This document shows, one piece after another, positions 1-56,872 of a stretch of DNA of 56,872 bases; positions within the stretch are counted from its first letter, which is position 1, and every line of letters begins with the position of its first letter. The notes beneath the pieces were generated by a model, which saw nothing but the letters and a program-made list of their open reading frames with translations, was not told the DNA's origin and did not search any database. The position numbers and the translations under genes are program-made. This DNA comes from Chelatococcus reniformis (GTDB taxonomy: Bacteria; Pseudomonadota; Alphaproteobacteria; Rhizobiales; Beijerinckiaceae). The stretch lies in contig NZ_BMGG01000003.1 of assembly GCF_014640075.1 (NCBI RefSeq), forward strand, positions 10,885 through 67,756. Reading direction: 5' to 3'.

Positions 1-1
1 A

Positions 2-235
2 CGGAGCTTCAAGGACAAGCCCCGGATGACGGCCATGGCCCAAAGCCTGAAGCGCGCCGGACGGCGCTCGCGCTATCGCCTCAGAAAGCAGGTCGTCGAA
101 CCCGTCTTCGGCCAGATCAAGCAGGCCAGAGGCTTCCGACAGTTCCTGCTCAGAGGCCTCGCCAAGGTCAGAGGCGAATGGGCGCTGATCTGCACCGCCC
201 ACAATCTCCTGAAGCTGGCGGCAGCGGCAGCCTGA
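2..235 (+). pseudogene. C-terminal end of an IS1182-like DDE transposase, cut by the window edge
   Basis: The reading frame is open from base 2 and ends in TGA at 233-235. The visible 77 residues hold the conserved C-terminal block of DDE transposases of the IS1182/IS5 type: VVEPVFGQIKQARGF, with the catalytic Glu in VEP, followed by a WALICTAHNLLKL helix. The N-terminal part lies outside the window, so I cannot say whether the gene is intact. It is probably the right-hand end of an insertion sequence bordering the prophage island. The family call rests on remembered C-terminal motifs; another DDE family is possible. Confidence 0.7.
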
Positions 236-271
236 CCAAAGCCTGCCGCCTCCCAAGCACATCAATCAGCC

Positions 272-302
272 CATAGCCGACAATTATCCAGACACGCTCC
301 TA
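272..302. repeat. Possible right terminal end of the IS1182-like element
   Basis: The stretch ends in CCAGACACGCTCCTAG, which looks like the terminal inverted repeat of IS1182-type elements (reading CTAGGAGC inward from the end). It lies 37 bases past the transposase stop, a normal distance. The left end is outside the window, so the repeat cannot be confirmed. Bases 303-412 hold no recognisable gene. Confidence 0.35.
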
Positions 303-412
303 GCCGGCTCGATCGAGAAGCAACAAGGCATGGGAGCTGCGTTTGAAGGTGCAGGCGATCTCGTCGAGTTGGAATTGCATGGCGCGGGTGACAGCCCGAG
401 CCACGAACGCGC

Positions 413-2587
413 TTAAGGTATAGTTTGCGTGGAAGGGTTGTTGTATTGGCCGGCCGGCCCGTGTTCGAACTCGCGGCCAATAGCTCCGGCTATCGATCCG
501 GCTGGCGTTGAAGTGTTAAACTGGATCACCTTTGATAACTTTGGATGGCGATTGACTGCTTGCCTTATTTCAGCAGCCGCGTTTGGCGCAGTTGCTTTGA
601 AGTAATTCGGATTTGTCATGTAAGCGCGAATAGCCTCTGCCACTAGCTCAGGCCAAATCATCTTGGCGGTATATCCGCGGCTTTCTGGGCCCATATACGG
701 ACCGGGAACATTGTAGGGGTGGCGTCGACCTAGGAGCAAATTGTCATAATTTTGATATAGCTCAATCTCAATATGGGGCTGCCGTATTCTGTATCCACTA
801 TACTGATCAATAATATGCCCTATTTCATGCGCGATCACCCTTTCAGCGGCGCGCGGCGACAGATCGCGAAGATATCTAACTGCGGGACCGTCAGGCCGTC
901 CGAGGGGATAGTACGCGCCGATGGACCTTGGCTGCAATCGATCGCGCGAAACCGCTTTTGGTTTACTATTTATGATGCGCTTTATTAAGTTGCTATGCTC
1001 ACTGAAGGGAATCGGAAAATCAGCCCCTCCAGAGCGACGTCTACCGGCAATGTACTTAGCGGATAGGATACGATCATCCATATCGACTGTAAGTTTTTTT
1101 CCACGTTTTGCCACGTGAGATAGACTTGTGTAGTCATGCTCAAACGGACGTGGTGGCAGTGGGGGTGGATCGTATATCTTTACATTATAGCTTGAGAGCG
1201 AATCTTTGGCACCCCGGCGAAGTGTCAACGGCTCTAGCGATGGTGCCCGATCAAATTTTTCTATCGCCTGCTGCGCAGTCTTGGCGGCGCTATGCGCATC
1301 CTCAACATGTGACTGTGCACCACGCTGGAACTCCGATCGTCCGTATGGCGCATCTTGCCACCTATTATTCTTCGCACCGACTTGAAGGAACTCGCTCTGA
1401 GGTCTCATCATATTTCGTGCGGCCATCTGTGGTGCCGTGGCGGAGATCTCATCATAGGCTCCCGAGGTTCGGGCGAACGAGCCTTTCAGAGCCTCTTCGA
1501 GCTGGCCAGCCTTTGGAACGGCGGCCGCGGCATGTGAGGTGTTTTGCGCCGAGCTGGCGACACCCCAGCTAGATTTAAGTCCGCCCTTGCTTACACCTCG
1601 CGCTGCAGCGGCTTCGCTCGCACCTTTGGCTAGTGGGGCAACTTCAATAGCGCCCCGGACCGCCTGGGGAACCCTCACCCCGCGCAGAGGCAGAAGGTCG
1701 AGCGCAGCCGGCATCGTCCAAGTCCAACTCCCATCTGGAGTCCACGACCAAGGGAGAACGGCACTTCGACGGACGATAGGAACCTGCTCGTCGGTCCCCT
1801 TGTAGACCAAGTATGCACCATCGTCGCGCTGTTGCAGTTCTATGTCTTGCGGTATATTCAAGCCCATTCCAGCTGTACCTTCAGCCCCGTGTTGATATGC
1901 CAGCTTGTCCATCAAGGTCGGCTCGACATAATACGGTGTGCGTGACGGGCTAGGCTTGGGAGCGCGCGCATCCGTTGGCCGAGCAAGCATGCTCCACGCT
2001 GCGTCCACGGCCATTGGCGCTACCTTTGCGGCGGCCGATCCCAGCTTGTAAACGTGATATGCTTTTCCGAACAATGATGTCTTCTCCGCCGCGGGAGGTA
2101 CGCTTGTCATAACGAGTGGTTTGCTCGTCTCCGCTTGAGAAAATTCTGGGAGTATGGCGAGCGATGTGCGGCCAGATCTTTCGACCATCGAAAACGGGGT
2201 GCGATCAACACGGGCCGGTCCAGTGAGTTGTGCAAGAAGTTTTCTGGGTGCTCCGTCGTGCCACGCGCCGTTCGGTGCCGGGCTACGTCCTAGTGGATCC
2301 GAGCCTGCTCGCGAGCGCCCAGTTAGCTGTTTCAATCTTGCTGACGCGGCCCCCGCGAATGGTGTCGACAGCTGCTGTCGGCCCGTCGAGCCGATCGTGC
2401 CAAGCTGAGGTTGGACGGCGGCCGTGAGGCGCTGCATCGGAGTCCGTCGTAGCGCGGGTACGGCAGCACCCGTATCGCTATCACGCGGAATGCCGTCTTC
2501 GCCAGAGACCACATCCTGCCGCAGGTCGTACCTTAAGGCCGGGTTCTCGAGGCTGCGCTGGAGCAGATAAGATGTGCGGTAGGTCAT
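413..2587 (-). CDS. Large phage-associated protein with C-terminal zinc metallopeptidase motif
   Basis: A 724-residue protein starting at ATG 2587. The N-terminal 450 residues are Ala/Ser/Arg-rich and have no domain I recognise. The C-terminal third holds an HExxH zincin motif (RVIAHEIGHIID) followed about 50 residues later by WPELVAEAIRAYM, where a Glu could be the third zinc ligand. The segment 580-1100 is richer in A/T than its neighbours, suggesting separate acquisition. It lies downstream of the phage DNA-injection gene on the same strand, split from it by an IS remnant. A metallopeptidase on a long phage protein recalls the 'polyvalent' proteins of phages, often injected with the DNA; that role is inference. 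It could instead be a toxin-type protein unrelated to the virion. Confidence 0.7.
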   Translation of the reverse strand: MTYRTSYLLQRSLENPALRYDLRQDVVSGEDGIPRDSDTGAAVPALRRTPMQRLTAAVQPQLGTIGSTGRQQLSTPFAGAASARLKQLTGRSRAGSDPLGRSPAPNGAWHDGAPRKLLAQLTGPARVDRTPFSMVERSGRTSLAILPEFSQAETSKPLVMTSVPPAAEKTSLFGKAYHVYKLGSAAAKVAPMAVDAAWSMLARPTDARAPKPSPSRTPYYVEPTLMDKLAYQHGAEGTAGMGLNIPQDIELQQRDDGAYLVYKGTDEQVPIVRRSAVLPWSWTPDGSWTWTMPAALDLLPLRGVRVPQAVRGAIEVAPLAKGASEAAAARGVSKGGLKSSWGVASSAQNTSHAAAAVPKAGQLEEALKGSFARTSGAYDEISATAPQMAARNMMRPQSEFLQVGAKNNRWQDAPYGRSEFQRGAQSHVEDAHSAAKTAQQAIEKFDRAPSLEPLTLRRGAKDSLSSYNVKIYDPPPLPPRPFEHDYTSLSHVAKRGKKLTVDMDDRILSAKYIAGRRRSGGADFPIPFSEHSNLIKRIINSKPKAVSRDRLQPRSIGAYYPLGRPDGPAVRYLRDLSPRAAERVIAHEIGHIIDQYSGYRIRQPHIEIELYQNYDNLLLGRRHPYNVPGPYMGPESRGYTAKMIWPELVAEAIRAYMTNPNYFKATAPNAAAEIRQAVNRHPKLSKVIQFNTSTPAGSIAGAIGREFEHGPAGQYNNPSTQTIP

Positions 2588-2870
2588 GGTTCTTGCATCA
2601 TCTGCGTTGGGGGGAGATTGATTGGGTCCCTAAAGGCCCCGTCGGCGCACTGAGTTGACCGAGATCTTTAGCTCGAGCGTTCCACGTAGGGTTTACGCAT
2701 ATCCAGGCATGCGCCGCACTCCGGTGGAGCATACTGGGGAGGGTTGTGACGCATGCTCTGTCAGTTGCTTCGCAAATCATGCCTCGAGCCTCGCTGCATG
2801 AATTTTAACTATGCGAAAGCGTGCCAGATGAGATTTATATTTTTCGAATATTCTGGAAGGAACAGGAGGT
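2588..2870. other. Intergenic stretch without a convincing gene
   Basis: Between the metallopeptidase gene and the IS5-type transposase remnant I see no supported gene. The left end of the insertion sequence should lie here, but no clear partner for the right terminal repeat (GAGGCTGTTATGAAC read inward) is visible, so that end seems eroded or deleted. Confidence 0.4.
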
Positions 2871-3708
2871 GTGCACCGATGTTCCCGGACGACGTGCTGC
2901 ACAGCCCTCCCACTACGGCCTTGCAAACCTTATCCGTCCGACGTTTCGGACGATGAATGGGCGCTGCTTGCGGCGTATCTCACCTTGCTGCCGGAGGAGA
3001 GCGGTCAGCGCTGCCATTCGCTGCGCGAGGTGTTCAACGGCCTGCGCTACATCGTAAAGGCCGGGGCGCCCTGGCGTTGGATGCCCAACGATCTGCCGCC
3101 TTGGGAGATTGTCTATCAACAAGCCCAGCGCTGGCTTCAGGCCGGATGCTTCGTGGCGCTGGTCGAAGATCTGCGCACCGTGCTGCGCTTGGCCGCCCGG
3201 CGGCCGGCCCAGCCGAGCGCCGCCTTCATCGACAGCCGCACGCTGCGCTCCACGCCAGAGAGCGACGCGCGGGCCGGATACGACGGCGCCAAGCGCAAGA
3301 AGGGTTCTAAGCTCCACATGGCCGTGGACACCCTCGGCCACATGCTGGCGCTCCACGTCACGCCGGCCAGCGACGACGACCGGTCGCAGGTCGGCCGCAT
3401 GGCCGAGGCCATCAAGGCGGCGACCGACGAGAGCGTGGACATCGCCGATCAAGGCTATACGGGAGAGCGGGCTGCGCACACGGGATCGAACTGGAAGTCG
3501 TGAAACTGCCCCAGGCCAAGCGCGGCTTCGTGTTTCTGCCCCGCCTATGGGTGGTCGAGCGATCGTTTGCATGGGCCACGCGCTTCCGACGCCTCGTCAA
3601 GGACTACGAGCGATGTGCCGAAACTCTGGCACACCTGCGTCTCATCGCATTCGTTTGCATCATGCTCAAAAACGCCGCTCACATAGCAGCTAGTTCATAA
3701 CAGCCTCT
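2871..3708 (+). pseudogene. Frameshifted IS5-family transposase (IS427/IS1031-like)
   Basis: The first frame (2871-3503) carries the N-terminal domain (SDVSDDEWALLAAYL, then GAPWRWMPNDLPPWE) and two catalytic Asp motifs, FIDSRTL and IADQGYTGE. It then runs out of frame to a stop at 3501-3503. The homologous continuation HGIELEVVKLPQAKRGF...VVERSFAWATRFRRL, holding the catalytic Glu, is in another frame and ends near 3700. The join around 3470-3482 looks like a small deletion, since residues usual between GERAA and HGIELE are missing. Some IS427-group elements make transposase by programmed frameshifting, but the missing bases favour a dead copy. The sequence at 3691-3708 (AGTTCATAACAGCCTCT) resembles the right terminal repeat. 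It separates the metallopeptidase gene from the phage operon. Confidence 0.8.
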
Positions 3709-4262
3709 AAGTTAGCAATTGAACTGCCGGTTCAGCGGTCTCGACGTGCTGGAGCATCTAACAGGCTGGGCGCGCCCTTGAAGCTGAAACGAGGCCTGAC
3801 TTGCCGAATAGATATATTTTGTTAGGTAATTTTCCTGCCATTGGCCCAAATCAACCGTCTGCCTCACGCCATCTGATCGCCAGCTCCGAGGCGCTGGCTA
3901 GGAACCGCCGACGGCGCCCAGAATCATTCCCGCCAGACGATGACCGTGCGGCTGAGATCGGGCGGCATCGGCACCAACAAGTTCATACCCTAGACCGGCA
4001 GATCGATAACCTGCGTCTGGCCCCGGCAGGAACGGTTCTTGACGGCTGGCGTCACCTGGCTCTTGCGCGACGAGACCCGACCCTCCCGGATAGAGCCGCT
4101 CGGACCCGCGGTGGCGGGGCGCGTGGTGGTTCTGATGCGAGTCGACCGTTGGGTGAGGCAACTAATTGAGGGGCAGAATTGATTGCCAGGGCGGTTGGCA
4201 TCAACGCCGGCGCAGTGCGCATCTGGAGGGCGCTCCACTCAAAAATCATAGACCGTCATGGC
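3709..4262. other. 554-bp stretch with no assignable gene
   Basis: Short open frames exist on both strands but none has a ribosome binding site, a recognisable motif or a continuous homologous-looking frame. It may be decayed phage or transposon sequence between the IS remnant and the injection-protein gene. Confidence 0.35.
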
Positions 4263-5075
4263 TCATTTGCCTCCGGTGCCGCCGACGCCGGGGATCAGCT
4301 TCAGGGCGTTGATCAGCGTGCCGGCCGTGTTCAGCCCGAAGTTGAGGCGGTTGGCGCTGGCGTCGTCGCCGGCCGTGAAGGCCTTGGTGCCGAGGCCGAG
4401 GATGCTCTGGCCCATGCCCGACAGGTTGTTGGCGCCAAGCTGTGCGTAGGTGTTGATGGTGTTCGCGCGCCGCCCGGCGTCCGCCGCGTAGATGTTGGCG
4501 ATGTCGCGGCCGCGGCCCACGTCGAGATCGCCGATGCCCTTCTGCAGGCCGGCCTGGGCGCCGGCCGCCTGGAAGCCGGTGTTGGCCAGGCCGCCGAGCT
4601 GGCTCTGCCAGCTGCCGTAGTCCTGGTTGGCCAGCTGGCGGGCCCGGTCGGCAATGGCCTGCTGGGTGTTGCCCGAGCCCAGGATGCCCAGGGCGCTGTT
4701 CTTGCGCGCCACGGCGTCGGTGGCCTGGTCCACCTGGTAGCGATAGCCGGGAGAAGCCTGGAATGCCGCCACGGCGCCGGCGTTGCCCCCGGCGCCGTCG
4801 AGGCCGAGGCTGTCGCCGTAGAGGTCCAGCGCCCTGGCGCCGGCGGCGGTCCAGGGCTGATAGCGGTCGAGCGCGCCCTGATAGGCGCCGCGGCCGGCGG
4901 CGTAGCCTTGGTCGAGCGCCGAAAGGGTCTGCGGCTGGGCGCTCGCGATGGCGTCCAGCGCCGCGCCCTTGGCCTCGCCGAGCAGGTTCTGGATCAGCTG
5001 CGCGTTCTGCACAGCCTGTTGCGCGCCCCAGATGGCCGCGTTGCGGCCGCCCGAGCCGGAAAAAGCAGATGCCAT
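4263..5075 (-). CDS. Phage DNA-injection / internal virion protein
   Basis: A 270-residue Ala/Gly/Gln-rich protein with no membrane segment or signal peptide. Residues about 100-165 hold the pattern I associate with podovirus DNA-transfer proteins: a SPGYRYQVDQA block, a region with ALGILGSGNTQQAI, then LANQDYGSWQSQLGGLANTG. Such proteins sit inside the virion or tail hub and leave with the genome. Its gene begins 3 bases after the tail-fibre candidate stops, so the two are co-transcribed. It is the last intact gene of the contiguous structural operon. The family link is from motif memory; a generic tail-hub protein is the main alternative. Confidence 0.65.
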   Translation of the reverse strand: MASAFSGSGGRNAAIWGAQQAVQNAQLIQNLLGEAKGAALDAIASAQPQTLSALDQGYAAGRGAYQGALDRYQPWTAAGARALDLYGDSLGLDGAGGNAGAVAAFQASPGYRYQVDQATDAVARKNSALGILGSGNTQQAIADRARQLANQDYGSWQSQLGGLANTGFQAAGAQAGLQKGIGDLDVGRGRDIANIYAADAGRRANTINTYAQLGANNLSGMGQSILGLGTKAFTAGDDASANRLNFGLNTAGTLINALKLIPGVGGTGGK

Positions 5076-5078
5076 GGT

Positions 5079-6137
5079 TTACCTCGAAAGCTCGATGCCG
5101 ATGATCGAACAATCCGTCGTCAGCCCCAAGGGTATCGTCCCCGTGGATGCATAGAGTTCGATCGTGTAGGTGTGGTGTCCCGCCGCCAGCCCTTCGGCGT
5201 AATAGATGATCGGCGTCGGGTAGTAGTTGGCGTAGTTCGTTCCGCTGACATTGGTCACTGTCGTGACCAGCGGCACATCCTTCACCGCCGTGCCCGCCGT
5301 GTCCCTGATGCGCAGCCGCAGAATGTTGAGCGTCGAAAAGCCGAGGCCGGCCGAGGGCGATCCGTCGAACGTGCCGATGATGCAGATGCGCGAGGTCGTC
5401 CCGCGGATGTCGAGGGTCACGGATTGGGGCGAGGCGCCGCTGTCGGCATCGGAGTTGGTGACGGCGTGGTCCTCGATCTCCTGGTTCCCCACGCGCACCG
5501 GCACCAGGAAGCGGAAGACCCCGCCGGCGTATTGGAACACGTTGCCCGGCTCGCCCCCGTTCCATGAAGGGTCGGTCATCAACAGCTGGTTGGCCGTGAG
5601 CGAGATGGCAGCCGTGCCGGTCGGGGTGTCCACCAGGATCTGCATGCCGGCGTAGAGGCCGGGGGCGGTCAGCTCCACGCCGTAGGCCGCCGTCCAGCCC
5701 GCCGGCGCCGCCTGGGCCACCAGGTAGACCTGGCCGTGGGCGGTGCCGCCGTTGGCCGTCGCCTCCACCGTGTTGAGGCGGCCCGAGTAGGCGCCGGTCG
5801 TGGTGGTGATGCTCTCGATGATCTCGTCGGCCGCCGCCGTATTGCCATCGGTGGCGGCCCGCAGGGCGAGGATGTAGGCGGAATAGGCGCCGTCCTCGCC
5901 GGTGACGGCCTTGATCAGCTCCTCGGCCTTGGCCGCGCTGTCGCCGCTCTCCTCGCTCACCGTCGTGATCCTGGTCTGGAGATCGACGACGGTCTTGACG
6001 GTGTAGTTGCGGAGCGCCTGCTCCCAGTTCAGCAGCGCCTGCGTCGGCCTGCCCGTGGCCGGGTCGACGCGGGCGACGCTCACCGGCATCACCGCCGGCG
6101 AGGCGGTGGGGTCGATGGCGGGCGGAAGGTCGCCCAT
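5079..6137 (-). CDS. Phage tail fibre / receptor-binding protein candidate
   Basis: A 352-residue protein starting at ATG 6137, two bases after the stop of the gp10-like gene. The N-terminal 40 residues (PVSVARVDPATGRPT, then LLNWEQALRNY) look like a virion-anchoring segment. Residues about 45-105 form a likely helical, coiled-coil stalk with alternating small and hydrophobic residues. The rest is Thr/Gly/Ser-rich and beta-like, with VYLVAQAAPAGWTAAYGVEL resembling segments in the C-terminal parts of phage host-specificity proteins. The beta-rich distal part would contact the host surface. This call rests on position and composition more than on a diagnostic motif. Confidence 0.55.
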   Translation of the reverse strand: MGDLPPAIDPTASPAVMPVSVARVDPATGRPTQALLNWEQALRNYTVKTVVDLQTRITTVSEESGDSAAKAEELIKAVTGEDGAYSAYILALRAATDGNTAAADEIIESITTTTGAYSGRLNTVEATANGGTAHGQVYLVAQAAPAGWTAAYGVELTAPGLYAGMQILVDTPTGTAAISLTANQLLMTDPSWNGGEPGNVFQYAGGVFRFLVPVRVGNQEIEDHAVTNSDADSGASPQSVTLDIRGTTSRICIIGTFDGSPSAGLGFSTLNILRLRIRDTAGTAVKDVPLVTTVTNVSGTNYANYYPTPIIYYAEGLAAGHHTYTIELYASTGTIPLGLTTDCSIIGIELSR

Positions 6138-6139
6138 GG

Positions 6140-7750
6140 CTATTGCCCCGCGGCGGCGCGGGCGCGCGGCCGCACCTGCGGGTCGGGCACGCCGGCGCCC
6201 ATGAAGGCGAAGTCGGCGTCCGATGAGCTGGCGAGCCGCGCGCGCAGGCCGTGGTGCGTCGACAGGCCCAGGCGATTGACGCGCACGGGCACGCGATCGG
6301 CCATGGCCAGCGAGCGGCTGAGCGGCGCCGAGAAGGTCTTGCCGCCGTCGTGCGACCAGGAGACGTCGATTTGGCCTGCATCCGCCGCGGTAAAGTCGGC
6401 GAACAGGCTCGGGATGGCGAGGCGGGCGGGATAGTCCTTCAGCGGGCCGCTTTCGATCACCACGGTCATGGCCGCGCCCGCCTCGCGGAAGTCGCCGGCC
6501 GGCGCCAGGATGTGGCCGCTCAGCCGGTCGCCGAGCAGCCAGGCGCCCGATGAGGTGAACAGCGCGCCGCCGGCGCGCCACCGCGCCAGGCCGGCGCTCA
6601 CCCGCTCGTGCCAGGCCCGGCCGCGCACGTCGTAGGCCCAGCTGCCGAGCGGGCTGGACACGGTCACGAGCGGCCGGCCGCGGGCGATGTGCGCCATCAT
6701 GTCGAGCTCGGCCGGCACCGAGGCGGCGATGAAGCGCTCCACGTCCGGGGTGGAGATCACCGCGTCGGAATAGCCGTCGAGCGTGCGCACGCTGCCGTCG
6801 GCGGCGACGAAGATGAGGCCGTGGTCCCAGCCGGGGCCGTCGCCGGCCGCGGCCATGGTGGCGCGGATGCCGGTCGGCAGGATGGTCTGCGCCCGCTGCA
6901 GCGGGAACGGGCTGGATCCCACGTTCTGCCAGGGCTCGATGGTCGAGCCGCCCATGGCATAGAACAGCGCGCCGCAGACGATGCCGCGCCGCAGGCCGTC
7001 GGCCCGCGACTCCGCGGTGGCGAACGACAGCGCGTCGATGTCCGTGCTGTTGAGCGCGCTGGCATAGATGCGGCCGTCCGGCACCGTGAAGAGGAAATAG
7101 CCGTCGAGGAAGGCGACCGAGTTGACGTTCGCCGGCAGGATGCTGCGGTAGCCGGCCATGCCGGCAGAGCCCGCGCTCTGCGCGATGCCGACGGTATAGG
7201 CGCCGGTGCCGCCAGTGCCGGTGCCCAGCGCCGTGATGAAGGTGTTGGCGGCGACGCCCGGGCCGACGATGCCGTCACCCACGGCGAGCGCGCCGGTGGC
7301 CAGGAAGGTCACGTCCAAGGTCGTCCCGGTGATCGAGGCCGTGATCTCCGCCGTCTGCGTCAGCGGGTAGGGGCTCACCGCCGTCGGCGTGAGCACGTAG
7401 GCGCCGCCGTCGCGCCGCACCGCCACCACATCGGCCGCCGGCGTGCGGTTGTTGATGGCCAGCGTCACCGGATCGGTGCCGGGGATCGTGCCGGCGAGAT
7501 AGGCCACCGTCGGGCCGGGATAGCTGATGTAGGCGACCTTGTCGCCAAACACGGCGTAGAAGCCGAAGTTCGCCTCGATCATGCCGCGCAGGCCCGTGCC
7601 GGTCGTGGCGAACACGCTCAGCAGCCCGGGGCAGCGGCGAACGACGTCGACGTCGCCCTCGCGCACCGAGTAGCAGTTGATCAGGCGCCCCTGCCCTTCG
7701 CCCGGGCGGCTGCCGGGCGTCGAGCTGCGCGGGATGGGAAGCGCGGCCAT
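6140..7750 (-). CDS. P22 gp10-like packaged-DNA stabilisation protein
   Basis: A 536-residue protein whose start (MAALPIPRSSTPGSRPGEGQ, then INCYSVREG) matches the opening of phage stabilisation proteins, which begin with a short polar lead into an INxY segment. A beta-propeller-like body follows: FGFYAVFGDKVAYIS, SVAFLDGYFLFTVPDGRIYAS, GGSTIEPWQNVGSSPFPLQ and SWAYDVRGRAWHERVS. In P22-type phages this protein closes the portal channel after packaging. Its ATG overlaps the TGA of the upstream adaptor gene by one base (TGATG), a sign of translational coupling. Length is somewhat above the P22 protein's. Confidence 0.72.
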   Translation of the reverse strand: MAALPIPRSSTPGSRPGEGQGRLINCYSVREGDVDVVRRCPGLLSVFATTGTGLRGMIEANFGFYAVFGDKVAYISYPGPTVAYLAGTIPGTDPVTLAINNRTPAADVVAVRRDGGAYVLTPTAVSPYPLTQTAEITASITGTTLDVTFLATGALAVGDGIVGPGVAANTFITALGTGTGGTGAYTVGIAQSAGSAGMAGYRSILPANVNSVAFLDGYFLFTVPDGRIYASALNSTDIDALSFATAESRADGLRRGIVCGALFYAMGGSTIEPWQNVGSSPFPLQRAQTILPTGIRATMAAAGDGPGWDHGLIFVAADGSVRTLDGYSDAVISTPDVERFIAASVPAELDMMAHIARGRPLVTVSSPLGSWAYDVRGRAWHERVSAGLARWRAGGALFTSSGAWLLGDRLSGHILAPAGDFREAGAAMTVVIESGPLKDYPARLAIPSLFADFTAADAGQIDVSWSHDGGKTFSAPLSRSLAMADRVPVRVNRLGLSTHHGLRARLASSSDADFAFMGAGVPDPQVRPRARAAAGQ

Positions 7751-8979
7751 CAGCGATAGTCCCAGAAGTGGCCGCCCGGATCCGCCCGGTCGCCGTCCGG
7801 GTCCTCCAGAGGCAGGAGGCTCGGCGCCTTGGCGGCCATCAGCTTGAATTGCCGCTCGCTCGCGGCCATCCCGTCGCGGTCGCCGGCGATCGAGGCCGCG
7901 GCGAACCGCGTGAGCTCTGCCGTCCAACCCTGCGGCACACTGTCCACATCGGGGATGTAGACGTTCTCGAGCCGGGCGCTCAGATCGTCGAGGATGTCCT
8001 GCATCGCATCGGCCACGAACTGCGCATCGGCCACCGCCAGCGCCTGCGGATAGCTCAGCCGCAGCCGGCCCAGGATGCCCCGCACCAGCGCCGTGGCGAC
8101 CGAGCGATCGAGCCGCGCGATGTCGGACAGCGCCTGCTCGGCGGCCTGCACCGCGGCCGGATCGACTGCCCTGGGCAGCATGCGCGCCGCAATCAGCGTC
8201 ACCAGCGCCGGGGTCTGCGCGCCGCTCACCGCCGCCTCGTCGGCGATCGCCACGATGCGGCGGGCCGCCAGCTCATCCAGCACGCCCTGGACGGCCCCGG
8301 CTACGGCGGCGTAGTCGATCGCGGCGGTGCCGGCGCCGGCCGCGTCCAGCCGCTCCAGCACCGCCTTGGCGAGGCCGGAGGCCGGCGTGCGGTCGCGCCG
8401 CGTCAGCTCCGCCAGCTGCCCCTCGACCAGGGCGATCGCCGCCGCGTCATAGGCCTTGGGCTGCGCGCGGGCGGCGACCAGCGTGACGATGTGCGGCCGC
8501 TGCGCCGCCGACATCGCGCCTTCCGCGGCTATGGCGGCGATGCGCCGGGCGGCGAGGTCGGCAAGCACCTGTGGGACGATGGCGCCGATGGCCGTCGCGT
8601 CGAGCGCCTCGGTGGACAGGCCGAGGCTCTCCAGGCGCTCCAGCACCGCTGCGGCGAGGCCCGGCGTTCCGCCGCGCGACAGGCGGTCGATGCGCGCCAG
8701 CCGGCCCTCGGCGTCCGCACGGGCCTGCGGATTGTCCTGGCCGCCGAACTGCGCCCGCAGATGCTCGACGACGACGGCGACGAACGGCTCGAAGCAATCG
8801 TCGCCGATCGCGTCGGGGTCGCCGGCGGCCCAGATGCGCCGGGCCACCAGCTCCGCCGCGACCGTCCCGGCACGAGCGGTCGCGACGGCCATGTCCTCGT
8901 GCGCGGGCGTGTCCGCGGCATCCAGGACCAGGAGGTCCCGCAGCGCGGCTGCGGCCACATCGTCGTAGCCGAAGGGCAT
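7750..8979 (-). CDS. Head-tail adaptor-like protein built of four tandem repeats
   Basis: A 409-residue protein starting at ATG 8979, sharing one base with the upstream stop. It holds four tandem units of about 94 residues, beginning near residues 11, 109, 203 and 297. Units two and three are clearest: AVLERLESLG...VLADLAARRIAAIAAE...LVTLVAAR and AVLERLDAAG...VLDELAARRIVAIADE...LVTLIAAR, each closing in a RRDR or RLDR turn. Each unit resembles the single helical domain of P22 gp4-type adaptors, which sit under the portal. Its place between the head and gp10-like genes fits that. A four-fold tandem version is not something I know; an assembly role other than adaptor is possible. Confidence 0.6.
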   Translation of the reverse strand: MPFGYDDVAAAALRDLLVLDAADTPAHEDMAVATARAGTVAAELVARRIWAAGDPDAIGDDCFEPFVAVVVEHLRAQFGGQDNPQARADAEGRLARIDRLSRGGTPGLAAAVLERLESLGLSTEALDATAIGAIVPQVLADLAARRIAAIAAEGAMSAAQRPHIVTLVAARAQPKAYDAAAIALVEGQLAELTRRDRTPASGLAKAVLERLDAAGAGTAAIDYAAVAGAVQGVLDELAARRIVAIADEAAVSGAQTPALVTLIAARMLPRAVDPAAVQAAEQALSDIARLDRSVATALVRGILGRLRLSYPQALAVADAQFVADAMQDILDDLSARLENVYIPDVDSVPQGWTAELTRFAAASIAGDRDGMAASERQFKLMAAKAPSLLPLEDPDGDRADPGGHFWDYR

Positions 8980-9374
8980 CAGCCTACCACCACATACTCG
9001 ACGCAGACGATGCCGGCGCCCACCGTCGCGGCGGTGCCGGATTGGGCATGCGTCGCCGTCACCGTCACCTCGGCCGTCGCGTAGAGGTCGTCGGACGTCG
9101 CCAGATCGTCGGCCGCGATCAGGCCGGCGGTGCCGGTGGGAATCGCGCTGGCGAAGCCGTCCGCGTCGGCCGCCGTGCCGAGGTTGAGCGTGTTCGTCGT
9201 GCCGGCGTTGAACGCCGTGGTAATCGCCACGCTGACGGCGGTCACCAACGCCTTCGGTGGCAGCACGCCCACGGTCACGACGCCCGTGGCGCCGTCGCCG
9301 AAGCCGATGCGCTTGGCGAGACATTGCTTGACGCTATAGCCGACGTCGCGCGCCGGCACGGTCCTTGCGGCCAT
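8979..9374 (-). CDS. Small phage head-associated protein of unknown function
   Basis: A 131-residue protein starting at ATG 9374 (MAARTVPARDVGYSVKQCL). It is Ala/Thr/Val/Gly-rich with predicted beta character and ends in VCVEYVVVG. It directly follows the major capsid gene and overlaps the adaptor gene by one base. Phages often place a decoration or head-completion protein here, so that is the best guess. There is no diagnostic motif, and the longer upstream extension of the frame is unlikely because it runs through the REP palindrome behind the capsid gene. Confidence 0.55.
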   Translation of the reverse strand: MAARTVPARDVGYSVKQCLAKRIGFGDGATGVVTVGVLPPKALVTAVSVAITTAFNAGTTNTLNLGTAADADGFASAIPTGTAGLIAADDLATSDDLYATAEVTVTATHAQSGTAATVGAGIVCVEYVVVG

Positions 9375-9455
9375 GGCCAGGATCCTTCTGGGTTGGGGGG
9401 AGCGGAGCGGCCGGCTGTCGGGCCGGCCGGCATCATCGGGCCTGCCCCGAGGGCT

Positions 9456-9481
9456 CGTCCTCGGGCTTGACCCGAGGATCA
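9456..9481. repeat. REP-type palindrome at the end of the capsid gene
   Basis: CGTCCTCGGGCTTGACCCGAGGATCA forms a stem of about eight pairs (TCCTCGGG/CCCGAGGA) around a short loop. It overlaps the stop codon of the major capsid gene (TGA, 9481-9479). It looks like the short GC-rich repetitive palindromes scattered through Rhizobiales chromosomes. In the transcript it could protect the capsid mRNA 3' end or attenuate transcription into the next genes. Confidence 0.55.
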
Positions 9482-10630
9482 CGCGTCGGCGGCGCCGGAG
9501 AAGAAGCCGGTCAGCAGGCCCCACTGCACCAGGCTGGTGCCGCCCTGCGGCTTCTTGAACATCTTCGACACGCCATAGGCCATCTCGGTGCCGACGCCGT
9601 CGACGAAGCCGTAGTCATCCTCCTTGCGGAACGTGGGCTTGGCCATCTGGCCCCAGGCGAACACCGCCGCCTGCTGGCCGCAGAAGAACACCGGCTCGAC
9701 CCGGGCGGAGGCCGCACCCGCCGTCAGCAGCGAGGTCCATCTGTCGCTCACCATGGACGAGATCTCCGGCACCTCGCGGATGATGACGCCGTCGTGGATG
9801 AGGTCGCCGTCCTGGAAGATCGGGTTCTTCTCCATGCCGTCGCCTTCGCGGGGCCGGGCGTCGCGGTTGACGCCGTCCAGGCTGATCTTGAGGTCGCGGA
9901 AGGTGAACGAGCCGGCAAACGCCACGAAGTATTCGCGCCCGTCGGTGAGCTTGTAGGGCCTGATCTTGGGTGAGGCGGTCTTGGCCACGCGCTTCATCAG
10001 GGAGATCGAGGTCGAGCCCAGCTTGTCGCTGGCGCCATCGACGTTGGCGAGCGCGGTCGCGTGCGTGGCGTTGTAGTTGCCCACGGCGTTGCCGTAGAGC
10101 ACGCGGTCGGCGTTCGCCGCGTTCCAGGCGTTGCGCTGCGCCGCCGACGCCAACTCGTAACGCAGGCCGTTGACGCGGTCGCCGTCGTCGGTGCCCAGGT
10201 TGGTGGGCGAGCTTTCGCTCGGCAGCGCCAGCAGCGCCTCGATCAGCTCGTCGCGCTGGAGCTCCTTGCCCCAGTCGCTGAGCAGTGGCCGGGCCTCGCC
10301 GAAGATGTCGGCGCTGTCCTTGTGCTTCTCCGCCTTGTTGGTCACCACCGCATGGCGGGCCCAGTCGAGCCATACGCGCATGCCGTAGTTGTCGATCTTC
10401 TCCTCGTTGCCGACCAGCGTGCCGGTGCCGCGGCCCTTGCCGTTGAGGCGGGTGACGAACGGAATGTTCATCTGCTCGCCGCCGTTCTTCAACTCCATGC
10501 GCAGCCGGATGATAGCATTGAGGTCGGCGGACATGTACGGCGAGAACAGGTTCTCGCGCACGTATTCGCGATTGATCTGCTTGGTATACTGGACAAGCTT
10601 GTTGTTGTCCTGAACAGCCGTGACGGCCAT
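9479..10630 (-). CDS. Phage major capsid protein (N4 gp56 / DUF4043-like)
   Basis: A 383-residue protein starting at ATG 10630, with AGAGGA upstream as a likely ribosome binding site. The N-terminus (KLVQYTKQINREYVRENLFSP) followed by a NGGEQMNIPFVTRLNGKGRG loop, DNYGMRVWLDWARHAV and VEPVFFCGQQAAVFAWGQ fits the HK97-fold capsid family typified by N4 gp56 and DUF4043. Length is usual for that family. It follows the scaffold gene by 87 bases, as expected in a head-assembly module, and is well preserved with no frameshift. A REP palindrome overlaps its stop. Confidence 0.8.
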   Translation of the reverse strand: MAVTAVQDNNKLVQYTKQINREYVRENLFSPYMSADLNAIIRLRMELKNGGEQMNIPFVTRLNGKGRGTGTLVGNEEKIDNYGMRVWLDWARHAVVTNKAEKHKDSADIFGEARPLLSDWGKELQRDELIEALLALPSESSPTNLGTDDGDRVNGLRYELASAAQRNAWNAANADRVLYGNAVGNYNATHATALANVDGASDKLGSTSISLMKRVAKTASPKIRPYKLTDGREYFVAFAGSFTFRDLKISLDGVNRDARPREGDGMEKNPIFQDGDLIHDGVIIREVPEISSMVSDRWTSLLTAGAASARVEPVFFCGQQAAVFAWGQMAKPTFRKEDDYGFVDGVGTEMAYGVSKMFKKPQGGTSLVQWGLLTGFFSGAADA

Positions 10631-10717
10631 GTTCGATCATCCTCTCGTGGTTGGTGAAACCGCCCCGCCAGGCTGGCGCCGCTTGCGCAGCGGTTGCCGC
10701 GTGGCCCGGCGGTGTGG

Positions 10718-11548
10718 TCAGCTCTGGGTGGCGTAGGCGAAGAGCGCCGCATCGCTCATGTCGCCGCCGCTGCCCGCCCGGTCGGACGAGGCCGAGGTGG
10801 CGCGGTTGAGCGACGGCGGCAGCTTGACGACGGAATTGGCGCCGGCGGGGGCCGCTCCGGGGGTCGCTCCGCCGAGCAACGCCATCAGGCGCTCGCGGCG
10901 GGCCGGATCGGCGAGCAGCCGTTCCATGGCCCGCTGTTCGGCCAGCTCCGGGTCGGCGTGTTCCAGATGCTCCTCGTACCAGTCCATGATCTCCCCATAG
11001 GGGTCCATCGACTGGCGCAGCGCCGAGACCACGGCCGGCCCGTCCATGGCGCCGGCGCCGATCATCTGCTGCAAGGCCTCGTAGGCCTGGGACACCTTGT
11101 CGCCGCCGTGCGTCCGCTCGGCATCGCGGCGCGAATAGTATTCGCGCTGCTGCAGCAGGGCGTCGACCACCCCGCCGAGCTGGCTGCCGACGCCCCCCTC
11201 CGGGTCGTTCGGCGGCGCCGGCGCCGCATCGGCGCCCGCGCCGGTGCCCTGCTGATCCGGCGGCTGCGCTGCGGCCTGCGGCTGGGCGCGCTGCATCATC
11301 TCCATGAGGGCGCGGTTCTGCACCTCCAGGTGATAGGCCCTCTCCTCCGCCTGCCGGTGCGCCTCGGCGACTTCGCGGAGCCACTGCGCGGGCCCCTCGC
11401 CCGGCCCGGCGGCGGAGGGATCGGGCGGCCACGCACCGCCATCGGGCGTGGTCGCGCCGGCAAGCTCCCTGGCCGGCTCATCATCGGCCAGGGCATGCGC
11501 CATCAGGTCCGCGTCGGCCATGCCGACGGCGGCGGGTTCGATGCTCAT
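10718..11548 (-). CDS. Phage scaffolding protein candidate
   Basis: A 276-residue acidic, Ala/Gln/Pro-rich protein starting at ATG 11548, preceded by AAGGA about seven bases upstream. The central stretch (AEERAYHLEVQNRALMEMM) should be a long helix or coiled coil, and a Pro/Gly-rich low-complexity part follows; such build is typical of P22-type scaffolds. It lies between portal and capsid genes, the usual scaffold position. The open frame continues upstream through a REP pair but lacks a start signal there. Sequence alone would not identify it; the call rests on position and composition. Confidence 0.65.
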   Translation of the reverse strand: MSIEPAAVGMADADLMAHALADDEPARELAGATTPDGGAWPPDPSAAGPGEGPAQWLREVAEAHRQAEERAYHLEVQNRALMEMMQRAQPQAAAQPPDQQGTGAGADAAPAPPNDPEGGVGSQLGGVVDALLQQREYYSRRDAERTHGGDKVSQAYEALQQMIGAGAMDGPAVVSALRQSMDPYGEIMDWYEEHLEHADPELAEQRAMERLLADPARRERLMALLGGATPGAAPAGANSVVKLPPSLNRATSASSDRAGSGGDMSDAALFAYATQS

Positions 11549-11660
11549 GGGTGGTCCTTTCCGCGTGTCGGGCGGCAACGTGAGCCCCTGTCTCGCCGGG
11601 GCGATGCGCGTGGGCGCCGTGTCGTGGCGCGGACGAGAGCTGGTGGCGGGCTCTCCAGGC

Positions 11661-11753
11661 GATGGATCGGCGGTCAAGCCCAACCATGACGTTGAGAATA
11701 AAAAGCTTTCCGTTCCCCACCCCGTCATGGTCGGGCTTGCCCCGACCATCCAC
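11661..11753. repeat. Inverted pair of REP elements between portal and scaffold genes
   Basis: Bases 11661-11691 and 11723-11753 are near-perfect inverted copies of the same roughly 30-base element; the second contains CGTCATGGTCGGGCTTGCCC. They flank a short AT-richer core (ATAAAAAGCTTT). This is the arrangement of REP/BIME units common in Rhizobiales chromosomes. Here they lie inside a phage structural operon, so they are probably a host insertion or were captured. The paired copies could fold into one long hairpin in the mRNA. Confidence 0.7.
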
Positions 11754-11771
11754 CCGCTCAAAGGGTCACAT

Positions 11772-13544
11772 TCACGGTGCCGGCGGCGCGAGCGCAGCCT
11801 CGCGTGCGGCCTTCTGCGCCTGGGCCTGCTTCAGCTCGGCGCTGGCTCGCCGCTCGTCGACCTGCGCCGCCGCCCCGGCCAGCTGGATCTGCTGGGCCTG
11901 CGCCGCCACGGGCGCCGGGTGCTGGGCCTGCTGCAGCAGCCCGAGCAGCTTCTTCTTCAGGCTGTCTGGCAGCGGCAGCAGCTCGATCATGATCTGCGGC
12001 GGAATCTGCTGGCCCTGTGCCGCCGCCGCCTGCAGCACGTCGAGCGCGTCGGCCTGCATGTTCACCGCGTCAGGCCCCTCGTCGATGATGATGTCGACGT
12101 CGAGGGCCCCCAGGCTGTTGACGATCTGCATTTGCCCGGTCACCGGGTCGACTTGCCGGCCGTTGACCTCGACCTGCTGCATCAGGCCGCCGTCGTCGGT
12201 GACGCGAATCCATCGCTGCGCCGTCCAGTGCTGCCGGATGGCGTTCCACACGGCCCGGTAGACTCGGATCTTCCAGCCGCGGTAGGCGATGATGAACGGC
12301 CCGAGCTCCGCCATGCCGGCCTGCTGGAGCAGCGCGATGGCACGGCCCGATCTGGCTTCCACCCCCTGCCCCACCAACGCCGGATTGGGTCCGAAATTCT
12401 CCAGTTCCGTCCTGGCGCGGTCCTGCATCTGGAGCTGGCCGCGCATGTCGGCGAGGGTCTTGGCGTCGTCGAACTCCACCGGGCCGATGCCCGGGTTGTA
12501 CTCGATGACACCGTCGGGCCTGACGCTCTCACGGCGGGCGAGCTCGATGTCGTCGAAGGCTCCGCGCGGTGCCTTGATGCGGCGCATGTTGAGCAGGTGC
12601 AGGGCCTTGGAGTTGCGGTGGTTGATCTCGTCCACCAGCGACTTCATGTGGCGGAAGAAGCCGTAGCGGTCGCCGTCCTGGTCGACGAAGGCACTCCACA
12701 TGATGAAGCGGCACTGGTCACGGCCCTTCTCGTCGCGCAGGAAGGAGCGGCCCTCAGCGAGCTTCAGATTGCCGGTATAGAAGCAATAGCACCAGCGCCG
12801 GGTGCCTTGCCGATACCAGTGCTCGACAACGCGGACTTGCCGCTCGCGGGTATTCACCCACTTGATCTCGCGCTCGGACTCGATCGCGAACTCGGAGCCG
12901 GAGGCAGCCGAGAGCGCCCGCAGCGCGTCCGCGTGCTCGGGAAACAGCTCGGCCGCGCTGTCTGCGTCCATCCACTTCGACACGCCCATGTAGCGGGCGT
13001 CGGAGAAATCGGGACGGAACGAACGCGGGTCGTAGAAGAACGTCTCGGGATCGACAACGTCGATCTCGATGTCGAAGTCGCCGGGCACGCCGCCGTCGCC
13101 CGCGGTCAGGCTCAGCTCGAGCCCGCCGATGCCGTCGACGGCACCGTTGCAGGAGATCAGGGGGGACCGCGACGGCCATTCCTGCGCGTCGAGCGCGTAG
13201 CGCAGCGCCGCGGTGCTCAGCTCGGCGCCCGCATCGTGGTCGGGCGTGCGCGGATAGGCCTTGGGGTCCTGGCGCAGGCGCTCGACCAGGCCGACGAAGC
13301 CGTTGATCTTGCGCGCGAACGCGGGCGTGGTCGTCGGCGGCTGCTTGCGCTTCCTGAGCTCGCGCAGTTGCTCGGCGCTCCATTGCGATCCGTGATAGTA
13401 CAGCCGTGCCTGGCGCTGCTCCTTCGTCTCGTCTGCCTTGAGGCCCACGTAATCCTGGAACTGCGAGCGCAGGCGCTCGAGCGGCGCAAGGTCTTCCTGG
13501 GGCGCTGCGGCCGCAGGCGTGCGGAGATCCTCGGCGATGTCCAT
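11772..13544 (-). CDS. P22-like phage portal protein
   Basis: A 590-residue protein whose ATG at 13544 shares one base with the terminase stop. Portal-like features include DYVGLKADETKEQRQARLYYHGSQW near the N-terminus, FARKINGFVGLVERLRQDPKAYP, DPETFFYDPRS, WVNTRERQVRVVEHWYR, the long-helix region FFRHMKSLVDEINHRNSK, and GVEARSGRAIALLQQAG. The C-terminal 90 residues are Ala/Gln-rich and helical, like the barrel of P22-type portals. The portal dodecamer is the DNA entry channel and the terminase docking site. No frame damage is seen. Confidence 0.85.
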   Translation of the reverse strand: MDIAEDLRTPAAAAPQEDLAPLERLRSQFQDYVGLKADETKEQRQARLYYHGSQWSAEQLRELRKRKQPPTTTPAFARKINGFVGLVERLRQDPKAYPRTPDHDAGAELSTAALRYALDAQEWPSRSPLISCNGAVDGIGGLELSLTAGDGGVPGDFDIEIDVVDPETFFYDPRSFRPDFSDARYMGVSKWMDADSAAELFPEHADALRALSAASGSEFAIESEREIKWVNTRERQVRVVEHWYRQGTRRWCYCFYTGNLKLAEGRSFLRDEKGRDQCRFIMWSAFVDQDGDRYGFFRHMKSLVDEINHRNSKALHLLNMRRIKAPRGAFDDIELARRESVRPDGVIEYNPGIGPVEFDDAKTLADMRGQLQMQDRARTELENFGPNPALVGQGVEARSGRAIALLQQAGMAELGPFIIAYRGWKIRVYRAVWNAIRQHWTAQRWIRVTDDGGLMQQVEVNGRQVDPVTGQMQIVNSLGALDVDIIIDEGPDAVNMQADALDVLQAAAAQGQQIPPQIMIELLPLPDSLKKKLLGLLQQAQHPAPVAAQAQQIQLAGAAAQVDERRASAELKQAQAQKAAREAALAPPAP

Positions 13545-14989
13545 CAGATGATCCCAATGTCAGTGGACCCGGTCGAGGGCCGCGGCCCGTAGCCCGGGTC
13601 CGTCCGCTGAGCCGCGCCGGGTTTGACCGGCGGTCCATTCGTCATCTGGTCGAGCAACTGGCCGACGAGCCCGAGTGCGTCGACCTGATCGTCGTTGACA
13701 CCGGCCGGGAAGCGCAGGCATTCGCCGACCAGGTCCGCCCGCCAGGGCGCCGCCGCATCGATGAGCAATCCGTCCATGGCCATGCGGCCGCGGATGGATT
13801 GGGCCCGCACCGCCTTGTCGCCGCGCGTCGGAAACTGTTGGCGATAGCAATAGGCCTTGCGCTCGCGCGCCCGCCCGTCGAGGAAGGGGCCGACCCCGGC
13901 CTTGATCTGGCCGGTCTCCTCGGCCCAGGCCATGGGCTTCCACTTCAGCACCAGGTCGCACCAGGCTTCCACCCACTCGTCGGAGGCCGCCTGCCGACGC
14001 CAGACGTCGAGCAAGTGCATGCGCCCTCTGGAATCGAGGCCGACCACCACGTGGACGGTGTAGTCGCCGCCGTCCGCCGTCACGGCGTAGTCCGAGGCCC
14101 CGTAGATGCGCATTTCGGCTCGTGCCGGCGGCGGCGCGGTGCCGAACATGTCCAGCTTGAAGAAGGCCCCCTCGTCGGGGGTCGGCTGCTGCTGATAGAG
14201 CGCCGACCACAGGCGCGGCTCGCGCTTGGCATCGCGTCGCATCACGTCGGTAAACCATTCGGGCCACAGCGGCTCGCCCACGCCGCGACCCAGGGGATCA
14301 CCCGCAAGCGCCTCCATGGCGAGCGCCAGCACGCGCCAGCGGCCGCCCTCTTCCGCCAGGATGCGGCCCGCCAGGTCGTCCTCGTGCCAGCGTGTCTGGA
14401 TCAGAACCACGGCGGCGCCCGGCTTGAGCCGGGTCATCACGTCGAACTTGTACCAGTCCCACTGGGCGTCGCGGACGGCGCGGCTGTCGGCGTCCTCACG
14501 GCCGCGCAGCGGGTCGTCGATGATGGCGAGATCGGCCCGGCGGCCGGTGATCGCGCCGCCCACGCCGGCTGCGTAGTATTCACCACCGCCCGTGGTCTCC
14601 CAGCGCCCCGCGGCCCGGTTGTCACGGGCGACGCCGTAGCCGAGCAGCGGCCCGTGCCGCGCCACCAGGTTGCGCACCTTGCGGCCCCAGCGCTCGGCCA
14701 GCTCGGCTGTGTGCGATCCGACGATCACCGCCCGCGAGGGCTCGCGGGCCAGGTACCACGGCGGGAACAGCACGCTGGCATAGGTGCTCTTCGCCGATCC
14801 CGGCGGCAGGAACAGCGCCAGCCGGTCGGTCTCGCCTCGCGCCACACGCTCCAGCTCCGCGATGATCAGCCGGTGATGCGCGGCGGGCGCGAAGCCGCAC
14901 GCCCGGCACCACTCAGTCAGGGACCTCCTGGCCAGGCGGCGGCGCAACAGCTCCGCCGCCGCCGCCGCGGGCGATAAGGGCGAGTTCAT
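13544..14989 (-). CDS. terL: Phage terminase large subunit
   Basis: A 481-residue packaging ATPase/nuclease. Residues 60-69 hold the Walker A motif (FLPPGSAKST); LAIIDDPLRGREDADS near residue 155 is Walker B with the catalytic acid; VLIQTRWHEDDL is the coupling motif. The C-terminal RNase H-like nuclease begins at YGASDYAVTADGGDY, has LLDVWRRQ and MAWAEETGQIKAGVG, and ends with NDDQVDALGLVGQLL, whose Asp residues are metal ligands. The start at ATG 14989 overlaps the small-subunit gene by 77 bases. All catalytic motifs look intact, so this motor could be functional even though the rest of the phage genome is missing. Confidence 0.9.
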   Translation of the reverse strand: MNSPLSPAAAAAELLRRRLARRSLTEWCRACGFAPAAHHRLIIAELERVARGETDRLALFLPPGSAKSTYASVLFPPWYLAREPSRAVIVGSHTAELAERWGRKVRNLVARHGPLLGYGVARDNRAAGRWETTGGGEYYAAGVGGAITGRRADLAIIDDPLRGREDADSRAVRDAQWDWYKFDVMTRLKPGAAVVLIQTRWHEDDLAGRILAEEGGRWRVLALAMEALAGDPLGRGVGEPLWPEWFTDVMRRDAKREPRLWSALYQQQPTPDEGAFFKLDMFGTAPPPARAEMRIYGASDYAVTADGGDYTVHVVVGLDSRGRMHLLDVWRRQAASDEWVEAWCDLVLKWKPMAWAEETGQIKAGVGPFLDGRARERKAYCYRQQFPTRGDKAVRAQSIRGRMAMDGLLIDAAAPWRADLVGECLRFPAGVNDDQVDALGLVGQLLDQMTNGPPVKPGAAQRTDPGYGPRPSTGSTDIGII

Positions 14990-15440
14990 CGTCGCTCAAT
15001 GTCTTGGGGTCGATCGGCGTGGCGCCATCCCGCTTGTCGACGCGCACGCCGGCCAACACGCCCTTTTCCTTGATGGCGGCTATCGCATCGGCGAAGCGGC
15101 CGGCTTCGAGCGCCAGTCGGCGCACGTGCTCGGCTTCGGCGATCAGTGTGTCGACGGTAACCGGCGTTCCGGCCTCCGATGCGGCGTCGGCGCCAGCCGG
15201 CGCGATAGCCCCGTCCCTGAGCTCGGCAGCGCGCCGCGCGATGGCGGCGTCACGCAGCAGATCCGAGGCGCGCAGGATCGCAGCGGGGCGTCCCCGCACG
15301 CTGTAGCCCGCCTCGGCGTAAGCCTCGATCGCACTCGCTCCCCGCGCCAGCGCTTGAGCGAAGCTCTCGTGACGGGCATTGCGAAGCGCGGGCATGGTCG
15401 AATCTATGCTTTTGCGGACTGTGCGGCGCGGCGCTGCCAT
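14913..15440 (-). CDS. terS: Phage terminase small subunit
   Basis: A 175-residue protein immediately upstream of terL. Residues 15-75 (RNARHESFAQALARGASAIEAYAEAGYS, then ILRASDLLRD, AIARRAAEL) form the helical DNA-binding domain usual for terminase small subunits, which recognise the packaging site. A central helical oligomerisation segment and a Gly/Pro-rich tail follow. Two starts are possible: ATG 15440 and ATG 15395 (MPALRNARHESF); neither has a good ribosome binding site, and the shorter form would keep the whole domain. No repressor or integrase lies upstream, so this is the promoter-proximal end of the structural operon. Confidence 0.75.
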   Translation of the reverse strand: MAAPRRTVRKSIDSTMPALRNARHESFAQALARGASAIEAYAEAGYSVRGRPAAILRASDLLRDAAIARRAAELRDGAIAPAGADAASEAGTPVTVDTLIAEAEHVRRLALEAGRFADAIAAIKEKGVLAGVRVDKRDGATPIDPKTLSDDELALIARGGGGGAVAPPPGQEVPD

Positions 15441-15592
15441 CAGGCGCGTCGCAAGAACGAGGGCGTCTGATACGAACCAGGGCCGGCGCCGGTGCGACGC
15501 CAGCCCTGCAGCTGGTCAGCAAAGATCGAGGATGAGGGCCTGCGGCCGTAAGGCGCGCCAGCGGATCGGGCGATCCGCCTGGTCGCAGAAGC

Positions 15593-15832
15593 CTAGCGGC
15601 CCTGGAAGTTGGGGTTGCAGCGCGCGTCGGCGATCTTGAAGTTGATGGGATCGCACGGCTGGTTGTCCCCAGGGCAAATCCGTTGGCAAATCCGCCCGTC
15701 GGCGTACGTGCGCTGGTAACTGTCGGAGTACCGGGTGGGCTCCTGCCGGTTCCACGCCGCCGGTTGGGCGATGGCGGCCGAGGCGGACAGCGCAAGAGCC
15801 AGACCTGCAGCCGTCGTTCCTAGAATGCGCAT
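15593..15832 (-). CDS. Small secreted Cys-containing protein
   Basis: A 79-residue protein starting at ATG 15832, chosen because GGAGGAGAG lies just upstream. The first 22 residues (MRILGTTAAGLALALSASA...) are a Sec signal peptide cleaved after AIA or near it. The mature part is about 57 residues with four Cys (ICQRICPGDNQPCDP...RCNPN), likely two disulfides in the periplasm. I do not recognise the family. It lies just outside the prophage operon, is not phage-like, and has no obvious partner gene. Confidence 0.65.
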   Translation of the reverse strand: MRILGTTAAGLALALSASAAIAQPAAWNRQEPTRYSDSYQRTYADGRICQRICPGDNQPCDPINFKIADARCNPNFQGR

Positions 15833-16009
15833 GGGACTCTCCTCCTCCACGCCATGAGATGGGGCCGACAAGAGCATATTCCAGGGCCGAGCGCTCCATC
15901 GGCAAACAATTACCGCGTAGATGCATCCGGCATGGCTCGCCTCGTCTCTCCCCCTGGAATCAAAACGCCCGGCAGCTGAAATAGCTCCGGGCGCAAATCT
16001 TCATCGTCG

Positions 16010-16369
16010 TTATATAGAGCAGATTCGGTCCGGACTGTCAAGGGAAAAGAGCTTGTCCCCAACCGGCCCGAGTGCCTGTGCATCCGAGCTGAGCTGCCCG
16101 CGCGTATCGCTGGCCGCGGGGTGATCGGGCGCCGGATGCCCATGTCCGACCGCCGGGCGCGACCTGTCCAGATCCGCCCTCAGTCGGTCCCGCAGGATAA
16201 TTTGCTTGGCTTGAATTGCCTCGAGCTCCTTGAGGATCTCGCATGCGAAGGGCGAGGCGCGGCCGAGTAGCTCGAGTGAGGCGATGAGCTCGCGTTGGCG
16301 AGTGAGTTGCACGTCGCCGACATGGATGTCGGCCTCGATTTCCACCAATATCCGATGGACATTAGCCAT
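16010..16369 (-). CDS. Conserved-looking small hypothetical protein
   Basis: A 119-residue protein starting at ATG 16369 (MANVHRILVEIEADIHVGDV). The first 75 residues should be helical (QLTRQRELIASLELLG, ILKELEAIQAKQIILRDRLRADL) and look like small helical proteins seen in Rhizobiales; the last 40 are Pro/Gly/Asp-rich and probably disordered. It has no signal peptide or membrane segment. Function is unknown. Confidence is limited because no partner gene or strong ribosome binding site supports it. Confidence 0.5.
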   Translation of the reverse strand: MANVHRILVEIEADIHVGDVQLTRQRELIASLELLGRASPFACEILKELEAIQAKQIILRDRLRADLDRSRPAVGHGHPAPDHPAASDTRGQLSSDAQALGPVGDKLFSLDSPDRICSI

Positions 16370-16449
16370 GGGCGGCGCCCCCACAATCCACAATCCACGC
16401 GTTCGTTGGCATCTCGGAATCTTCGGCAGATCAGCGCCTACCGCTGGCG

Positions 16450-16656
16450 TTACCGTGCGTCCGGCATGGCCAGCTCGCGCTGCAGCGCCGAGAGGGCCGC
16501 ATCCCCGGCGGCGCGCGCCTCGATCTCGGTCGCGAAGGTCCCGCTGGTCTGCACCGGCAGGGCACGCCTGTAGAGCCTGATCTCATAGCCGAAGCCCGGG
16601 GGCTTGCGGAGAACGAGGACGATGTGGGTTTTGGGGCCGGGGCTCGAAGAATGCAT
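16450..16656 (-). CDS. Small hypothetical protein
   Basis: A 68-residue protein starting at ATG 16656 (MHSSSPGPKTHIVLVLRKPPG). It has a beta-like start (HIVLVLRKPPGFGYEIRLYRR) and a helical C-terminus (ATEIEARAAGDAALSALQREL), a layout like short DUF proteins acting on nothing known. A longer start at 16749 would add a basic, low-complexity extension and seems less likely. I do not recognise the family. Confidence 0.45.
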   Translation of the reverse strand: MHSSSPGPKTHIVLVLRKPPGFGYEIRLYRRALPVQTSGTFATEIEARAAGDAALSALQRELAMPDAR

Positions 16657-16878
16657 GGTCACCCAACGCCGCCGCCCCCTCTTAGGTTCCTCGTGCCGTC
16701 GGTGAGATCGCCCTGGAGGGCTGGCGCGATTTGCCGCGAAGGCCGCCATCGCGAGGTGCCGGGAGCCGTCTTCGTGGGGCCGGCCCCTCCGTCACTTGCC
16801 TGTTGCCGAGCCTCTGTTTGATGATGCAGCGCGCAAGGGGGCTCCGTTCGCGGGGCACGGCGAGCTGAGGGGCGTTCG

Positions 16879-18786
16879 ATGGCGACGAAGAACTGGGCCG
16901 GCGGCGGCGGAGACTGGAACGTGGCGGCGAACTGGCAGCCGGAGGGGGTTCCGGGTGCGGGCGATGATGTCGTCATCGACAGCGGCAATCCGATCGTGAG
17001 CGGCTCCGTGGGCACCGTCGCCTCGATCGCCATTGGCGCGGCGGGCGCACTGACGATCCAATCAGGCGGCCAGGTGAACCCCACCGGTCTGGTCAACGGC
17101 GGTCACATCGAGGCGAGCGGCGGCACTCTCCTTGTGAACGGCGGCGAATTCTCCAACACCGGCACGATCGATGTGGCGGCTGGCGCCACCCTCCAGTTCA
17201 GCAGCGTCGACCTGACGCTGGCGGATTTCGCCGGGGTGCAAAACGAGGGGACGATTGGCCTGGTCGCCGGCAGCGTGCTCGAGTTGGGCGGGGAAACCCT
17301 GGAGCTGGCCGCCTTCGGTCGGCTGGATAGCTCCAACAGTACCATCGCGCACGGCACCATCGTCGACGACGGTAGCGGTGCGTCGGCGTGGTCCGGAACG
17401 TTCCAGGGGATGACCTACCAGGGCGACCTGACCATCGGGGGCAACTTGACCGTCGTGGACGGCTTGACGGTGGTTGACGTGGACGGTCAGGCGCCCGGCA
17501 CCATCAATACCGGCGGCGGAGGCTATTTTGTTACCTTCCCCGGTCCGGAGACCATCGACAACGTCATTTTCAACACCGGAACCGCTCGAATGTACTTCTT
17601 TTCTGACAGCGTCGTCACATTCGGAGCCAATGCTGTTCTTAATGTTTCGGGCCTCACGAGCTTCTTTGGAAGTTTCGTCAACCAGGGGCAAGTCAACATC
17701 ACCCACGGTTTCGACGGCAGTAACGCCAACATCACCAACGAGGGCGCCATCACGGTCGGCTCTGCCGGTACCTTCAGCGACGCAGACTTCATCAACAACG
17801 GCACCTTCACGCTCGTGGCCGGCGGCAAAGCGAACCTGACCGGCCCCCTCACCGGCACGGGCACCATCGCGATCGAGGACGGCGCCGCCGTCACGCTGGG
17901 CACGGTCGCCGCCGAGCAGACCGTTGCCGTCATCGACGGCCGCCTCACGCTCACCAACAGTCAAGCCTTCGCGGCCACCATCGACGACTTCGACGATGTC
18001 GCCGATGTCATCACGCTGGCCAACGTGCAGTTCGACGCCGGCGACACGGTGTCCTTGCTCGCCGGCAACGTCCTGCAGATCACCCAGGTCGAGGACGGCA
18101 GCACCATCCGCTTGCAGCTCGATCCGGCCGGCAGCTATGGCGGGGTCGCCTACCAGCTGCTCGACGACGGGGACGGCGGCACCGACATCACGGTGACCTG
18201 CTTCTGCCGCGGCACCCGCATCGCCACGCCGGCGGGCGAGCAGCCAGTGGAGACGCTGACGGCGGGCGACATCGTGCTGACCGCGCAGGGCAAAACCCAC
18301 CCCGTGCTGTGGATCGGCCGGCAGACCGTCGCCACCGCCTGCGCCGACCCGCTGCGGACCCATCCCATCCGCATATCCGCCGGCGCCCTGGCCGAGGGCG
18401 TGCCTGTCCGTGACCTCCACGTCTCGCCCGATCATGCCCTGCTGGTGGAGGGCGTGCTGGTGCAGGCCGGCGCGCTGGTCAACGGCGCCACCATCACCCG
18501 CGGCGCAACGCCGGAAGCGCGTTTCACCTACTACCATATCGAGCTCGCCGACCACGCCCTGGTGCTGGCCGAGGGCGCCCCTGCCGAGACCTTCGTCGAC
18601 AACGTCACCCGTCGCCGCTTCGACAACTACGCGCAGTACGAGGCGCTGTTCGGCGAGAGTCGCGCCTACATGCCGGAACTCGAGCTGCCGCGCATCAAGT
18701 CGGTGCGGCAGCTGCCGCGGCCCGTTCGCGAGAGGCTGGCGGCGCGGGCCGAAGCACTCGGCCTCGCGAGCGCGGCAGCCGCTTAA
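16879..18786 (+). CDS. Surface-type repeat protein with C-terminal Hint domain (Hint_2)
   Basis: A 635-residue protein starting at ATG 16879 with GAGGGG upstream. Residues 1-430 are Gly/Thr/Asn/Val-rich repeats opening with NWAGGGGDWNVAANWQPEGVPG and continuing with GxLxxxGxxxN patterns, as in beta-helix passengers of adhesins and autotransporters. From about residue 440 a Hint (hedgehog/intein) domain follows: CFCRGTRIATPAGEQPVETL with the catalytic-type Cys, GDIVLTAQGKTHPVLWIGR, then VSPDHALLVEGVLVQAGALVNGATI and HIELADHALVLAEG. Hint_2 domains of alphaproteobacterial exoproteins are thought to self-process or ligate; no target is shown. There is no classical signal peptide, so type I or another secretion route is likely. 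Confidence 0.8.
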   Translation: MATKNWAGGGGDWNVAANWQPEGVPGAGDDVVIDSGNPIVSGSVGTVASIAIGAAGALTIQSGGQVNPTGLVNGGHIEASGGTLLVNGGEFSNTGTIDVAAGATLQFSSVDLTLADFAGVQNEGTIGLVAGSVLELGGETLELAAFGRLDSSNSTIAHGTIVDDGSGASAWSGTFQGMTYQGDLTIGGNLTVVDGLTVVDVDGQAPGTINTGGGGYFVTFPGPETIDNVIFNTGTARMYFFSDSVVTFGANAVLNVSGLTSFFGSFVNQGQVNITHGFDGSNANITNEGAITVGSAGTFSDADFINNGTFTLVAGGKANLTGPLTGTGTIAIEDGAAVTLGTVAAEQTVAVIDGRLTLTNSQAFAATIDDFDDVADVITLANVQFDAGDTVSLLAGNVLQITQVEDGSTIRLQLDPAGSYGGVAYQLLDDGDGGTDITVTCFCRGTRIATPAGEQPVETLTAGDIVLTAQGKTHPVLWIGRQTVATACADPLRTHPIRISAGALAEGVPVRDLHVSPDHALLVEGVLVQAGALVNGATITRGATPEARFTYYHIELADHALVLAEGAPAETFVDNVTRRRFDNYAQYEALFGESRAYMPELELPRIKSVRQLPRPVRERLAARAEALGLASAAAA

Positions 18787-18831
18787 AAAAGGCCGGTGAC
18801 GCTTGGAAGCGGCTTGGCTCTGCGCGAGCCG

Positions 18832-20187
18832 TCACGGACGCGCGTGCGCCTTCAGCCGCCGCGTGTACACAGCCCCCCAGCACAGACCAAGGCAGGCCGC
18901 CACCACCGAGCCGATGAGGACGCCGAGCTTGGCCGCGCCCAGCAGGTTCTCGTCGGCAAAGGCGAGCATGGCGACGAAGATCGACATGGTGAAGCCGATG
19001 CCGGCGAGCAGGCCGACGAGGCAGATCCCGGCCCATGATGCGCCCGGCGGCAGCCGGCCCCATCCCATGCGCACCATGAGCCACGTGGCGCTGATCACAC
19101 CGATGGGCTTGCCGGCGATGAGGGCGAGCGCGATGCCGATCGTCACCAGGTGCGCGCCCCCGGCCGTCAGGTCGATGCCGCCGAGACTGACACCAGCGTT
19201 GGCCAGTGCGAACAGGGGCATTACGCCATAGGCGACCCAGGGATGCAGAGCCATCTGCACCCGCACCACCGGCGGCAACAGTTCGCGGTTGGCCAGCCGG
19301 AGCTGCCGCAGGGGTTTCGCCACCTCGTGCGGGTCCTTGCTCACCTCGCCGCTGCGCAGCTCCGTCGCGACGCGGGACACCACGTCCACGGGGTGCTCGC
19401 GCATCGCGGTGGCGACGACAGGCGTCATCAGCCCGAGCACGACGCCGGCGAGCGTGGGGTGAGCGCCGGTCATCCAAAGACCGGCCCAGATGACCGCGCC
19501 CGGAAGCACGTAGGCATAGGCCGAGCCGATGCCGGCGCGCTGGAGCGCGAGGATCATCAGGATGCCCGCGCCGGCGATCCCGAAGCCCCCGTAGGAAAGC
19601 CCGCCGGAATAGACGAATGCGATGACGAGGACGGCGATGACGTCGTCGATGATCGCCAGGGCCAGCAGAAAAACGCGAATGTTGACCGGGATCGACCGGC
19701 CGAGCAGGGCCAGCACGCCGACGGCGAAGGCGATGTCGGTCGCCGTGGGGATGGCCCAGCCGGGAAGCCGAGCCGGGGCGCCGTTGAAGCCGACATAGAT
19801 CAGCGCGGGGACGATGACCCCGCCCAGGGCGGCCGCGATCGGCAGGCTCGCCTGCTGGAGATTGCTCAGCGCTCCCTCGTGGATCTCACGCCGGATCTCC
19901 ATGCCGACCAGCAGAAAGAAGACGGTCATCAGGCCGTCGTTGATCCAGAAGTGCAAGGATTGGGAGAATGCGAAATCGCCGATGCCGATCAAAACCGGCA
20001 GGTGCCAAAGTGCATGATAGCCGTAAGCTAAGGGCGAATTCGCCCAGATCAGGGCCGCCGCCGCCGCGATCAGCAGCGTGATGCCGCTGACGGATTCGAT
20101 ATGCAGGAAGCGCTCCAGCGTAGCGAAGGCCCGCTGTGCCAGTTGCTGCGTCCGTGGGAGGTCAGTCCGAAGGGGCCGTCGGTGCAT
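18832..20187 (-). CDS. nhaA: Na+/H+ antiporter NhaA
   Basis: A 451-residue inner-membrane protein with about twelve hydrophobic segments. NhaA hallmarks are present: [20 protein letters not shown] near the N-terminus, [21 protein letters not shown], the [17 protein letters not shown] helix, and [16 protein letters not shown], where the Asp pair corresponds to the ion-binding Asp163/164 of the E. coli protein. It exports sodium in exchange for protons and supports pH and salt homeostasis. It lies convergent to the Hint gene with only 45 bases between the stops. A GGAG motif 13 bases before the ATG may serve as ribosome binding site. Confidence 0.93.
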
Positions 20188-20422
20188 GATGAGCGCGCTC
20201 CGCGCGGCGGCCCGACCAACGCCTGAACCTGCTCTCCTCGTGATGAGGGAAAAGCACCCGGGGCCTGTATGCCATCGCTAGCCGAGGCGTTCAACCTTCC
20301 CCGCCCGTGACGCCGAGGGCCGTTCGGCCGAAAAGCGCTCTCGTCACTCGGCATTATTAGCGGAAGCGCAAAGAAGCGGGCGGCGGAGAATGGCCCAAGC
20401 CCAGCCCTGCCACCGGCCGGAT
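20188..20422. other. Intergenic region upstream of nhaA
   Basis: I see no gene here. It separates nhaA from the receiver protein on the same strand and should hold the nhaA promoter, but I could not pick out an unambiguous -35/-10 pair. Confidence 0.35.
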
Positions 20423-20794
20423 CTAGCACTCCGCTCGCGCCCGTTGCGCAGTCTGAGTAATCCTGTTGATCAGCCAGGGTTTGGGCAGGAACTCGGCCTT
20501 GGGCGGCAGACGTCCGAGATCGTCGTGCCAGCCGGACGTGATGATGATGTGGACCCAGGGGCAATGCTCCGCCACGTAATGTGCCAGCTCCACCCCATTC
20601 AGCGTGCCGGGCATGCGCACGTCAGTCACCACGAGGCAGACCTCGTCCGCGCGGCTGCTATTGGACAGATAGTCCAGGGCGCCGTCGGCGTTTCCACATT
20701 CGATCACCTCCAGGCCGGCTTCCAGTACAGCCTCGGCCGCTAGCATCCTGATCATCGCTTCGTCGTCCACGACGAGAGCCTTATTACGCAACAT
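20423..20794 (-). CDS. Single-domain response regulator
   Basis: A 123-residue stand-alone receiver domain. The acidic pocket is D10/D11 (LVVDDEAMIR), the phosphorylated Asp is D58 (LVVTDVRMPG), Thr86/Ser87 supply the switch hydroxyl (IIITSGW), and Lys105 sits in FLPKPW. All catalytic positions are present and there is no output domain, so it likely acts by protein contact, as CheY or phosphorelay shuttles do. No histidine kinase is adjacent; its partner must be elsewhere. Small receivers of this sequence type in Rhizobiales often relate to light or general stress signalling, but nothing here shows that. Confidence 0.88.
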   Translation of the reverse strand: MLRNKALVVDDEAMIRMLAAEAVLEAGLEVIECGNADGALDYLSNSSRADEVCLVVTDVRMPGTLNGVELAHYVAEHCPWVHIIITSGWHDDLGRLPPKAEFLPKPWLINRITQTAQRARAEC

Positions 20795-20975
20795 GGTCTA
20801 GAAACCCCTGCAGGTGCGGAAAAGGTCGGGCGTTGCCGCAACCGGTATGGGCCTGTCGAAAGCGCGCCCTTGGCAGGGGGGACCCGCTCAGGGTGTCGAG
20901 GGCAGCGGACCTCACGAAAGGGAAGACTTGTTTCCGGTCGCGATGGCTCGTGCTTGTGTCCTGCCCTGGGCCCGA

Positions 20976-21281
20976 TCAACGGTGGGCGTGATGCTCGGCG
21001 TTACGTTTGCGCGTGGCGGCAGCTTTCTTCGCCGATGCGGAACGATCGGCTGCGGAACGGTGCGCTGAGGCCTCGCCACCGCGGTGCGCCGCCGGGTGGC
21101 CCGTATGCTTGCCGCGGCCTGATCCCGATTTCTTGCCGCCCCCGTCATCCTTGTTCACGGTGGCCCAGGCACGGCGTTCCGCCTCCTTATCCGGCACGCC
21201 GTGATCCTCGTAGCTCTCGGCGATATGCTCGGCCTTGCGCTCCTGCTTGTCGGTATACTTGGACTTGTCACCTCTCGGCAT
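20976..21281 (-). CDS. Small basic Lys/Arg/His-rich protein
   Basis: A 101-residue protein starting at ATG 21281, chosen because GGAGGAGG lies just upstream; longer starts lack this. Residues 1-45 (MPRGDKSKYTDKQERKAEHI, then SYEDHGVPDKEAERRAWATVNK) match a widespread family often loosely annotated as plasmid stabilisation protein. The tail is a Lys/Ala/His/Ser-rich, disordered, histone-like sequence (SAKKAAATRKRN). It could bind nucleic acid. True function is unknown, and no toxin or antitoxin partner is next to it. Confidence 0.72.
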   Translation of the reverse strand: MPRGDKSKYTDKQERKAEHIAESYEDHGVPDKEAERRAWATVNKDDGGGKKSGSGRGKHTGHPAAHRGGEASAHRSAADRSASAKKAAATRKRNAEHHAHR

Positions 21282-21928
21282 CGAAGCCTCCTCCGTCCTG
21301 ATCTCGTGTTCAGGAACGGCTCGGCCGCTGGCGGAGTTCCGCTGCGATACGCAGATCCGCCTTAGGTCATTTGTCCGCCGCCTGGCGCGGGCATAAACAT
21401 GGCGGAGCCTGACCGCATGGCGCTGGGGGTCAGACGATGGCAACGCGGGCCGACGCGGTCAGCGACGATTGGAAAACCAGCTGAACTGGCCCGAGGGCGC
21501 CGTGCCTTACCCGGGAGCCGACGGCCACAGCGGGTGGCGGTCGCTCCGCTGACCAAGGCGCGGCCTGCACCAGCGCGCTTGCCACCAGCAGGGTGTGATC
21601 GGATGAGATGAGCAGCGGTTCTGCCTGCGGCGGCGCTGCTGCCGCCGCGTCATGCGGTCGTGACATTCCCGAGGCAGAGTGTAGGCCTTCGCGCAAGACC
21701 CCGCGCGTGCCGGGTCACCGGCGTGACTTCCAGACTTCCCCCGTCCGCGCAAGCGGGCGGGGGATTTTGCGTCCTGGTGGTGAGTGGGGTGGCCCTTGTT
21801 GTACGCCGCCCGCCTTCGCCGGCTGATCGCCTGCTGCGGACAAGCGCGGGGGGCGTCTTCAGATCGTCCTTCGATAATCTTGGCGGACTAAGCGTCGACG
21901 GGCGTCGCCGCCCCGGTCATCGTCGATG
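21282..21928. other. Mostly non-coding region holding a Hint-domain fragment
   Basis: Between the small basic protein gene and the FkbM gene no intact gene is supported. The only recognisable content is a frameshifted Hint fragment on the minus strand at 21535-21618, listed separately. Confidence 0.45.
21535..21618 (-). pseudogene. Frameshifted fragment of a Hint_2-domain gene
   Basis: On the minus strand the sequence reads LLISSDHTLLVASALVQA, then after a one-base deletion LVSGATATR in the next frame. This lines up with VSPDHALLVEGVLVQAGALVNGATITR of the intact Hint protein 3 kb away. At base level CAGGCCGCGCCTTGGTCAGC aligns with the intact gene's CAGGCCGGCGCGCTGGTCAAC apart from one missing G and a few substitutions. 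No N-terminal or upstream Hint sequence was found nearby, so only this scrap survives. It is divergent enough to be an old paralogue rather than a recent duplication. Confidence 0.72.
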
Positions 21929-22573
21929 TCAGCTGTCCAGCTCTCGCAGCATGAAGGCGTCGTGCCCCGTGTGGGCGATCAGCTTGTAGCCTTTGTCGAC
22001 GAGATACTTGATATGCGCCAGCCCCGGCGCCTTTCCCACGTCCGCGATGCACTCGAGCACCACGAGCTTGGGGGCATGCCGGTCGAAATCGAGCGAGCGT
22101 AACACGTTCAGCTCATGGCCTTCGGTATCGATGGACATGAAATCGATCGGCCTGTCGTGGAGAGGGCTATCGGCGATGACGGACGACAACGGGCGCGAGC
22201 GGACCGTGACTTCCTTGACAAAGTGCTCGGCCATGCGCCGCTTGCGGTTCGGATCGAAGCAGTTGAGCTGCGGATTGCGGAATATATAGAACGGCAGCTC
22301 GGCTTCTTGATCGCTGATGGCAACGGCATCGAAGTGATCTCGAGGCCGCTTCTCCGCGAATTCGTCTGCGGTGTCCGGATTTGCGTCGATGCAAATCCCG
22401 TCCCACCCTCGCTGATAGAAGTAGTATGTATTCGAAACACGAACCGGATAACAGGCGCCGACGTCGACGTAAGTACCTTTATAGTCTTTATCGTGAGGAA
22501 TTCGGCGGTGCTTCCTAAGCAGATACTCGGTCAAAACATCCTGGCCGGTCTGCGCATAGGACACGCGCTGCAT
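21929..22573 (-). CDS. FkbM-family methyltransferase
   Basis: A 214-residue SAM-dependent methyltransferase starting at ATG 22573 behind a strong GGAGAGGAGGTG ribosome binding site. The SAM-binding glycine loop is represented by GTYVDVGACYPVRVSNTYYF, and GWDGICIDANPD supplies the acidic ribose-binding position. FkbM hallmarks follow: a VRSRPLSSVI segment and DFMSIDTEGHELNVLRSLDF. Family members usually O-methylate sugars of glycans or natural products. It stands alone with no glycosyltransferase beside it, so its acceptor is unknown. An AT-richer N-terminal half hints at transfer. Confidence 0.87.
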   Translation of the reverse strand: MQRVSYAQTGQDVLTEYLLRKHRRIPHDKDYKGTYVDVGACYPVRVSNTYYFYQRGWDGICIDANPDTADEFAEKRPRDHFDAVAISDQEAELPFYIFRNPQLNCFDPNRKRRMAEHFVKEVTVRSRPLSSVIADSPLHDRPIDFMSIDTEGHELNVLRSLDFDRHAPKLVVLECIADVGKAPGLAHIKYLVDKGYKLIAHTGHDAFMLRELDS

Positions 22574-22755
22574 TCTACACCTCCTCTCCGCAATCTCCGC
22601 TGCTGGCGTTGCAACGCTAACGTATTGATCATAGGCAACGCAACCATTTGTTGGCTACGCAATGCCGATTATCGCAGAGCTCATGCTTGATGGTTCGGCG
22701 CCTTGGCGGAGAGGAGTTGCGATCCCGCCGAATGAACTCGCTCGCACGGGAAGGC

Positions 22756-22866
22756 CTAGCCCAGAAGGCGCTGCCAGATGGCAACGTAAAGAAATAGCGT
22801 GGCACCCGCGAGCGCCACGATCAGCGCGATCTCTCCCAAGCGGTCCGGCACGCCGCGCCCTCCCAT
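22756..22866 (-). CDS. Putative 36-residue single-pass membrane peptide
   Basis: From ATG 22866 the peptide reads MGGRGVPDRLGEIALIVALA then a hydrophobic run to WQRLLG, one clear transmembrane helix with a charged N-terminal stub. Tiny membrane proteins of this build are common and often missed. The frame stays open upstream to 22995 but that part is basic and low in complexity. No good ribosome binding site was seen, so this is tentative. Confidence 0.35.
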   Translation of the reverse strand: MGGRGVPDRLGEIALIVALAGATLFLYVAIWQRLLG

Positions 22867-23228
22867 CACGGAGACGTGATAGCGCGCTGCAGCACGTCCT
22901 CGCAATACGCCGAAAGTCGCGCCACCAGCACGCCGGCCGACGGACTGAGATGACGTCTGGCTGGTGAAGGCGTGGCGCCTGATCGGTGGTCGCACACCGG
23001 AATTCGGGGTCTTGGATCCGCTGCGCGCGCGCAGCTACGATGTGGCGACCGCAGCTGCGCGCCGCAACGGTCTATTGTGCATCGCAGCATTATCGTTAAA
23101 CTGGCGCCCTGGAGTTCAAGCCGGCCGCCGCCATTGCGAGCGCATCATCGAGTTCGCCCGCAGGGCCGGGCCTCTCGCTGGGCGAGGTGGCGAGCCGGCC
23201 GACACACCGGCGCGCAATAGGAGCAGCA

Positions 23229-23450
23229 ATGAGCGACAAGGCAGCCGAGTTCGTGGAGACTTGGATCTCCAACAACGTCCACACGCTGTTTCGCGACCCG
23301 GCGCCCGCCGAAACGGACGCGCAGCGCCTCGTGTCCGCCTGCCTCGCCGAGGCTGAGGCGGACGGGCTGTCCAGGACGACGATCGAGGCAACGTTCGGCG
23401 ACCTCACCACGCGCATGTCGGGAGCTCTGGAGCTGGTCCGCGCTTGCTAG
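23229..23450 (+). CDS. Small DUF768-like protein
   Basis: A 73-residue protein from ATG 23229, with AGGAG seven bases upstream deciding the start over an in-frame ATG at 23187. The sequence MSDKAAEFVETWISNNV, then a variable loop, DAQRLVSACLAEAEADGLS and IEATFGDLTTRMSGAL fits the pattern of DUF768 proteins of Mesorhizobium and relatives: an xxFxxxWIxxNV start, a CLAxAxxxG helix and an acidic close. These are small helical proteins of unknown role. No operon partner is visible. Confidence 0.6.
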   Translation: MSDKAAEFVETWISNNVHTLFRDPAPAETDAQRLVSACLAEAEADGLSRTTIEATFGDLTTRMSGALELVRAC

Positions 23451-23823
23451 AACGCGTTCCCATCGGATGAAAACAGCCCGATCGGCGAGTTACTCGAATG
23501 GGACGCCAGGAGCGTGTCTCACCGCGCGGGTCAGCCGCCCCCGGGCGGCTTTGCCGTCGTATGTTCAGCCGGCGGCGCCAACTCGGCCTGCCGAGGTCCG
23601 GGCCGCCGGCACCGGCCCCTGGCGGAGCCGCCCCTTTGCCAGGCGATCAGTTGCCAGACAAGCGCGCCGCAGGCGCACGATGCTTCTGGACCGGCGCGCG
23701 CTCGCCTAGCGCTGGCACAACGCCGGCTCGGGATGGGTCTTGTCGCTCAGGCCTTAGCGCCAGGCCCATCGCCTCGCACTCTCCGACCTCACGCCGCGCA
23801 CGCGGATAAGGGATGCGCCGGCG
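23451..23823. other. Intergenic stretch with no supported gene
   Basis: Between the DUF768-like gene and the convergent DUF983 gene I see only GC-rich open frames with no motif and no ribosome binding site on either strand. Confidence 0.4.
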
Positions 23824-24237
23824 TTATTCGGCGGCCGTCGCCTTGAGCGCCGGCGCGGCCAGACGTCCCTCCTCGGCCTTGTAGAAAAACTGACTCGCGA
23901 CCAGCCAGCCTTTCAACGGCCGCAGCGGCGGGATGCAGGTGATCAGCAGGACAGGCAGGCTGGTCACCAGATGCACCCACAGCGTCGGCTCGAATTGCGT
24001 CTCGACCCAGAGCGCGAAGACGACCGAAGGGATACATGCGAACATCATGACGAAGAAGGCGGGGCCGTCGGCTGGATCCGCAAACCGGTAGTCAAGGCCG
24101 CAGACGTCGCATGTGTCGCGCAGGTTCAGGAAGCCATGGAACAGGCGGCCTTCTCCGCAGCGCGGACAGCGCCCGCGCAAGCCCGTCTGGAGCGGGGACA
24201 GCACCGGCCAATCGGCCTGGAAAGCGGACTTTGCCAT
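23824..24237 (-). CDS. DUF983 membrane protein with zinc-ribbon
   Basis: A 137-residue protein starting at ATG 24237, with AGGAGG eleven bases upstream. Two CxxC pairs, CPRCGEGRLFHGFL and CDVCGLDY, form a zinc ribbon; two membrane helices follow (FFVMMFACIPSVVFALWV and VTSLPVLLITCIPPL). This is the DUF983 family, sometimes placed near cytochrome oxidase biogenesis genes, although no such gene is adjacent. A longer start at ATG 24300 is possible; its extra 21 residues arise from a 13-base direct repeat (CTTTCCAGGAGGC twice). A 45-base palindromic region lies just upstream. Confidence 0.82.
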   Translation of the reverse strand: MAKSAFQADWPVLSPLQTGLRGRCPRCGEGRLFHGFLNLRDTCDVCGLDYRFADPADGPAFFVMMFACIPSVVFALWVETQFEPTLWVHLVTSLPVLLITCIPPLRPLKGWLVASQFFYKAEEGRLAAPALKATAAE

Positions 24238-24336
24238 CTGCGTCGATGCCTCCTGGAAAGGGTTGGCCTCCTGGAAAGGACTGCCTGGGGCAGGATCCAT
24301 TCAAGTACCCACATTGAGCCAAGTAGTATGCATAAA

Positions 24337-24381
24337 TGACTGCATCAATGTGTGACACTGTCGCACGAATCAATGCAGTCA
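24337..24381. promoter_or_regulatory. Nested palindrome upstream of the DUF983 gene
   Basis: Outer arms TGACTGCAT (24337-24345) and ATGCAGTCA (24373-24381) are perfect 9-bp inverted repeats. Inside lies GTGTGACA-C-TGTCGCAC (24350-24366), an 8-bp inverted repeat with one mismatch, its centre offset one base from the outer pair. There is no U-run, so a terminator is unlikely. An operator for a dimeric regulator, 100 bases before the DUF983 start, fits best. The regulator is unknown. Confidence 0.45.
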
Positions 24382-24814
24382 CTTATCCCCGAGGTTGCCC
24401 GCCTCGCCCGACCGCGACAGCGAACGGCCGCAAATGGCTACTCGCGCAAAAGCCGCCAACCGGATGGGGAGAACGCGGCGCTTCGAAGGAAAGAGGCACC
24501 ACCCGCCGCGCCCGGCAGCCGACGGAGCGGGTCCCGATTCCTCCGGGCAACTGAGAGGTACAGGCCCTGTTGCGGCGATCGCGGTGGCGGCGGCGACTGT
24601 ACCGACAACGGTTCGCGAGCCAGAACGGGTTCAGGCGGAGGCAGCGGCACCATCCGCGGCGATGGCCTCTATATGACGGCACTGATGCGCGGGGGAACCA
24701 TGAGATCGATGGCGACGGGCCGTCGGCCCGCTCCGGCTTCCGCGCAGAGCCATCGCCTCTTGGCAATCGGCCTTGGCCGTTGAGGGCCGCAGTTAGCCGG
24801 GCTCGCCGCGGCCG
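24382..24814. other. Intergenic stretch without a supported gene
   Basis: No motif-bearing frame was found on either strand. Short Gly/Arg-rich frames here look like GC-driven artefacts. The stretch separates the DUF983 promoter region from the end of the LuxR-type gene. Confidence 0.35.
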
Positions 24815-25543
24815 CTATACCGGCGCACCGGCGAGACCACCGTCCGTCTCGCGTATCCGGATGGCAACCTCAGTGCGGTTCCTGGCATTCAGTTTCCGCA
24901 TGATGTGCTTCACATGCACCTTGACCGTGCCCTCGGACATGGCGAGTTCATGGGCAATCATCTTGTTCGAGAGCCCCATGCTCATCGCCTTGGCCACTTC
25001 GAGCTGCCGCGGCGAGAGGAGCAGGGAGGCCTCGGAGACGGCCGGGGCGTGCCCATTGCTCGCTGGCGCCCCCATGAGCGTGCTTGCGGGAATGAAGGTG
25101 CCTCCCGAACGCACGAGTTCCAGCACCTTGGAGGCAACCGCAAGCCCCATGCTGCCCGTCGGCAGGAAGGCGCGCGCGCCGCCGGCGATGACCTGCGCGA
25201 TCAGTCCGGGATCCTCGCAATCGGACATGACGGCGACAGGCGGAGACCCCGGCCGCTCCACCACCTGCCGCAACCGGTCATCGAAAACCGCATCCGGCGC
25301 CGCCGGCCGCGCCGACGTCCACAGGATCAGCAGCGAGGTCCGCGCCGCATCAGTGCTCCCGGCCCAATCGGCCACGCTCTCGAACGCCACGAACTCGCGC
25401 TCCGGCTCATTCGCCCGGAGCGAGGCGAGAACACACTCGCGAAAAAAGGTCCGATCCTCGATCAGTGCCGTGCAGCTTGCCGAGCCGTTGGAGCCACGCG
25501 CCAAGCCGAGCGCCGAGAGGCGCGCTCTAAATGAAGTGGCCAT
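24815..25543 (-). CDS. LuxR-type regulator with a degenerate receiver domain
   Basis: A 242-residue protein. The C-terminal 65 residues are a clear LuxR/NarL helix-turn-helix: LLLSPRQLEVAKAMSMGLSN, then KMIAHELAMSEGTVKVHVKHIMRKL and NRTEVAIRI. The N-terminal part has the receiver layout (ALIEDRTFFRECVLASL, SLLILWTSARP, VAVMSD, IAGGARAFLPTGS), but the position after LLIL that should be the phosphorylated Asp is Trp75, the acidic pair is reduced to ED, and the FLPK lysine is Thr. It is therefore unlikely to be phosphorylated in the usual way. No kinase is adjacent. Such regulators often control exopolysaccharide or biofilm genes, but no target is evident. Confidence 0.8.
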   Translation of the reverse strand: MATSFRARLSALGLARGSNGSASCTALIEDRTFFRECVLASLRANEPEREFVAFESVADWAGSTDAARTSLLILWTSARPAAPDAVFDDRLRQVVERPGSPPVAVMSDCEDPGLIAQVIAGGARAFLPTGSMGLAVASKVLELVRSGGTFIPASTLMGAPASNGHAPAVSEASLLLSPRQLEVAKAMSMGLSNKMIAHELAMSEGTVKVHVKHIMRKLNARNRTEVAIRIRETDGGLAGAPV

Positions 25544-25923
25544 TCAGCAACACTCGGCACGATCGAGAAATCAACCCATGGTATCCTCTAGTTGGAAGAA
25601 CCCACTCTTCAAAATCAAATTTTCCGTTACGCGATTCACGCCCCATCCCTGCGGCAGGAAGCAACCCCCGCAGTACAGCCACAACACGCAAGCGTCACTG
25701 GTAAGGCGACGGACCTAGTTTGGCACGCGATATTTTGCCACGCATTTAGTCGCAATTCGGCGGCTTTGCCGGCGAAGGCCCAGCGCAAGCGCACTGCGGC
25801 TGGTATCCCGGCTCGCCGGGACCGCTCGTCTCACTCCGATGAGAGGTCGCGTCGATGGCGGGACCGAGAGCCCATGCGGCGGCTTCGGCTTCGGCTTCGG
25901 CAGGCTCCGATCGGTCAGCGCTC
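25544..25923. other. Intergenic region, AT-richer at its left end
   Basis: No gene is supported. Bases 25560-25640 are AT-richer (CAAATTTTCCGTTACG) and probably hold the promoter of the LuxR-type gene. Bases 25881-25898 are three copies of GGCTTC. The rest has no recognisable content. Confidence 0.35.
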
Positions 25924-26367
25924 CTAGAGCCGCAGCATGCGCTCCTCGAGCTTCACCTTCAGCGTCCCCGGCACGCCCTCGCGGCCGCTGCTCGCCGCGA
26001 TGACGACATCATGGGTCGCGATGCACAGCCCGTCCTGGAAGGCCGCCGCTGCCATTTCGAACGAGCGATTGCCGATGCGGCTGACACCGATGCCGATCTT
26101 CACCAGCGGTCCGTAGCGACCCTCATGCAGGTAGGCGATCTGGACTGCGGCGACCACGATACGATGCTCCGCGAACTCCGGAAGCCGCTCACCGTCAGAC
26201 CCGTTCAGGAGATCAGCATTGAACCGCACCCGCGCTTCCTCGAAAAAGCGCGCGTAGGCGACGTTGTTGAGATGGCGGTTGGCGTCCATGTCGCCGAAGC
26301 GGGTGCTGACCTCGATCGCGTATGGGTAAATGGCCGGGTCGAGGCGCGTGGAGTCGGGCTTCTTCAT
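25924..26367 (-). CDS. Acyl-CoA thioesterase, 4HBT hotdog family
   Basis: A 147-residue hotdog-fold protein. The family signature is RFGDMDANRHLNNVAYARFFEEAR, in which the Asp of GDMDANRHLNN corresponds to the catalytic acid of 4-hydroxybenzoyl-CoA-type thioesterases. A beta-rich body follows (RIVVAAVQIAYLHEGRYG, VKIGIGVSRIGNRSFEM). It should hydrolyse an acyl-CoA in the cytoplasm; the substrate is not readable from sequence. It is a stand-alone gene on the minus strand, with a small zinc-binding gene upstream on the same strand 83 bases away. Confidence 0.85.
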   Translation of the reverse strand: MKKPDSTRLDPAIYPYAIEVSTRFGDMDANRHLNNVAYARFFEEARVRFNADLLNGSDGERLPEFAEHRIVVAAVQIAYLHEGRYGPLVKIGIGVSRIGNRSFEMAAAAFQDGLCIATHDVVIAASSGREGVPGTLKVKLEERMLRL

Positions 26368-26450
26368 GGCCCGCTCTTAACGTCGATCGCATCCCGCCGC
26401 TAGAGCCTCGGCCCCGGCAGCGACACCGGACGTGTGGAAGATTCCAACGC

Positions 26451-26777
26451 TTAGTCAATGAGATAAAACGGCAGCCTCGTTCGTGTCGGGGCAGCCCCGC
26501 TCCAGCTGCGGAGCAGGCGATCGCGCAGCGGTGCTTCCTCATCGACCGCCAGCGGGGGCATCACGAGGGCCGAAACGTCGTGCGCGGCGCAGATCACGTC
26601 AACCTCGACCTGCCAGCTCTCGCGCAACACGATCAGAAAACCGTGCGGGACGTGATCGATGCTCGCCTCCGCGTCGCCCTCCAAGTACGCCAGCGCCTCG
26701 GCGCGGGAGAAGCGCGCGATGCCCTCACGGCCACATCGAGGGCACTTCAGCGCGATTCCATTGCGACGCCCCGTCAT
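26451..26777 (-). CDS. Small hypothetical protein with a CPRCG motif
   Basis: A 108-residue protein from ATG 26777. It opens with MTGRRNGIALKCPRCGREG, a single CxxC that could be half a zinc site, and has a Cys again at VICAAHDV. The remainder is an alpha/beta mix (HVPHGFLIVLRESWQVEVDV, PLRDRLLRSWSG). I do not recognise the family. The alternative start at 26822 adds an acidic lead. The same-strand thioesterase gene follows, so the two may be co-transcribed. Confidence 0.55.
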   Translation of the reverse strand: MTGRRNGIALKCPRCGREGIARFSRAEALAYLEGDAEASIDHVPHGFLIVLRESWQVEVDVICAAHDVSALVMPPLAVDEEAPLRDRLLRSWSGAAPTRTRLPFYLID

Positions 26778-27016
26778 TGGGATGCGCTCGCGATCATCCG
26801 CATCGCCATCTTCCTGCCCCAAATGGTGTTCGCGGACTTCAGATCTTCAGAATCCGTCGAAATATTATGGCGATGAGAATAATACATTTGCGTCCGCGGC
26901 GCACGGCCGCACAACAGCTATGAATTATCGGCAAAAAGGCGTAGGGCAACAGCCCCTTTACCTCGATGTGGCGAAGCCATCGCCCGCCGGCGGCGATCCG
27001 GCGGGCGATGTTCCTG

Positions 27017-27718
27017 CTATCGAGCGCTGTCCGGACGCGGACGATGGCCGGCGGCGGTGACGTAGTCCGGCGCCGCAACTCCAGCAGGCAGCTTCGGATC
27101 CGGGATCGGGGGCTGGCGCTCGACCGTGAAGGGCAGCTCACCGGCCCAGCACGGCCAGCCGAGATCTTCCTCGTCGTCGAGCGGCGGCCCGCTGCGGATC
27201 TTCGCCGAGGCCTCGGCAATATCGATCTTGAGGACGCTCGTCGCCCGCATCTCCGCCTCGGTCGGTGCCCGCACCTGCGCCCAGCGTCCCGGGATGATGT
27301 GCTCGGACATGATTTCCAGGGCGCGCAGCTTTTCCTCGCCCTCCACCAGGCTCGCCTCCCCAAGCACGACGACCGAGCGGTAATTCATGGAATGGTTGAA
27401 GGCGGAGCGGGCAAGCACCAGGCCGTCGAGCAGGGTCACGGTCACGCAGATCGGCAGCGCGCGGCTCAAATGGCGCAGCGTGCGGCTGGCCGCCGAGCCA
27501 TGAATATAGAGCCGCCTCCCGTCTCGCCCAAAGCTCGTCGGAATGACATAGGGCTGCCCGTCGACGACGATGCCCACATGACATAGGAAGGTCGCGTCGA
27601 GGATCGCCGCCACCGTCTCGTGATCGTAGAAACCCCGTTGCGGCCTGCGGCGGACGGTGACCCTGCCGGTCCTGAGTTCGCCGTCTCTCTTGTTTGCGGT
27701 GCGAGTCATGGTCACCAT
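27017..27718 (-). CDS. Pyridoxamine 5'-phosphate oxidase-type flavin-binding protein
   Basis: A 233-residue protein of the split-barrel PPOX/NimA-like group. Diagnostic segments are RRRPQRGFYDHETVAAILDA at the front, LCHVGIVVDGQPYVIPTSFGR, the FMN-contacting LYIHGSAASRTLRHL, and VTVTLLDGLVLARSAFNHSMNYRSVVVLG. Such proteins bind FMN or a related flavin; reaction is unknown. It is divergent from a MocR-type regulator with about 105 bases between the starts, an arrangement repeatedly seen for MocR and PPOX pairs, so the regulator probably controls it. Start ATG 27718 or 27709; neither has a clear ribosome binding site. Confidence 0.8.
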   Translation of the reverse strand: MVTMTRTANKRDGELRTGRVTVRRRPQRGFYDHETVAAILDATFLCHVGIVVDGQPYVIPTSFGRDGRRLYIHGSAASRTLRHLSRALPICVTVTLLDGLVLARSAFNHSMNYRSVVVLGEASLVEGEEKLRALEIMSEHIIPGRWAQVRAPTEAEMRATSVLKIDIAEASAKIRSGPPLDDEEDLGWPCWAGELPFTVERQPPIPDPKLPAGVAAPDYVTAAGHRPRPDSAR

Positions 27719-27727
27719 CGCAGCTAA

Positions 27728-27750
27728 GAGCCCGTCACCGGCGCGGGCTC
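27728..27750. promoter_or_regulatory. Inverted repeat in the PPOX/MocR divergent promoter region
   Basis: GAGCCCG (27728-27734) and CGGGCTC (27744-27750) are perfect 7-bp arms around nine bases, ten bases before the ATG of the PPOX gene and 75 bases before the MocR start. It could be the regulator's operator or a hairpin in the PPOX leader. Confidence 0.35.
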
Positions 27751-27824
27751 CGATGTGCCGACGCTGCCGGCGTGGCAGGCCCTGGAGAAGATCCGCTTTC
27801 CGGTTATTGCGTGGAGCCATTTTG

Positions 27825-29297
27825 ATGCTCGTGGCCCTCGACGGGGCGGGCCCCGTCTATCAGCAGATCTACCGCGCTCTGCGCGAGAGGATCCTCACGC
27901 ACGCGCTGCCGGCGGGTACCCGTCTCGCATCGTCCCGCGCCATGGCGCGGGACCTGGGGGTCGCACGCAACACCGTCCTCCAGGCCTACGAGCAGCTCCT
28001 GGCCGAGGGCTATGTGGTCGGCCGGATCGGGGCGGGAACCTTCGTGGCCGACGAGTTGCCCGACAGCCTGACCGCGCCACCCATAGCCGCGGCCGAGCCC
28101 GTGCCCGCCGACCAGACCGAGTTCGGCCTCTCCGCTTACGCCCAACGGGCGCAGACGTGGCATTCGCCGCTGACCCCGCGCGCCCGTCCCCTGCGCTACG
28201 ATTTTCGCTATGGGCTCCCCGGCATCCGCGAGTTTCCCTTCGAAGTCTGGCGCCGGCTGCTCACGCGCCGGGCCCGCAACGCTGAGTTGGACACCTTCAC
28301 CTACGGTCCCCCTGAAGGACGCGCCGAGCTTCGGCACGCCATCGCCGGCTATCTCGGCCGGTCGCGCGGCGTCAGGTGCTCTCCCGAGCAGGTCATCATC
28401 GTCAACGGCTCGCAACAGGGGCTCGACCTCGTGGCGCGGGCGCTGCTCGACCCGGGCGACGTGGTCCTGATCGAGGAGCCGAGCTATCCCGGCGCCCGCG
28501 AGGTGTTTCGCGCGGCCGGTGCCCGCCTTGTCCTCGGCAGCGTCGACGCCGACGGGCTGACGCTCGACGGCCTGCCGCCCATCGCCAGACGCGCCCGCCT
28601 GGTCCACGTCACCCCCTCGCACCAGTTCCCGGGTGGGGCCGTGATGCCCCTGGCGCGCCGCCTGTCACTGCTGGCCTGGGCCAAGGCGACCGGCTGCTAC
28701 GTGGTGGAGGACGATTACGACAGCGAATTCCGCTACGACGGCCGCCCCGTCGAGGCGGTCCAGGCGCTCGACCGCTCCGGGCAGGTGATCTACCTCGGCA
28801 CCCTGTCGAAGACACTGTATCCGGCCTTGCGCATGGGTTACCTCGTGGTGCCGCCGACCCTGGTCGGCCCGTTGCGCACGATCAAGCTGCTGGCCGACCG
28901 GCATACCTCGACGTTGCAGCAGGACGTGCTGACCGACTTCATCGGCGAGGGTCACTTCGAGCGCCACCTGCGGCGCGCCCGCGTCAGCAACGGCCGGCGG
29001 AGAGCCGCCGTGATCGCGGCCGTCGAGCGCGAGTTCGGCGACAGGGTCGAGGTGCAGGGCGCCAACGCCGGCCTGCACCTGATGCTGTGGCTCAACGAGC
29101 ATGGGAGCGCCGAGCTGCCGGACGTCGTGGCTCGCGCCGAGGCGAGCGGCGTCGGCATCTATCCGGTCACCTCCTACTACGTCGAGCCGCCCCCGAGGGC
29201 CGGGCTGGTGCTCGGCTACGCGGCGCTGGACGAGGTTGAAATCGACCGCGGCATCGCGCTCCTTGCCCGCGCGCTCGCGTCGGCGAAGGCCGCATGA
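27825..29297 (+). CDS. MocR/PdxR-type transcriptional regulator (GntR + aminotransferase fold)
   Basis: A 490-residue fusion protein from ATG 27825. Residues 1-75 are a GntR winged helix (PVYQQIYRALRERILTHALP, then SSRAMARDLGVARNTVLQAYEQL). After a linker, residues 115-485 are a class I aminotransferase fold: YDFRYGLPGIREFP, NGSQQGLDLVARAL, EDDYDSEFRYDGRP, and LSKTLYPALRMGY, whose Lys329 should bind PLP. MocR regulators sense PLP or an amine through this domain and control nearby genes. The divergent PPOX gene is the obvious target. All PLP-site motifs are intact. Confidence 0.88.
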   Translation: MLVALDGAGPVYQQIYRALRERILTHALPAGTRLASSRAMARDLGVARNTVLQAYEQLLAEGYVVGRIGAGTFVADELPDSLTAPPIAAAEPVPADQTEFGLSAYAQRAQTWHSPLTPRARPLRYDFRYGLPGIREFPFEVWRRLLTRRARNAELDTFTYGPPEGRAELRHAIAGYLGRSRGVRCSPEQVIIVNGSQQGLDLVARALLDPGDVVLIEEPSYPGAREVFRAAGARLVLGSVDADGLTLDGLPPIARRARLVHVTPSHQFPGGAVMPLARRLSLLAWAKATGCYVVEDDYDSEFRYDGRPVEAVQALDRSGQVIYLGTLSKTLYPALRMGYLVVPPTLVGPLRTIKLLADRHTSTLQQDVLTDFIGEGHFERHLRRARVSNGRRRAAVIAAVEREFGDRVEVQGANAGLHLMLWLNEHGSAELPDVVARAEASGVGIYPVTSYYVEPPPRAGLVLGYAALDEVEIDRGIALLARALASAKAA

Positions 29298-29412
29298 ACG
29301 GAAGCCAGGCACGTGGCGATGCCGCGAAGCACCCAAACGCCGACCACTCCAGATCGACGGACCTGGAGTAATTCTGCGCGATTGGACGAACTCGTCCAAT
29401 CGACGAATGCTT

Positions 29413-29516
29413 TAGAGCGTTTTCGAGCGAAGTGGACGCCGGTTCGTGTGAAGAAAACTCGACAAATCAAACGAATAGAGCATTTCGGCGATTCGAAGAA
29501 ACGCGGAAATGCTCTA
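29413..29516. repeat. Palindromic repeat, copy 1 (104 bp)
   Basis: Starts TAGAGCGTTTTCGAGCGAAG and ends GGAAATGCTCTA. The right part is a perfect 11-bp stem, TAGAGCATTTC (29476-29486) with GAAATGCTCTA (29506-29516), around a 19-base loop. A left hairpin pairs GCGTTTTC with GAAAAC further on. Two more close copies lie at 33536-33639 and 50694-50797. The right edge provides the stop codon of the zinc-receptor gene (TAG on the minus strand, 29516-29514). Confidence 0.85.
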
Positions 29517-31718
29517 GAACCGCACCGAGGCGTAGGCCTTCACACCGCGGCCCGGCAACAGCACTTCGTCTTTCTTGAAGGAGACGCTGTTGCGGATGTC
29601 GTCGTTCAGCAGGTTGTCGCCGACAACGCCGAAGCTAACCTCCGTCAAACCGAACTGGTTGGCCGCGAGCTTGCGGGTATAGTTGACCTCAGCCTTGAGC
29701 AGGTTGTAGCCGGGCGTGCGGGTCTCGTAGGACGCCACGTCGTTCTGGGCGTAGGCGTGCAGCAGCCCGATCTTGGCGAACCATTCGTCGCTGCGGAAGT
29801 AGAGGGCACCGCCCAGCCGCTGCGGCGGCAGGCGCGGCACGTAGGTGCCGTCCGCGAACTTGGCCTGGACGATGTCGTACTGCCCCTCGACGCCGATGAC
29901 GCCGGCGCCAAGCGGCATGACGTCGTACTGCCCGATGACCTCGGCGCCTTTGAAGGTGGCGTTCTGCTGCGCGTAGGCGATCTGGGTGAGTTCGTCCTCG
30001 ACCCCGCAGGTGGCGAAGGTTTCCCCGCACATGATTCCGGTGAGACGCTTGTAGATGAAGCCCGAGAACTTCGTGTAATAGACGCTCGCTTCGAAGCGGA
30101 ACGGGCCGTCGCCCTTCTTGAGGCTGAACTCCACGGTCCTGGCCCGCTCGATGTTCAGGTTGGGGTCACCGATCTCGAAGGTGCCGGACGCTTCGTGCGG
30201 CCCCTTGGAGAACAGCTCGGGCGCGGACGGAGCCCGCTCCACGTATTGGGCGTTCAGCGTCGCCACGATGTTCCACCAGGGCAGCACCTTGAGGATGCCG
30301 GCGCTGATGCTCTTGGGGGCGAAATCGCGGTTGCGGTGCAATGTTTGAAGGGGATCCTCACTGGTGGGCAGATAGCTCCCGGGGAAGATGTCGGCCGTGC
30401 CGCTGATGCTGGCGCGCTCGATGCGGCCGGCGGCCTGGAGCTTCAAGGTATCGCTCAAGGCCAGCTCTTCGAACAGGTAGACGGCCGCGGTCTTGGTCTG
30501 GGCCGGCGCCAGCAGCCCGCCCGCCTCGCCCGAAGTGCCCAGACTCTGGTGCGCCACCTGCAGCCCGACCGAGCCGCTCAAAGCGCCGAAGGGCGTCGTG
30601 AAGGTCTTGTGCTGGACCTCCACCCGCGCCTCCTGCTCCTGGCTCTTGAACGTGCTGTGGATCTGATCCCCAAGAGCCGCAAGCGGCCCTTCCGCATGGT
30701 CGTGGTCGTGGTTGTGGTCATCCCCGTGATCGTGACCGTGCTCCGTGTGCGGGGCGCCGATCTCGAAGTGCCGGTAGTTGGAGGCACCGGCCCAAAAGCG
30801 GATGGCGTCGATGTATTCCGTGGGGGGGCGGATCTCGCCTTTCGCCACCACCTTGTCCTGCACCATGTCGATGCGCGTGCGGTTGGCCGCCGATTCGCCG
30901 CCCGGGATCTCATAGATGCTGTTCACGTGCGAATAGGCGATCCCGGCAAAACCGCTGTCGAGGATGACCGAGCCGCCAATGGCCACCCCTCTCGTGTCGA
31001 AGCCCGAATTCGCCTGGGTGCCGCCGGGGATGCGGTAGTCGCCGCCCTTCTGGGCGAAGTAGTCGGCATGGACGGCGACGTTGCCCGCCCCGGCATCGAT
31101 CGTACCGGCCGTATCGTAGCCCCGGTTGACCGAATTTACGCCGCCGGTGGCACGCGCCGTGATGCCGCCCGGCGGCAGTGCGCTCGGCACCCGGTTGTTC
31201 GTGACATCGACCACACCGCCGATCGCCTGCGAACCGAAGCGCAGCGTAGCCGGTCCGCGAATGATCTCGATTCGGTCCGCCGTCAGCGGATTGGTCGGCA
31301 CGCCGTGATCCTCGCCGAAGCTCGACACGTCGAAGGTGCTGACCCCGTTCTCCTGGAGACGCACGCGGAAATTGTCGAGGCCGCGGATGACCGGCCGGCC
31401 GGCGCCCGGCGCGAACGTCGTCGACGTCGTCCCGGGCTTGCTGAAGGTCACATCCCCCAGCGTCAGATACTGATTGCGCTCGATCTCGTTGCGCTCGACC
31501 ACCGTCACCGGCGCGAAGGTCCGGCTGGGAATGACGAGCAGGCCCGCCGGCACCTCGGCCGGCGCCGCACCAGTAGACGGCGCCACGATCGGGCTCGGCG
31601 CGCTCACCGTGATCTCCGGCAGCGCGACATCCTCGCCGCGGGCCGTCCCTGCAAGGCAGGTGAGCGGCACGCCAAGCGAGGCGACCAGACCGAGACGACG
31701 AGACCTGTTGAATGACAT
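29514..31718 (-). CDS. znuD: TonB-dependent outer-membrane receptor, ZnuD-like zinc uptake
   Basis: A 734-residue receptor with a signal peptide (MSFNRSRRLGLVASLGVPLT...). A plug domain (LTLGDVTFSKPGTTSTTFAP, VIRGLDNFRVRLQENGVSTF, IEIIRGPATLRFGSQAIGG) precedes a beta-barrel ending in the usual aromatic residue (AYASVRF). Near residues 325-345 is a His/Asp-rich loop (HTEHGHDHGDDHNHDHDH) like the metal-catching loop of Neisseria ZnuD. It should import zinc across the outer membrane using TonB energy. A Zur-box-like palindrome lies 14 bases before the start, supporting zinc regulation. Its stop codon is made by a repeat edge. No TonB or Znu transporter gene is adjacent. Confidence 0.88.
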   Translation of the reverse strand: MSFNRSRRLGLVASLGVPLTCLAGTARGEDVALPEITVSAPSPIVAPSTGAAPAEVPAGLLVIPSRTFAPVTVVERNEIERNQYLTLGDVTFSKPGTTSTTFAPGAGRPVIRGLDNFRVRLQENGVSTFDVSSFGEDHGVPTNPLTADRIEIIRGPATLRFGSQAIGGVVDVTNNRVPSALPPGGITARATGGVNSVNRGYDTAGTIDAGAGNVAVHADYFAQKGGDYRIPGGTQANSGFDTRGVAIGGSVILDSGFAGIAYSHVNSIYEIPGGESAANRTRIDMVQDKVVAKGEIRPPTEYIDAIRFWAGASNYRHFEIGAPHTEHGHDHGDDHNHDHDHAEGPLAALGDQIHSTFKSQEQEARVEVQHKTFTTPFGALSGSVGLQVAHQSLGTSGEAGGLLAPAQTKTAAVYLFEELALSDTLKLQAAGRIERASISGTADIFPGSYLPTSEDPLQTLHRNRDFAPKSISAGILKVLPWWNIVATLNAQYVERAPSAPELFSKGPHEASGTFEIGDPNLNIERARTVEFSLKKGDGPFRFEASVYYTKFSGFIYKRLTGIMCGETFATCGVEDELTQIAYAQQNATFKGAEVIGQYDVMPLGAGVIGVEGQYDIVQAKFADGTYVPRLPPQRLGGALYFRSDEWFAKIGLLHAYAQNDVASYETRTPGYNLLKAEVNYTRKLAANQFGLTEVSFGVVGDNLLNDDIRNSVSFKKDEVLLPGRGVKAYASVRF

Positions 31719-31731
31719 CGGCTACTCCAAA

Positions 31732-31751
31732 TGCAACGTTATTACATTGCA
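31732..31751 (-). promoter_or_regulatory. Zur-box-like operator of the zinc receptor gene
   Basis: TGCAACGTTATTACATTGCA is a 20-bp palindrome with eight of ten pairs matching. It resembles the proteobacterial Zur consensus, which centres on a GTTATA/TATAAC-type core with AATG/CATT flanks. It ends 14 bases upstream of the receptor ATG, where a repressor would block transcription. Zur represses zinc-uptake genes when zinc is plentiful. The match is by eye, not by matrix. Confidence 0.6.
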
Positions 31752-31842
31752 GATGAAAGATCGCCGTCAACCCAATTCATGCCGCACGCGCGGCTCGATC
31801 ACCCGATGCGGCATTTCCGCAACGTTCGGGAACACCCGCCGT

Positions 31843-32013
31843 TCAGCTCGAGCGCCGACCCTTGCCGAACGCCCAGAATTTGGCAACGCGCCTGCGCGCC
31901 TCGGCCGCCGTCTTCGCTTGCCGCTTGCGCGCCTCTCTCAGCCAGGCCGAGCGGGCCCGACCAGCAACCGCATTGGCGCCGCTCAACCAGGCGCTCATCC
32001 ACGGGTTCCTCAT
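31843..32013 (-). CDS. 56-residue Rhizobiales-type small protein
   Basis: Begins MRNPWMSAWLSGANAVAGRA and ends in a basic helix (KRQAKTAAEARRRVAKFWAFG). The opening xRNPWMSxWLSxANxxxGxAR is a pattern I associate with short Rhizobiales proteins of unknown function, sometimes near polyhydroxyalkanoate or acyl-CoA genes. A thiolase gene lies 235 bases away in divergent orientation, which fits loosely. It is easily missed because it is only 56 residues. No clear ribosome binding site was seen. Confidence 0.55.
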   Translation of the reverse strand: MRNPWMSAWLSGANAVAGRARSAWLREARKRQAKTAAEARRRVAKFWAFGKGRRSS

Positions 32014-32247
32014 GACCGACCTCCGGCTGCGAGCGATCGGACGTATGCTATCACGCCAGGATGGCGGCTGCTCCGCGGCGGCGCCGGCGGGCACCGCTTG
32101 ACCTCTCCGGTGTGGTCGGGCAGTACGCCTCGCGCCTGCAGGATCGATGGCGTTCGCCTTGAAGCCGAGCCGAAAACGCAACAGATTCCCGGCATATCGT
32201 CCGCCGCCGGCGTTGCTTTCCGGCCAGCCCGAATGGGAGCCACGATC

Positions 32248-33477
32248 ATGAATCCTCAGCCCAAAGGTCTTCGCCGCGCAGCGATCGTGACGCCGCTGCG
32301 CACCGCGGTCGGCAAGTTTCAGGGCGGGCTCGCCGGCATGTCGGCCGGCGACCTCGGCGCCGTCATCATCAAGGCGCTGGTCGAGCGCACCAAGATCGAT
32401 CCGGAGCGGATCGACGACGTCGTCTTCGCCCAGGGCTACGGCAACGGCGAAGCGCCCTGCATCGCGCGCTGGTCGCTCTTGGCCGCCGGCCTGCCGATCT
32501 CCGTCCCCGGCTATCAGCTCGACCGGCGCTGCGGCTCGGGCCTGCAGGCGGTCATCGACGCCGCCATGATGGTGCAGACCGGTGTCGCGGACGTGGTCAT
32601 CGCCGGCGGGGTCGAGAGCATGAGCAACGTCGAGTATTATTCGACCGACATGCGCGGCGGCGCCCGCTCCGGCTCGGTCACGCTGCACGACCGGCTGACG
32701 CGCGGCCGGGTGATGAGCCAGCCGATCAGCCGCTTCGGCGTCATCACCGGCATGATCGAGACGGCCGAAAACCTCGCCAAGGACTACGGCATCTCCCGCG
32801 AAGCGTGCGACGTCTACGCAGCTGCGAGCCATCGGCGCGCCACGGCCGCGTGGGCCGAGGGCAAGTTCGCCGACGAGCTGGTGCCCGTGGCGGTACCGCA
32901 GCGGCGCGGCGAGCCGATCGTCTTCGATCACGACGAGGGCATTCGCTCCGATGCGACGCCGGAGAGCCTCGGGCAGCTCAGGCCGATCGAGAAGGGCGGC
33001 GTCGTCACCGCCGGCAACGCCAGCCAGCAGAACGATGCCGCGTCGGCCTGCCTGGTGGTCGCCGAGGACAAGCTCGCCGAATTGAACCTCGACCCGATGG
33101 GCTGGTTCGTGGCCTGGGCCGCGGCAGGCTGCGAACCCTCGCGCATGGGCATCGGGCCGGTGCCGGCGGTCGAGCGGCTGTTCGGCCGCACGGGGCTCAC
33201 CTGGGACGACATCGACCTGGTCGAGCTGAACGAGGCGTTCGCCTCGCAGGTGCTGGCCGTGCTCAAGGGCTGGCAGTGGCCCGACCAGTCGCCCTTGCAC
33301 GAGCGGCTGAACGTCAACGGTTCCGGCATCTCCCTGGGGCATCCGATCGGCGCCACCGGCGGCCGCATCCTGGCCAACCTGATGCACGAACTGAAGCGCC
33401 GTGACGGGCGTTACGGGTTGGAGACCATGTGCATCGGCGGCGGCCAGGGCATCGCCGCCGTGTTCGAGCGCGCCTGA
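32248..33477 (+). CDS. Acetyl-CoA acetyltransferase (thiolase)
   Basis: A 409-residue thiolase from ATG 32248 (an in-frame ATG at 32233 is also possible). Catalytic motifs are complete: the nucleophile Cys95 in RRCGSGLQAV, the NEAFASQVLAV motif, the GHPIGATGGR His, and the second Cys in CIGGGQG near the end. N-terminal RRAAIVTPLRTAVGKFQGGL is typical. It joins or splits acetoacetyl-CoA-type substrates in the cytoplasm. It has its own strong terminator downstream and no operon partner, so a stand-alone beta-ketothiolase role, for instance in polyester or ketone-body metabolism, is possible. Confidence 0.92.
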   Translation: MNPQPKGLRRAAIVTPLRTAVGKFQGGLAGMSAGDLGAVIIKALVERTKIDPERIDDVVFAQGYGNGEAPCIARWSLLAAGLPISVPGYQLDRRCGSGLQAVIDAAMMVQTGVADVVIAGGVESMSNVEYYSTDMRGGARSGSVTLHDRLTRGRVMSQPISRFGVITGMIETAENLAKDYGISREACDVYAAASHRRATAAWAEGKFADELVPVAVPQRRGEPIVFDHDEGIRSDATPESLGQLRPIEKGGVVTAGNASQQNDAASACLVVAEDKLAELNLDPMGWFVAWAAAGCEPSRMGIGPVPAVERLFGRTGLTWDDIDLVELNEAFASQVLAVLKGWQWPDQSPLHERLNVNGSGISLGHPIGATGGRILANLMHELKRRDGRYGLETMCIGGGQGIAAVFERA

Positions 33478-33501
33478 GGCCGAGTTCAGCACTTCCCTCG
33501 C

Positions 33502-33528
33502 CACGGCCGGGCTGTTTGCCCGGCCGTG
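33502..33528 (+). terminator. Strong hairpin terminator after the thiolase gene
   Basis: CACGGCCGGGC pairs perfectly with GCCCGGCCGTG (11 bp) around a TGTTT loop, 24 bases after the thiolase stop. It is followed by AGTCGTTT, a weak U-tract, then directly by a palindromic repeat copy. Confidence 0.75.
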
Positions 33529-33535
33529 AGTCGTT

Positions 33536-33639
33536 TAGAGCGTTTTCGAGCGAAGTGGACGCCGGTTCGCGTGAAGAAAACGCGACAAATCAAACAGATA
33601 GTGCATTTCGGCGATTCGAAGAAACGCGGAAATGCACTA
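33536..33639. repeat. Palindromic repeat, copy 2 (104 bp)
   Basis: Same family as the copy at 29413. Its right hairpin is TAGTGCATTTC (33599-33609) with GAAATGCACTA (33629-33639). Compared with copy 1 the second variable base pair is T-A instead of A-T on both arms, keeping the stem perfect. It lies between the thiolase terminator and the ArsR operon and touches no gene. Confidence 0.88.
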
Positions 33640-33786
33640 GATGGTTCGCTTGCGCGCGGCCGCCCACCCCGTGCGGCCGGCGCCACCATGGCCCGGCGCC
33701 GGGCTCGCTCGCCAATCTGGCGGCTCCGGTGATCGATCATTAAACCGATCGGTTGACAATCGGCCGCCGCCGCCATATTCAACCGC

Positions 33787-34116
33787 ATGGTTGAGCAACT
33801 CGACGCTACGTTCCAAGCCTTGGCCGACCCGACCCGGCGCGCGATGTTGGCGAGCCTGGCACTTGGCGAACGCTCGGTCGGCGAGTTGGCCAAGCCGTTG
33901 GCTATGAGTTTCGCCGGCGCCTCCAAGCATGTGAAGGTGCTCGAGAGCGCTGGCCTCATTGCCCGGCGCAAGGTGGGCCGCACGCAGATCTGCCGCCTGC
34001 GCTCCGAGCCACTGGCCGAAGCGCAGGCTTGGCTCGGGCAGTGGCAACGGTTCTGGGACAACCGTCTCGACCGGCTCAAGGCCTTGCTGAACGACGAAGC
34101 GGAGGAGCGCAGATGA
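33787..34116 (+). CDS. ArsR-family transcriptional regulator
   Basis: A 109-residue winged-helix protein. ATFQALADPTRRAMLASLAL opens the domain; the recognition helix is in LAKPLAMSFAGASKHVKVLESAGLI, followed by the beta-wing RRKVGRTQICRL. No metal-binding Cys pair (CxC) is present, so this is the metal-independent ArsR type usually paired with SRPBCC proteins. Its TGA overlaps the next ATG (ATGA), so it heads an operon with the VOC and SRPBCC genes and probably autoregulates it. Confidence 0.9.
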   Translation: MVEQLDATFQALADPTRRAMLASLALGERSVGELAKPLAMSFAGASKHVKVLESAGLIARRKVGRTQICRLRSEPLAEAQAWLGQWQRFWDNRLDRLKALLNDEAEERR

Positions 34117-34508
34117 GGATCACGCTGTCGAGCATCATCGTCGACGACCAGGACAAGGCGCTGGCGTTCTATCGCGATACGCTGGGCTTCGTTCTCAAGA
34201 CGGACGTCCCGGCGGGCGGGGCGCGCTGGATCACCCTCGCCTCGCCAGAGGATCCGGACGGCGCCCAGATCTCGCTGGAGCCTAACGGCTTTCCGTTCGT
34301 GGCAACTTATCAGGCGGCGCTGAAGGCGAACGGCGTGCCGCTGACCGCCTTCGCCGCGGCGGACGTGCGGGCCGAATACGCGCGCCTCAAGGGCCTCGGC
34401 GTCACCTTTCGCAGTGAGCCGAGTAACGGCGACGCGGCGATGCCGACGACGGCGATGTTCGACGACGGCTGCGGCAATTGGATCATGATCTACGAGCCGC
34501 CGGCGTGA
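34113..34508 (+). CDS. VOC-family (glyoxalase-like) protein
   Basis: A 131-residue protein made of two beta-alpha-beta-beta-beta modules: RITLSSIIVDDQDKALAFYRDTLGF, then a second set with FAAADVRAEYARLKGLGVTFR and FDDGCGNWIMIYEP. It starts in the ATGA overlap with the ArsR gene. VOC proteins bind a metal and act on small electrophiles or antibiotics; here the usual metal positions are partly replaced (IIVDDQ at the first), so activity is uncertain. Operon-mate status suggests a role in detoxification with the SRPBCC protein. Confidence 0.85.
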   Translation: MRITLSSIIVDDQDKALAFYRDTLGFVLKTDVPAGGARWITLASPEDPDGAQISLEPNGFPFVATYQAALKANGVPLTAFAAADVRAEYARLKGLGVTFRSEPSNGDAAMPTTAMFDDGCGNWIMIYEPPA

Positions 34509-35023
34509 GCGGCGGCCGTATCAACCGTACCGGCGCCGATGAGGTGCGGACCGAGCGCCATTTCGGCGCCGCGCCGGAGCGCGTCTGGGACTATCTGGTG
34601 CGGCCGGAGTTCCGGGCGCTGTGGCTCGCCGCGGGCGAGATCGAACCGCGGATCGGCGGTCGCGTCACGCTCGTGTTCGACCATGCCGCCCTGTCCCTGC
34701 CGCCGGCCGCGGCGGCGCTGCGCTATCGCGGCGACAACCTGCACCGCGTCGTCGGCGCGGTCACCGCCTACGATCCGCCGCGGTTGCTCGCCTTCACCTG
34801 GGGTGATCACGGCGAGGTTTGCTTTACGCTCGAGGCGACAGGCAGCGGGACGCGGCTCCTTATGACCCACAACGGTCTCGTCGACTCCGCGGCGATGCGG
34901 GAGGTGGCCGGCGGCTGGCATGCGCACCTCGACATGCTGGTCGAGCGCATGGCCGAGCAGACGCCCGACGACTTCTGGGCGCGCTATGCGGTGACCAGCG
35001 GACTCTATGAAGACGGTCTTTGA
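34505..35023 (+). CDS. SRPBCC/AHSA1-type protein
   Basis: A 172-residue protein starting with GTG 34505, which overlaps the VOC stop (GTGA). The sequence ERHFGAAPERVWDYLVRPEFRALWLA is the opening of activator-of-Hsp90 (AHSA1) SRPBCC proteins, followed by GGRVTLVFDH, VTAYDPPRLLAFTW and TRLLMTHNGL. The fold has a deep hydrophobic ligand pocket. ArsR plus SRPBCC operons are common in alphaproteobacteria; the ligand is unknown. The GTG start is chosen from the overlap; no other start fits. Confidence 0.85.
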   Translation: MSGGRINRTGADEVRTERHFGAAPERVWDYLVRPEFRALWLAAGEIEPRIGGRVTLVFDHAALSLPPAAAALRYRGDNLHRVVGAVTAYDPPRLLAFTWGDHGEVCFTLEATGSGTRLLMTHNGLVDSAAMREVAGGWHAHLDMLVERMAEQTPDDFWARYAVTSGLYEDGL

Positions 35024-35301
35024 GCGCACGCGCATCAGCAGCGGCCTCGTGTGATTGATGCCGCCGCGGGGCGCGCACCGCCCGGCCCGCGGCCCGATCA
35101 GGTTGTTCCCGCAGCAGGCGGCTCTTTTGCGTTCGGCCTCGGCCGTTGATTGCCTCAGCCTCACCCCTATTTTTCGATGCATGGGTCCAGGCGTCGCGCC
35201 GCGCCGTGCGGGAAGGCTCCGCCGGGGCGGGTCAGCCCCTGGCGCGGGACGCTCGATCCGGCGCGGCATCGAACGCAACGGACCGCGCAAGGGAGGCCCG
35301 C
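35024..35301 (+). other. Intergenic region before the ArsC-like gene
   Basis: No gene is supported. The frame upstream of the ArsC-like start stays open but lacks motifs. The gap of 278 bases suggests the ArsC-like gene may have its own promoter. Confidence 0.35.
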
Positions 35302-35835
35302 ATGAAGGACGAACCCAGGCTGTTCAATGTGCTGTTTCTCTCAACGCGAAACTCCGCCCGCTCGACCATCGCGGAGTGCATCCTGAACCGGCTCGGCGCG
35401 GGCCGCTTCAGGGCCTATTCGGCCGGGAGCCAGGCGGCCTGGCAGATCCGGCCCGAGACGCTGTCGCTGCTGAAGAGTCTCAACTACGACGTGAGCGCGC
35501 TTCGCTCGAAGAGTTGGGGCGAGTTCGCCGAGCCGGGCGCGCCGCATCTCGATTTCGTCTTCACGGTCTGCGACGACGCGGCGGGGGAAGAGTGCCCCTA
35601 TTGGCCCGGCCAGCCGATGACGGCCCACTGGGGGATTCCGGATCCGGCCCGGGAGACCGGTAGCCCCTCGCAGGTCGGCCTCGCCTTCGCCGACGCCCAC
35701 CGGATGCTCAACGACCGCATCTCGGTGTTCGCCGCGCTGCCGTTTCGCACACTCGACACCCTTGCCCTCAAGCGCCGGCTCGACGAGATCGGGCAGTCCG
35801 AAGAGGCGAAGGCGGCGTCCGCGTCGGCGGTCTGA
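35302..35835 (+). CDS. ArsC-like low-molecular-weight phosphatase fold, catalytic Cys replaced by Ser
   Basis: A 177-residue protein of the thioredoxin-coupled arsenate reductase/LMW-phosphatase family. The P-loop, normally CTxNSARS, reads LFLSTRNSARS: the nucleophile position is Ser14 (codon TCA) and the following Gly-type position is Arg16, while Arg20 remains. The rest is family-typical: FTVCDDAAGEECPYWPGQPMTAHWG and PDPARETGS. Without the Cys it should not reduce arsenate or dephosphorylate by the known chemistry. It may have become a binding or regulatory protein, or it may be decaying. It lies on the same strand as the ArsR-VOC-SRPBCC operon, 278 bases on. Confidence 0.85.
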   Translation: MKDEPRLFNVLFLSTRNSARSTIAECILNRLGAGRFRAYSAGSQAAWQIRPETLSLLKSLNYDVSALRSKSWGEFAEPGAPHLDFVFTVCDDAAGEECPYWPGQPMTAHWGIPDPARETGSPSQVGLAFADAHRMLNDRISVFAALPFRTLDTLALKRRLDEIGQSEEAKAASASAV

Positions 35836-35912
35836 GGCGTGTCGGCCCGCTCCCGTGCGACCGAGGGTGCCCTGCGGCTTCCGGGCCGCCCCACCATGCC
35901 CGGGGATTTGAG

Positions 35913-36022
35913 CATTTTCGCAATTGGATGAGCATCATCCGATTGCCAGGAAATACTCCACCTATTGGATCTGGAGCGCGTCCTTCCAACCCGCCGGTTC
36001 CACCCGATCGGAACGCGTTCTA
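35913..36022. repeat. Diverged palindromic repeat overlapping a methyltransferase 3' end
   Basis: On the minus strand it runs from CTAGAACGCGTTCCGATCGG to GAAAATGCTC. Its layout (variable arm, GTGGAACCGG core, then hairpins) parallels the close copies at 29.4, 33.5 and 50.7 kb, but the sequence is a separate subfamily. A hairpin of AATCGGATGA with TCATCCAATT lies near its end, framed by GAGTATTT and GAAAATGCTC. It supplies the last residues and the stop of the methyltransferase gene. Confidence 0.6.
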
Positions 36023-36870
36023 GCATCACGTCGAAAGTAGACGCCTTCCAAACCCGGCAACGCTCGTTCCGGATGAAACGGGATTTCGACCGTGATCTCC
36101 GGCACGTGCCAGGCGTCGTGAAGGCGGTAACCGTGCGCCTCGAAGTAGCTCATGAACTTTCGACGATTGAAGAGGCGGTAAGGGCAGGCAGTCGTCACAT
36201 GGCTCTGGACTGTCCAGACGTCATCATCGTCGATGAGCGGCACCTTGTTGATCAACACATGCTCCGGCAGCGCCTTCATCGATTCCAGAATGCCAGGTCC
36301 CGTTTCGCCCAGGGGATCCGGCATGTATTGGATAGCGCCGAGCGCAAGCAGGATGTCGCTGTCCGGCGCCTCTGCAAGATGCGATCCGAAGCTGATGGTT
36401 TTCGACTGGAGCGCCTCGTGCCGTGCCCGGCCGCGCACGATCATTTCCGGCATGTCCACCACGTGCCACAGCACCGGCATGTCCAGCAGCCCGTACCGCG
36501 TACAGGTCTCGTAGAACGTTCCGCCGGCGCCGCCCAGATCGATGATCGTATCGCCGGGCCGCAGCAGCTTTGTGAGCCACAGCATGACGGCGAACTGCGA
36601 CGTCTGAAGGCTCTTGGACAGCTCGGGTCCGGACCTCGACTGGTCCTCATCGCCGACAAGGACCTTGGCCAGCGCCTCGTCGTCCCAGCCGACTTTCTTC
36701 ATGCTGGCGGCAAACGCCTCCGCCTCGCCATGGCTTTGGTGTAGCCCCTGGAACAAGTTCATGCGCCTCGACCAAACAGCCCGGGCATAAAGGCTCTGAG
36801 CAAACGGAACGGCGCCCACCCACGTACCAAGGGCGCTATGCATCAAGAGGGCTCTGATAAGCTTGTTCAT
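35962..36870 (-). CDS. SAM-dependent methyltransferase, TIGR04325-like
   Basis: A 302-residue protein starting at ATG 36870. The SAM-binding loop is DTIIDLGGAGGTFYETCTRY, with HVVDMPEMIVRGRA as the acidic motif and SDILLALGAIQYMPDP as the post-I motif. An N-terminal helical segment (SLQTSQFAVMLWLTKLL) and the C-terminal GYRLHDAWHVPEITVEIP fit the putative methyltransferase family TIGR04325. The acceptor is unknown. The last 18-19 residues (RTRSDRVEPAGWKDALQIQ) are encoded by a palindromic repeat. The cupin/JmjC gene precedes it by 124 bases on the same strand, so both may act on one product. Confidence 0.75.
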   Translation of the reverse strand: MNKLIRALLMHSALGTWVGAVPFAQSLYARAVWSRRMNLFQGLHQSHGEAEAFAASMKKVGWDDEALAKVLVGDEDQSRSGPELSKSLQTSQFAVMLWLTKLLRPGDTIIDLGGAGGTFYETCTRYGLLDMPVLWHVVDMPEMIVRGRARHEALQSKTISFGSHLAEAPDSDILLALGAIQYMPDPLGETGPGILESMKALPEHVLINKVPLIDDDDVWTVQSHVTTACPYRLFNRRKFMSYFEAHGYRLHDAWHVPEITVEIPFHPERALPGLEGVYFRRDARTRSDRVEPAGWKDALQIQ

Positions 36871-36994
36871 GGAAACCAATCAACAACCGTGTGAGTGTTC
36901 TGGAAACCCGCCGGGGATCGGCGTTGCATGAGGCGGCCGGCAAGGCGGCGCGGCCGCCGCTCAACGGATACCACGCGCCCGCAGGATGGCGCGG

Positions 36995-37996
36995 TCATTT
37001 GCCGGCACGCCCGAGCAGCCGTCTCGCCACGTTGAGCGGCGCCTTAAGGCGGGTCATGGGCGCAAACACGACGTCCCCGTAGTTTTTTGGGTGGCGATGT
37101 TCGAGGGGCCGAAGCAGACTGGTCTTCATCCAGTCACGGGCGGGCGATCGTCCGGGCGGCAACGGCTTCAGCCCGATCATGCGAAGGATGAAGTTGGCCT
37201 GATAGACACGGGCACGATCCTCCAGCGCCCTCATGCAGAAGCCGACGCTTACGCTGACAGAAATGTTGTCGGCATTCCTGACCCAGTGAGGTGCCAGGGG
37301 CGGATGGTGTACCACGGTGCCCGGCGTGAGCCGATAGACCGTGCCGCGCTCCTGCAGGTCCTCCCTGTAGTTCGCGGCCTCCGCATTGCCGTTGTAGAAG
37401 CGCTCGACCTCCCGGTCGGGTACGAGCTCGCGGTCGGTCCCATCGAACAAGCACACGTCCTTCTCGCCCTGCACCTGGAAGAGAAAGTTGGATTCGTGAT
37501 CGATGTGGAACGGTGTCGCGATTTTCGGAGAAGCAAGGAAGAGAGTCATCGTGGGCCAGGTTATGTCGCGCTTGAGCGGGGTCCCGGAGAGCGCTTCAAT
37601 TTCATCGATGATGCTAGTCAGCATCTCCCCATACTCGGGATCGAAGTCCTGCGTTCTTGTCAGTTTGATCCATGATCCCGACTCGCCGAGCCGCTCGACG
37701 GTCTCAGCAAGCCTTTGCTCCTCCGGCAGGGCGGTGAATTTTGAGTCGACGGATGCGCGCCTGAAGTTCAGCGCAGAGAAATTCGCCGCCGTTCCGCCGG
37801 CGATCATTCGCTTTGCCAACTGCACGAGGCGCGGAATCTCGAACAGCCCGCCGCCATTGAGCGAATGATTAAACTTGAAGGATTTTCTATTGAAGTTACT
37901 TCTAAAAATATCTCGGTTTACCTCTAAGAGGGTGTCGAGAGTTCGAGATATGGAATAGTCAGTATTCGGGACCTTCATCGAGCCGATCGCCGTCAT
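36995..37996 (-). CDS. Cupin-like / JmjC-type Fe(II)-dependent oxygenase candidate
   Basis: A 333-residue protein with GGGGGAGGA ahead of ATG 37996. The metal-binding facial triad is visible: HIDHESNFLFQVQGEKDVCLF gives His-x-Asp near residue 165, and the distal His lies in TVVHHPPLAPHWVRN near residue 233. This is the cupin-like JmjC group, which includes protein and peptide hydroxylases using 2-oxoglutarate. The first 45 codons (37860-37980) are notably AT-rich, unlike neighbours, suggesting transfer. Followed by a methyltransferase gene. Substrate unknown; a role in modifying a peptide, protein or surface glycan is inference. Confidence 0.75.
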   Translation of the reverse strand: MTAIGSMKVPNTDYSISRTLDTLLEVNRDIFRSNFNRKSFKFNHSLNGGGLFEIPRLVQLAKRMIAGGTAANFSALNFRRASVDSKFTALPEEQRLAETVERLGESGSWIKLTRTQDFDPEYGEMLTSIIDEIEALSGTPLKRDITWPTMTLFLASPKIATPFHIDHESNFLFQVQGEKDVCLFDGTDRELVPDREVERFYNGNAEAANYREDLQERGTVYRLTPGTVVHHPPLAPHWVRNADNISVSVSVGFCMRALEDRARVYQANFILRMIGLKPLPPGRSPARDWMKTSLLRPLEHRHPKNYGDVVFAPMTRLKAPLNVARRLLGRAGK

Positions 37997-38532
37997 GGCG
38001 CAATCCTCCCCCGATTGGCGGCCGATGGATGAACGCGTTGCGCGGGGGCTTATCGCGCATCCGGGCCGGCGCCATTAGTACGCCTGCTGGCCGGCGCGAC
38101 ATATCAACCGGCGCCGGGCAAACCTCATCCTTTAGAAGGTGCGCGTGCACGCAATTCGGCGGATGCGTCGCCGCTCCGCTGGCCCAGCCGGCGGGATCGG
38201 CGCCATTCGGTCCGAACGGACGGGGGTCGCATGGGCAACTCGCGGCGCCCGATCCTTAGTCGCTCGGCTCCCAAACTTTGTGCATTCGCGTCGCCAATTT
38301 GAGCATGCAGTTTGTGAAAATTGCATGCAATCTCTGCATCGGAAGGTCGGACCGCTGCACGGCGGGACGGCCTTGAGACGCTCAGCTGGCTCTCGCCAGC
38401 TGTTCCACAGGGCTGCGTACCCCACGATACCGGGCCGCCTGAGCGTGCCGCATCCGCCGCGCGGCCGGCCCGCCGTTTGCAGAGTGCGGCTGCCGGCCGT
38501 CCGGCACCGTTTGAATTGGACGAGGGCTTCCG
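37997..38532. other. Divergent regulatory region, 536 bp
   Basis: This separates the cupin/JmjC gene (minus) from the BMP importer operon (plus). No gene is supported. It contains GCATGC (38303) and the perfect palindrome TTGCATGCAA (38321-38330) in an AT-richer stretch about 200 bases before the importer start, a plausible operator. Confidence 0.4.
38321..38330. promoter_or_regulatory. TTGCATGCAA palindrome upstream of the importer operon
   Basis: A perfect 10-bp palindrome with a second GCATGC 18 bases to its left, inside the only AT-rich part of the divergent region. It may be a binding site for a dimeric regulator of the biuret/BMP operon. The regulator is unknown. Confidence 0.3.
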
Positions 38533-39654
38533 ATGATCAAGGCGTCGCACACGATCACCCGCCGCTCGCTGCTGAAGACCTCCGCCGCCGGCGCTGCGTT
38601 CGGAGCCGTCGGCCTGCCCCTCACCTACCGGCCGGCGCGCGCAGCGGCGACCACGGTGGGCTTCATCTATGTCGGGCCCAAGGACGACTACGGATACAAT
38701 CAGGCCCATGCCGAGGGGGCCGCGGCCGTCAAGGGCCTGTCTGGACTGACGGTCGTTGAAGAAGAAAACGTGCCGGAGACCGTCGATGTCCAGAAGACGA
38801 TGGAATCGATGATCAATCTCGACGGCGCGTCGCTCGTATTTCCGACGTCGTTCGGGTATTTCGATCCGCATATGCTCGCCATGGCCAAGAAATTTCCCAA
38901 CGTCCAGTTCCGTCATTGCGGCGGGCTGTGGGACAAATCAAAGCATCCAGCGAACACAGGCTCCTATTTCGGCTACATCGGTATGGGTCAATACTTGAAT
39001 GGTATTGTGGCCGGCCATGCCAGCAAGTCGAAGAAGATCGGCTTCGTGGCAGCCAAGCCGATTCCGCAGGTGCTGATGAACATCAACTCGTTCCTGCTCG
39101 GTGCCCGTGCCGTCGATCCCACCATCGTCTGCCAGGTCATCTTCACCGGCGAATGGTCCCTTGCCGTCAAGGAGGCGGAGGCGACCAATGCACTCGTCGA
39201 CGGCGGCGTCGATGTCGTCACCTGCCACGTGGATGGGCCGAAGGTGGTGGTGCAGACGGCGGCCGGCCGGGGTGCGTATGTCTGCGGCTACCATGCCAAC
39301 CAGAGCCCGTTGGCGCCCGACAAATATCTCACCGGTGCCGAATGGAACTGGGCGACGGTCTACACCGGTTTCGCCAAGAAGATGCTCGCAGGCGAGCCGC
39401 TCGACAATTTCGTCCGCGGCGGCATTGCCGAGGGATTCGTGAAGATGAGCCCGCTTGGCCCGGCTGTTGGCGAAGCCGCTCGCAAGCAGTTCGACGCGGC
39501 GCTGGCCGAAATGAAGACGGGCGGATTCGCTGCGATCAAGGGACCGCTCAAGAGCAACAAGGGCGATCAGGTGGTGGCGGCGGGCCAAGCGCTGCCGGAG
39601 ACGGCGATCGAGCTGGAGAGCATGAACTACCTCGTCGAGGGTGTTCAAGGCTGA
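38533..39654 (+). CDS. BMP-family ABC importer substrate-binding protein (Tat-exported)
   Basis: A 373-residue protein with a Tat signal: TITRRSLLKTSAAGAAFGAVG, twin Arg at 10-11, cleaved after ARAA. The mature part is the BMP/PnrA-like binding fold: TVGFIYVGPKDDYGYNQAHA, FPTSFGYFDPHMLAMAKKFPNVQFRHC, SYFGYIGMGQYLNGIVAGHAS, and VDVVTCHVDGPKVVVQTAA. BMP proteins classically bind nucleosides. Genes for two permeases, a hydrolase and the ATPase follow at tight spacing. Because a biuret hydrolase sits inside the operon, the ligand may be biuret or a related ureide instead; that is inference. Confidence 0.9.
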   Translation: MIKASHTITRRSLLKTSAAGAAFGAVGLPLTYRPARAAATTVGFIYVGPKDDYGYNQAHAEGAAAVKGLSGLTVVEEENVPETVDVQKTMESMINLDGASLVFPTSFGYFDPHMLAMAKKFPNVQFRHCGGLWDKSKHPANTGSYFGYIGMGQYLNGIVAGHASKSKKIGFVAAKPIPQVLMNINSFLLGARAVDPTIVCQVIFTGEWSLAVKEAEATNALVDGGVDVVTCHVDGPKVVVQTAAGRGAYVCGYHANQSPLAPDKYLTGAEWNWATVYTGFAKKMLAGEPLDNFVRGGIAEGFVKMSPLGPAVGEAARKQFDAALAEMKTGGFAAIKGPLKSNKGDQVVAAGQALPETAIELESMNYLVEGVQG

Positions 39655-39668
39655 GCCCGGGTCGTTCC

Positions 39669-40787
39669 GTGACCGCCGCCTCGACAACTTCGGCGCCCGC
39701 CCTCGCCGCGCCCCCGACCGGGGGCACCCTGGAAACCCTCGCTCGGCGCGCCGAGAGCCTGGTCATCCCGCTCGGCGCCCTCCTCGTCGGTCTCGGGCTC
39801 TTCAGTCTGTTCCTGCTGGCGCTCGGCAAGTCCCCGGCGCAATTCATCGAGCTCATGTGGCGCGGGGGCTTCGGCAGCTGGTTCTCGATCCAGAACACGC
39901 TGCTGCGCGCGGCGCCTCTCTTGCTGGCGGCCCTGTGCGTGGTGCTGCCGGCCCGTCTCGGCCTGGTCGTCATCGGCGGCGAAGGCGCCATCGTGCTCGG
40001 CGGCGTCGCCGCCGCCGCGGCCGGCCACTGGGTTGCAGGTCTGCCCCCCGTTGCCGTCATTGTCGCCATGGCACTCGCCGCGATGGCCATCGGCGGCCTC
40101 TGGATCGGCGCGATCGGCGCGCTGCGCCACTATCGCGCGGTCAACGAGACGATCTCCAGCCTGCTCATGGCCTACATCGCCATCGCGCTGATGAACCATC
40201 TCGTCGAAGGCCCGTTGCGCGATCCAGCCTCGCTCAACAAGCCGTCCACCATCCCCCTCACCGCGGCCGGCCGCCTCGGCGCGGTGCCCGGCACAGACGT
40301 GCACTGGGGCATTGTGGTGGGCGTCGTCGCCTGTCTCGCCTGCTGGCTGCTGATCGAGAAAACACGCTGGGGCTTTGCCGCCCGCGTCGCCGGCGGCAAT
40401 GTGCGCGCCGCCCAGATCCAGGGGCTCGCGGTCGGGCCGTTGATCATCGGCTTCTGTGCCCTGGCGGGCGCTCTGGCCGGGCTCGCCGGCATGATCGAGG
40501 TGGCGGCCGTGCACGGCAATGCCAACGCCTCGCTCGCTGCCGGCTATGGCTACACCGGCATCCTCGTCGCCTTCCTGGCGCGCCAAAGCCCGCTCGGCGT
40601 CATTCCGGTATCGCTGCTGCTCGGCGGCATCGCCGCCGCCGGCGGCCTGGTGCAACGGCGCATGGGGCTGCCCGACGCGACCATCCTGGTGCTGCAAGGC
40701 ATGCTGTTCATCCTCGTGCTGCTCAGCGACACGCTTTACGGCCGCTTCAAGATCTTCAACCCCGATCGCTGGGGGCGGGCGCCATGA
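39669..40787 (+). CDS. BMP-type ABC importer permease 1
   Basis: A 372-residue membrane protein taken to start at GTG 39669, fourteen bases after the binding-protein stop. It has about nine hydrophobic segments, including VIPLGALLVGLGLFSLFLLAL, LLLAALCVVLPARLGLVVIGGEG and the loop RHYRAVNETISSLLMAYIAI, whose NETIxSLLMxYIA is typical of nucleoside/BMP permeases of the YufP type. The C-terminus LYGRFKIF is also typical. Its TGA overlaps the next ATG (ATGA), so both permeases are made together. Confidence 0.88.
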   Translation: MTAASTTSAPALAAPPTGGTLETLARRAESLVIPLGALLVGLGLFSLFLLALGKSPAQFIELMWRGGFGSWFSIQNTLLRAAPLLLAALCVVLPARLGLVVIGGEGAIVLGGVAAAAAGHWVAGLPPVAVIVAMALAAMAIGGLWIGAIGALRHYRAVNETISSLLMAYIAIALMNHLVEGPLRDPASLNKPSTIPLTAAGRLGAVPGTDVHWGIVVGVVACLACWLLIEKTRWGFAARVAGGNVRAAQIQGLAVGPLIIGFCALAGALAGLAGMIEVAAVHGNANASLAAGYGYTGILVAFLARQSPLGVIPVSLLLGGIAAAGGLVQRRMGLPDATILVLQGMLFILVLLSDTLYGRFKIFNPDRWGRAP

Positions 40788-41710
40788 CGATGAGCGACAT
40801 CGGTCTCTGGAGCGTTCCGCTCGCCATGCTCGGAGGCGCCATCCGGGTCTCCACGCCGTTCATCTTCGTCAGCTTGGGCGAAGCCATCACCGAGCGGTCG
40901 GGCCGCATCAACCTGGGGCTGGAGGGCACCCTGGTGTTCGGCGCCATGGCGGCCTACGCCGTGGCGGTCGAGACGGGGTCGGCGTGGACGGGGGTGGTCG
41001 CCGCCATGCTGGCGGGAGCCGGATTCGGCCTGCTGCACGCCTGGATCTGCTCCTTCCCGAAGGTGAACGACATTGCCGTCGGGATCGCCCTGATGCTGTT
41101 CGGCATCGGTCTCGCCTTCTTCTTCGGCAAGCCTTACATCCAGCCCGCCGCCCCGCGCCTGCCCGCCATACCCTTCGGCGCCTGGTCGGACCTTCCGCAG
41201 ATCCAGGCAGCCCTCAGCATCAACGTGCTGTTCCTGGCCGGCATCGCGCTCGCGGTCGCCCTCTGGTGGTGCTTCAAGAACACCCGTGCCGGCCTGATCG
41301 TCCGGGTGGTCGGCGACAGTGCCGAGGCGGCACGCGCCATGGGCCTCAACCCCACCACCGTCCGCCTCATCGCCACGGCGGTGGGCGGCGCTTTCGCCGC
41401 CGTCGGCGGCGCCTATCTGTCGCTCTACTATCCCGGTAGCTGGAACGAGCGTCTGTCCTCCGGCCAGGGGCTCATGGCGGTGGCGCTGGTGATCTTCGCC
41501 CGCTGGAACCCGCTCGGCTGCCTCGCCGCCGCGCTGCTGTTCGGCGCCGCCGGCGCGCTCGGGCCGGCGCTGCAATCGGCCGGCGTCACCCAGGGCTATT
41601 ATCTCTTCTACGCGGCGCCCTACGTCCTGACGCTCGCCATCATGATCGCGACCTCGTCGCCCGGCCGTGCTCTCGCCGGGGCGCCGGGCGAGCTCTCCAT
41701 CACCCGATAA
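40784..41710 (+). CDS. BMP-type ABC importer permease 2
   Basis: A 308-residue membrane protein (ATG 40784 or 40790) of the YufQ/NupQ type, with about eight helices. Signature parts: [28 protein letters not shown] at the start, [24 protein letters not shown], and [31 protein letters not shown]. It pairs with permease 1 as a heterodimer. The hydrolase gene follows 25 bases downstream. No damage is seen. Confidence 0.9.
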
Positions 41711-41735
41711 CCCCTCGCCCAGCCGGAGCTTGGCC

Positions 41736-42437
41736 ATGAATGCCCCCGCCCGCACCCCCCGGCACTACATCGAGGCCGCGCCCTACCCGTGGCCCTACAA
41801 CGGCGATCTCAGGCCCGACAACACCGTCCTGATCATCATCGACATGCAGACCGACTTCTGCGGCCCCGGCGGCTACGTCGACAGCATGGGCTACGACCTG
41901 TCGCTCACCCGCGCGCCCATCGAGCCGATCAAGGCGGTGCTCGCCACCATGCGGGACAAGGGCTACCATATCCTCCATACCCGCGAGGGCCATCGCCCGG
42001 ACCTGGCCGACCTGCCCGACAACAAGCGCTGGCGTTCGCGCCGCATCGGCGCCGGCATCGGGGATGCCGGGCCGTGCGGCCGCATCCTGGTGCGCGGCGA
42101 GCCGGGCTGGGACATCATTCCCGAGCTTTCCCCGCACGCGGGCGAGCCGGTCATCGACAAGCCCGGCAAGGGCTCGTTCTGCGCCACGGACCTCGAGCTG
42201 ATCCTGCGCCAGCGGCGCATCGAGAATATCGTGCTCACCGGCATCACCACCGACGTCTGCGTGCACACGACGATGCGGGAGGCCAACGACCGCGGCTTCG
42301 AATGCGTCATGCTGGAGGATTGCTGCGGCGCCACCGATCACGCCAACCACCTTGCAGCGATCGCCATGATCAAGATGCAGGGCGGGGTGTTCGGCGCCGT
42401 GTCGAACTCCCGGGCCCTCATCGCGCAACTGCCCTGA
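41736..42437 (+). CDS. biuH: Biuret amidohydrolase (BiuH-like cysteine hydrolase)
   Basis: A 233-residue isochorismatase-type cysteine hydrolase. Motifs and numbering follow Rhizobium BiuH as I recall it: Asp36 in [10 protein letters not shown], Lys142 in [10 protein letters not shown] and Cys175 in [16 protein letters not shown]. Long stretches such as [27 protein letters not shown] and [13 protein letters not shown] also agree. The reaction is biuret plus water to allophanate plus ammonia; ureidoacrylate amidohydrolase (RutB) is the main alternative. It sits between the second permease and the ATPase of a BMP importer, so it probably acts on what that importer brings in. No allophanate hydrolase is in the window. 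Confidence 0.85.
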
Positions 42438-42443
42438 CCTGCC

Positions 42444-43976
42444 ATGGATATCCAGCCATCCGCCGGTGCCGTCGGTGTCGAGACCGTCGGCATGACCATG
42501 CGCTTCGGGTCCTTCACGGCACTCGACGACGTCTCGATCAAGGTGAGCGCGGGCTCCTTCCACGCGCTGCTCGGTGAGAACGGCGCCGGCAAATCGACCC
42601 TGGTCAAGTGCATGATGGGCTTCTACCAGCCGACTGAGGGCCAGATGCTCGTCGGCAGCCGCGAGGCGACGATCGCCAGCCCAAGGGATGCGGACCGCCT
42701 GGGCCTCGGCATGGTCTATCAGCATTTCACGCTCGTGCCCTCGCTCACCGGCGCCGAAAACCTGGTAATCTCCCGGCCCGACGTGCCGCGGATCATCGCC
42801 TGGCCCAAGGAGCGCAAGGCGCTCGCCGCGTTCATGGACCGCATGCCGTTCAAGATCTCGCTCGACGCGCCGGTGCGCGAGCTTGCCGCCGGCGAGAAGC
42901 AGAAGCTCGAGATCATCAAGCAGCTTTACCTCGGCCGACGCTTCCTCGTGCTCGACGAGCCGACATCCGTGCTGACGCCGGGCGAGGCCGAAGAGCTGCT
43001 CGGCCTCGTGCGCGGCATGACCGAGCGGCGCCAGCTCACGGTGCTCATGATCAGTCACAAGTTCCATGAGGTGACCCAGTTCGCGGACGACGTCAGCGTG
43101 CTGCGCAAGGGCAAGCTCGCCGGCACGGGCCGGGTGGCGGAGCTCGACCACAAGGCGCTGGCCGCCATGATGATCGGCGATCAGCCGATCGCGCCGATCG
43201 ATAGCCGCCGCCCCACCCCCGCAGGGGCCGCGGCGGTTCTGAGCGTGACCGGGCTCAGCGCCAAGGATCGCTCGGGCCTCAAGTCGATCCGCATCGATGA
43301 CCTCACGGTCAGGGCGGGCGAGATCGTGGGCATAGCGGGTATCTCCGGCAACGGGCAGAAGGAGCTCCTGGAGGTGCTGGCGGGCCAGCGCGGGCGAGAG
43401 GCCGGGGAGGTCGCGGTCAAGGGCGAACCCTACGGGGCGACGCGCGCGCAGTCGCGCGATCGTCATGTCCGCTTCATCCCCGAGGAGCCGCTGCGCAATG
43501 CCTGCGTGCCGCGCATGACCGTGGCCGAGAATATCGGGCTGCGGACCTTCGACCTCGGTCCGGAAGGCAGGCCGGTCACCTGGATCAACAGCGGTGGTCT
43601 CAAGGCCCACGCGGCCAGGCTGGTGCAGCAGTTCAAGGTCAAGACCGCCTCGCTCGCCTCGCCCATCGAGGCGCTGTCGGGCGGCAACGTGCAGCGGGCG
43701 GTGCTGGCTCGCGAGCTCTCCGGCGAGGTCGACCTGCTGATCGTGTCGAACCCATGCTTCGGGCTCGACTTCGCCGCGGTTGCCGAGATCCGCGCCCGCA
43801 TCATGAAGGCGCGCAATGGCGGCGCAGCGGTGCTGCTGATGTCGGAGGATCTGGACGAGCTTCTGGAGCTCTCCGACCGCATCCTCGTCATGGCCGGCGG
43901 CCAACTCGTCTACGAGACATCAATCGCCGACGCCGACGTGCACGTCATCGGCGAGCACATGGCGAGCCGCCATTAG
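42444..43976 (+). CDS. BMP-type ABC importer ATPase (tandem domains)
   Basis: A 510-residue double ATPase starting six bases after the biuH stop. Domain 1 (about 15-245) has Walker A GENGAGKST, signature LAAGEKQKLEI and Walker B FLVLDEPTSVL. Domain 2 (about 265-505) has a degenerate Walker A (GISGNGQKEL), an intact LSGGNVQ signature and a changed Walker B (LLIVSNPCFGLD). One intact and one degenerate site is normal in this carbohydrate/nucleoside-type class, as is the tandem build. It powers the two permeases. Its TAG stop coincides with the edge of a repeat. Confidence 0.9.
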   Translation: MDIQPSAGAVGVETVGMTMRFGSFTALDDVSIKVSAGSFHALLGENGAGKSTLVKCMMGFYQPTEGQMLVGSREATIASPRDADRLGLGMVYQHFTLVPSLTGAENLVISRPDVPRIIAWPKERKALAAFMDRMPFKISLDAPVRELAAGEKQKLEIIKQLYLGRRFLVLDEPTSVLTPGEAEELLGLVRGMTERRQLTVLMISHKFHEVTQFADDVSVLRKGKLAGTGRVAELDHKALAAMMIGDQPIAPIDSRRPTPAGAAAVLSVTGLSAKDRSGLKSIRIDDLTVRAGEIVGIAGISGNGQKELLEVLAGQRGREAGEVAVKGEPYGATRAQSRDRHVRFIPEEPLRNACVPRMTVAENIGLRTFDLGPEGRPVTWINSGGLKAHAARLVQQFKVKTASLASPIEALSGGNVQRAVLARELSGEVDLLIVSNPCFGLDFAAVAEIRARIMKARNGGAAVLLMSEDLDELLELSDRILVMAGGQLVYETSIADADVHVIGEHMASRH

Positions 43977-44073
43977 GGCATGATCCCCAACAGTGGACGT
44001 CGGATTTTGACAATATCATTATTAAAGCAATGGCTTATATCGGGATCCTGATTCAAGAAACAATCATCCCGCC
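43974..44073. repeat. Diverged palindromic repeat starting at a stop codon
   Basis: Begins TAGGGCATGATCCCCAACAG and ends AATCATCCCGC. The right hairpin pairs CGGGAT (44041) and GATT with AATC and ATCCCG (44066). The organisation, GCATGATCC, an AGTGGACGTCGG core, then a closing hairpin, matches a repeat class common in Rhizobiales and parallels the other repeats in this window. Its first three bases are the ATPase stop codon. It is AT-richer than surrounding DNA. Confidence 0.65.
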
Positions 44074-44166
44074 GTAGCCGACCTGGGCCAGCGGTTTCCG
44101 GCCCGCCGCCGTGCTAGTCTGGAGACGGCTGCATCGGAGCCGCAGCCGTTCGATCGGGAGCAGCCG

Positions 44167-45699
44167 ATGGCCGCCGCACACCACGAGCCCCTTGCGGAGC
44201 CCGCGCAGGAGATCCTGCGGCGGCTGGGCGTGCCCCCGGCGGCCTACGCGAACGGCGAGCTGCGCACCATCAGTCCTATCGATGGCGGACAGATCGGCCG
44301 GGTCCGCATCGACGGTCCGGCGGACGCCGCCCGCAAGATCGAGGCGGCGCACGCGGCGTTCCAGGTCTGGCGGTCCGTGCCGGCGCCACGGCGCGGCGAA
44401 CTCGTCCGGCTGTTCGGCGAGGAGCTCAGGGCCGCCAAGGCAGACCTCGGGCGGTTGGTCTCGATCGAGGTCGGCAAGATCCCGTCGGAGGGCCTGGGCG
44501 AAGTCCAGGAGATGATCGACATCTGCGACTTCGCCGTCGGCCTGTCGCGTCAGCTCTACGGCCTCACCATCGCCACCGAGCGCCCCGGCCACCGCATGAT
44601 GGAGACCTGGCATCCGCTCGGGGTGGTCGGCGTCATCTCGGCGTTCAACTTCCCGGTGGCCGTGTGGTCGTGGAACGCGGCACTGGCGCTGGTCTGCGGC
44701 AATACGGTGGTGTGGAAGCCATCCGAGAAGGCGTCGCTCACGGCGCTCGCCACCCAGGCTATCCTTGCACGCGCGGTGACGCGGTTCGGCAGCGATGCCC
44801 CCGAGGGCTTGGCGGAGGTCATCGTCGGCGACCGGGCGGTCGGTGAAGTCCTGGTCGATCATCCCCAAGTGCCGCTCGTCTCGGCCACCGGATCCACCCG
44901 CATGGGTCGGGACGTCGGCCCGCGCCTCGCCAGGCGCTTTGCCCGCGCCATCCTCGAACTCGGCGGCAACAACGGCGCCATCGTCTGCCCGTCCGCCGAC
45001 CAGGACATGACCGTGCGAGCCGTCGCCTTCGCCGCCATGGGCACGGCCGGCCAGCGCTGCACGACCTTGCGCCGCCTCTTCGTACACGAAAGCGTCTATA
45101 ACCAGTTCGTGCCACGCCTGAAGGCCGCCTTCGGCAGCGTCGCCGTCGGCGACCCGCTGGCGACGACGGCGCTGGTCGGACCGCTGATCGACGCCGGGGC
45201 CTACGAGGCGATGCAGCAGGCGCTCGCCGCCGCCCGCCTGGCCGGCGGCTCCGTCGCCGGCGGCGAGCGCGTCGATCTCGGCCGCCCGGACGCCTATTAC
45301 GTCCGGCCGGCACTGGTCGAGATGCCCGAGCAGGCGGGCCCGGTGCTGGAGGAGACCTTCGCCCCGATCCTCTACGTAATGCCCTACACGGATTTCGAGG
45401 ATGCAGTGCGCAAGCACAACGCCGTGGCCGCCGGCCTGTCGTCCTCGGTGTTCACCCGTGACCTCGGCGAGGCGGAGCGCTTCCTGGCGAGCGAAGGCTC
45501 CGACTGCGGCATCGCCAACGTCAACATCGGCACCTCCGGCGCCGAGATCGGCGGGGCCTTCGGCGGCGAGAAGGAGACAGGCGGCGGCCGCGAGTCCGGC
45601 TCCGACGCCTGGAAGGCCTACATGCGGCGGGCCACCAACACGATCAACTATTCCAGGGCGCTGCCGCTGGCCCAGGGCGTCTCGTTCGACATCGACTGA
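44167..45699 (+). CDS. amaB: ALDH7-type dehydrogenase (L-piperidine-6-carboxylate / aminoadipate semialdehyde)
   Basis: A 510-residue aldehyde dehydrogenase. The ALDH7 group is marked by GTAGQRCTTLRRLFVHE around the catalytic Cys, LELGGNNGAIV with the general-base Glu, and the C-terminal NVNIGTSGAEIGGAFGGEKE then RESGSDAWKAYMRR. This class oxidises 2-aminoadipate 6-semialdehyde in equilibrium with piperidine-6-carboxylate, a step in lysine catabolism, in the cytoplasm with NAD+. No other lysine-catabolism gene is adjacent. It is separated from the importer operon by a repeat and is probably its own transcript. Confidence 0.87.
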   Translation: MAAAHHEPLAEPAQEILRRLGVPPAAYANGELRTISPIDGGQIGRVRIDGPADAARKIEAAHAAFQVWRSVPAPRRGELVRLFGEELRAAKADLGRLVSIEVGKIPSEGLGEVQEMIDICDFAVGLSRQLYGLTIATERPGHRMMETWHPLGVVGVISAFNFPVAVWSWNAALALVCGNTVVWKPSEKASLTALATQAILARAVTRFGSDAPEGLAEVIVGDRAVGEVLVDHPQVPLVSATGSTRMGRDVGPRLARRFARAILELGGNNGAIVCPSADQDMTVRAVAFAAMGTAGQRCTTLRRLFVHESVYNQFVPRLKAAFGSVAVGDPLATTALVGPLIDAGAYEAMQQALAAARLAGGSVAGGERVDLGRPDAYYVRPALVEMPEQAGPVLEETFAPILYVMPYTDFEDAVRKHNAVAAGLSSSVFTRDLGEAERFLASEGSDCGIANVNIGTSGAEIGGAFGGEKETGGGRESGSDAWKAYMRRATNTINYSRALPLAQGVSFDID

Positions 45700-45752
45700 G
45701 GCGGCACGGGCTTGGCCGGGTGCGATCGATCGCATCGACGGGCATGTCGGAT

Positions 45753-46709
45753 TCAGCCGGCGAGAAAACGCTGCACGAGATCGTTGAAGACCTCGGGCAC
45801 TTCCTCCGCCACGAAATGCCCGCTGTCCGCGGCGATCGCTCCGGTCAAACGGGGCGCCTTGCCGTGGAGCGCGTCAAATAGTCTGGAGCCGGCGCTGTGT
45901 TGGCCGCCGATGGTGAGGACCGGCATCGGCAGGGTCCGGTCGCCGAAGCTCGCAGCCAGCGCTGCGTCCTGCGGCAGAGCGCGATAGAAATTGAATCCCG
46001 CCGTCATTCCTCCCGGCTGCGCATAGAAGCGGGCGTATTCGGTGATCGCCTCCTCCGAGATCGCGTCCTTTCGGTGCGACCAGGCGCGCACCTGCGCGCG
46101 GATATAGGCGCGCTCCCGGCCCTCGGTGAGCATCTCGGGCACGTCCGGCGCCATATGGAATCCGTAGTGCCAGGCGCCGCCGCGCAGCGCGTCGGTGTTC
46201 TCCGTTCCGGGAATGAGGCAATCGACCAGGATGAGCTTGGCGACGCACGTGGGCTCGACATGGGCCAGCACGTAGGCAGCCTTGCCGCCCATGTCATGCG
46301 CCACGATATGGGCTTGCGCCACGCCCAGATGGGCCATCAGCGCTCTGGTGTCCTCGGCGATCGTGCGCTTGTCGTATCCCTCAGGCGTCCGTTCGGAAAG
46401 ACCGGTGCCTCGAAGGTCCGGGGCCACGACCGTATACGCCGCCGACAGCCGCCTGATGGTCTCGGACCAGGCGAACCAGGTCTGCGGCCAGCCGTGGAGC
46501 AGGATCACCAGCGGTCCCGATCCCGCAATGACGTAGTGCGCATCCATGCCGTTGATGCGCGCGAAGCGGCTCGCTGCCCCCGCCGGCAGCGGCGAGGGCG
46601 CCGCCTGGACGGCCCCGTCTTCGCGGCCCGCCGCGATCGTGGAGCGCGCGGGTCCGACAATCGCCGCCGAGGCGGCTCCCAAACACAATGCGCGGCGCCT
46701 GATGTCCAT
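45753..46709 (-). CDS. Secreted alpha/beta hydrolase (epoxide hydrolase-like)
   Basis: A 318-residue protein from ATG 46709. MDIRRRALCLGAASAAIVGP is a signal peptide of Sec or Tat style. The alpha/beta hydrolase body has the oxyanion motif LLHGWPQTWFAW, VVAPDLRGTGLSE, the nucleophile Asp in IVAHDMGGKAAYVLA, and the catalytic His in DSGHFVAEE. An Asp nucleophile points to epoxide hydrolase or dehalogenase chemistry rather than esterase. A LysR regulator is divergent 96 bases away and likely controls it. Confidence 0.85.
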   Translation of the reverse strand: MDIRRRALCLGAASAAIVGPARSTIAAGREDGAVQAAPSPLPAGAASRFARINGMDAHYVIAGSGPLVILLHGWPQTWFAWSETIRRLSAAYTVVAPDLRGTGLSERTPEGYDKRTIAEDTRALMAHLGVAQAHIVAHDMGGKAAYVLAHVEPTCVAKLILVDCLIPGTENTDALRGGAWHYGFHMAPDVPEMLTEGRERAYIRAQVRAWSHRKDAISEEAITEYARFYAQPGGMTAGFNFYRALPQDAALAASFGDRTLPMPVLTIGGQHSAGSRLFDALHGKAPRLTGAIAADSGHFVAEEVPEVFNDLVQRFLAG

Positions 46710-46788
46710 GTTCTCCCACCCGAGATGTCCGGCGCGCATGATTGTCGAGCAGCGTCCAGGCATCTACGGTCGTGGCGACATCACTCTC

Positions 46789-46803
46789 ATAACCGCCGGT
46801 TAT
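46789..46803. promoter_or_regulatory. LysR-type operator palindrome between hydrolase and lysR
   Basis: ATAACCGCCGGTTAT is a perfect 7+1+7 palindrome containing the T-N11-A signature of LysR-type recognition sites. It ends two bases before the LysR ATG and lies about 80 bases before the divergent hydrolase start. Binding there would repress its own gene and could activate the hydrolase. Confidence 0.6.
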
Positions 46804-46805
46804 TC

Positions 46806-47708
46806 ATGGACGTCACGTCAGCGCTGAAGGCCTTCGTTCGAACCGTCGAGAGGAGGTCGATGACGCGCGCCGCGCGCGATCTGGGCATCTCGCAGCCGGC
46901 CGTGAGCAAGCTTGTCCGCAAGCTGGAGGCGCACGTGGGCGTCAAGCTGCTCGAGCGGAACTCGCGCGCCCTGCGCACCACCGCCGAGGGCCTGCGTCTC
47001 TACGAGAGCTCCCAGCAGGCGCTGTCCGCCCTCGACTCGGCATTGGAGCAGATCCAGGGGGCCGCCGGTGCGATCGGCGGCGTGCTGCGCCTTCACGCGC
47101 CGGCATGCCTGGGCGAACGCCACCTTCACCGCATCGTCATGGCATTTCAGGATCTCCATCCTGAGGTCGCCGTCAGCCTGATCCTCGACAATCAGGGGGG
47201 CAATCTGGTGGACGAGAATGTCGATCTGGCGGTCCGCATGGGACGGCCAGCCGGTCAGGACCTGGTCACCAGAAAGGTCGGCCTGGTGGAGCGCATCCTG
47301 GTCGCCTCGCCCGACTATCTCCGCCGTCACGGCGCGCCGCGCAGTCCCGCCGATCTCGGCGACCATCGGTTGATCGTCACGGATGCAGCTCTCTCCGACC
47401 GGAAGACGCTCCGCCTGTGCACGGCGGAGGCCCCGGTCGAGATCCCGGTCCGCCCGTCGCTGACGACCAACAATGCCCGGGTTCTCGTCGATGCGCTGCG
47501 GGCCGGCCGAGGCGTCGGCACGACCCAGGTCTTGCTCGTGGCCGACGATCTCGCGGCGGGCCGCCTCACCCGTGTCCTCCCCCGCTACGAGATCGAGGCG
47601 ACCGAGCTTTACCTGGCGTATCCGTCGTCGCGGTTCCTTCGCCCGGCCGTTCGCGCCTTCATCGACTTCGCCGTCCCGGCGCTGCGCCGCATCGAGGGCG
47701 TCACCTAA
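46806..47708 (+). CDS. LysR-family transcriptional regulator
   Basis: A 300-residue regulator from ATG 46806. Residues 1-60 are the winged helix-turn-helix: ALKAFVRTVERRSMTRAARD, LGISQPAVSKLVRKLEAHVGVKLLERNSRAL. The effector domain (about 90-295) includes RLHAPACLGERHLHRIV and LVDENVDLAVRMGRPAGQDL, typical of the CrgA-like group. It is divergent from an alpha/beta hydrolase, its probable target, with a perfect palindrome next to its own start. The inducer is unknown. Confidence 0.92.
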   Translation: MDVTSALKAFVRTVERRSMTRAARDLGISQPAVSKLVRKLEAHVGVKLLERNSRALRTTAEGLRLYESSQQALSALDSALEQIQGAAGAIGGVLRLHAPACLGERHLHRIVMAFQDLHPEVAVSLILDNQGGNLVDENVDLAVRMGRPAGQDLVTRKVGLVERILVASPDYLRRHGAPRSPADLGDHRLIVTDAALSDRKTLRLCTAEAPVEIPVRPSLTTNNARVLVDALRAGRGVGTTQVLLVADDLAAGRLTRVLPRYEIEATELYLAYPSSRFLRPAVRAFIDFAVPALRRIEGVT

Positions 47709-47814
47709 AGCAAAACATCAGAGAAAACCTGTCGGATAACCGAAACTTGTCAGCAACTTAAGCCCCGTCCTTGAATCGAATTCGGAGGCCGTCGGCGGGG
47801 CGTCTCCGTCCGGT

Positions 47815-49029
47815 TCACACCGCGCGGCCCGGCCCGCGCAGCAGATCTCCGGCCGCCGCGGCAAGCACGCGCAGGCCCATGGCCAGGTCCTCCGGCTTGG
47901 TGTCCTCGCTCCAATGGTGGCTGATGCCGCCGATCGACGGCACGAACAGCATGCCCGTCGGCAGGCGCGGCGCCATGTATTGGGCGTCATGACCGGCTCC
48001 GGAAGGAAGGCTCGTCCAGCGTCCGGGCGTCAACGCCTCCGCGGCCGCGACGAAGGCTCGCTGCACGTCCACGTCGCAGAGCGCCGGTTTCGACTGACCC
48101 ACCACCTCGAGGGTGGCGACCGTGCGGTCGCGGCGGTTGCTTTCCCGCACGGCGCGCCGCAGCAGCGCGTCGAGCCGAGCCAGCACGTCCTCCGAGATGT
48201 CGCGGAACTGAAAGATCACCTCCGCTTCGCCTGGGATGATGTGCGGATCGCCGGGCCTCAGCGTGATGCCGCCGCAGGTCCAGACCGTGCGCTCGCCGCA
48301 ATGCTTGGGAAACTCCGCGTCGACCCAGGCGAGGGTGCGCACCGCGGCGAGGCCCGCGTCACGCCGCTCGATCATGGTCGTGCCGCCGGCGTGGTCCTGT
48401 TGGCCCTGAAAGCGGATGCGGTACTGCCAGATGGCGACGATACCGGTGACGACGCCGATCTGGTGATCGGCCGTCTCCAGCGTCGTTCCTTGTTCGATGT
48501 GGGCCTCCAGGAAGGCACGGTATCGCCCCGGCTCGAGCCGGATCCGAGGCTTGCCGGCGAGCCCGGCCTCGCTGAGCGCCTGGCGCAGCGGCTTGCCGTG
48601 GGTGCGGTTGGCGAGCGCGTCGATCTCCTCGTCGCCGAGCAGGCCGGTGAACGAGCGTGAGCCCAGGAACGGGCCGTAGTGCCCCTCCTCGTCGGCGAAG
48701 GCAATGACGTCGACCGCCAGCCCCGCCCGCGCCAGGGCGATCCCGGCGACCACGCCGTAAGCGCCGTCGAGCCAGCCCGCCTCGGTCTGGCTCTCGATAT
48801 GCGAGCCGACCAGGAGCTTGGGCCCGGGCGCCTGGTGACGGCCGATGACAGTACCGATCCCGTCGATCTCGGGCGTCAGGCCTACCTCCGTCATCCGAGC
48901 CATCAGCCAGCGGCGCGCCTCCATGTCGGCCTCGCCATAGGTCGGCCGGTCGACGCCGGTCTTGAAGGTGCCGATGCGTCTGAGATCCTGCAGGTCCGCA
49001 ATGAAGCGGTCGGTGTCAGCCGTGACCAT
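47815..49029 (-). CDS. M20-family Zn-dependent amidohydrolase (hydantoinase/carbamoylase type)
   Basis: A 404-residue protein with AGGTGAG ahead of ATG 49029. The family layout is clear: RRWLMARMTEVGLTPEIDGI, LLVGSHIESQTEAGWLDGAYG, VIAFADEEGHYGPFLGSRSF with its EE pair, FLEAHIEQGTTLE, DHAGGTTMIERRDA, and PSGAGHDAQYM with SHHWSED. Relatives hydrolyse N-carbamoyl amino acids or allantoate. In the first metal motif the usual HxD reads HIES, a Glu for Asp. It stands alone; with a biuret hydrolase 5 kb away a ureide-nitrogen theme is possible but not shown. Confidence 0.85.
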   Translation of the reverse strand: MVTADTDRFIADLQDLRRIGTFKTGVDRPTYGEADMEARRWLMARMTEVGLTPEIDGIGTVIGRHQAPGPKLLVGSHIESQTEAGWLDGAYGVVAGIALARAGLAVDVIAFADEEGHYGPFLGSRSFTGLLGDEEIDALANRTHGKPLRQALSEAGLAGKPRIRLEPGRYRAFLEAHIEQGTTLETADHQIGVVTGIVAIWQYRIRFQGQQDHAGGTTMIERRDAGLAAVRTLAWVDAEFPKHCGERTVWTCGGITLRPGDPHIIPGEAEVIFQFRDISEDVLARLDALLRRAVRESNRRDRTVATLEVVGQSKPALCDVDVQRAFVAAAEALTPGRWTSLPSGAGHDAQYMAPRLPTGMLFVPSIGGISHHWSEDTKPEDLAMGLRVLAAAAGDLLRGPGRAV

Positions 49030-49138
49030 GACTCACCTGGGCGCGTATCGCGTTGATCCACGGTCCGTTCTACCGCTCAGGCGGGCGGTCGTCTTTGCTG
49101 AGGCTACCGGACCATTCGGCCCAGAGTTGGCCCGCGGC

Positions 49139-49161
49139 CCCGTCCCCGTCCCCGTCCCCGT
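49139..49161. repeat. CCCCGT hexamer tandem repeat
   Basis: Nearly four head-to-tail copies of CCCCGT lie in the 160 bases between the SDR stop and the amidohydrolase start, upstream of the latter. Hexamer slippage here would change promoter spacing rather than a reading frame. Confidence 0.6.
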
Positions 49162-49191
49162 TTGGCAAGCTCGGTCGCGGCGGCCTTCAGC

Positions 49192-50235
49192 TCAGGCGCC
49201 AGCCCGGCGGCCTCTCACCGGCTCGAGCCGGATCAGGCTTTCCGCGGTGGCGACGATGGCCTCCTCGGACGAGCGCGGGGTCCAGCCGAGCACGCGCCTG
49301 GCTTTGTCGCTCGTCGCGTTCCTGATGATGCCGAGGTGCGGCACCGTTGCCCGGGCCGTCGGAACCCAGGGGCCAAGCAGGCGCACCAGCCAGTCCGGCA
49401 GGTCGTGGCGCGGCACGCGGCGCGCCCGCGCCGCGAGCCTCGCCCTGAGCACCTGCGCGATCGCCTGCAGCGACAGGTTGGGGCCGGCCGCCGCGATGAA
49501 GCGTTCCCCCTTGGCCTCGGGATGCGTCATCGCCGCGACATGCAGGTCGGCAACGTCGCGCGCATCGACGATGCCGAAATGAATCCGGGGGGTCGCGGGC
49601 ACGGCGCCGTCCAACATCGCCTTCACGAGCGTGACCGAGGTCGACAGATCCGGCCCCAGAACCGGCCCGAAGACTGCCACCGGGTTGACCACGGCAAGCT
49701 CGAGCCGGCCGCCGGCGTGGGCGACGAAGTCCCACGCCGCGCGCTCGGCCAGGGTCTTGGACTTCATGTACGGCTGCACGTCACGTCCGCTCGGATCCGT
49801 CCAGTCGGTCTCGTCGAAGGGCGTCGTCCGCGGTGCGTGTCCATAGCCGATCGCGGCGAACGAAGACGTCACCACCACGCGCTTGACACCTGCATCTCGT
49901 GCCGCACGCAGCACGCGCATCGTGCCGTCCCGTGCCGGGCCGATCAGTTCGTCCTCTCTATCCGGAGCCCTTGCAGGAAAGGGCGAGGCCACATGCAAGA
50001 CGTAATCGCAGCCGGCCACGGCCTGGGGCCAGCCGGCCTCCGCCATGAGGTCTGCAACGACGAAGGCCACCTCGCCGCCGCGGTCGGTGCCGCCCTGCCG
50101 CACCATGGCCCTCACCTCGTCCGCTCGGGCGAGGTTGCGCACCGTGGTGCGGACCTGATGGCCGGCGGCGAGGAGCGCCACGATGGTGTGACTGGCGATG
50201 AACCCGGAGCCGCCGGTCACCAGTACTGAACTCAT
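49192..50235 (-). CDS. NAD(P)-dependent extended SDR (aldehyde reductase / epimerase-like)
   Basis: A 347-residue protein from ATG 50235, chosen by AGGAG just upstream (a GTG two codons earlier is less likely). The Rossmann motif is VLVTGGSGFIASHTI; CDYVLHVASPFP, VVTSSFAAIGYG and the active-site YMKSK follow. This is the extended SDR group around dihydroflavonol-4-reductase and diverse aldehyde reductases. The C-terminal part has ATSDKARRVLGWTPRS, usual for the group. Substrate is unknown. It precedes the metal-efflux block in the opposite gene order but has no link to it. Confidence 0.88.
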   Translation of the reverse strand: MSSVLVTGGSGFIASHTIVALLAAGHQVRTTVRNLARADEVRAMVRQGGTDRGGEVAFVVADLMAEAGWPQAVAGCDYVLHVASPFPARAPDREDELIGPARDGTMRVLRAARDAGVKRVVVTSSFAAIGYGHAPRTTPFDETDWTDPSGRDVQPYMKSKTLAERAAWDFVAHAGGRLELAVVNPVAVFGPVLGPDLSTSVTLVKAMLDGAVPATPRIHFGIVDARDVADLHVAAMTHPEAKGERFIAAAGPNLSLQAIAQVLRARLAARARRVPRHDLPDWLVRLLGPWVPTARATVPHLGIIRNATSDKARRVLGWTPRSSEEAIVATAESLIRLEPVRGRRAGA

Positions 50236-50339
50236 GATCACTCCTGGTGCCGAAACGGGCTCCTGGATCGAGGCCTGCGAGCCGCCGCCAGCTACGATAA
50301 CCGGACGGCGTCTGCTTCGTCAGAGCTGCATCGGAGCGC

Positions 50340-50834
50340 TCAATCGAAGCGGGCGCTGATCGCCTGTCCGTCCGGAGCGGTGATCTGCACGGCCCCCTTG
50401 GGAGCGGCCGGCAGCGAACCTTGCGCCCGGCCGGCCAGGCCACCGCCCTCCGGCACCAGGGGGATGCGCTGGACCTTGCCGTCGACGAGCAGCACGGCGA
50501 CGCCCCTGAACTTCCCCGGCGAGAGCGGCTTCTCGTCCGCGTCGGTGAGGAAGGCTTCGAGCGCTGGCCCCTTGGCCACCAGCTCGATGTGATAGGCGCC
50601 GGCCTCCACGACGCGGCCGCCGTTTGGGCCCTGGACGCTGTCATGGGCCCATGCCGGGCTCACGAAGGCCGCCGCGGCAAGCGTGGCCGAGGCTAGAGCG
50701 CTTTTGAGCGAAGTGGACGCCGGTTCGCGTGAAGAAAACGCGCCAAAACAAAGAGATAGACCATTTCGGCGATTCAACGAAACGCGGAAATGGTCTAGTG
50801 TGATCGACGTAATCTTCATGGCAAGCTTTCTCAT
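50340..50834 (-). CDS. Periplasmic protein of the metal-efflux operon, with a repeat inserted in its signal peptide
   Basis: A 164-residue protein starting at ATG 50834, two bases after the RND stop (ATG 50819 is an alternative). Its N-terminus reads MKITSITL, then 34 residues from a palindromic repeat (DHFRVSLNRRNGLSL...STSLKSAL), then ASATLAAAAFVSPAWAHDS. Removing 102 bases restores MKITSITLASATLAAAAFVS, a normal signal peptide. The mature part (GPNGGRVVEAGAYHIELVAK, LEAFLTDADEKPLSP, GVAVLLVDGKVQRIPL) belongs to small periplasmic proteins found beside Czc/Cus-type pumps. The frame is kept, so the gene may still be expressed. Confidence 0.75.
   Translation of the reverse strand: MRKLAMKITSITLDHFRVSLNRRNGLSLCFGAFSSREPASTSLKSALASATLAAAAFVSPAWAHDSVQGPNGGRVVEAGAYHIELVAKGPALEAFLTDADEKPLSPGKFRGVAVLLVDGKVQRIPLVPEGGGLAGRAQGSLPAAPKGAVQITAPDGQAISARFD
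50694..50797. repeat. Palindromic repeat, copy 3 (104 bp), in-frame inside a gene
   Basis: Same family as 29413 and 33536. The right hairpin is TAGACCATTTC (50757-50767) with GAAATGGTCTA (50787-50797), again a perfect stem with both arms changed relative to the other copies. TA at both edges (50694-50695 and 50796-50797) looks like a target duplication, which would make the net insertion 102 bases, a multiple of three. It has no stop codon in the frame of the host gene. Confidence 0.9.
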
Positions 50835-50836
50835 GG

Positions 50837-53800
50837 TCAGAACGCCTCGGCCGCCGCCTTGGCGCGTGCGCGGTCCGTCGCCGGGATTTGGGTGGAACGC
50901 AGGCGCTCGAGCGGCTTGCGGCCGAACCTGAGGAACAGCACCGGTGTCAGGAACGCGTCGAGCAGCGTGGCGGAGACCAGGCCGCCGAAGATCGTCACCG
51001 CCACCGGATGCAGGATCTCCTTGCCCGGCGCATCGGCGCCGACGAGCAATGGCACGAGCGCCACGCCGGCCGCCAGCGCGGTCATGAGCACGGGCGCCAG
51101 CCGCTCGAGGCTGCCGCGCACCACGAGGTCGCGGCCAAACGGCACGCCCTCGTACAGCGCAAGATTGATGGTGTGGCTGATCTTGAGAATGCCGTTGCGG
51201 GTGGCGATCCCGGTCAGCGTGATGAACCCGATCATCGAGGCCACGGACAGCGGCTGACCGGCGAGCCAGAGTCCGGCGACGCTGCCGATCAGCGCGAGCG
51301 GCACGTTGCCCATGATGATCAGCGCGAGCGCCGCCGACCGGTAGCGGCTGTAGAGGATGGCGAAGATGAGTGCCAGCGACAGCGCCGACAGCGCGCCGAT
51401 GGTGCGGCTCGCCTCCTCCTGCGCCTGGAAGCTCCCCTCCAGGTTCGCCGAATAGCCCGGAGGCAGCTGCGCCGCGGCAATCTGCTGGCGGATCTGCGCA
51501 GTGATCGCGGCCATGTCGCTGCGGCCGTCGGTATTGGCCTGGACGACCAGGCGCCGGCGCCCGTTCTCCCGCAGGACTTGGTTGGGACCGGTGGTCTCGC
51601 GGATGTCGGCGAGTTGGCGGGCCGGCACCCAGCCGGCCGGCGTTTCGACCAGCAGGTCGCCGAGGCCTTGCGTGGTCCGCAGACGCTCGGGGAGGCGGAT
51701 GGTGACATCGAAGCGCCGGTTGCCGTCGACGACCGTGGACACGACACGACCGCTGGAGAGGCTGCTCAGCTGCTCGACGACGGCCGCCGGCTGGACACCG
51801 TAGAGCGCCGCCCGGCCGTAGTCGACGCGGACGTCGAGCTGCGGGATGCGCACCTGCTTTTCGACCTGGAGGTCGACGAGGCCCGGGATGCGCGCCATGC
51901 GGCCGCGCAGATCCTCGGCAAGCGTGCGCAGCGTGTCGAGGTCCTCGCCGAAGATCTTGAGCGCGATCTCGGCCCGCACGCCCGACAGCATGTGGTCGAG
52001 CCGGTGCGAAATGGGCTGGCCCACGTTCACCGAGACCGGCAGCACAGCCAGGCGCCGCCGCAGGTCGGCGACCACCTCCGGCTTGGACCGCCCGCGGGGC
52101 TTGAGCTCCACCTCGAGATCCGAGGAATGGACGCCTTCGGCGTGCTCGTCCAGTTCGGCCCGGCCGGTGCGCCGCCCGACGGCCGCCACCTCGGGGACGG
52201 CGGCAAGCAGCCCTTCGGCGATGAGCCCCACCCGGTTCGACTCGGCAAGCGAGATCCCGGGGTTGAAGGTCATGTTGATGGTGAACGAGCCCTCGTTGAA
52301 GGGCGGTAGGAAGGCGCGCGGCAGCTGGTTCGCGGCGATGGCCGCCGTGGCCACCGCCAGCGCGGCGCCGCCGAACAACAGGCCCTGATGGCGGAAGGCG
52401 GAGCGCAGGAGCCTCTCGTTCCAGGCCTTCAACCACCGCACCAGGCCGCTGTCGCGCTCGTCCAGCCGCTTGAGCGACGGCAGGAGGTAGTAGGCCATGA
52501 CCGGCGTCAGCGTGATGGACACCACCAGGCTGCACAGGATCGAGATAATGTAGGCCTGCCCGAGCGGGGCAAAGAGGCGGCCCTCGATCCCCGAGAGCGC
52601 GAACAGCGGCGCGAACACCAGGACGATGATGACGGTGGCGTAGACGATGCCGGAGCGCACCTCCTGCGAGGCCGAGACGACCACGTCGATGACGGAGCGA
52701 GGGTTGCCGTGCTCCCGGTTCTCCCGCAGTCGGCGGAAGATGTTCTCCACGTCGACGACCGCGTCGTCAACCAGTTCGCCGATGGCGATGGCGAGGCCGC
52801 CCAGCGTCATGGTGTTGATGGACAGACCGGCGATATGGAACACCACCGCGGTCGCCAGCACCGAAACGGGGATCGCCGTGAGGGAGATCGCGGTAGTTCG
52901 CAGGTTGAGCAGAAACGCGAACAGCACGACGGCCACGACGAGCACTGCTTCGACCAGCACGCGCTCGAGATTGCGGATGGAGGTTTGGATAAAATCCGCC
53001 TGCCGGAACACGATCTTGTCGGCGCTCAGGCCTGGCGTCGTGGCCGTGATGTCGCGCAGGACGCGCTCGACTTCGCCCGTCAGCTTGACCGTGTCGACCC
53101 CGGGCTGCTTCTCGATCGACACGATCACCGCCGGAGCGCCGTTGTAGCCGGCATCGCCGCGCTTGCTCCTGGCGGCGAATGCGACATCGGCCACCTGGTG
53201 CAGGTAGACCGGGCCCTTGGCCGTGGTGGCCACCACGATGTTGCGCAAGTCGTCGAGGCGGGTGGTCCGGCCGATGTTGCGGATCAGGTATTCACGGCCA
53301 TTCTGATCGGCGAAGCCGCCGCCCGCATTGACACCGAACTGACCGAGAGCCTTCTCGATCTGGCCGTAGGTCACCCCCAGGGCGCGGACGGCCGTCGGGT
53401 GCGGGCTCACGCGATACTGGCGCACCTCGCCCCCGATCGGGATGACCTGGGCGACCCCCTGAATCGTCAGCAGCCGAGGGCGGATGACAAAGTCGGCGAT
53501 CTCCCGCACCTCCATGGGCGAGGCTTGATCGCTGGTCACCGCGACCATGACGATCTGGCCCATGATCGAGCTGATCGGTGCCATCTGCGGAGCCACGTTC
53601 GGCGGCAGCTGGCTGCGCACCTGGGCGAGGCGCTCGGCGACCTGCTGACGGTTGCGGTAGATGTCGGTGCCCCAGTCGAACTCCACGTAGACAACCGAGA
53701 GGCCGACCCCGGACACCGACCTCACCCGGGTCACCCCGGGCACGCCGTTCATCCGTGTCTCGATGGGAAAGCTGACGAGTTGCTCCACCTCGGGCGGTGC

Positions 53801-53968
53801 GTAGCCATCCGCCTCCGTCATGATGGTGACGGTCGGCCGGTTCAGGTCGGGAAACACGTCGACGGGCAGGCGCGCGGCCGTCAGGGCGCCGAAGACCATG
53901 AGCGCAGCTGCGGCCGCGAGCACCAGCACGCGGTTGCGAAGCGATTGGGTGACCAGGAAGGTGAACAT
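50837..53968 (-). CDS. Heavy-metal RND efflux pump, CzcA/CusA type
   Basis: A 1043-residue inner-membrane transporter with twelve predicted helices and two large periplasmic loops. The first helix (LVTQSLRNRVLVLAAAAALM) and VDVFPDLNRPTVTIMTEADG are characteristic of heavy-metal RND pumps. Helix 4 carries AIAIGELVDDAVVDVENIF, with Asp and Glu of the proton relay; FAPLFALSGIEGRLFAPLG and TLTGIATRNGILKISH are also typical. It exports a divalent or monovalent metal with an outer-membrane partner not in the window. The adaptor gene lies ten bases upstream on the same strand. Metal cannot be fixed from sequence; zinc, cobalt, nickel or copper are open. Confidence 0.92.
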   Translation of the reverse strand: MFTFLVTQSLRNRVLVLAAAAALMVFGALTAARLPVDVFPDLNRPTVTIMTEADGYAPPEVEQLVSFPIETRMNGVPGVTRVRSVSGVGLSVVYVEFDWGTDIYRNRQQVAERLAQVRSQLPPNVAPQMAPISSIMGQIVMVAVTSDQASPMEVREIADFVIRPRLLTIQGVAQVIPIGGEVRQYRVSPHPTAVRALGVTYGQIEKALGQFGVNAGGGFADQNGREYLIRNIGRTTRLDDLRNIVVATTAKGPVYLHQVADVAFAARSKRGDAGYNGAPAVIVSIEKQPGVDTVKLTGEVERVLRDITATTPGLSADKIVFRQADFIQTSIRNLERVLVEAVLVVAVVLFAFLLNLRTTAISLTAIPVSVLATAVVFHIAGLSINTMTLGGLAIAIGELVDDAVVDVENIFRRLRENREHGNPRSVIDVVVSASQEVRSGIVYATVIIVLVFAPLFALSGIEGRLFAPLGQAYIISILCSLVVSITLTPVMAYYLLPSLKRLDERDSGLVRWLKAWNERLLRSAFRHQGLLFGGAALAVATAAIAANQLPRAFLPPFNEGSFTINMTFNPGISLAESNRVGLIAEGLLAAVPEVAAVGRRTGRAELDEHAEGVHSSDLEVELKPRGRSKPEVVADLRRRLAVLPVSVNVGQPISHRLDHMLSGVRAEIALKIFGEDLDTLRTLAEDLRGRMARIPGLVDLQVEKQVRIPQLDVRVDYGRAALYGVQPAAVVEQLSSLSSGRVVSTVVDGNRRFDVTIRLPERLRTTQGLGDLLVETPAGWVPARQLADIRETTGPNQVLRENGRRRLVVQANTDGRSDMAAITAQIRQQIAAAQLPPGYSANLEGSFQAQEEASRTIGALSALSLALIFAILYSRYRSAALALIIMGNVPLALIGSVAGLWLAGQPLSVASMIGFITLTGIATRNGILKISHTINLALYEGVPFGRDLVVRGSLERLAPVLMTALAAGVALVPLLVGADAPGKEILHPVAVTIFGGLVSATLLDAFLTPVLFLRFGRKPLERLRSTQIPATDRARAKAAAEAF

Positions 53969-53978
53969 GACCGCCTCC

Positions 53979-55649
53979 TCAGCGCACCTGGTCGAGGAGC
54001 TCGGCCCCCTGGGTGACGATCCGCTTGCCGGGCGACAGCCCGGCCTCGATCAGCACCCGGCCGCCGTCGAGCGTCGTCGTCCGCACCGGCCGGGCCGCGA
54101 AGCGCTCGGCAGTGACGTGCTCGTAGACGACCTCCTGGCCGCTGCTGCTGCGCACGACGCTGGCGCGGGGCAGCGCAAGCCCATGCTCGCGCCCCCCCGT
54201 GCCGACCTGGACGGTGACGAACTGGCCGATGCGCAGCCCCGACGTATCGCCGCGGATGGCGAACTGGACAGGCACGGACTGGTTGCGGTCGGCCAGCCCC
54301 GCCCCCTGGTAGGCGAGCTGTAGAACACGACCGTCCGCCAGGCGGGCCGTCGCCGCGCTGGCGCCCGCCACGGCGTCGAAGCTGAGCGCCTCGACCCAGA
54401 GGCGCGCCGGGTCGACCACCTGGAACACCACGGCGCCCGGCGCCGCCATCTGGCCGGCGACCGCCGTCGATTCGGCGACGACGCCATCGACGGGTGCGAC
54501 CAGCGGCTCCGGCTCCTGGCGCACCGTGTCGAGCGCCGCGCGGCGATCGCGCAGGCCCTGCAGTTCGTCCGTCGCCTCCTCGAGCTGCACCTGGGAAACG
54601 GCGCCGGAGCCGACGAGGCGTCGATAGCGCGCGACCCGCCGCTCCACGGTGGCGATCTGCTGATCTAGCTCGCCCTGGCGCTGGCGCATGTCCGACACGT
54701 CCACCCGCTGCACCGGCGGCGTCACGTAGGCAAGGACGGTGCCCTTCCGGACTGCGGTGCCGAGCCGCGGAAAGCCGCCGCTCGGCGCCGACAGCCGGCC
54801 CCCGACGGATGACTGCACCACGCCGCTCGCGTTGGGATCGGGGACGATGCGTCCGGGCAGCTCGGTGGTGCGGCCGTGACTCTCCGCCTCGCTGACAACG
54901 GTGCGGATGGCGAGAATGCGCTGGACCGGCTTCGGCACGAAAACGCTGCCGTCCGGCTGGCGCCGCGCCAGATCACTGCCTGCGGCCGCCGGCGGCGCAC
55001 CGCCAGCCTCGCCATGGTCATCGCCCTCATGTGCGCGCGCGGTCGCTACTGCGAGCGGGAGGGCGAGCGCGAGTACGGCGACAGCCGGAGCGGCGCGACG
55101 ACGGCGGACGAGGAGGGTCGCTGCGACACCGAGCGCGAAGGCCAGCAGGGCAACGCCGGACAGCAGCGGATCCGCGGGGAGGAGACGCTCGCTGCGATGG
55201 GTTGCGGCACCGTCCGGCACCCCTCCGGCCTCGGGCGAACTCGGAACGACGATCGTCACCGGCAATACGTCGTCGGCGCCGTCGACGGTCAGCGTCAGCA
55301 GCAGATCATGCCGACCCTGCTTGCCGAGCCAGGGGACCGCAACCGTATACCGGCCCTCGGGCTCGGGCTTGAGCGTCACCGGCCCGTCGGGAGCCTCGAC
55401 GGCAACGCTCGCCCCGGTGATCGGCTCGTTGGTGGCGAACCGGTCCAGGTAGACCGACAATACACCCTCGCGCACCGCCGCAACGAGTTCGACCTCCGCG
55501 CTGGCCGCCTCGCCGCGTGGCGCCGCCGGCGTCGCCGAGGAGGCGGGCGTCTCGCCGTGGTCATGACCTTCGTGCGCCTGCGCCCCCGTGGTGAGCAGGG
55601 CTGCCGCCAGCGCCGCCGCGCCGAGCGCTGCGGCAAATCTCACATGCAT
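53979..55649 (-). CDS. RND adaptor (membrane fusion) protein with extra His-rich N-terminal domain
   Basis: A 556-residue protein, long for its class. Residues 1-25 are a signal peptide followed by HEGHDHGE. Residues 50-150 form a beta-domain (YLDRFATNEPITGASVAVEA, VTLTVDGADDVLPVTIVVP). A membrane helix (LLSGVALLAFALGVAATLLV) and a second hydrophobic segment ending in ARAHEGDDHGE come next. From about 225 the adaptor proper follows: GRIVPDPNASGVVQSSVGGR, a coiled-coil hairpin (RQRQGELDQQIATVERRVAR), VAPVDGVVAESTAVAGQM and the barrel. Two His-rich metal sites flank the first domain. It looks like a fused metal-capturing module. Co-transcribed with the pump gene. Confidence 0.87.
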   Translation of the reverse strand: MHVRFAAALGAAALAAALLTTGAQAHEGHDHGETPASSATPAAPRGEAASAEVELVAAVREGVLSVYLDRFATNEPITGASVAVEAPDGPVTLKPEPEGRYTVAVPWLGKQGRHDLLLTLTVDGADDVLPVTIVVPSSPEAGGVPDGAATHRSERLLPADPLLSGVALLAFALGVAATLLVRRRRAAPAVAVLALALPLAVATARAHEGDDHGEAGGAPPAAAGSDLARRQPDGSVFVPKPVQRILAIRTVVSEAESHGRTTELPGRIVPDPNASGVVQSSVGGRLSAPSGGFPRLGTAVRKGTVLAYVTPPVQRVDVSDMRQRQGELDQQIATVERRVARYRRLVGSGAVSQVQLEEATDELQGLRDRRAALDTVRQEPEPLVAPVDGVVAESTAVAGQMAAPGAVVFQVVDPARLWVEALSFDAVAGASAATARLADGRVLQLAYQGAGLADRNQSVPVQFAIRGDTSGLRIGQFVTVQVGTGGREHGLALPRASVVRSSSGQEVVYEHVTAERFAARPVRTTTLDGGRVLIEAGLSPGKRIVTQGAELLDQVR

Positions 55650-55723
55650 GTCTGGAATCCTTTGCCGTTGAACAAGGACGTTCCAGCGGGGCGCCGCTCA
55701 TGCGGTGCCTCGGGACGCCGGTG

Positions 55724-56161
55724 TCAGGCAAAGGATCGAGGGGGCTCCGGAAGCGCTTCGGGCGTGATGCCGGGGTGCGCAAGGTCGCGTGGCCAGCTGA
55801 GCGCCTGTCCGCGGCGCGCCGGTGTGCAAAAGCCCGCCGCGTCGGGAGGCATGGCGAGCGAGCAGCAGGCCGAGCCGGTTGAACAGCAGCCGCCATGACA
55901 TGTCACGGCCGTGGGCGGAAAGCCCGTTTCGCCATGCTGGACAACGATCGTGTCGGCGCCCGCGAGCACGAGGCCCCGGGACGTCAAGCCGCCGGTCACA
56001 GCCGTGACGAGATCGTGCGGCGTGATAGGCCTGATCTCAACCTCGTGTGACGGCTCGACCGCGTGCCCCGCATGCGCCTCGGCCGTCACCGGCACGAAGC
56101 TCGCGGCAACCCATACGATTGCCAGCGCCAGAAGCCGCATAAGAGGCCGGAACAGTCCCAT
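55724..56161 (-). CDS. Secreted His/Cys-rich protein heading the metal-efflux operon
   Basis: A 145-residue protein with a signal peptide (PLMRLLALAIVWVAASFVPV), then AHAGHAVEPSHEVEI and a Cys cluster CHGGCCSTGSACC. Both are candidate metal ligands. It lies 74 bases upstream of the adaptor gene on the same strand, so it is probably the first gene of the efflux operon. I do not recognise the family; a periplasmic metal sensor or chaperone is a reasonable guess. The tail is Pro/Arg-rich. Confidence 0.6.
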   Translation of the reverse strand: MGLFRPLMRLLALAIVWVAASFVPVTAEAHAGHAVEPSHEVEIRPITPHDLVTAVTGGLTSRGLVLAGADTIVVQHGETGFPPTAVTCHGGCCSTGSACCSLAMPPDAAGFCTPARRGQALSWPRDLAHPGITPEALPEPPRSFA

Positions 56162-56395
56162 TGCGCCAGCTCTAGCAGGTTTGCCGCTGGGCGGCGACCG
56201 TCGATTTCGCCCAGCCCGACCTCGAGCGCGCAGCCGGCCGCAGCGGCGGCCCAGTCACCCGAGAGACCCGAGCCGCGCGGCCCTGCAGCGGCATCGCACT
56301 GCCGGCCGCCGGGTTCCGCCTCCCATGGGCAGTCTGGATCGGACCGAACAACAGGCAGCGGCCATCGCGCTTGTCGAACTCCGCCGACGCTGCCC
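56162..56395. other. Intergenic region between efflux operon and dioxygenase
   Basis: No gene is supported. It should contain the promoter of the minus-strand efflux operon, but no clear metal-responsive operator was picked out by eye. Confidence 0.3.
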
Positions 56396-56872
56396 TCAGC
56401 GCCGCGGCATGGTCGATTTGGACCCCCACATGCAGAGGCTCGAGGGCTCGAAGCCGAACTGGCGGGGGCGGTGGCTGGCCTCGTCCTCGATCGCGTCGAC
56501 GCCGACGGAATATTCGAACACCATGTTGTTGGGCCCGAGGAAGTAGAGGAAGCGCGCCCCCGAGGTCGGGTGCCGCCCCGGCCCGAACACGATCGGCACG
56601 TTCTGCTCCGCCAGATGGTAGAACGAGCGCAGCACGTCGTCGTTGCTGGCCACCTGGTGGTTGATGTGCTGGATGCCTGGCCCCGAGGCCGGCGCCAGCG
56701 CCATGGTGTGGTGGATGGCGTTCACCCGCATCAGGGCGATGTCGCCGATGCGGTCGCTGACCCGGGCATTGCACACCTGCGTCCAGAACCGCTCGTCGCG
56801 ACGGGGATCGGTGGTGTTCAGCCCGATGTGGCTGAAGCCGGTGATGCCGGCATCGCGCGTCGGGAAGTAGCG
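56396..56872 (-). CDS. VOC-family extradiol dioxygenase-like protein, 5' end cut
   Basis: The frame is open to the window edge, giving 158 residues of the C-terminal part. GFSHIGLNTTDPRRDERFWT starts a VOC module with the metal His; HHTMALAPASGPGIQHINHQ, VPIVFGPGRHPTSGARFLYF and LGPNNMVFEYSVGVDAI complete it with the second His and the metal Glu. This is the C-terminal catalytic domain of catechol 2,3-dioxygenase-type enzymes, which cleave aromatic rings next to two hydroxyls using Fe(II). N-terminus and operon context lie beyond the window. Confidence 0.82.
   Translation of the reverse strand, partial: RYFPTRDAGITGFSHIGLNTTDPRRDERFWTQVCNARVSDRIGDIALMRVNAIHHTMALAPASGPGIQHINHQVASNDDVLRSFYHLAEQNVPIVFGPGRHPTSGARFLYFLGPNNMVFEYSVGVDAIEDEASHRPRQFGFEPSSLCMWGSKSTMPRR

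What the first reader, a model, noticed from the sequence alone, without database searches (positions are those of the whole stretch)
50693..50834. Palindromic repeat inserted in frame inside a signal peptide
A 100-bp repeat flanked by TA on both sides sits within the first codons of the small periplasmic gene of the metal-efflux operon. Deleting 102 bases (element plus one TA) joins ACA-CTA-GCC-TCG and gives a textbook signal peptide (MKITSITLASATLAAAAFVS...). The insertion is a multiple of three and carries no stop in this frame, so the protein gains about 34 residues ahead of its hydrophobic core. This recalls the Rickettsia palindromic elements, repeats tolerated inside proteins, but here in a likely Hyphomicrobiales member and in an export signal.
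Basis: partly seen in the sequence, partly recalled or inferred. Interest (0 to 1): 0.78.

Follow-up and report, generated by a model that had tools for sequence, protein, structure and literature searches.

The report
Mobile palindromes inside signal peptides
A short mobile DNA repeat that usually lands beside genes, often exactly on a gene's stop signal, has here jumped in frame into the start of an export-tagged protein, and a second such case in the same genome suggests that cleaved signal peptides can tolerate it.

Summary
Confirmed. A 104-bp palindromic repeat (50694-50797, minus strand; net insert 102 bp) begins at nucleotide 23 of the likely reading frame of the last gene of a CusA/CzcA-type efflux operon. 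Without it a standard signal peptide appears. Homologues at 29 readable loci lack it. No start codon lies between repeat and hydrophobic core, so an exported product must be read through all or most of the repeat; translation is not shown. The repeat has the anatomy reported for alphaproteobacterial CIR elements, which two reviews describe as intergenic only. The genome has 250 core matches. Of 181 copies tested, none lies in a gene body with 60 bp of coding on each side. Of 189 read for starts, two run in frame from a start codon through the repeat into a gene with no normal start behind it: this one and one in an RND adaptor gene elsewhere (L234). Both sit 22-23 nt after an ATG, before a signal-peptide core. 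The repeat targets YTAR (118 of 132 copies with both TAs); 51 of these 118 sit on a gene's stop codon (7.3 expected), which the repeat's TAG end rebuilds. Best reading: a non-autonomous, TA-duplicating element tolerated in disposable n-regions.

The parts
50694..50797 (-). CIR-like palindromic element, 104 bp from TA to TA (102-bp net insert); target CTAG with TA duplicated
50757..50797 (-). arm 1: hairpin with GAATC in its loop region; pair 5-37 kept by a change on both sides
50694..50741 (-). arm 2: second hairpin and right end CGCTCTA; a T-rich linker joins the arms
50340..50834 (-). host ORF, 164 aa from the first ATG; likely native start is the second ATG (MKITS, first base 50819), GAGAAAG six bases before it
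50837..53968 (-). CusA/CzcA-family heavy-metal efflux RND permease; its stop lies 2 nt before the first ATG of the host ORF
53979..55649 (-). RND periplasmic adaptor subunit
29413..29516 (-). second window copy: its first TAG is the stop codon of a TonB-dependent receptor gene (29514..31718, minus) ending ...KAYASVRF
33536..33639 (-). third window copy, pair 4-38 kept by a change on both sides

Best explanation
The repeat is a non-autonomous, transposon-like palindromic element of the alphaproteobacterial CIR kind that inserts at YTAR and duplicates TA. Here it entered codon 8 of a small exported protein. The net insert is 102 bp and this copy has T where most have A (avoiding a TGA), so the frame stayed open. 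The ribosome starts at the native ATG, reads 34 extra residues and then the untouched hydrophobic core and AWA/HD cleavage site; the lengthened, net positive n-region is removed with the signal peptide, so the mature protein is unchanged and the insertion is roughly neutral. The same happened independently, in another frame, in an RND adaptor gene (L234). Shown: insertion, target, TA duplication, frame, absence in homologues, rarity in genes, second case. Inferred: translation, export, neutrality, independence of the two events, and the mobilising enzyme, which was not identified.
For: Empty site and frame. N-termini of 29 readable homologous loci without the insert. Second case: ATG 23 nt before the repeat with GAGGAG upstream, open through the repeat, then PSTCCVAALGFLASIAGAAAQS and an RND adaptor above the TIGR01730 cut-off; no ATG, GTG or TTG in the first 75 nt after the repeat; 25 readable homologous places lack the insert by eye. 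Anatomy in 181 copies: TA at both ends in 132, 102-bp insert in 142, GANTC at the loop position in 151. YTAR in 118 of 132, about 8% of TA sites in the background. Same best hydrophobic window and cleavage position with and without the repeat, n-region net charge +4 against +1 (hydropathy scan only).
Against: No transcript, proteome or export data. Arm 1 (-20.6 kcal/mol) lies at nucleotides 23-63 of the frame and could lower translation. An n-region of about 42 residues is long. Open-frame retention is weak evidence: 77% of simulated copies with 9 random substitutions stay open. No close strain with the empty site was found; the one same-genus homologue is 40-43% identical. In the second case the right end reads TC, not TA, so TA duplication there is only half visible.
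Confidence: 0.74

Rival explanations
1. The insertion inactivates the gene: the hairpin or the long n-region blocks translation or export, and the open frame is an accident of a 102-bp insert.
For: Hairpin just after the start; 144 of 181 copies make inserts that are multiples of 3; 77% of simulated copies stay open; copies are missing from coding interiors, 0 against 9.5 expected.
Against: The rest of both host ORFs is intact with coding-like codon use. Both copies are diverged (95 and 94 of 104 identical to the consensus; 10 of 142 standard-length copies match less than the window copy) without a stop or frameshift. The only two such cases both lie before a signal-peptide core.
Confidence: 0.17
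2. Translation starts inside the repeat at a TTG, so that part of it is leader.
For: An in-frame TTG lies in the repeat in both cases.
Against: No Shine-Dalgarno-like stretch stands before the window's TTG, whereas the upstream ATGs have GAGAAAG and GAGGAG. The next start in the window gene, a GTG, lies inside the core.
Confidence: 0.05
3. The repeat was kept because its hairpin or its GANTC site now regulates the gene.
For: GAATC kept in the loop. Both coding copies keep arm 1 through a change on both sides of a pair (5-37 and 6-36). In 141 copies two-sided standard changes total 16, with 6.4 expected if the sides changed independently. A RAMA-domain protein is present.
Against: Intergenic copies have the same features. 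172 cells are broken pairs, and RNAalifold with default scoring did not return the two-arm fold. No functional data.
Confidence: 0.08
4. The family is adapted to live inside proteins, as Rickettsia palindromic elements are.
For: Inserts mostly a multiple of three; 370 of 852 frames (43%) of 142 copies are open against 20% in base-shuffled copies; two in-frame cases.
Against: 0 of 181 copies inside gene bodies against 293 of 767 TA sites of the window and 34 of 358 YTAR sites.
Confidence: 0.04

Closest known systems
CIR, Caulobacter CcrM-associated intergenic repeats (Chen and Shapiro 2003; known here only through PMC2229807, section 7 and passages, and PMC10969869, passages)
   Same: About 110 bp, two inverted-repeat arms and a linker, GANTC at a terminal loop, TA at the ends, in several alphaproteobacteria; a relative on an Asticcacaulis plasmid (Caulobacteraceae) aligns along the whole element.
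   Different: PMC2229807 says CIR is not found in genes and has stops in all six frames; here the consensus is open in up to four frames and two copies are in frame in genes. Published CIR letters were not available.
Bru-RS1/Bru-RS2 of Brucella and RIME of rhizobia
   Same: Bru-RS are 103-106 bp palindromic repeats (PMC10800456, PMC3163539, passages); IS711, associated with them, duplicates TA at YTAR (PMC2266754, PMC3163539, passages), the target pattern seen here. RIME are annotated intergenic repeats of S. meliloti (PMC2573895, passages). Relatives of this element occur on Sinorhizobium and Rhizobium plasmids.
   Different: Sequence identity with Bru-RS or RIME themselves was not tested; no annotated repeat feature was available in the records used.
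Enterobacterial RU-2, case YPO1552 (PMC2759123, abstract and passages)
   Same: A small mobile repeat fused in frame into the predicted signal peptide of a putative exported protein.
   Different: There the repeat forms part of the signal peptide; here the old core is intact and the n-region is lengthened. Another repeat family in another bacterial class.
Rickettsia palindromic elements (PMC2229807 and PMC10969869, passages)
   Same: In-frame insertion of a palindrome of 105-150 bp into genes that appear to be retained.
   Different: They are frequent in genes; this family is almost absent from gene bodies.
QMITE2 of Coxiella (PMC5896051 and PMC10969869, passages)
   Same: Reported mainly in 3' untranslated regions, with some in-frame cases.
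   Different: No exact landing on the stop codon is stated in the passages seen; unrelated sequence context.

Membership tests
CIR | about 110 bp, two hairpin arms and a linker | tested here: met
   104 bp; two hairpins in single-sequence folds. Against: RNAalifold on 141 copies did not return them
CIR | GANTC at or in a terminal loop | tested here: met
   151 of 181 copies at one position, 160 of 181 anywhere; 9 of the 11 plasmid relatives fetched, at the same alignment column
CIR | 5'-TA-3' at the ends | tested here: met
   both ends in 132 of 181 copies
CIR | occurs in alphaproteobacteria including Caulobacteraceae | tested here: met
   134 plasmid records of nine genera, one of them Asticcacaulis; the class of genera not fetched is recalled
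CIR | sequence identity with published CIR1-CIR4 | not testable with these tools
   the 2003 paper is not held
CIR | not found in genes, stops in all six frames (a description in reviews rather than a definition) | tested here: not met
   two in-frame copies; 120, 117, 83 and 44 of 142 copies open in four frames, 6 and 0 in the others
Rickettsia palindromic element | copies frequently inside protein genes | tested here: not met
   0 of 181 in gene bodies; 2 of 189 near a gene start
MITE of a TA-duplicating transposase | TA duplication and terminal inverted repeats | tested here: met
   TA at both ends in 132 of 181, YTAR in 118 of those 132; both ends of the consensus read TAGAGC(A/G)TTT inward
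MITE of a TA-duplicating transposase | a full-length relative with matching ends in the genome | tested here: not met
   3 DDE_3 and 5 DUF4096 places looked at; one 814-bp element begins CTAGAGGCTGTTAT and shares only TAGAG with the repeat. Other transposase families were not searched

The most novel reading that the evidence does not exclude
The family survives in a compact genome through two safe harbours: stop codons, which its TAG-bearing ends rebuild, and the n-regions of cleaved signal peptides, where its 102-bp, stop-poor body adds residues that are thrown away. Either the mobilising enzyme favours such places or selection leaves mainly these.
Probability: 0.42. Interest if true: 0.66.

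Novelty: new variant of a known kind. Interest (0 to 1): 0.55.

Why it matters
Repeats of this kind have been reported as intergenic only. Two in-frame cases, both ahead of a signal-peptide core, point to a specific way in which mobile DNA can enter proteins at little cost. The finding that about a third of the examined copies sit exactly on a gene's stop codon gives a testable reason why such repeats reach hundreds of copies in a dense genome.

Tried and rejected
A test for start-proximal reading showed that L234 is a second case, on the other strand from the one judged before. An earlier read-out test had a threshold that misses the window copy itself, so it could not have supported uniqueness. 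I raised the confidence of the best reading slightly (0.72 to 0.74), lowered the inactivation rival (0.20 to 0.17), and raised interest and the novel case because of the second case.

Considered and dropped: a leader-only reading; an Rfam family (only an unrelated sub-threshold match near the locus at E up to 5); a sigma-70-type promoter or intrinsic terminator in 50300-51000 (0 and 0 found); L042, L124 and L257, which read through the repeat but have an ATG 23-35 nt after it; L219 with an ATG 20 nt after the repeat, L041, L255 and L267 with weak coding signal downstream, and L261 with no open frame over 270 bp. The first coding test gave 0 of 100; one search checked it against window TA sites.

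Limits: 181 copies in the main tests and 8 added for the start test and a stop check, of at least 250 core matches. They came from ranked or capped listings (one search listed 100 of 250; searches list by reading frame), so the sample is not random; 20 partial matches were left out. The coding model was trained on ORFs of the window and fetched loci. Control sites come from flanks of the same copies and the window, so gene ends already occupied are missing from the control. In one search the CTAG control gave 12 of 128 at stop codons; one search dropped sites within 110 bp of a repeat and gave 7 of 116. In one search at least one side could not be classed in 97 of 181 copies. Homologues are 30-50% identical, so orthology is not proven. 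SignalP was not available. Of papers I saw passages, one section and one abstract with outline. Searches on stop-codon insertion in print were made; no title or abstract shown there describes it, and most papers are not in the library. Recalled and from no call: that IS711 belongs to the IS5 family, that RAMA marks CcrM-like methylases, the terminal phenylalanine of outer-membrane barrels, and the share of genes with signal peptides.

Full report
What is there. On the minus strand the efflux permease gene ends with TGA. Two bases later comes ATG AGA AAG CTT GCC ATG AAG ATT ACG TCG ATC ACA C, then the repeat from TA to TA, then GCC TCG GCC. The repeat spans 50694-50797 and the net insert is 102 bp. 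The 164-residue ORF runs through it without a stop. With the flanks joined, the gene begins MKITSITLASATLAAAAFVSPAWAHD.

Host gene and homologues. The neighbours are a CusA/CzcA-family permease and an RND adaptor, both above curated cut-offs. The small protein has no Pfam or NCBIfam match at the limits used. A search with the part after the repeat found matches in 40 of 199 genomes of the family, the window's own included, at 45 places. I read the N-termini at 29 of the 44 other places and at one Methylorubrum locus (30 in all). In one (L117) no signal peptide could be made out. In the other 29 a start lies shortly before the hydrophobic core and no insert is seen. Identities to the window protein are 30-50%.

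Start codon. In frame and before the core there are two ATGs upstream of the repeat and one TTG inside it; the next GTG lies within the core. GAGAAAG stands six bases before the second ATG (read). An exported product must therefore be translated through the repeat, or most of it. A hydropathy scan gives the same best 11-residue window and the same AWA/HD site with and without the repeat; the n-region grows from 8 to 42 residues and its net charge from +1 to +4.

The repeat family. A 28-base core has 250 matches in the 6.8-Mb genome at up to 3 mismatches, 0 for the reversed-pattern control. I examined 181 distinct near-full copies. The net insert is 102 bp in 142 and a multiple of three in 144; TA stands at both ends in 132; GANTC stands at the same loop position in 151. 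Among the 142 copies of standard length, the numbers open in the six frames are 120, 117, 83, 44 (the window's frame), 6 and 0. The window copy matches the consensus at 95 of 104 positions; 10 of 142 match less. Its positions 5 and 37 changed together so that arm 1 still pairs. Over 141 copies two-sided standard changes total 16 with 6.4 expected if the sides changed independently, but 172 cells are broken pairs and RNAalifold with default scoring did not return the two-arm fold. Covariation support is modest.

Relatives of the repeat. Weaker matches occur in 16 of 60 genomes, the window's own included, and in 134 plasmid records of nine genera. I fetched 11 of these 134 places. They align along the whole length, and 9 of 11 have GANTC at the loop column. 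Eight of the 11 carry gene tables there. In none of the eight does the repeat lie within a gene body. In four of the eight, six annotated genes in all, a stop codon lies on the repeat's terminal TA: Xanthobacter Py2 (one end), two Shinella records (both ends), R. leguminosarum (one end).

Where copies sit. With a codon-usage model, 0 of 181 empty sites lie inside coding sequence with 60 bp on each side, against 293 of 767 TA sites of the window. This test cannot see insertions close to a gene start. I therefore also read the actual sequence for a start codon up to 120 nt upstream, an open frame through the repeat and 240 nt of coding-like frame beyond. Of 189 copies (the 181 and 8 fetched later), five pass. 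Three of them (L042, L124, L257) have an ATG 23-35 nt after the repeat, a normal 5' position. Two do not: the window copy and L234.

The second case. L234 (contig C3, 282309-284709 of the same genome, outside the window) has GAGGAG, then an ATG 23 nt before the repeat, then an open frame through the repeat in another frame than the window's, then PSTCCVAALGFLASIAGAAAQSTAPPPP and the body of an RND adaptor (TIGR01730, 291 bits, cut-off 94.9; a MexE model scores higher in bits but is below its own cut-off). The first ATG, GTG or TTG after the repeat comes at 89 nt, past the core. Matches at E up to 1e-60 were found in 20 of 41 genomes, own included, at 27 places. Of the 26 other places I could read 25 N-termini, and by eye none has the insert; one (L320) gave no readable frame. 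The copy matches the consensus at 94 of 104 positions, keeps pair 6-36 by a change on both sides, and its right end has decayed from TA to TC. So the two start-proximal in-frame cases found both lie 22-23 nt after an ATG and just before a signal-peptide core, and both belong to RND efflux gene sets. With two cases this is suggestive, not proof of a niche.

Target and stop codons. Among 132 copies with both TAs the joined site is CTAG in 76, CTAA or TTAG in 39 and TTAA in 3: YTAR in 118. In the surrounding DNA these make about 8% of TA sites. Of 177 gene ends that face a copy, 65 have their stop codon exactly at the repeat's terminal TA; offsets -12 to -1 have at most 3 each and offsets 1 to 9 none. 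In 61 of the 65 the empty site is itself a stop codon. Against YTAR sites of the same flanks and the window (19 of 358 at stop codons, 34 of 358 in coding interiors), the 118 YTAR copies show 51 at stop codons (7.3 expected, Fisher p about 1e-20) and 0 in coding interiors (9.5 expected, p about 5e-5). Of the 8 copies fetched later, 4 have a gene's stop on a terminal TA. Only 1 of 181 copies was classed as lying between two gene starts, though 97 of 181 had at least one unclassed side. The window holds an example: the copy at 29413-29516 supplies the TAG of a TonB-dependent receptor gene.

Mechanism. TA duplication at YTAR is what is reported for IS711, which is associated with Bru-RS repeats (PMC2266754, PMC3163539, passages); a cited title gives CTAG for IS630. 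This genome has transposases with DDE_3 and DUF4096 domains, but no full element with the repeat's ends was found among the places looked at. The repeat is best seen as a non-autonomous element moved by an unidentified TA-duplicating transposase. Both its ends read TAG going inward, so it rebuilds a stop codon when it enters TAG or TAA. Where it enters a signal-peptide n-region in a permissive frame it adds 34 residues that signal peptidase would remove.

Comparison. PMC2229807 describes CIR as about 110 bp with two arms, a linker and a GANTC at a loop (section 7) and TA at the ends (table), and says CIR has not been found in genes and has stops in all frames. PMC10969869 says strictly intergenic (passage). 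Anatomy and distribution match; the two negative statements do not hold here. A RAMA-domain protein is present; the same search rings in 1 of 14 control genomes, Caulobacter vibrioides. GANTC methylation was not tested. In-frame fusion of a small repeat with a signal peptide has a precedent in the enterobacterial RU-2 case YPO1552 (PMC2759123).

Verdict. The insertion and its frame are real, and the repeat is probably translated in a tolerated, lengthened n-region. It is a known kind of element in a place where that kind has been said not to occur, with a second case in the same genome. The stop-codon niche and the signal-peptide niche both deserve a check in other genomes.

Noticed in passing
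window 29413-29516 (minus strand) and 65 gene ends in the examined loci: Copies of the repeat sit exactly on gene stop codons and rebuild them: 65 of 177 gene ends facing a copy; the window example is a TonB-dependent receptor gene.
   Followed up: partly
L234 (same genome, contig C3 282309-284709): A second in-frame copy in the n-region of a signal peptide, in an RND adaptor gene.
   Followed up: partly
L289/L294 (contig C20 of the same genome), about 814 bp: An IS-like element with 14-bp inverted ends beginning CTAGAGGCTGTTAT holds a DUF4096 match; it is flanked by TA in CTAG and shares TAGAG with the repeat.
   Followed up: partly
window about 2943-3161: A DUF4096 match (transposase-type) lies inside the window (L293).
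   Followed up: no
window 33536-33639 and 50694-50797, and L234: Three copies keep an arm-1 pair through a change on both sides (4-38, 5-37, 6-36), hinting at hairpin-templated repair or selection for the hairpin.
   Followed up: partly
window 50340-50645: The mature small protein is modelled as an all-beta domain with invariant G, G, E, L, G columns and no known family.
   Followed up: partly
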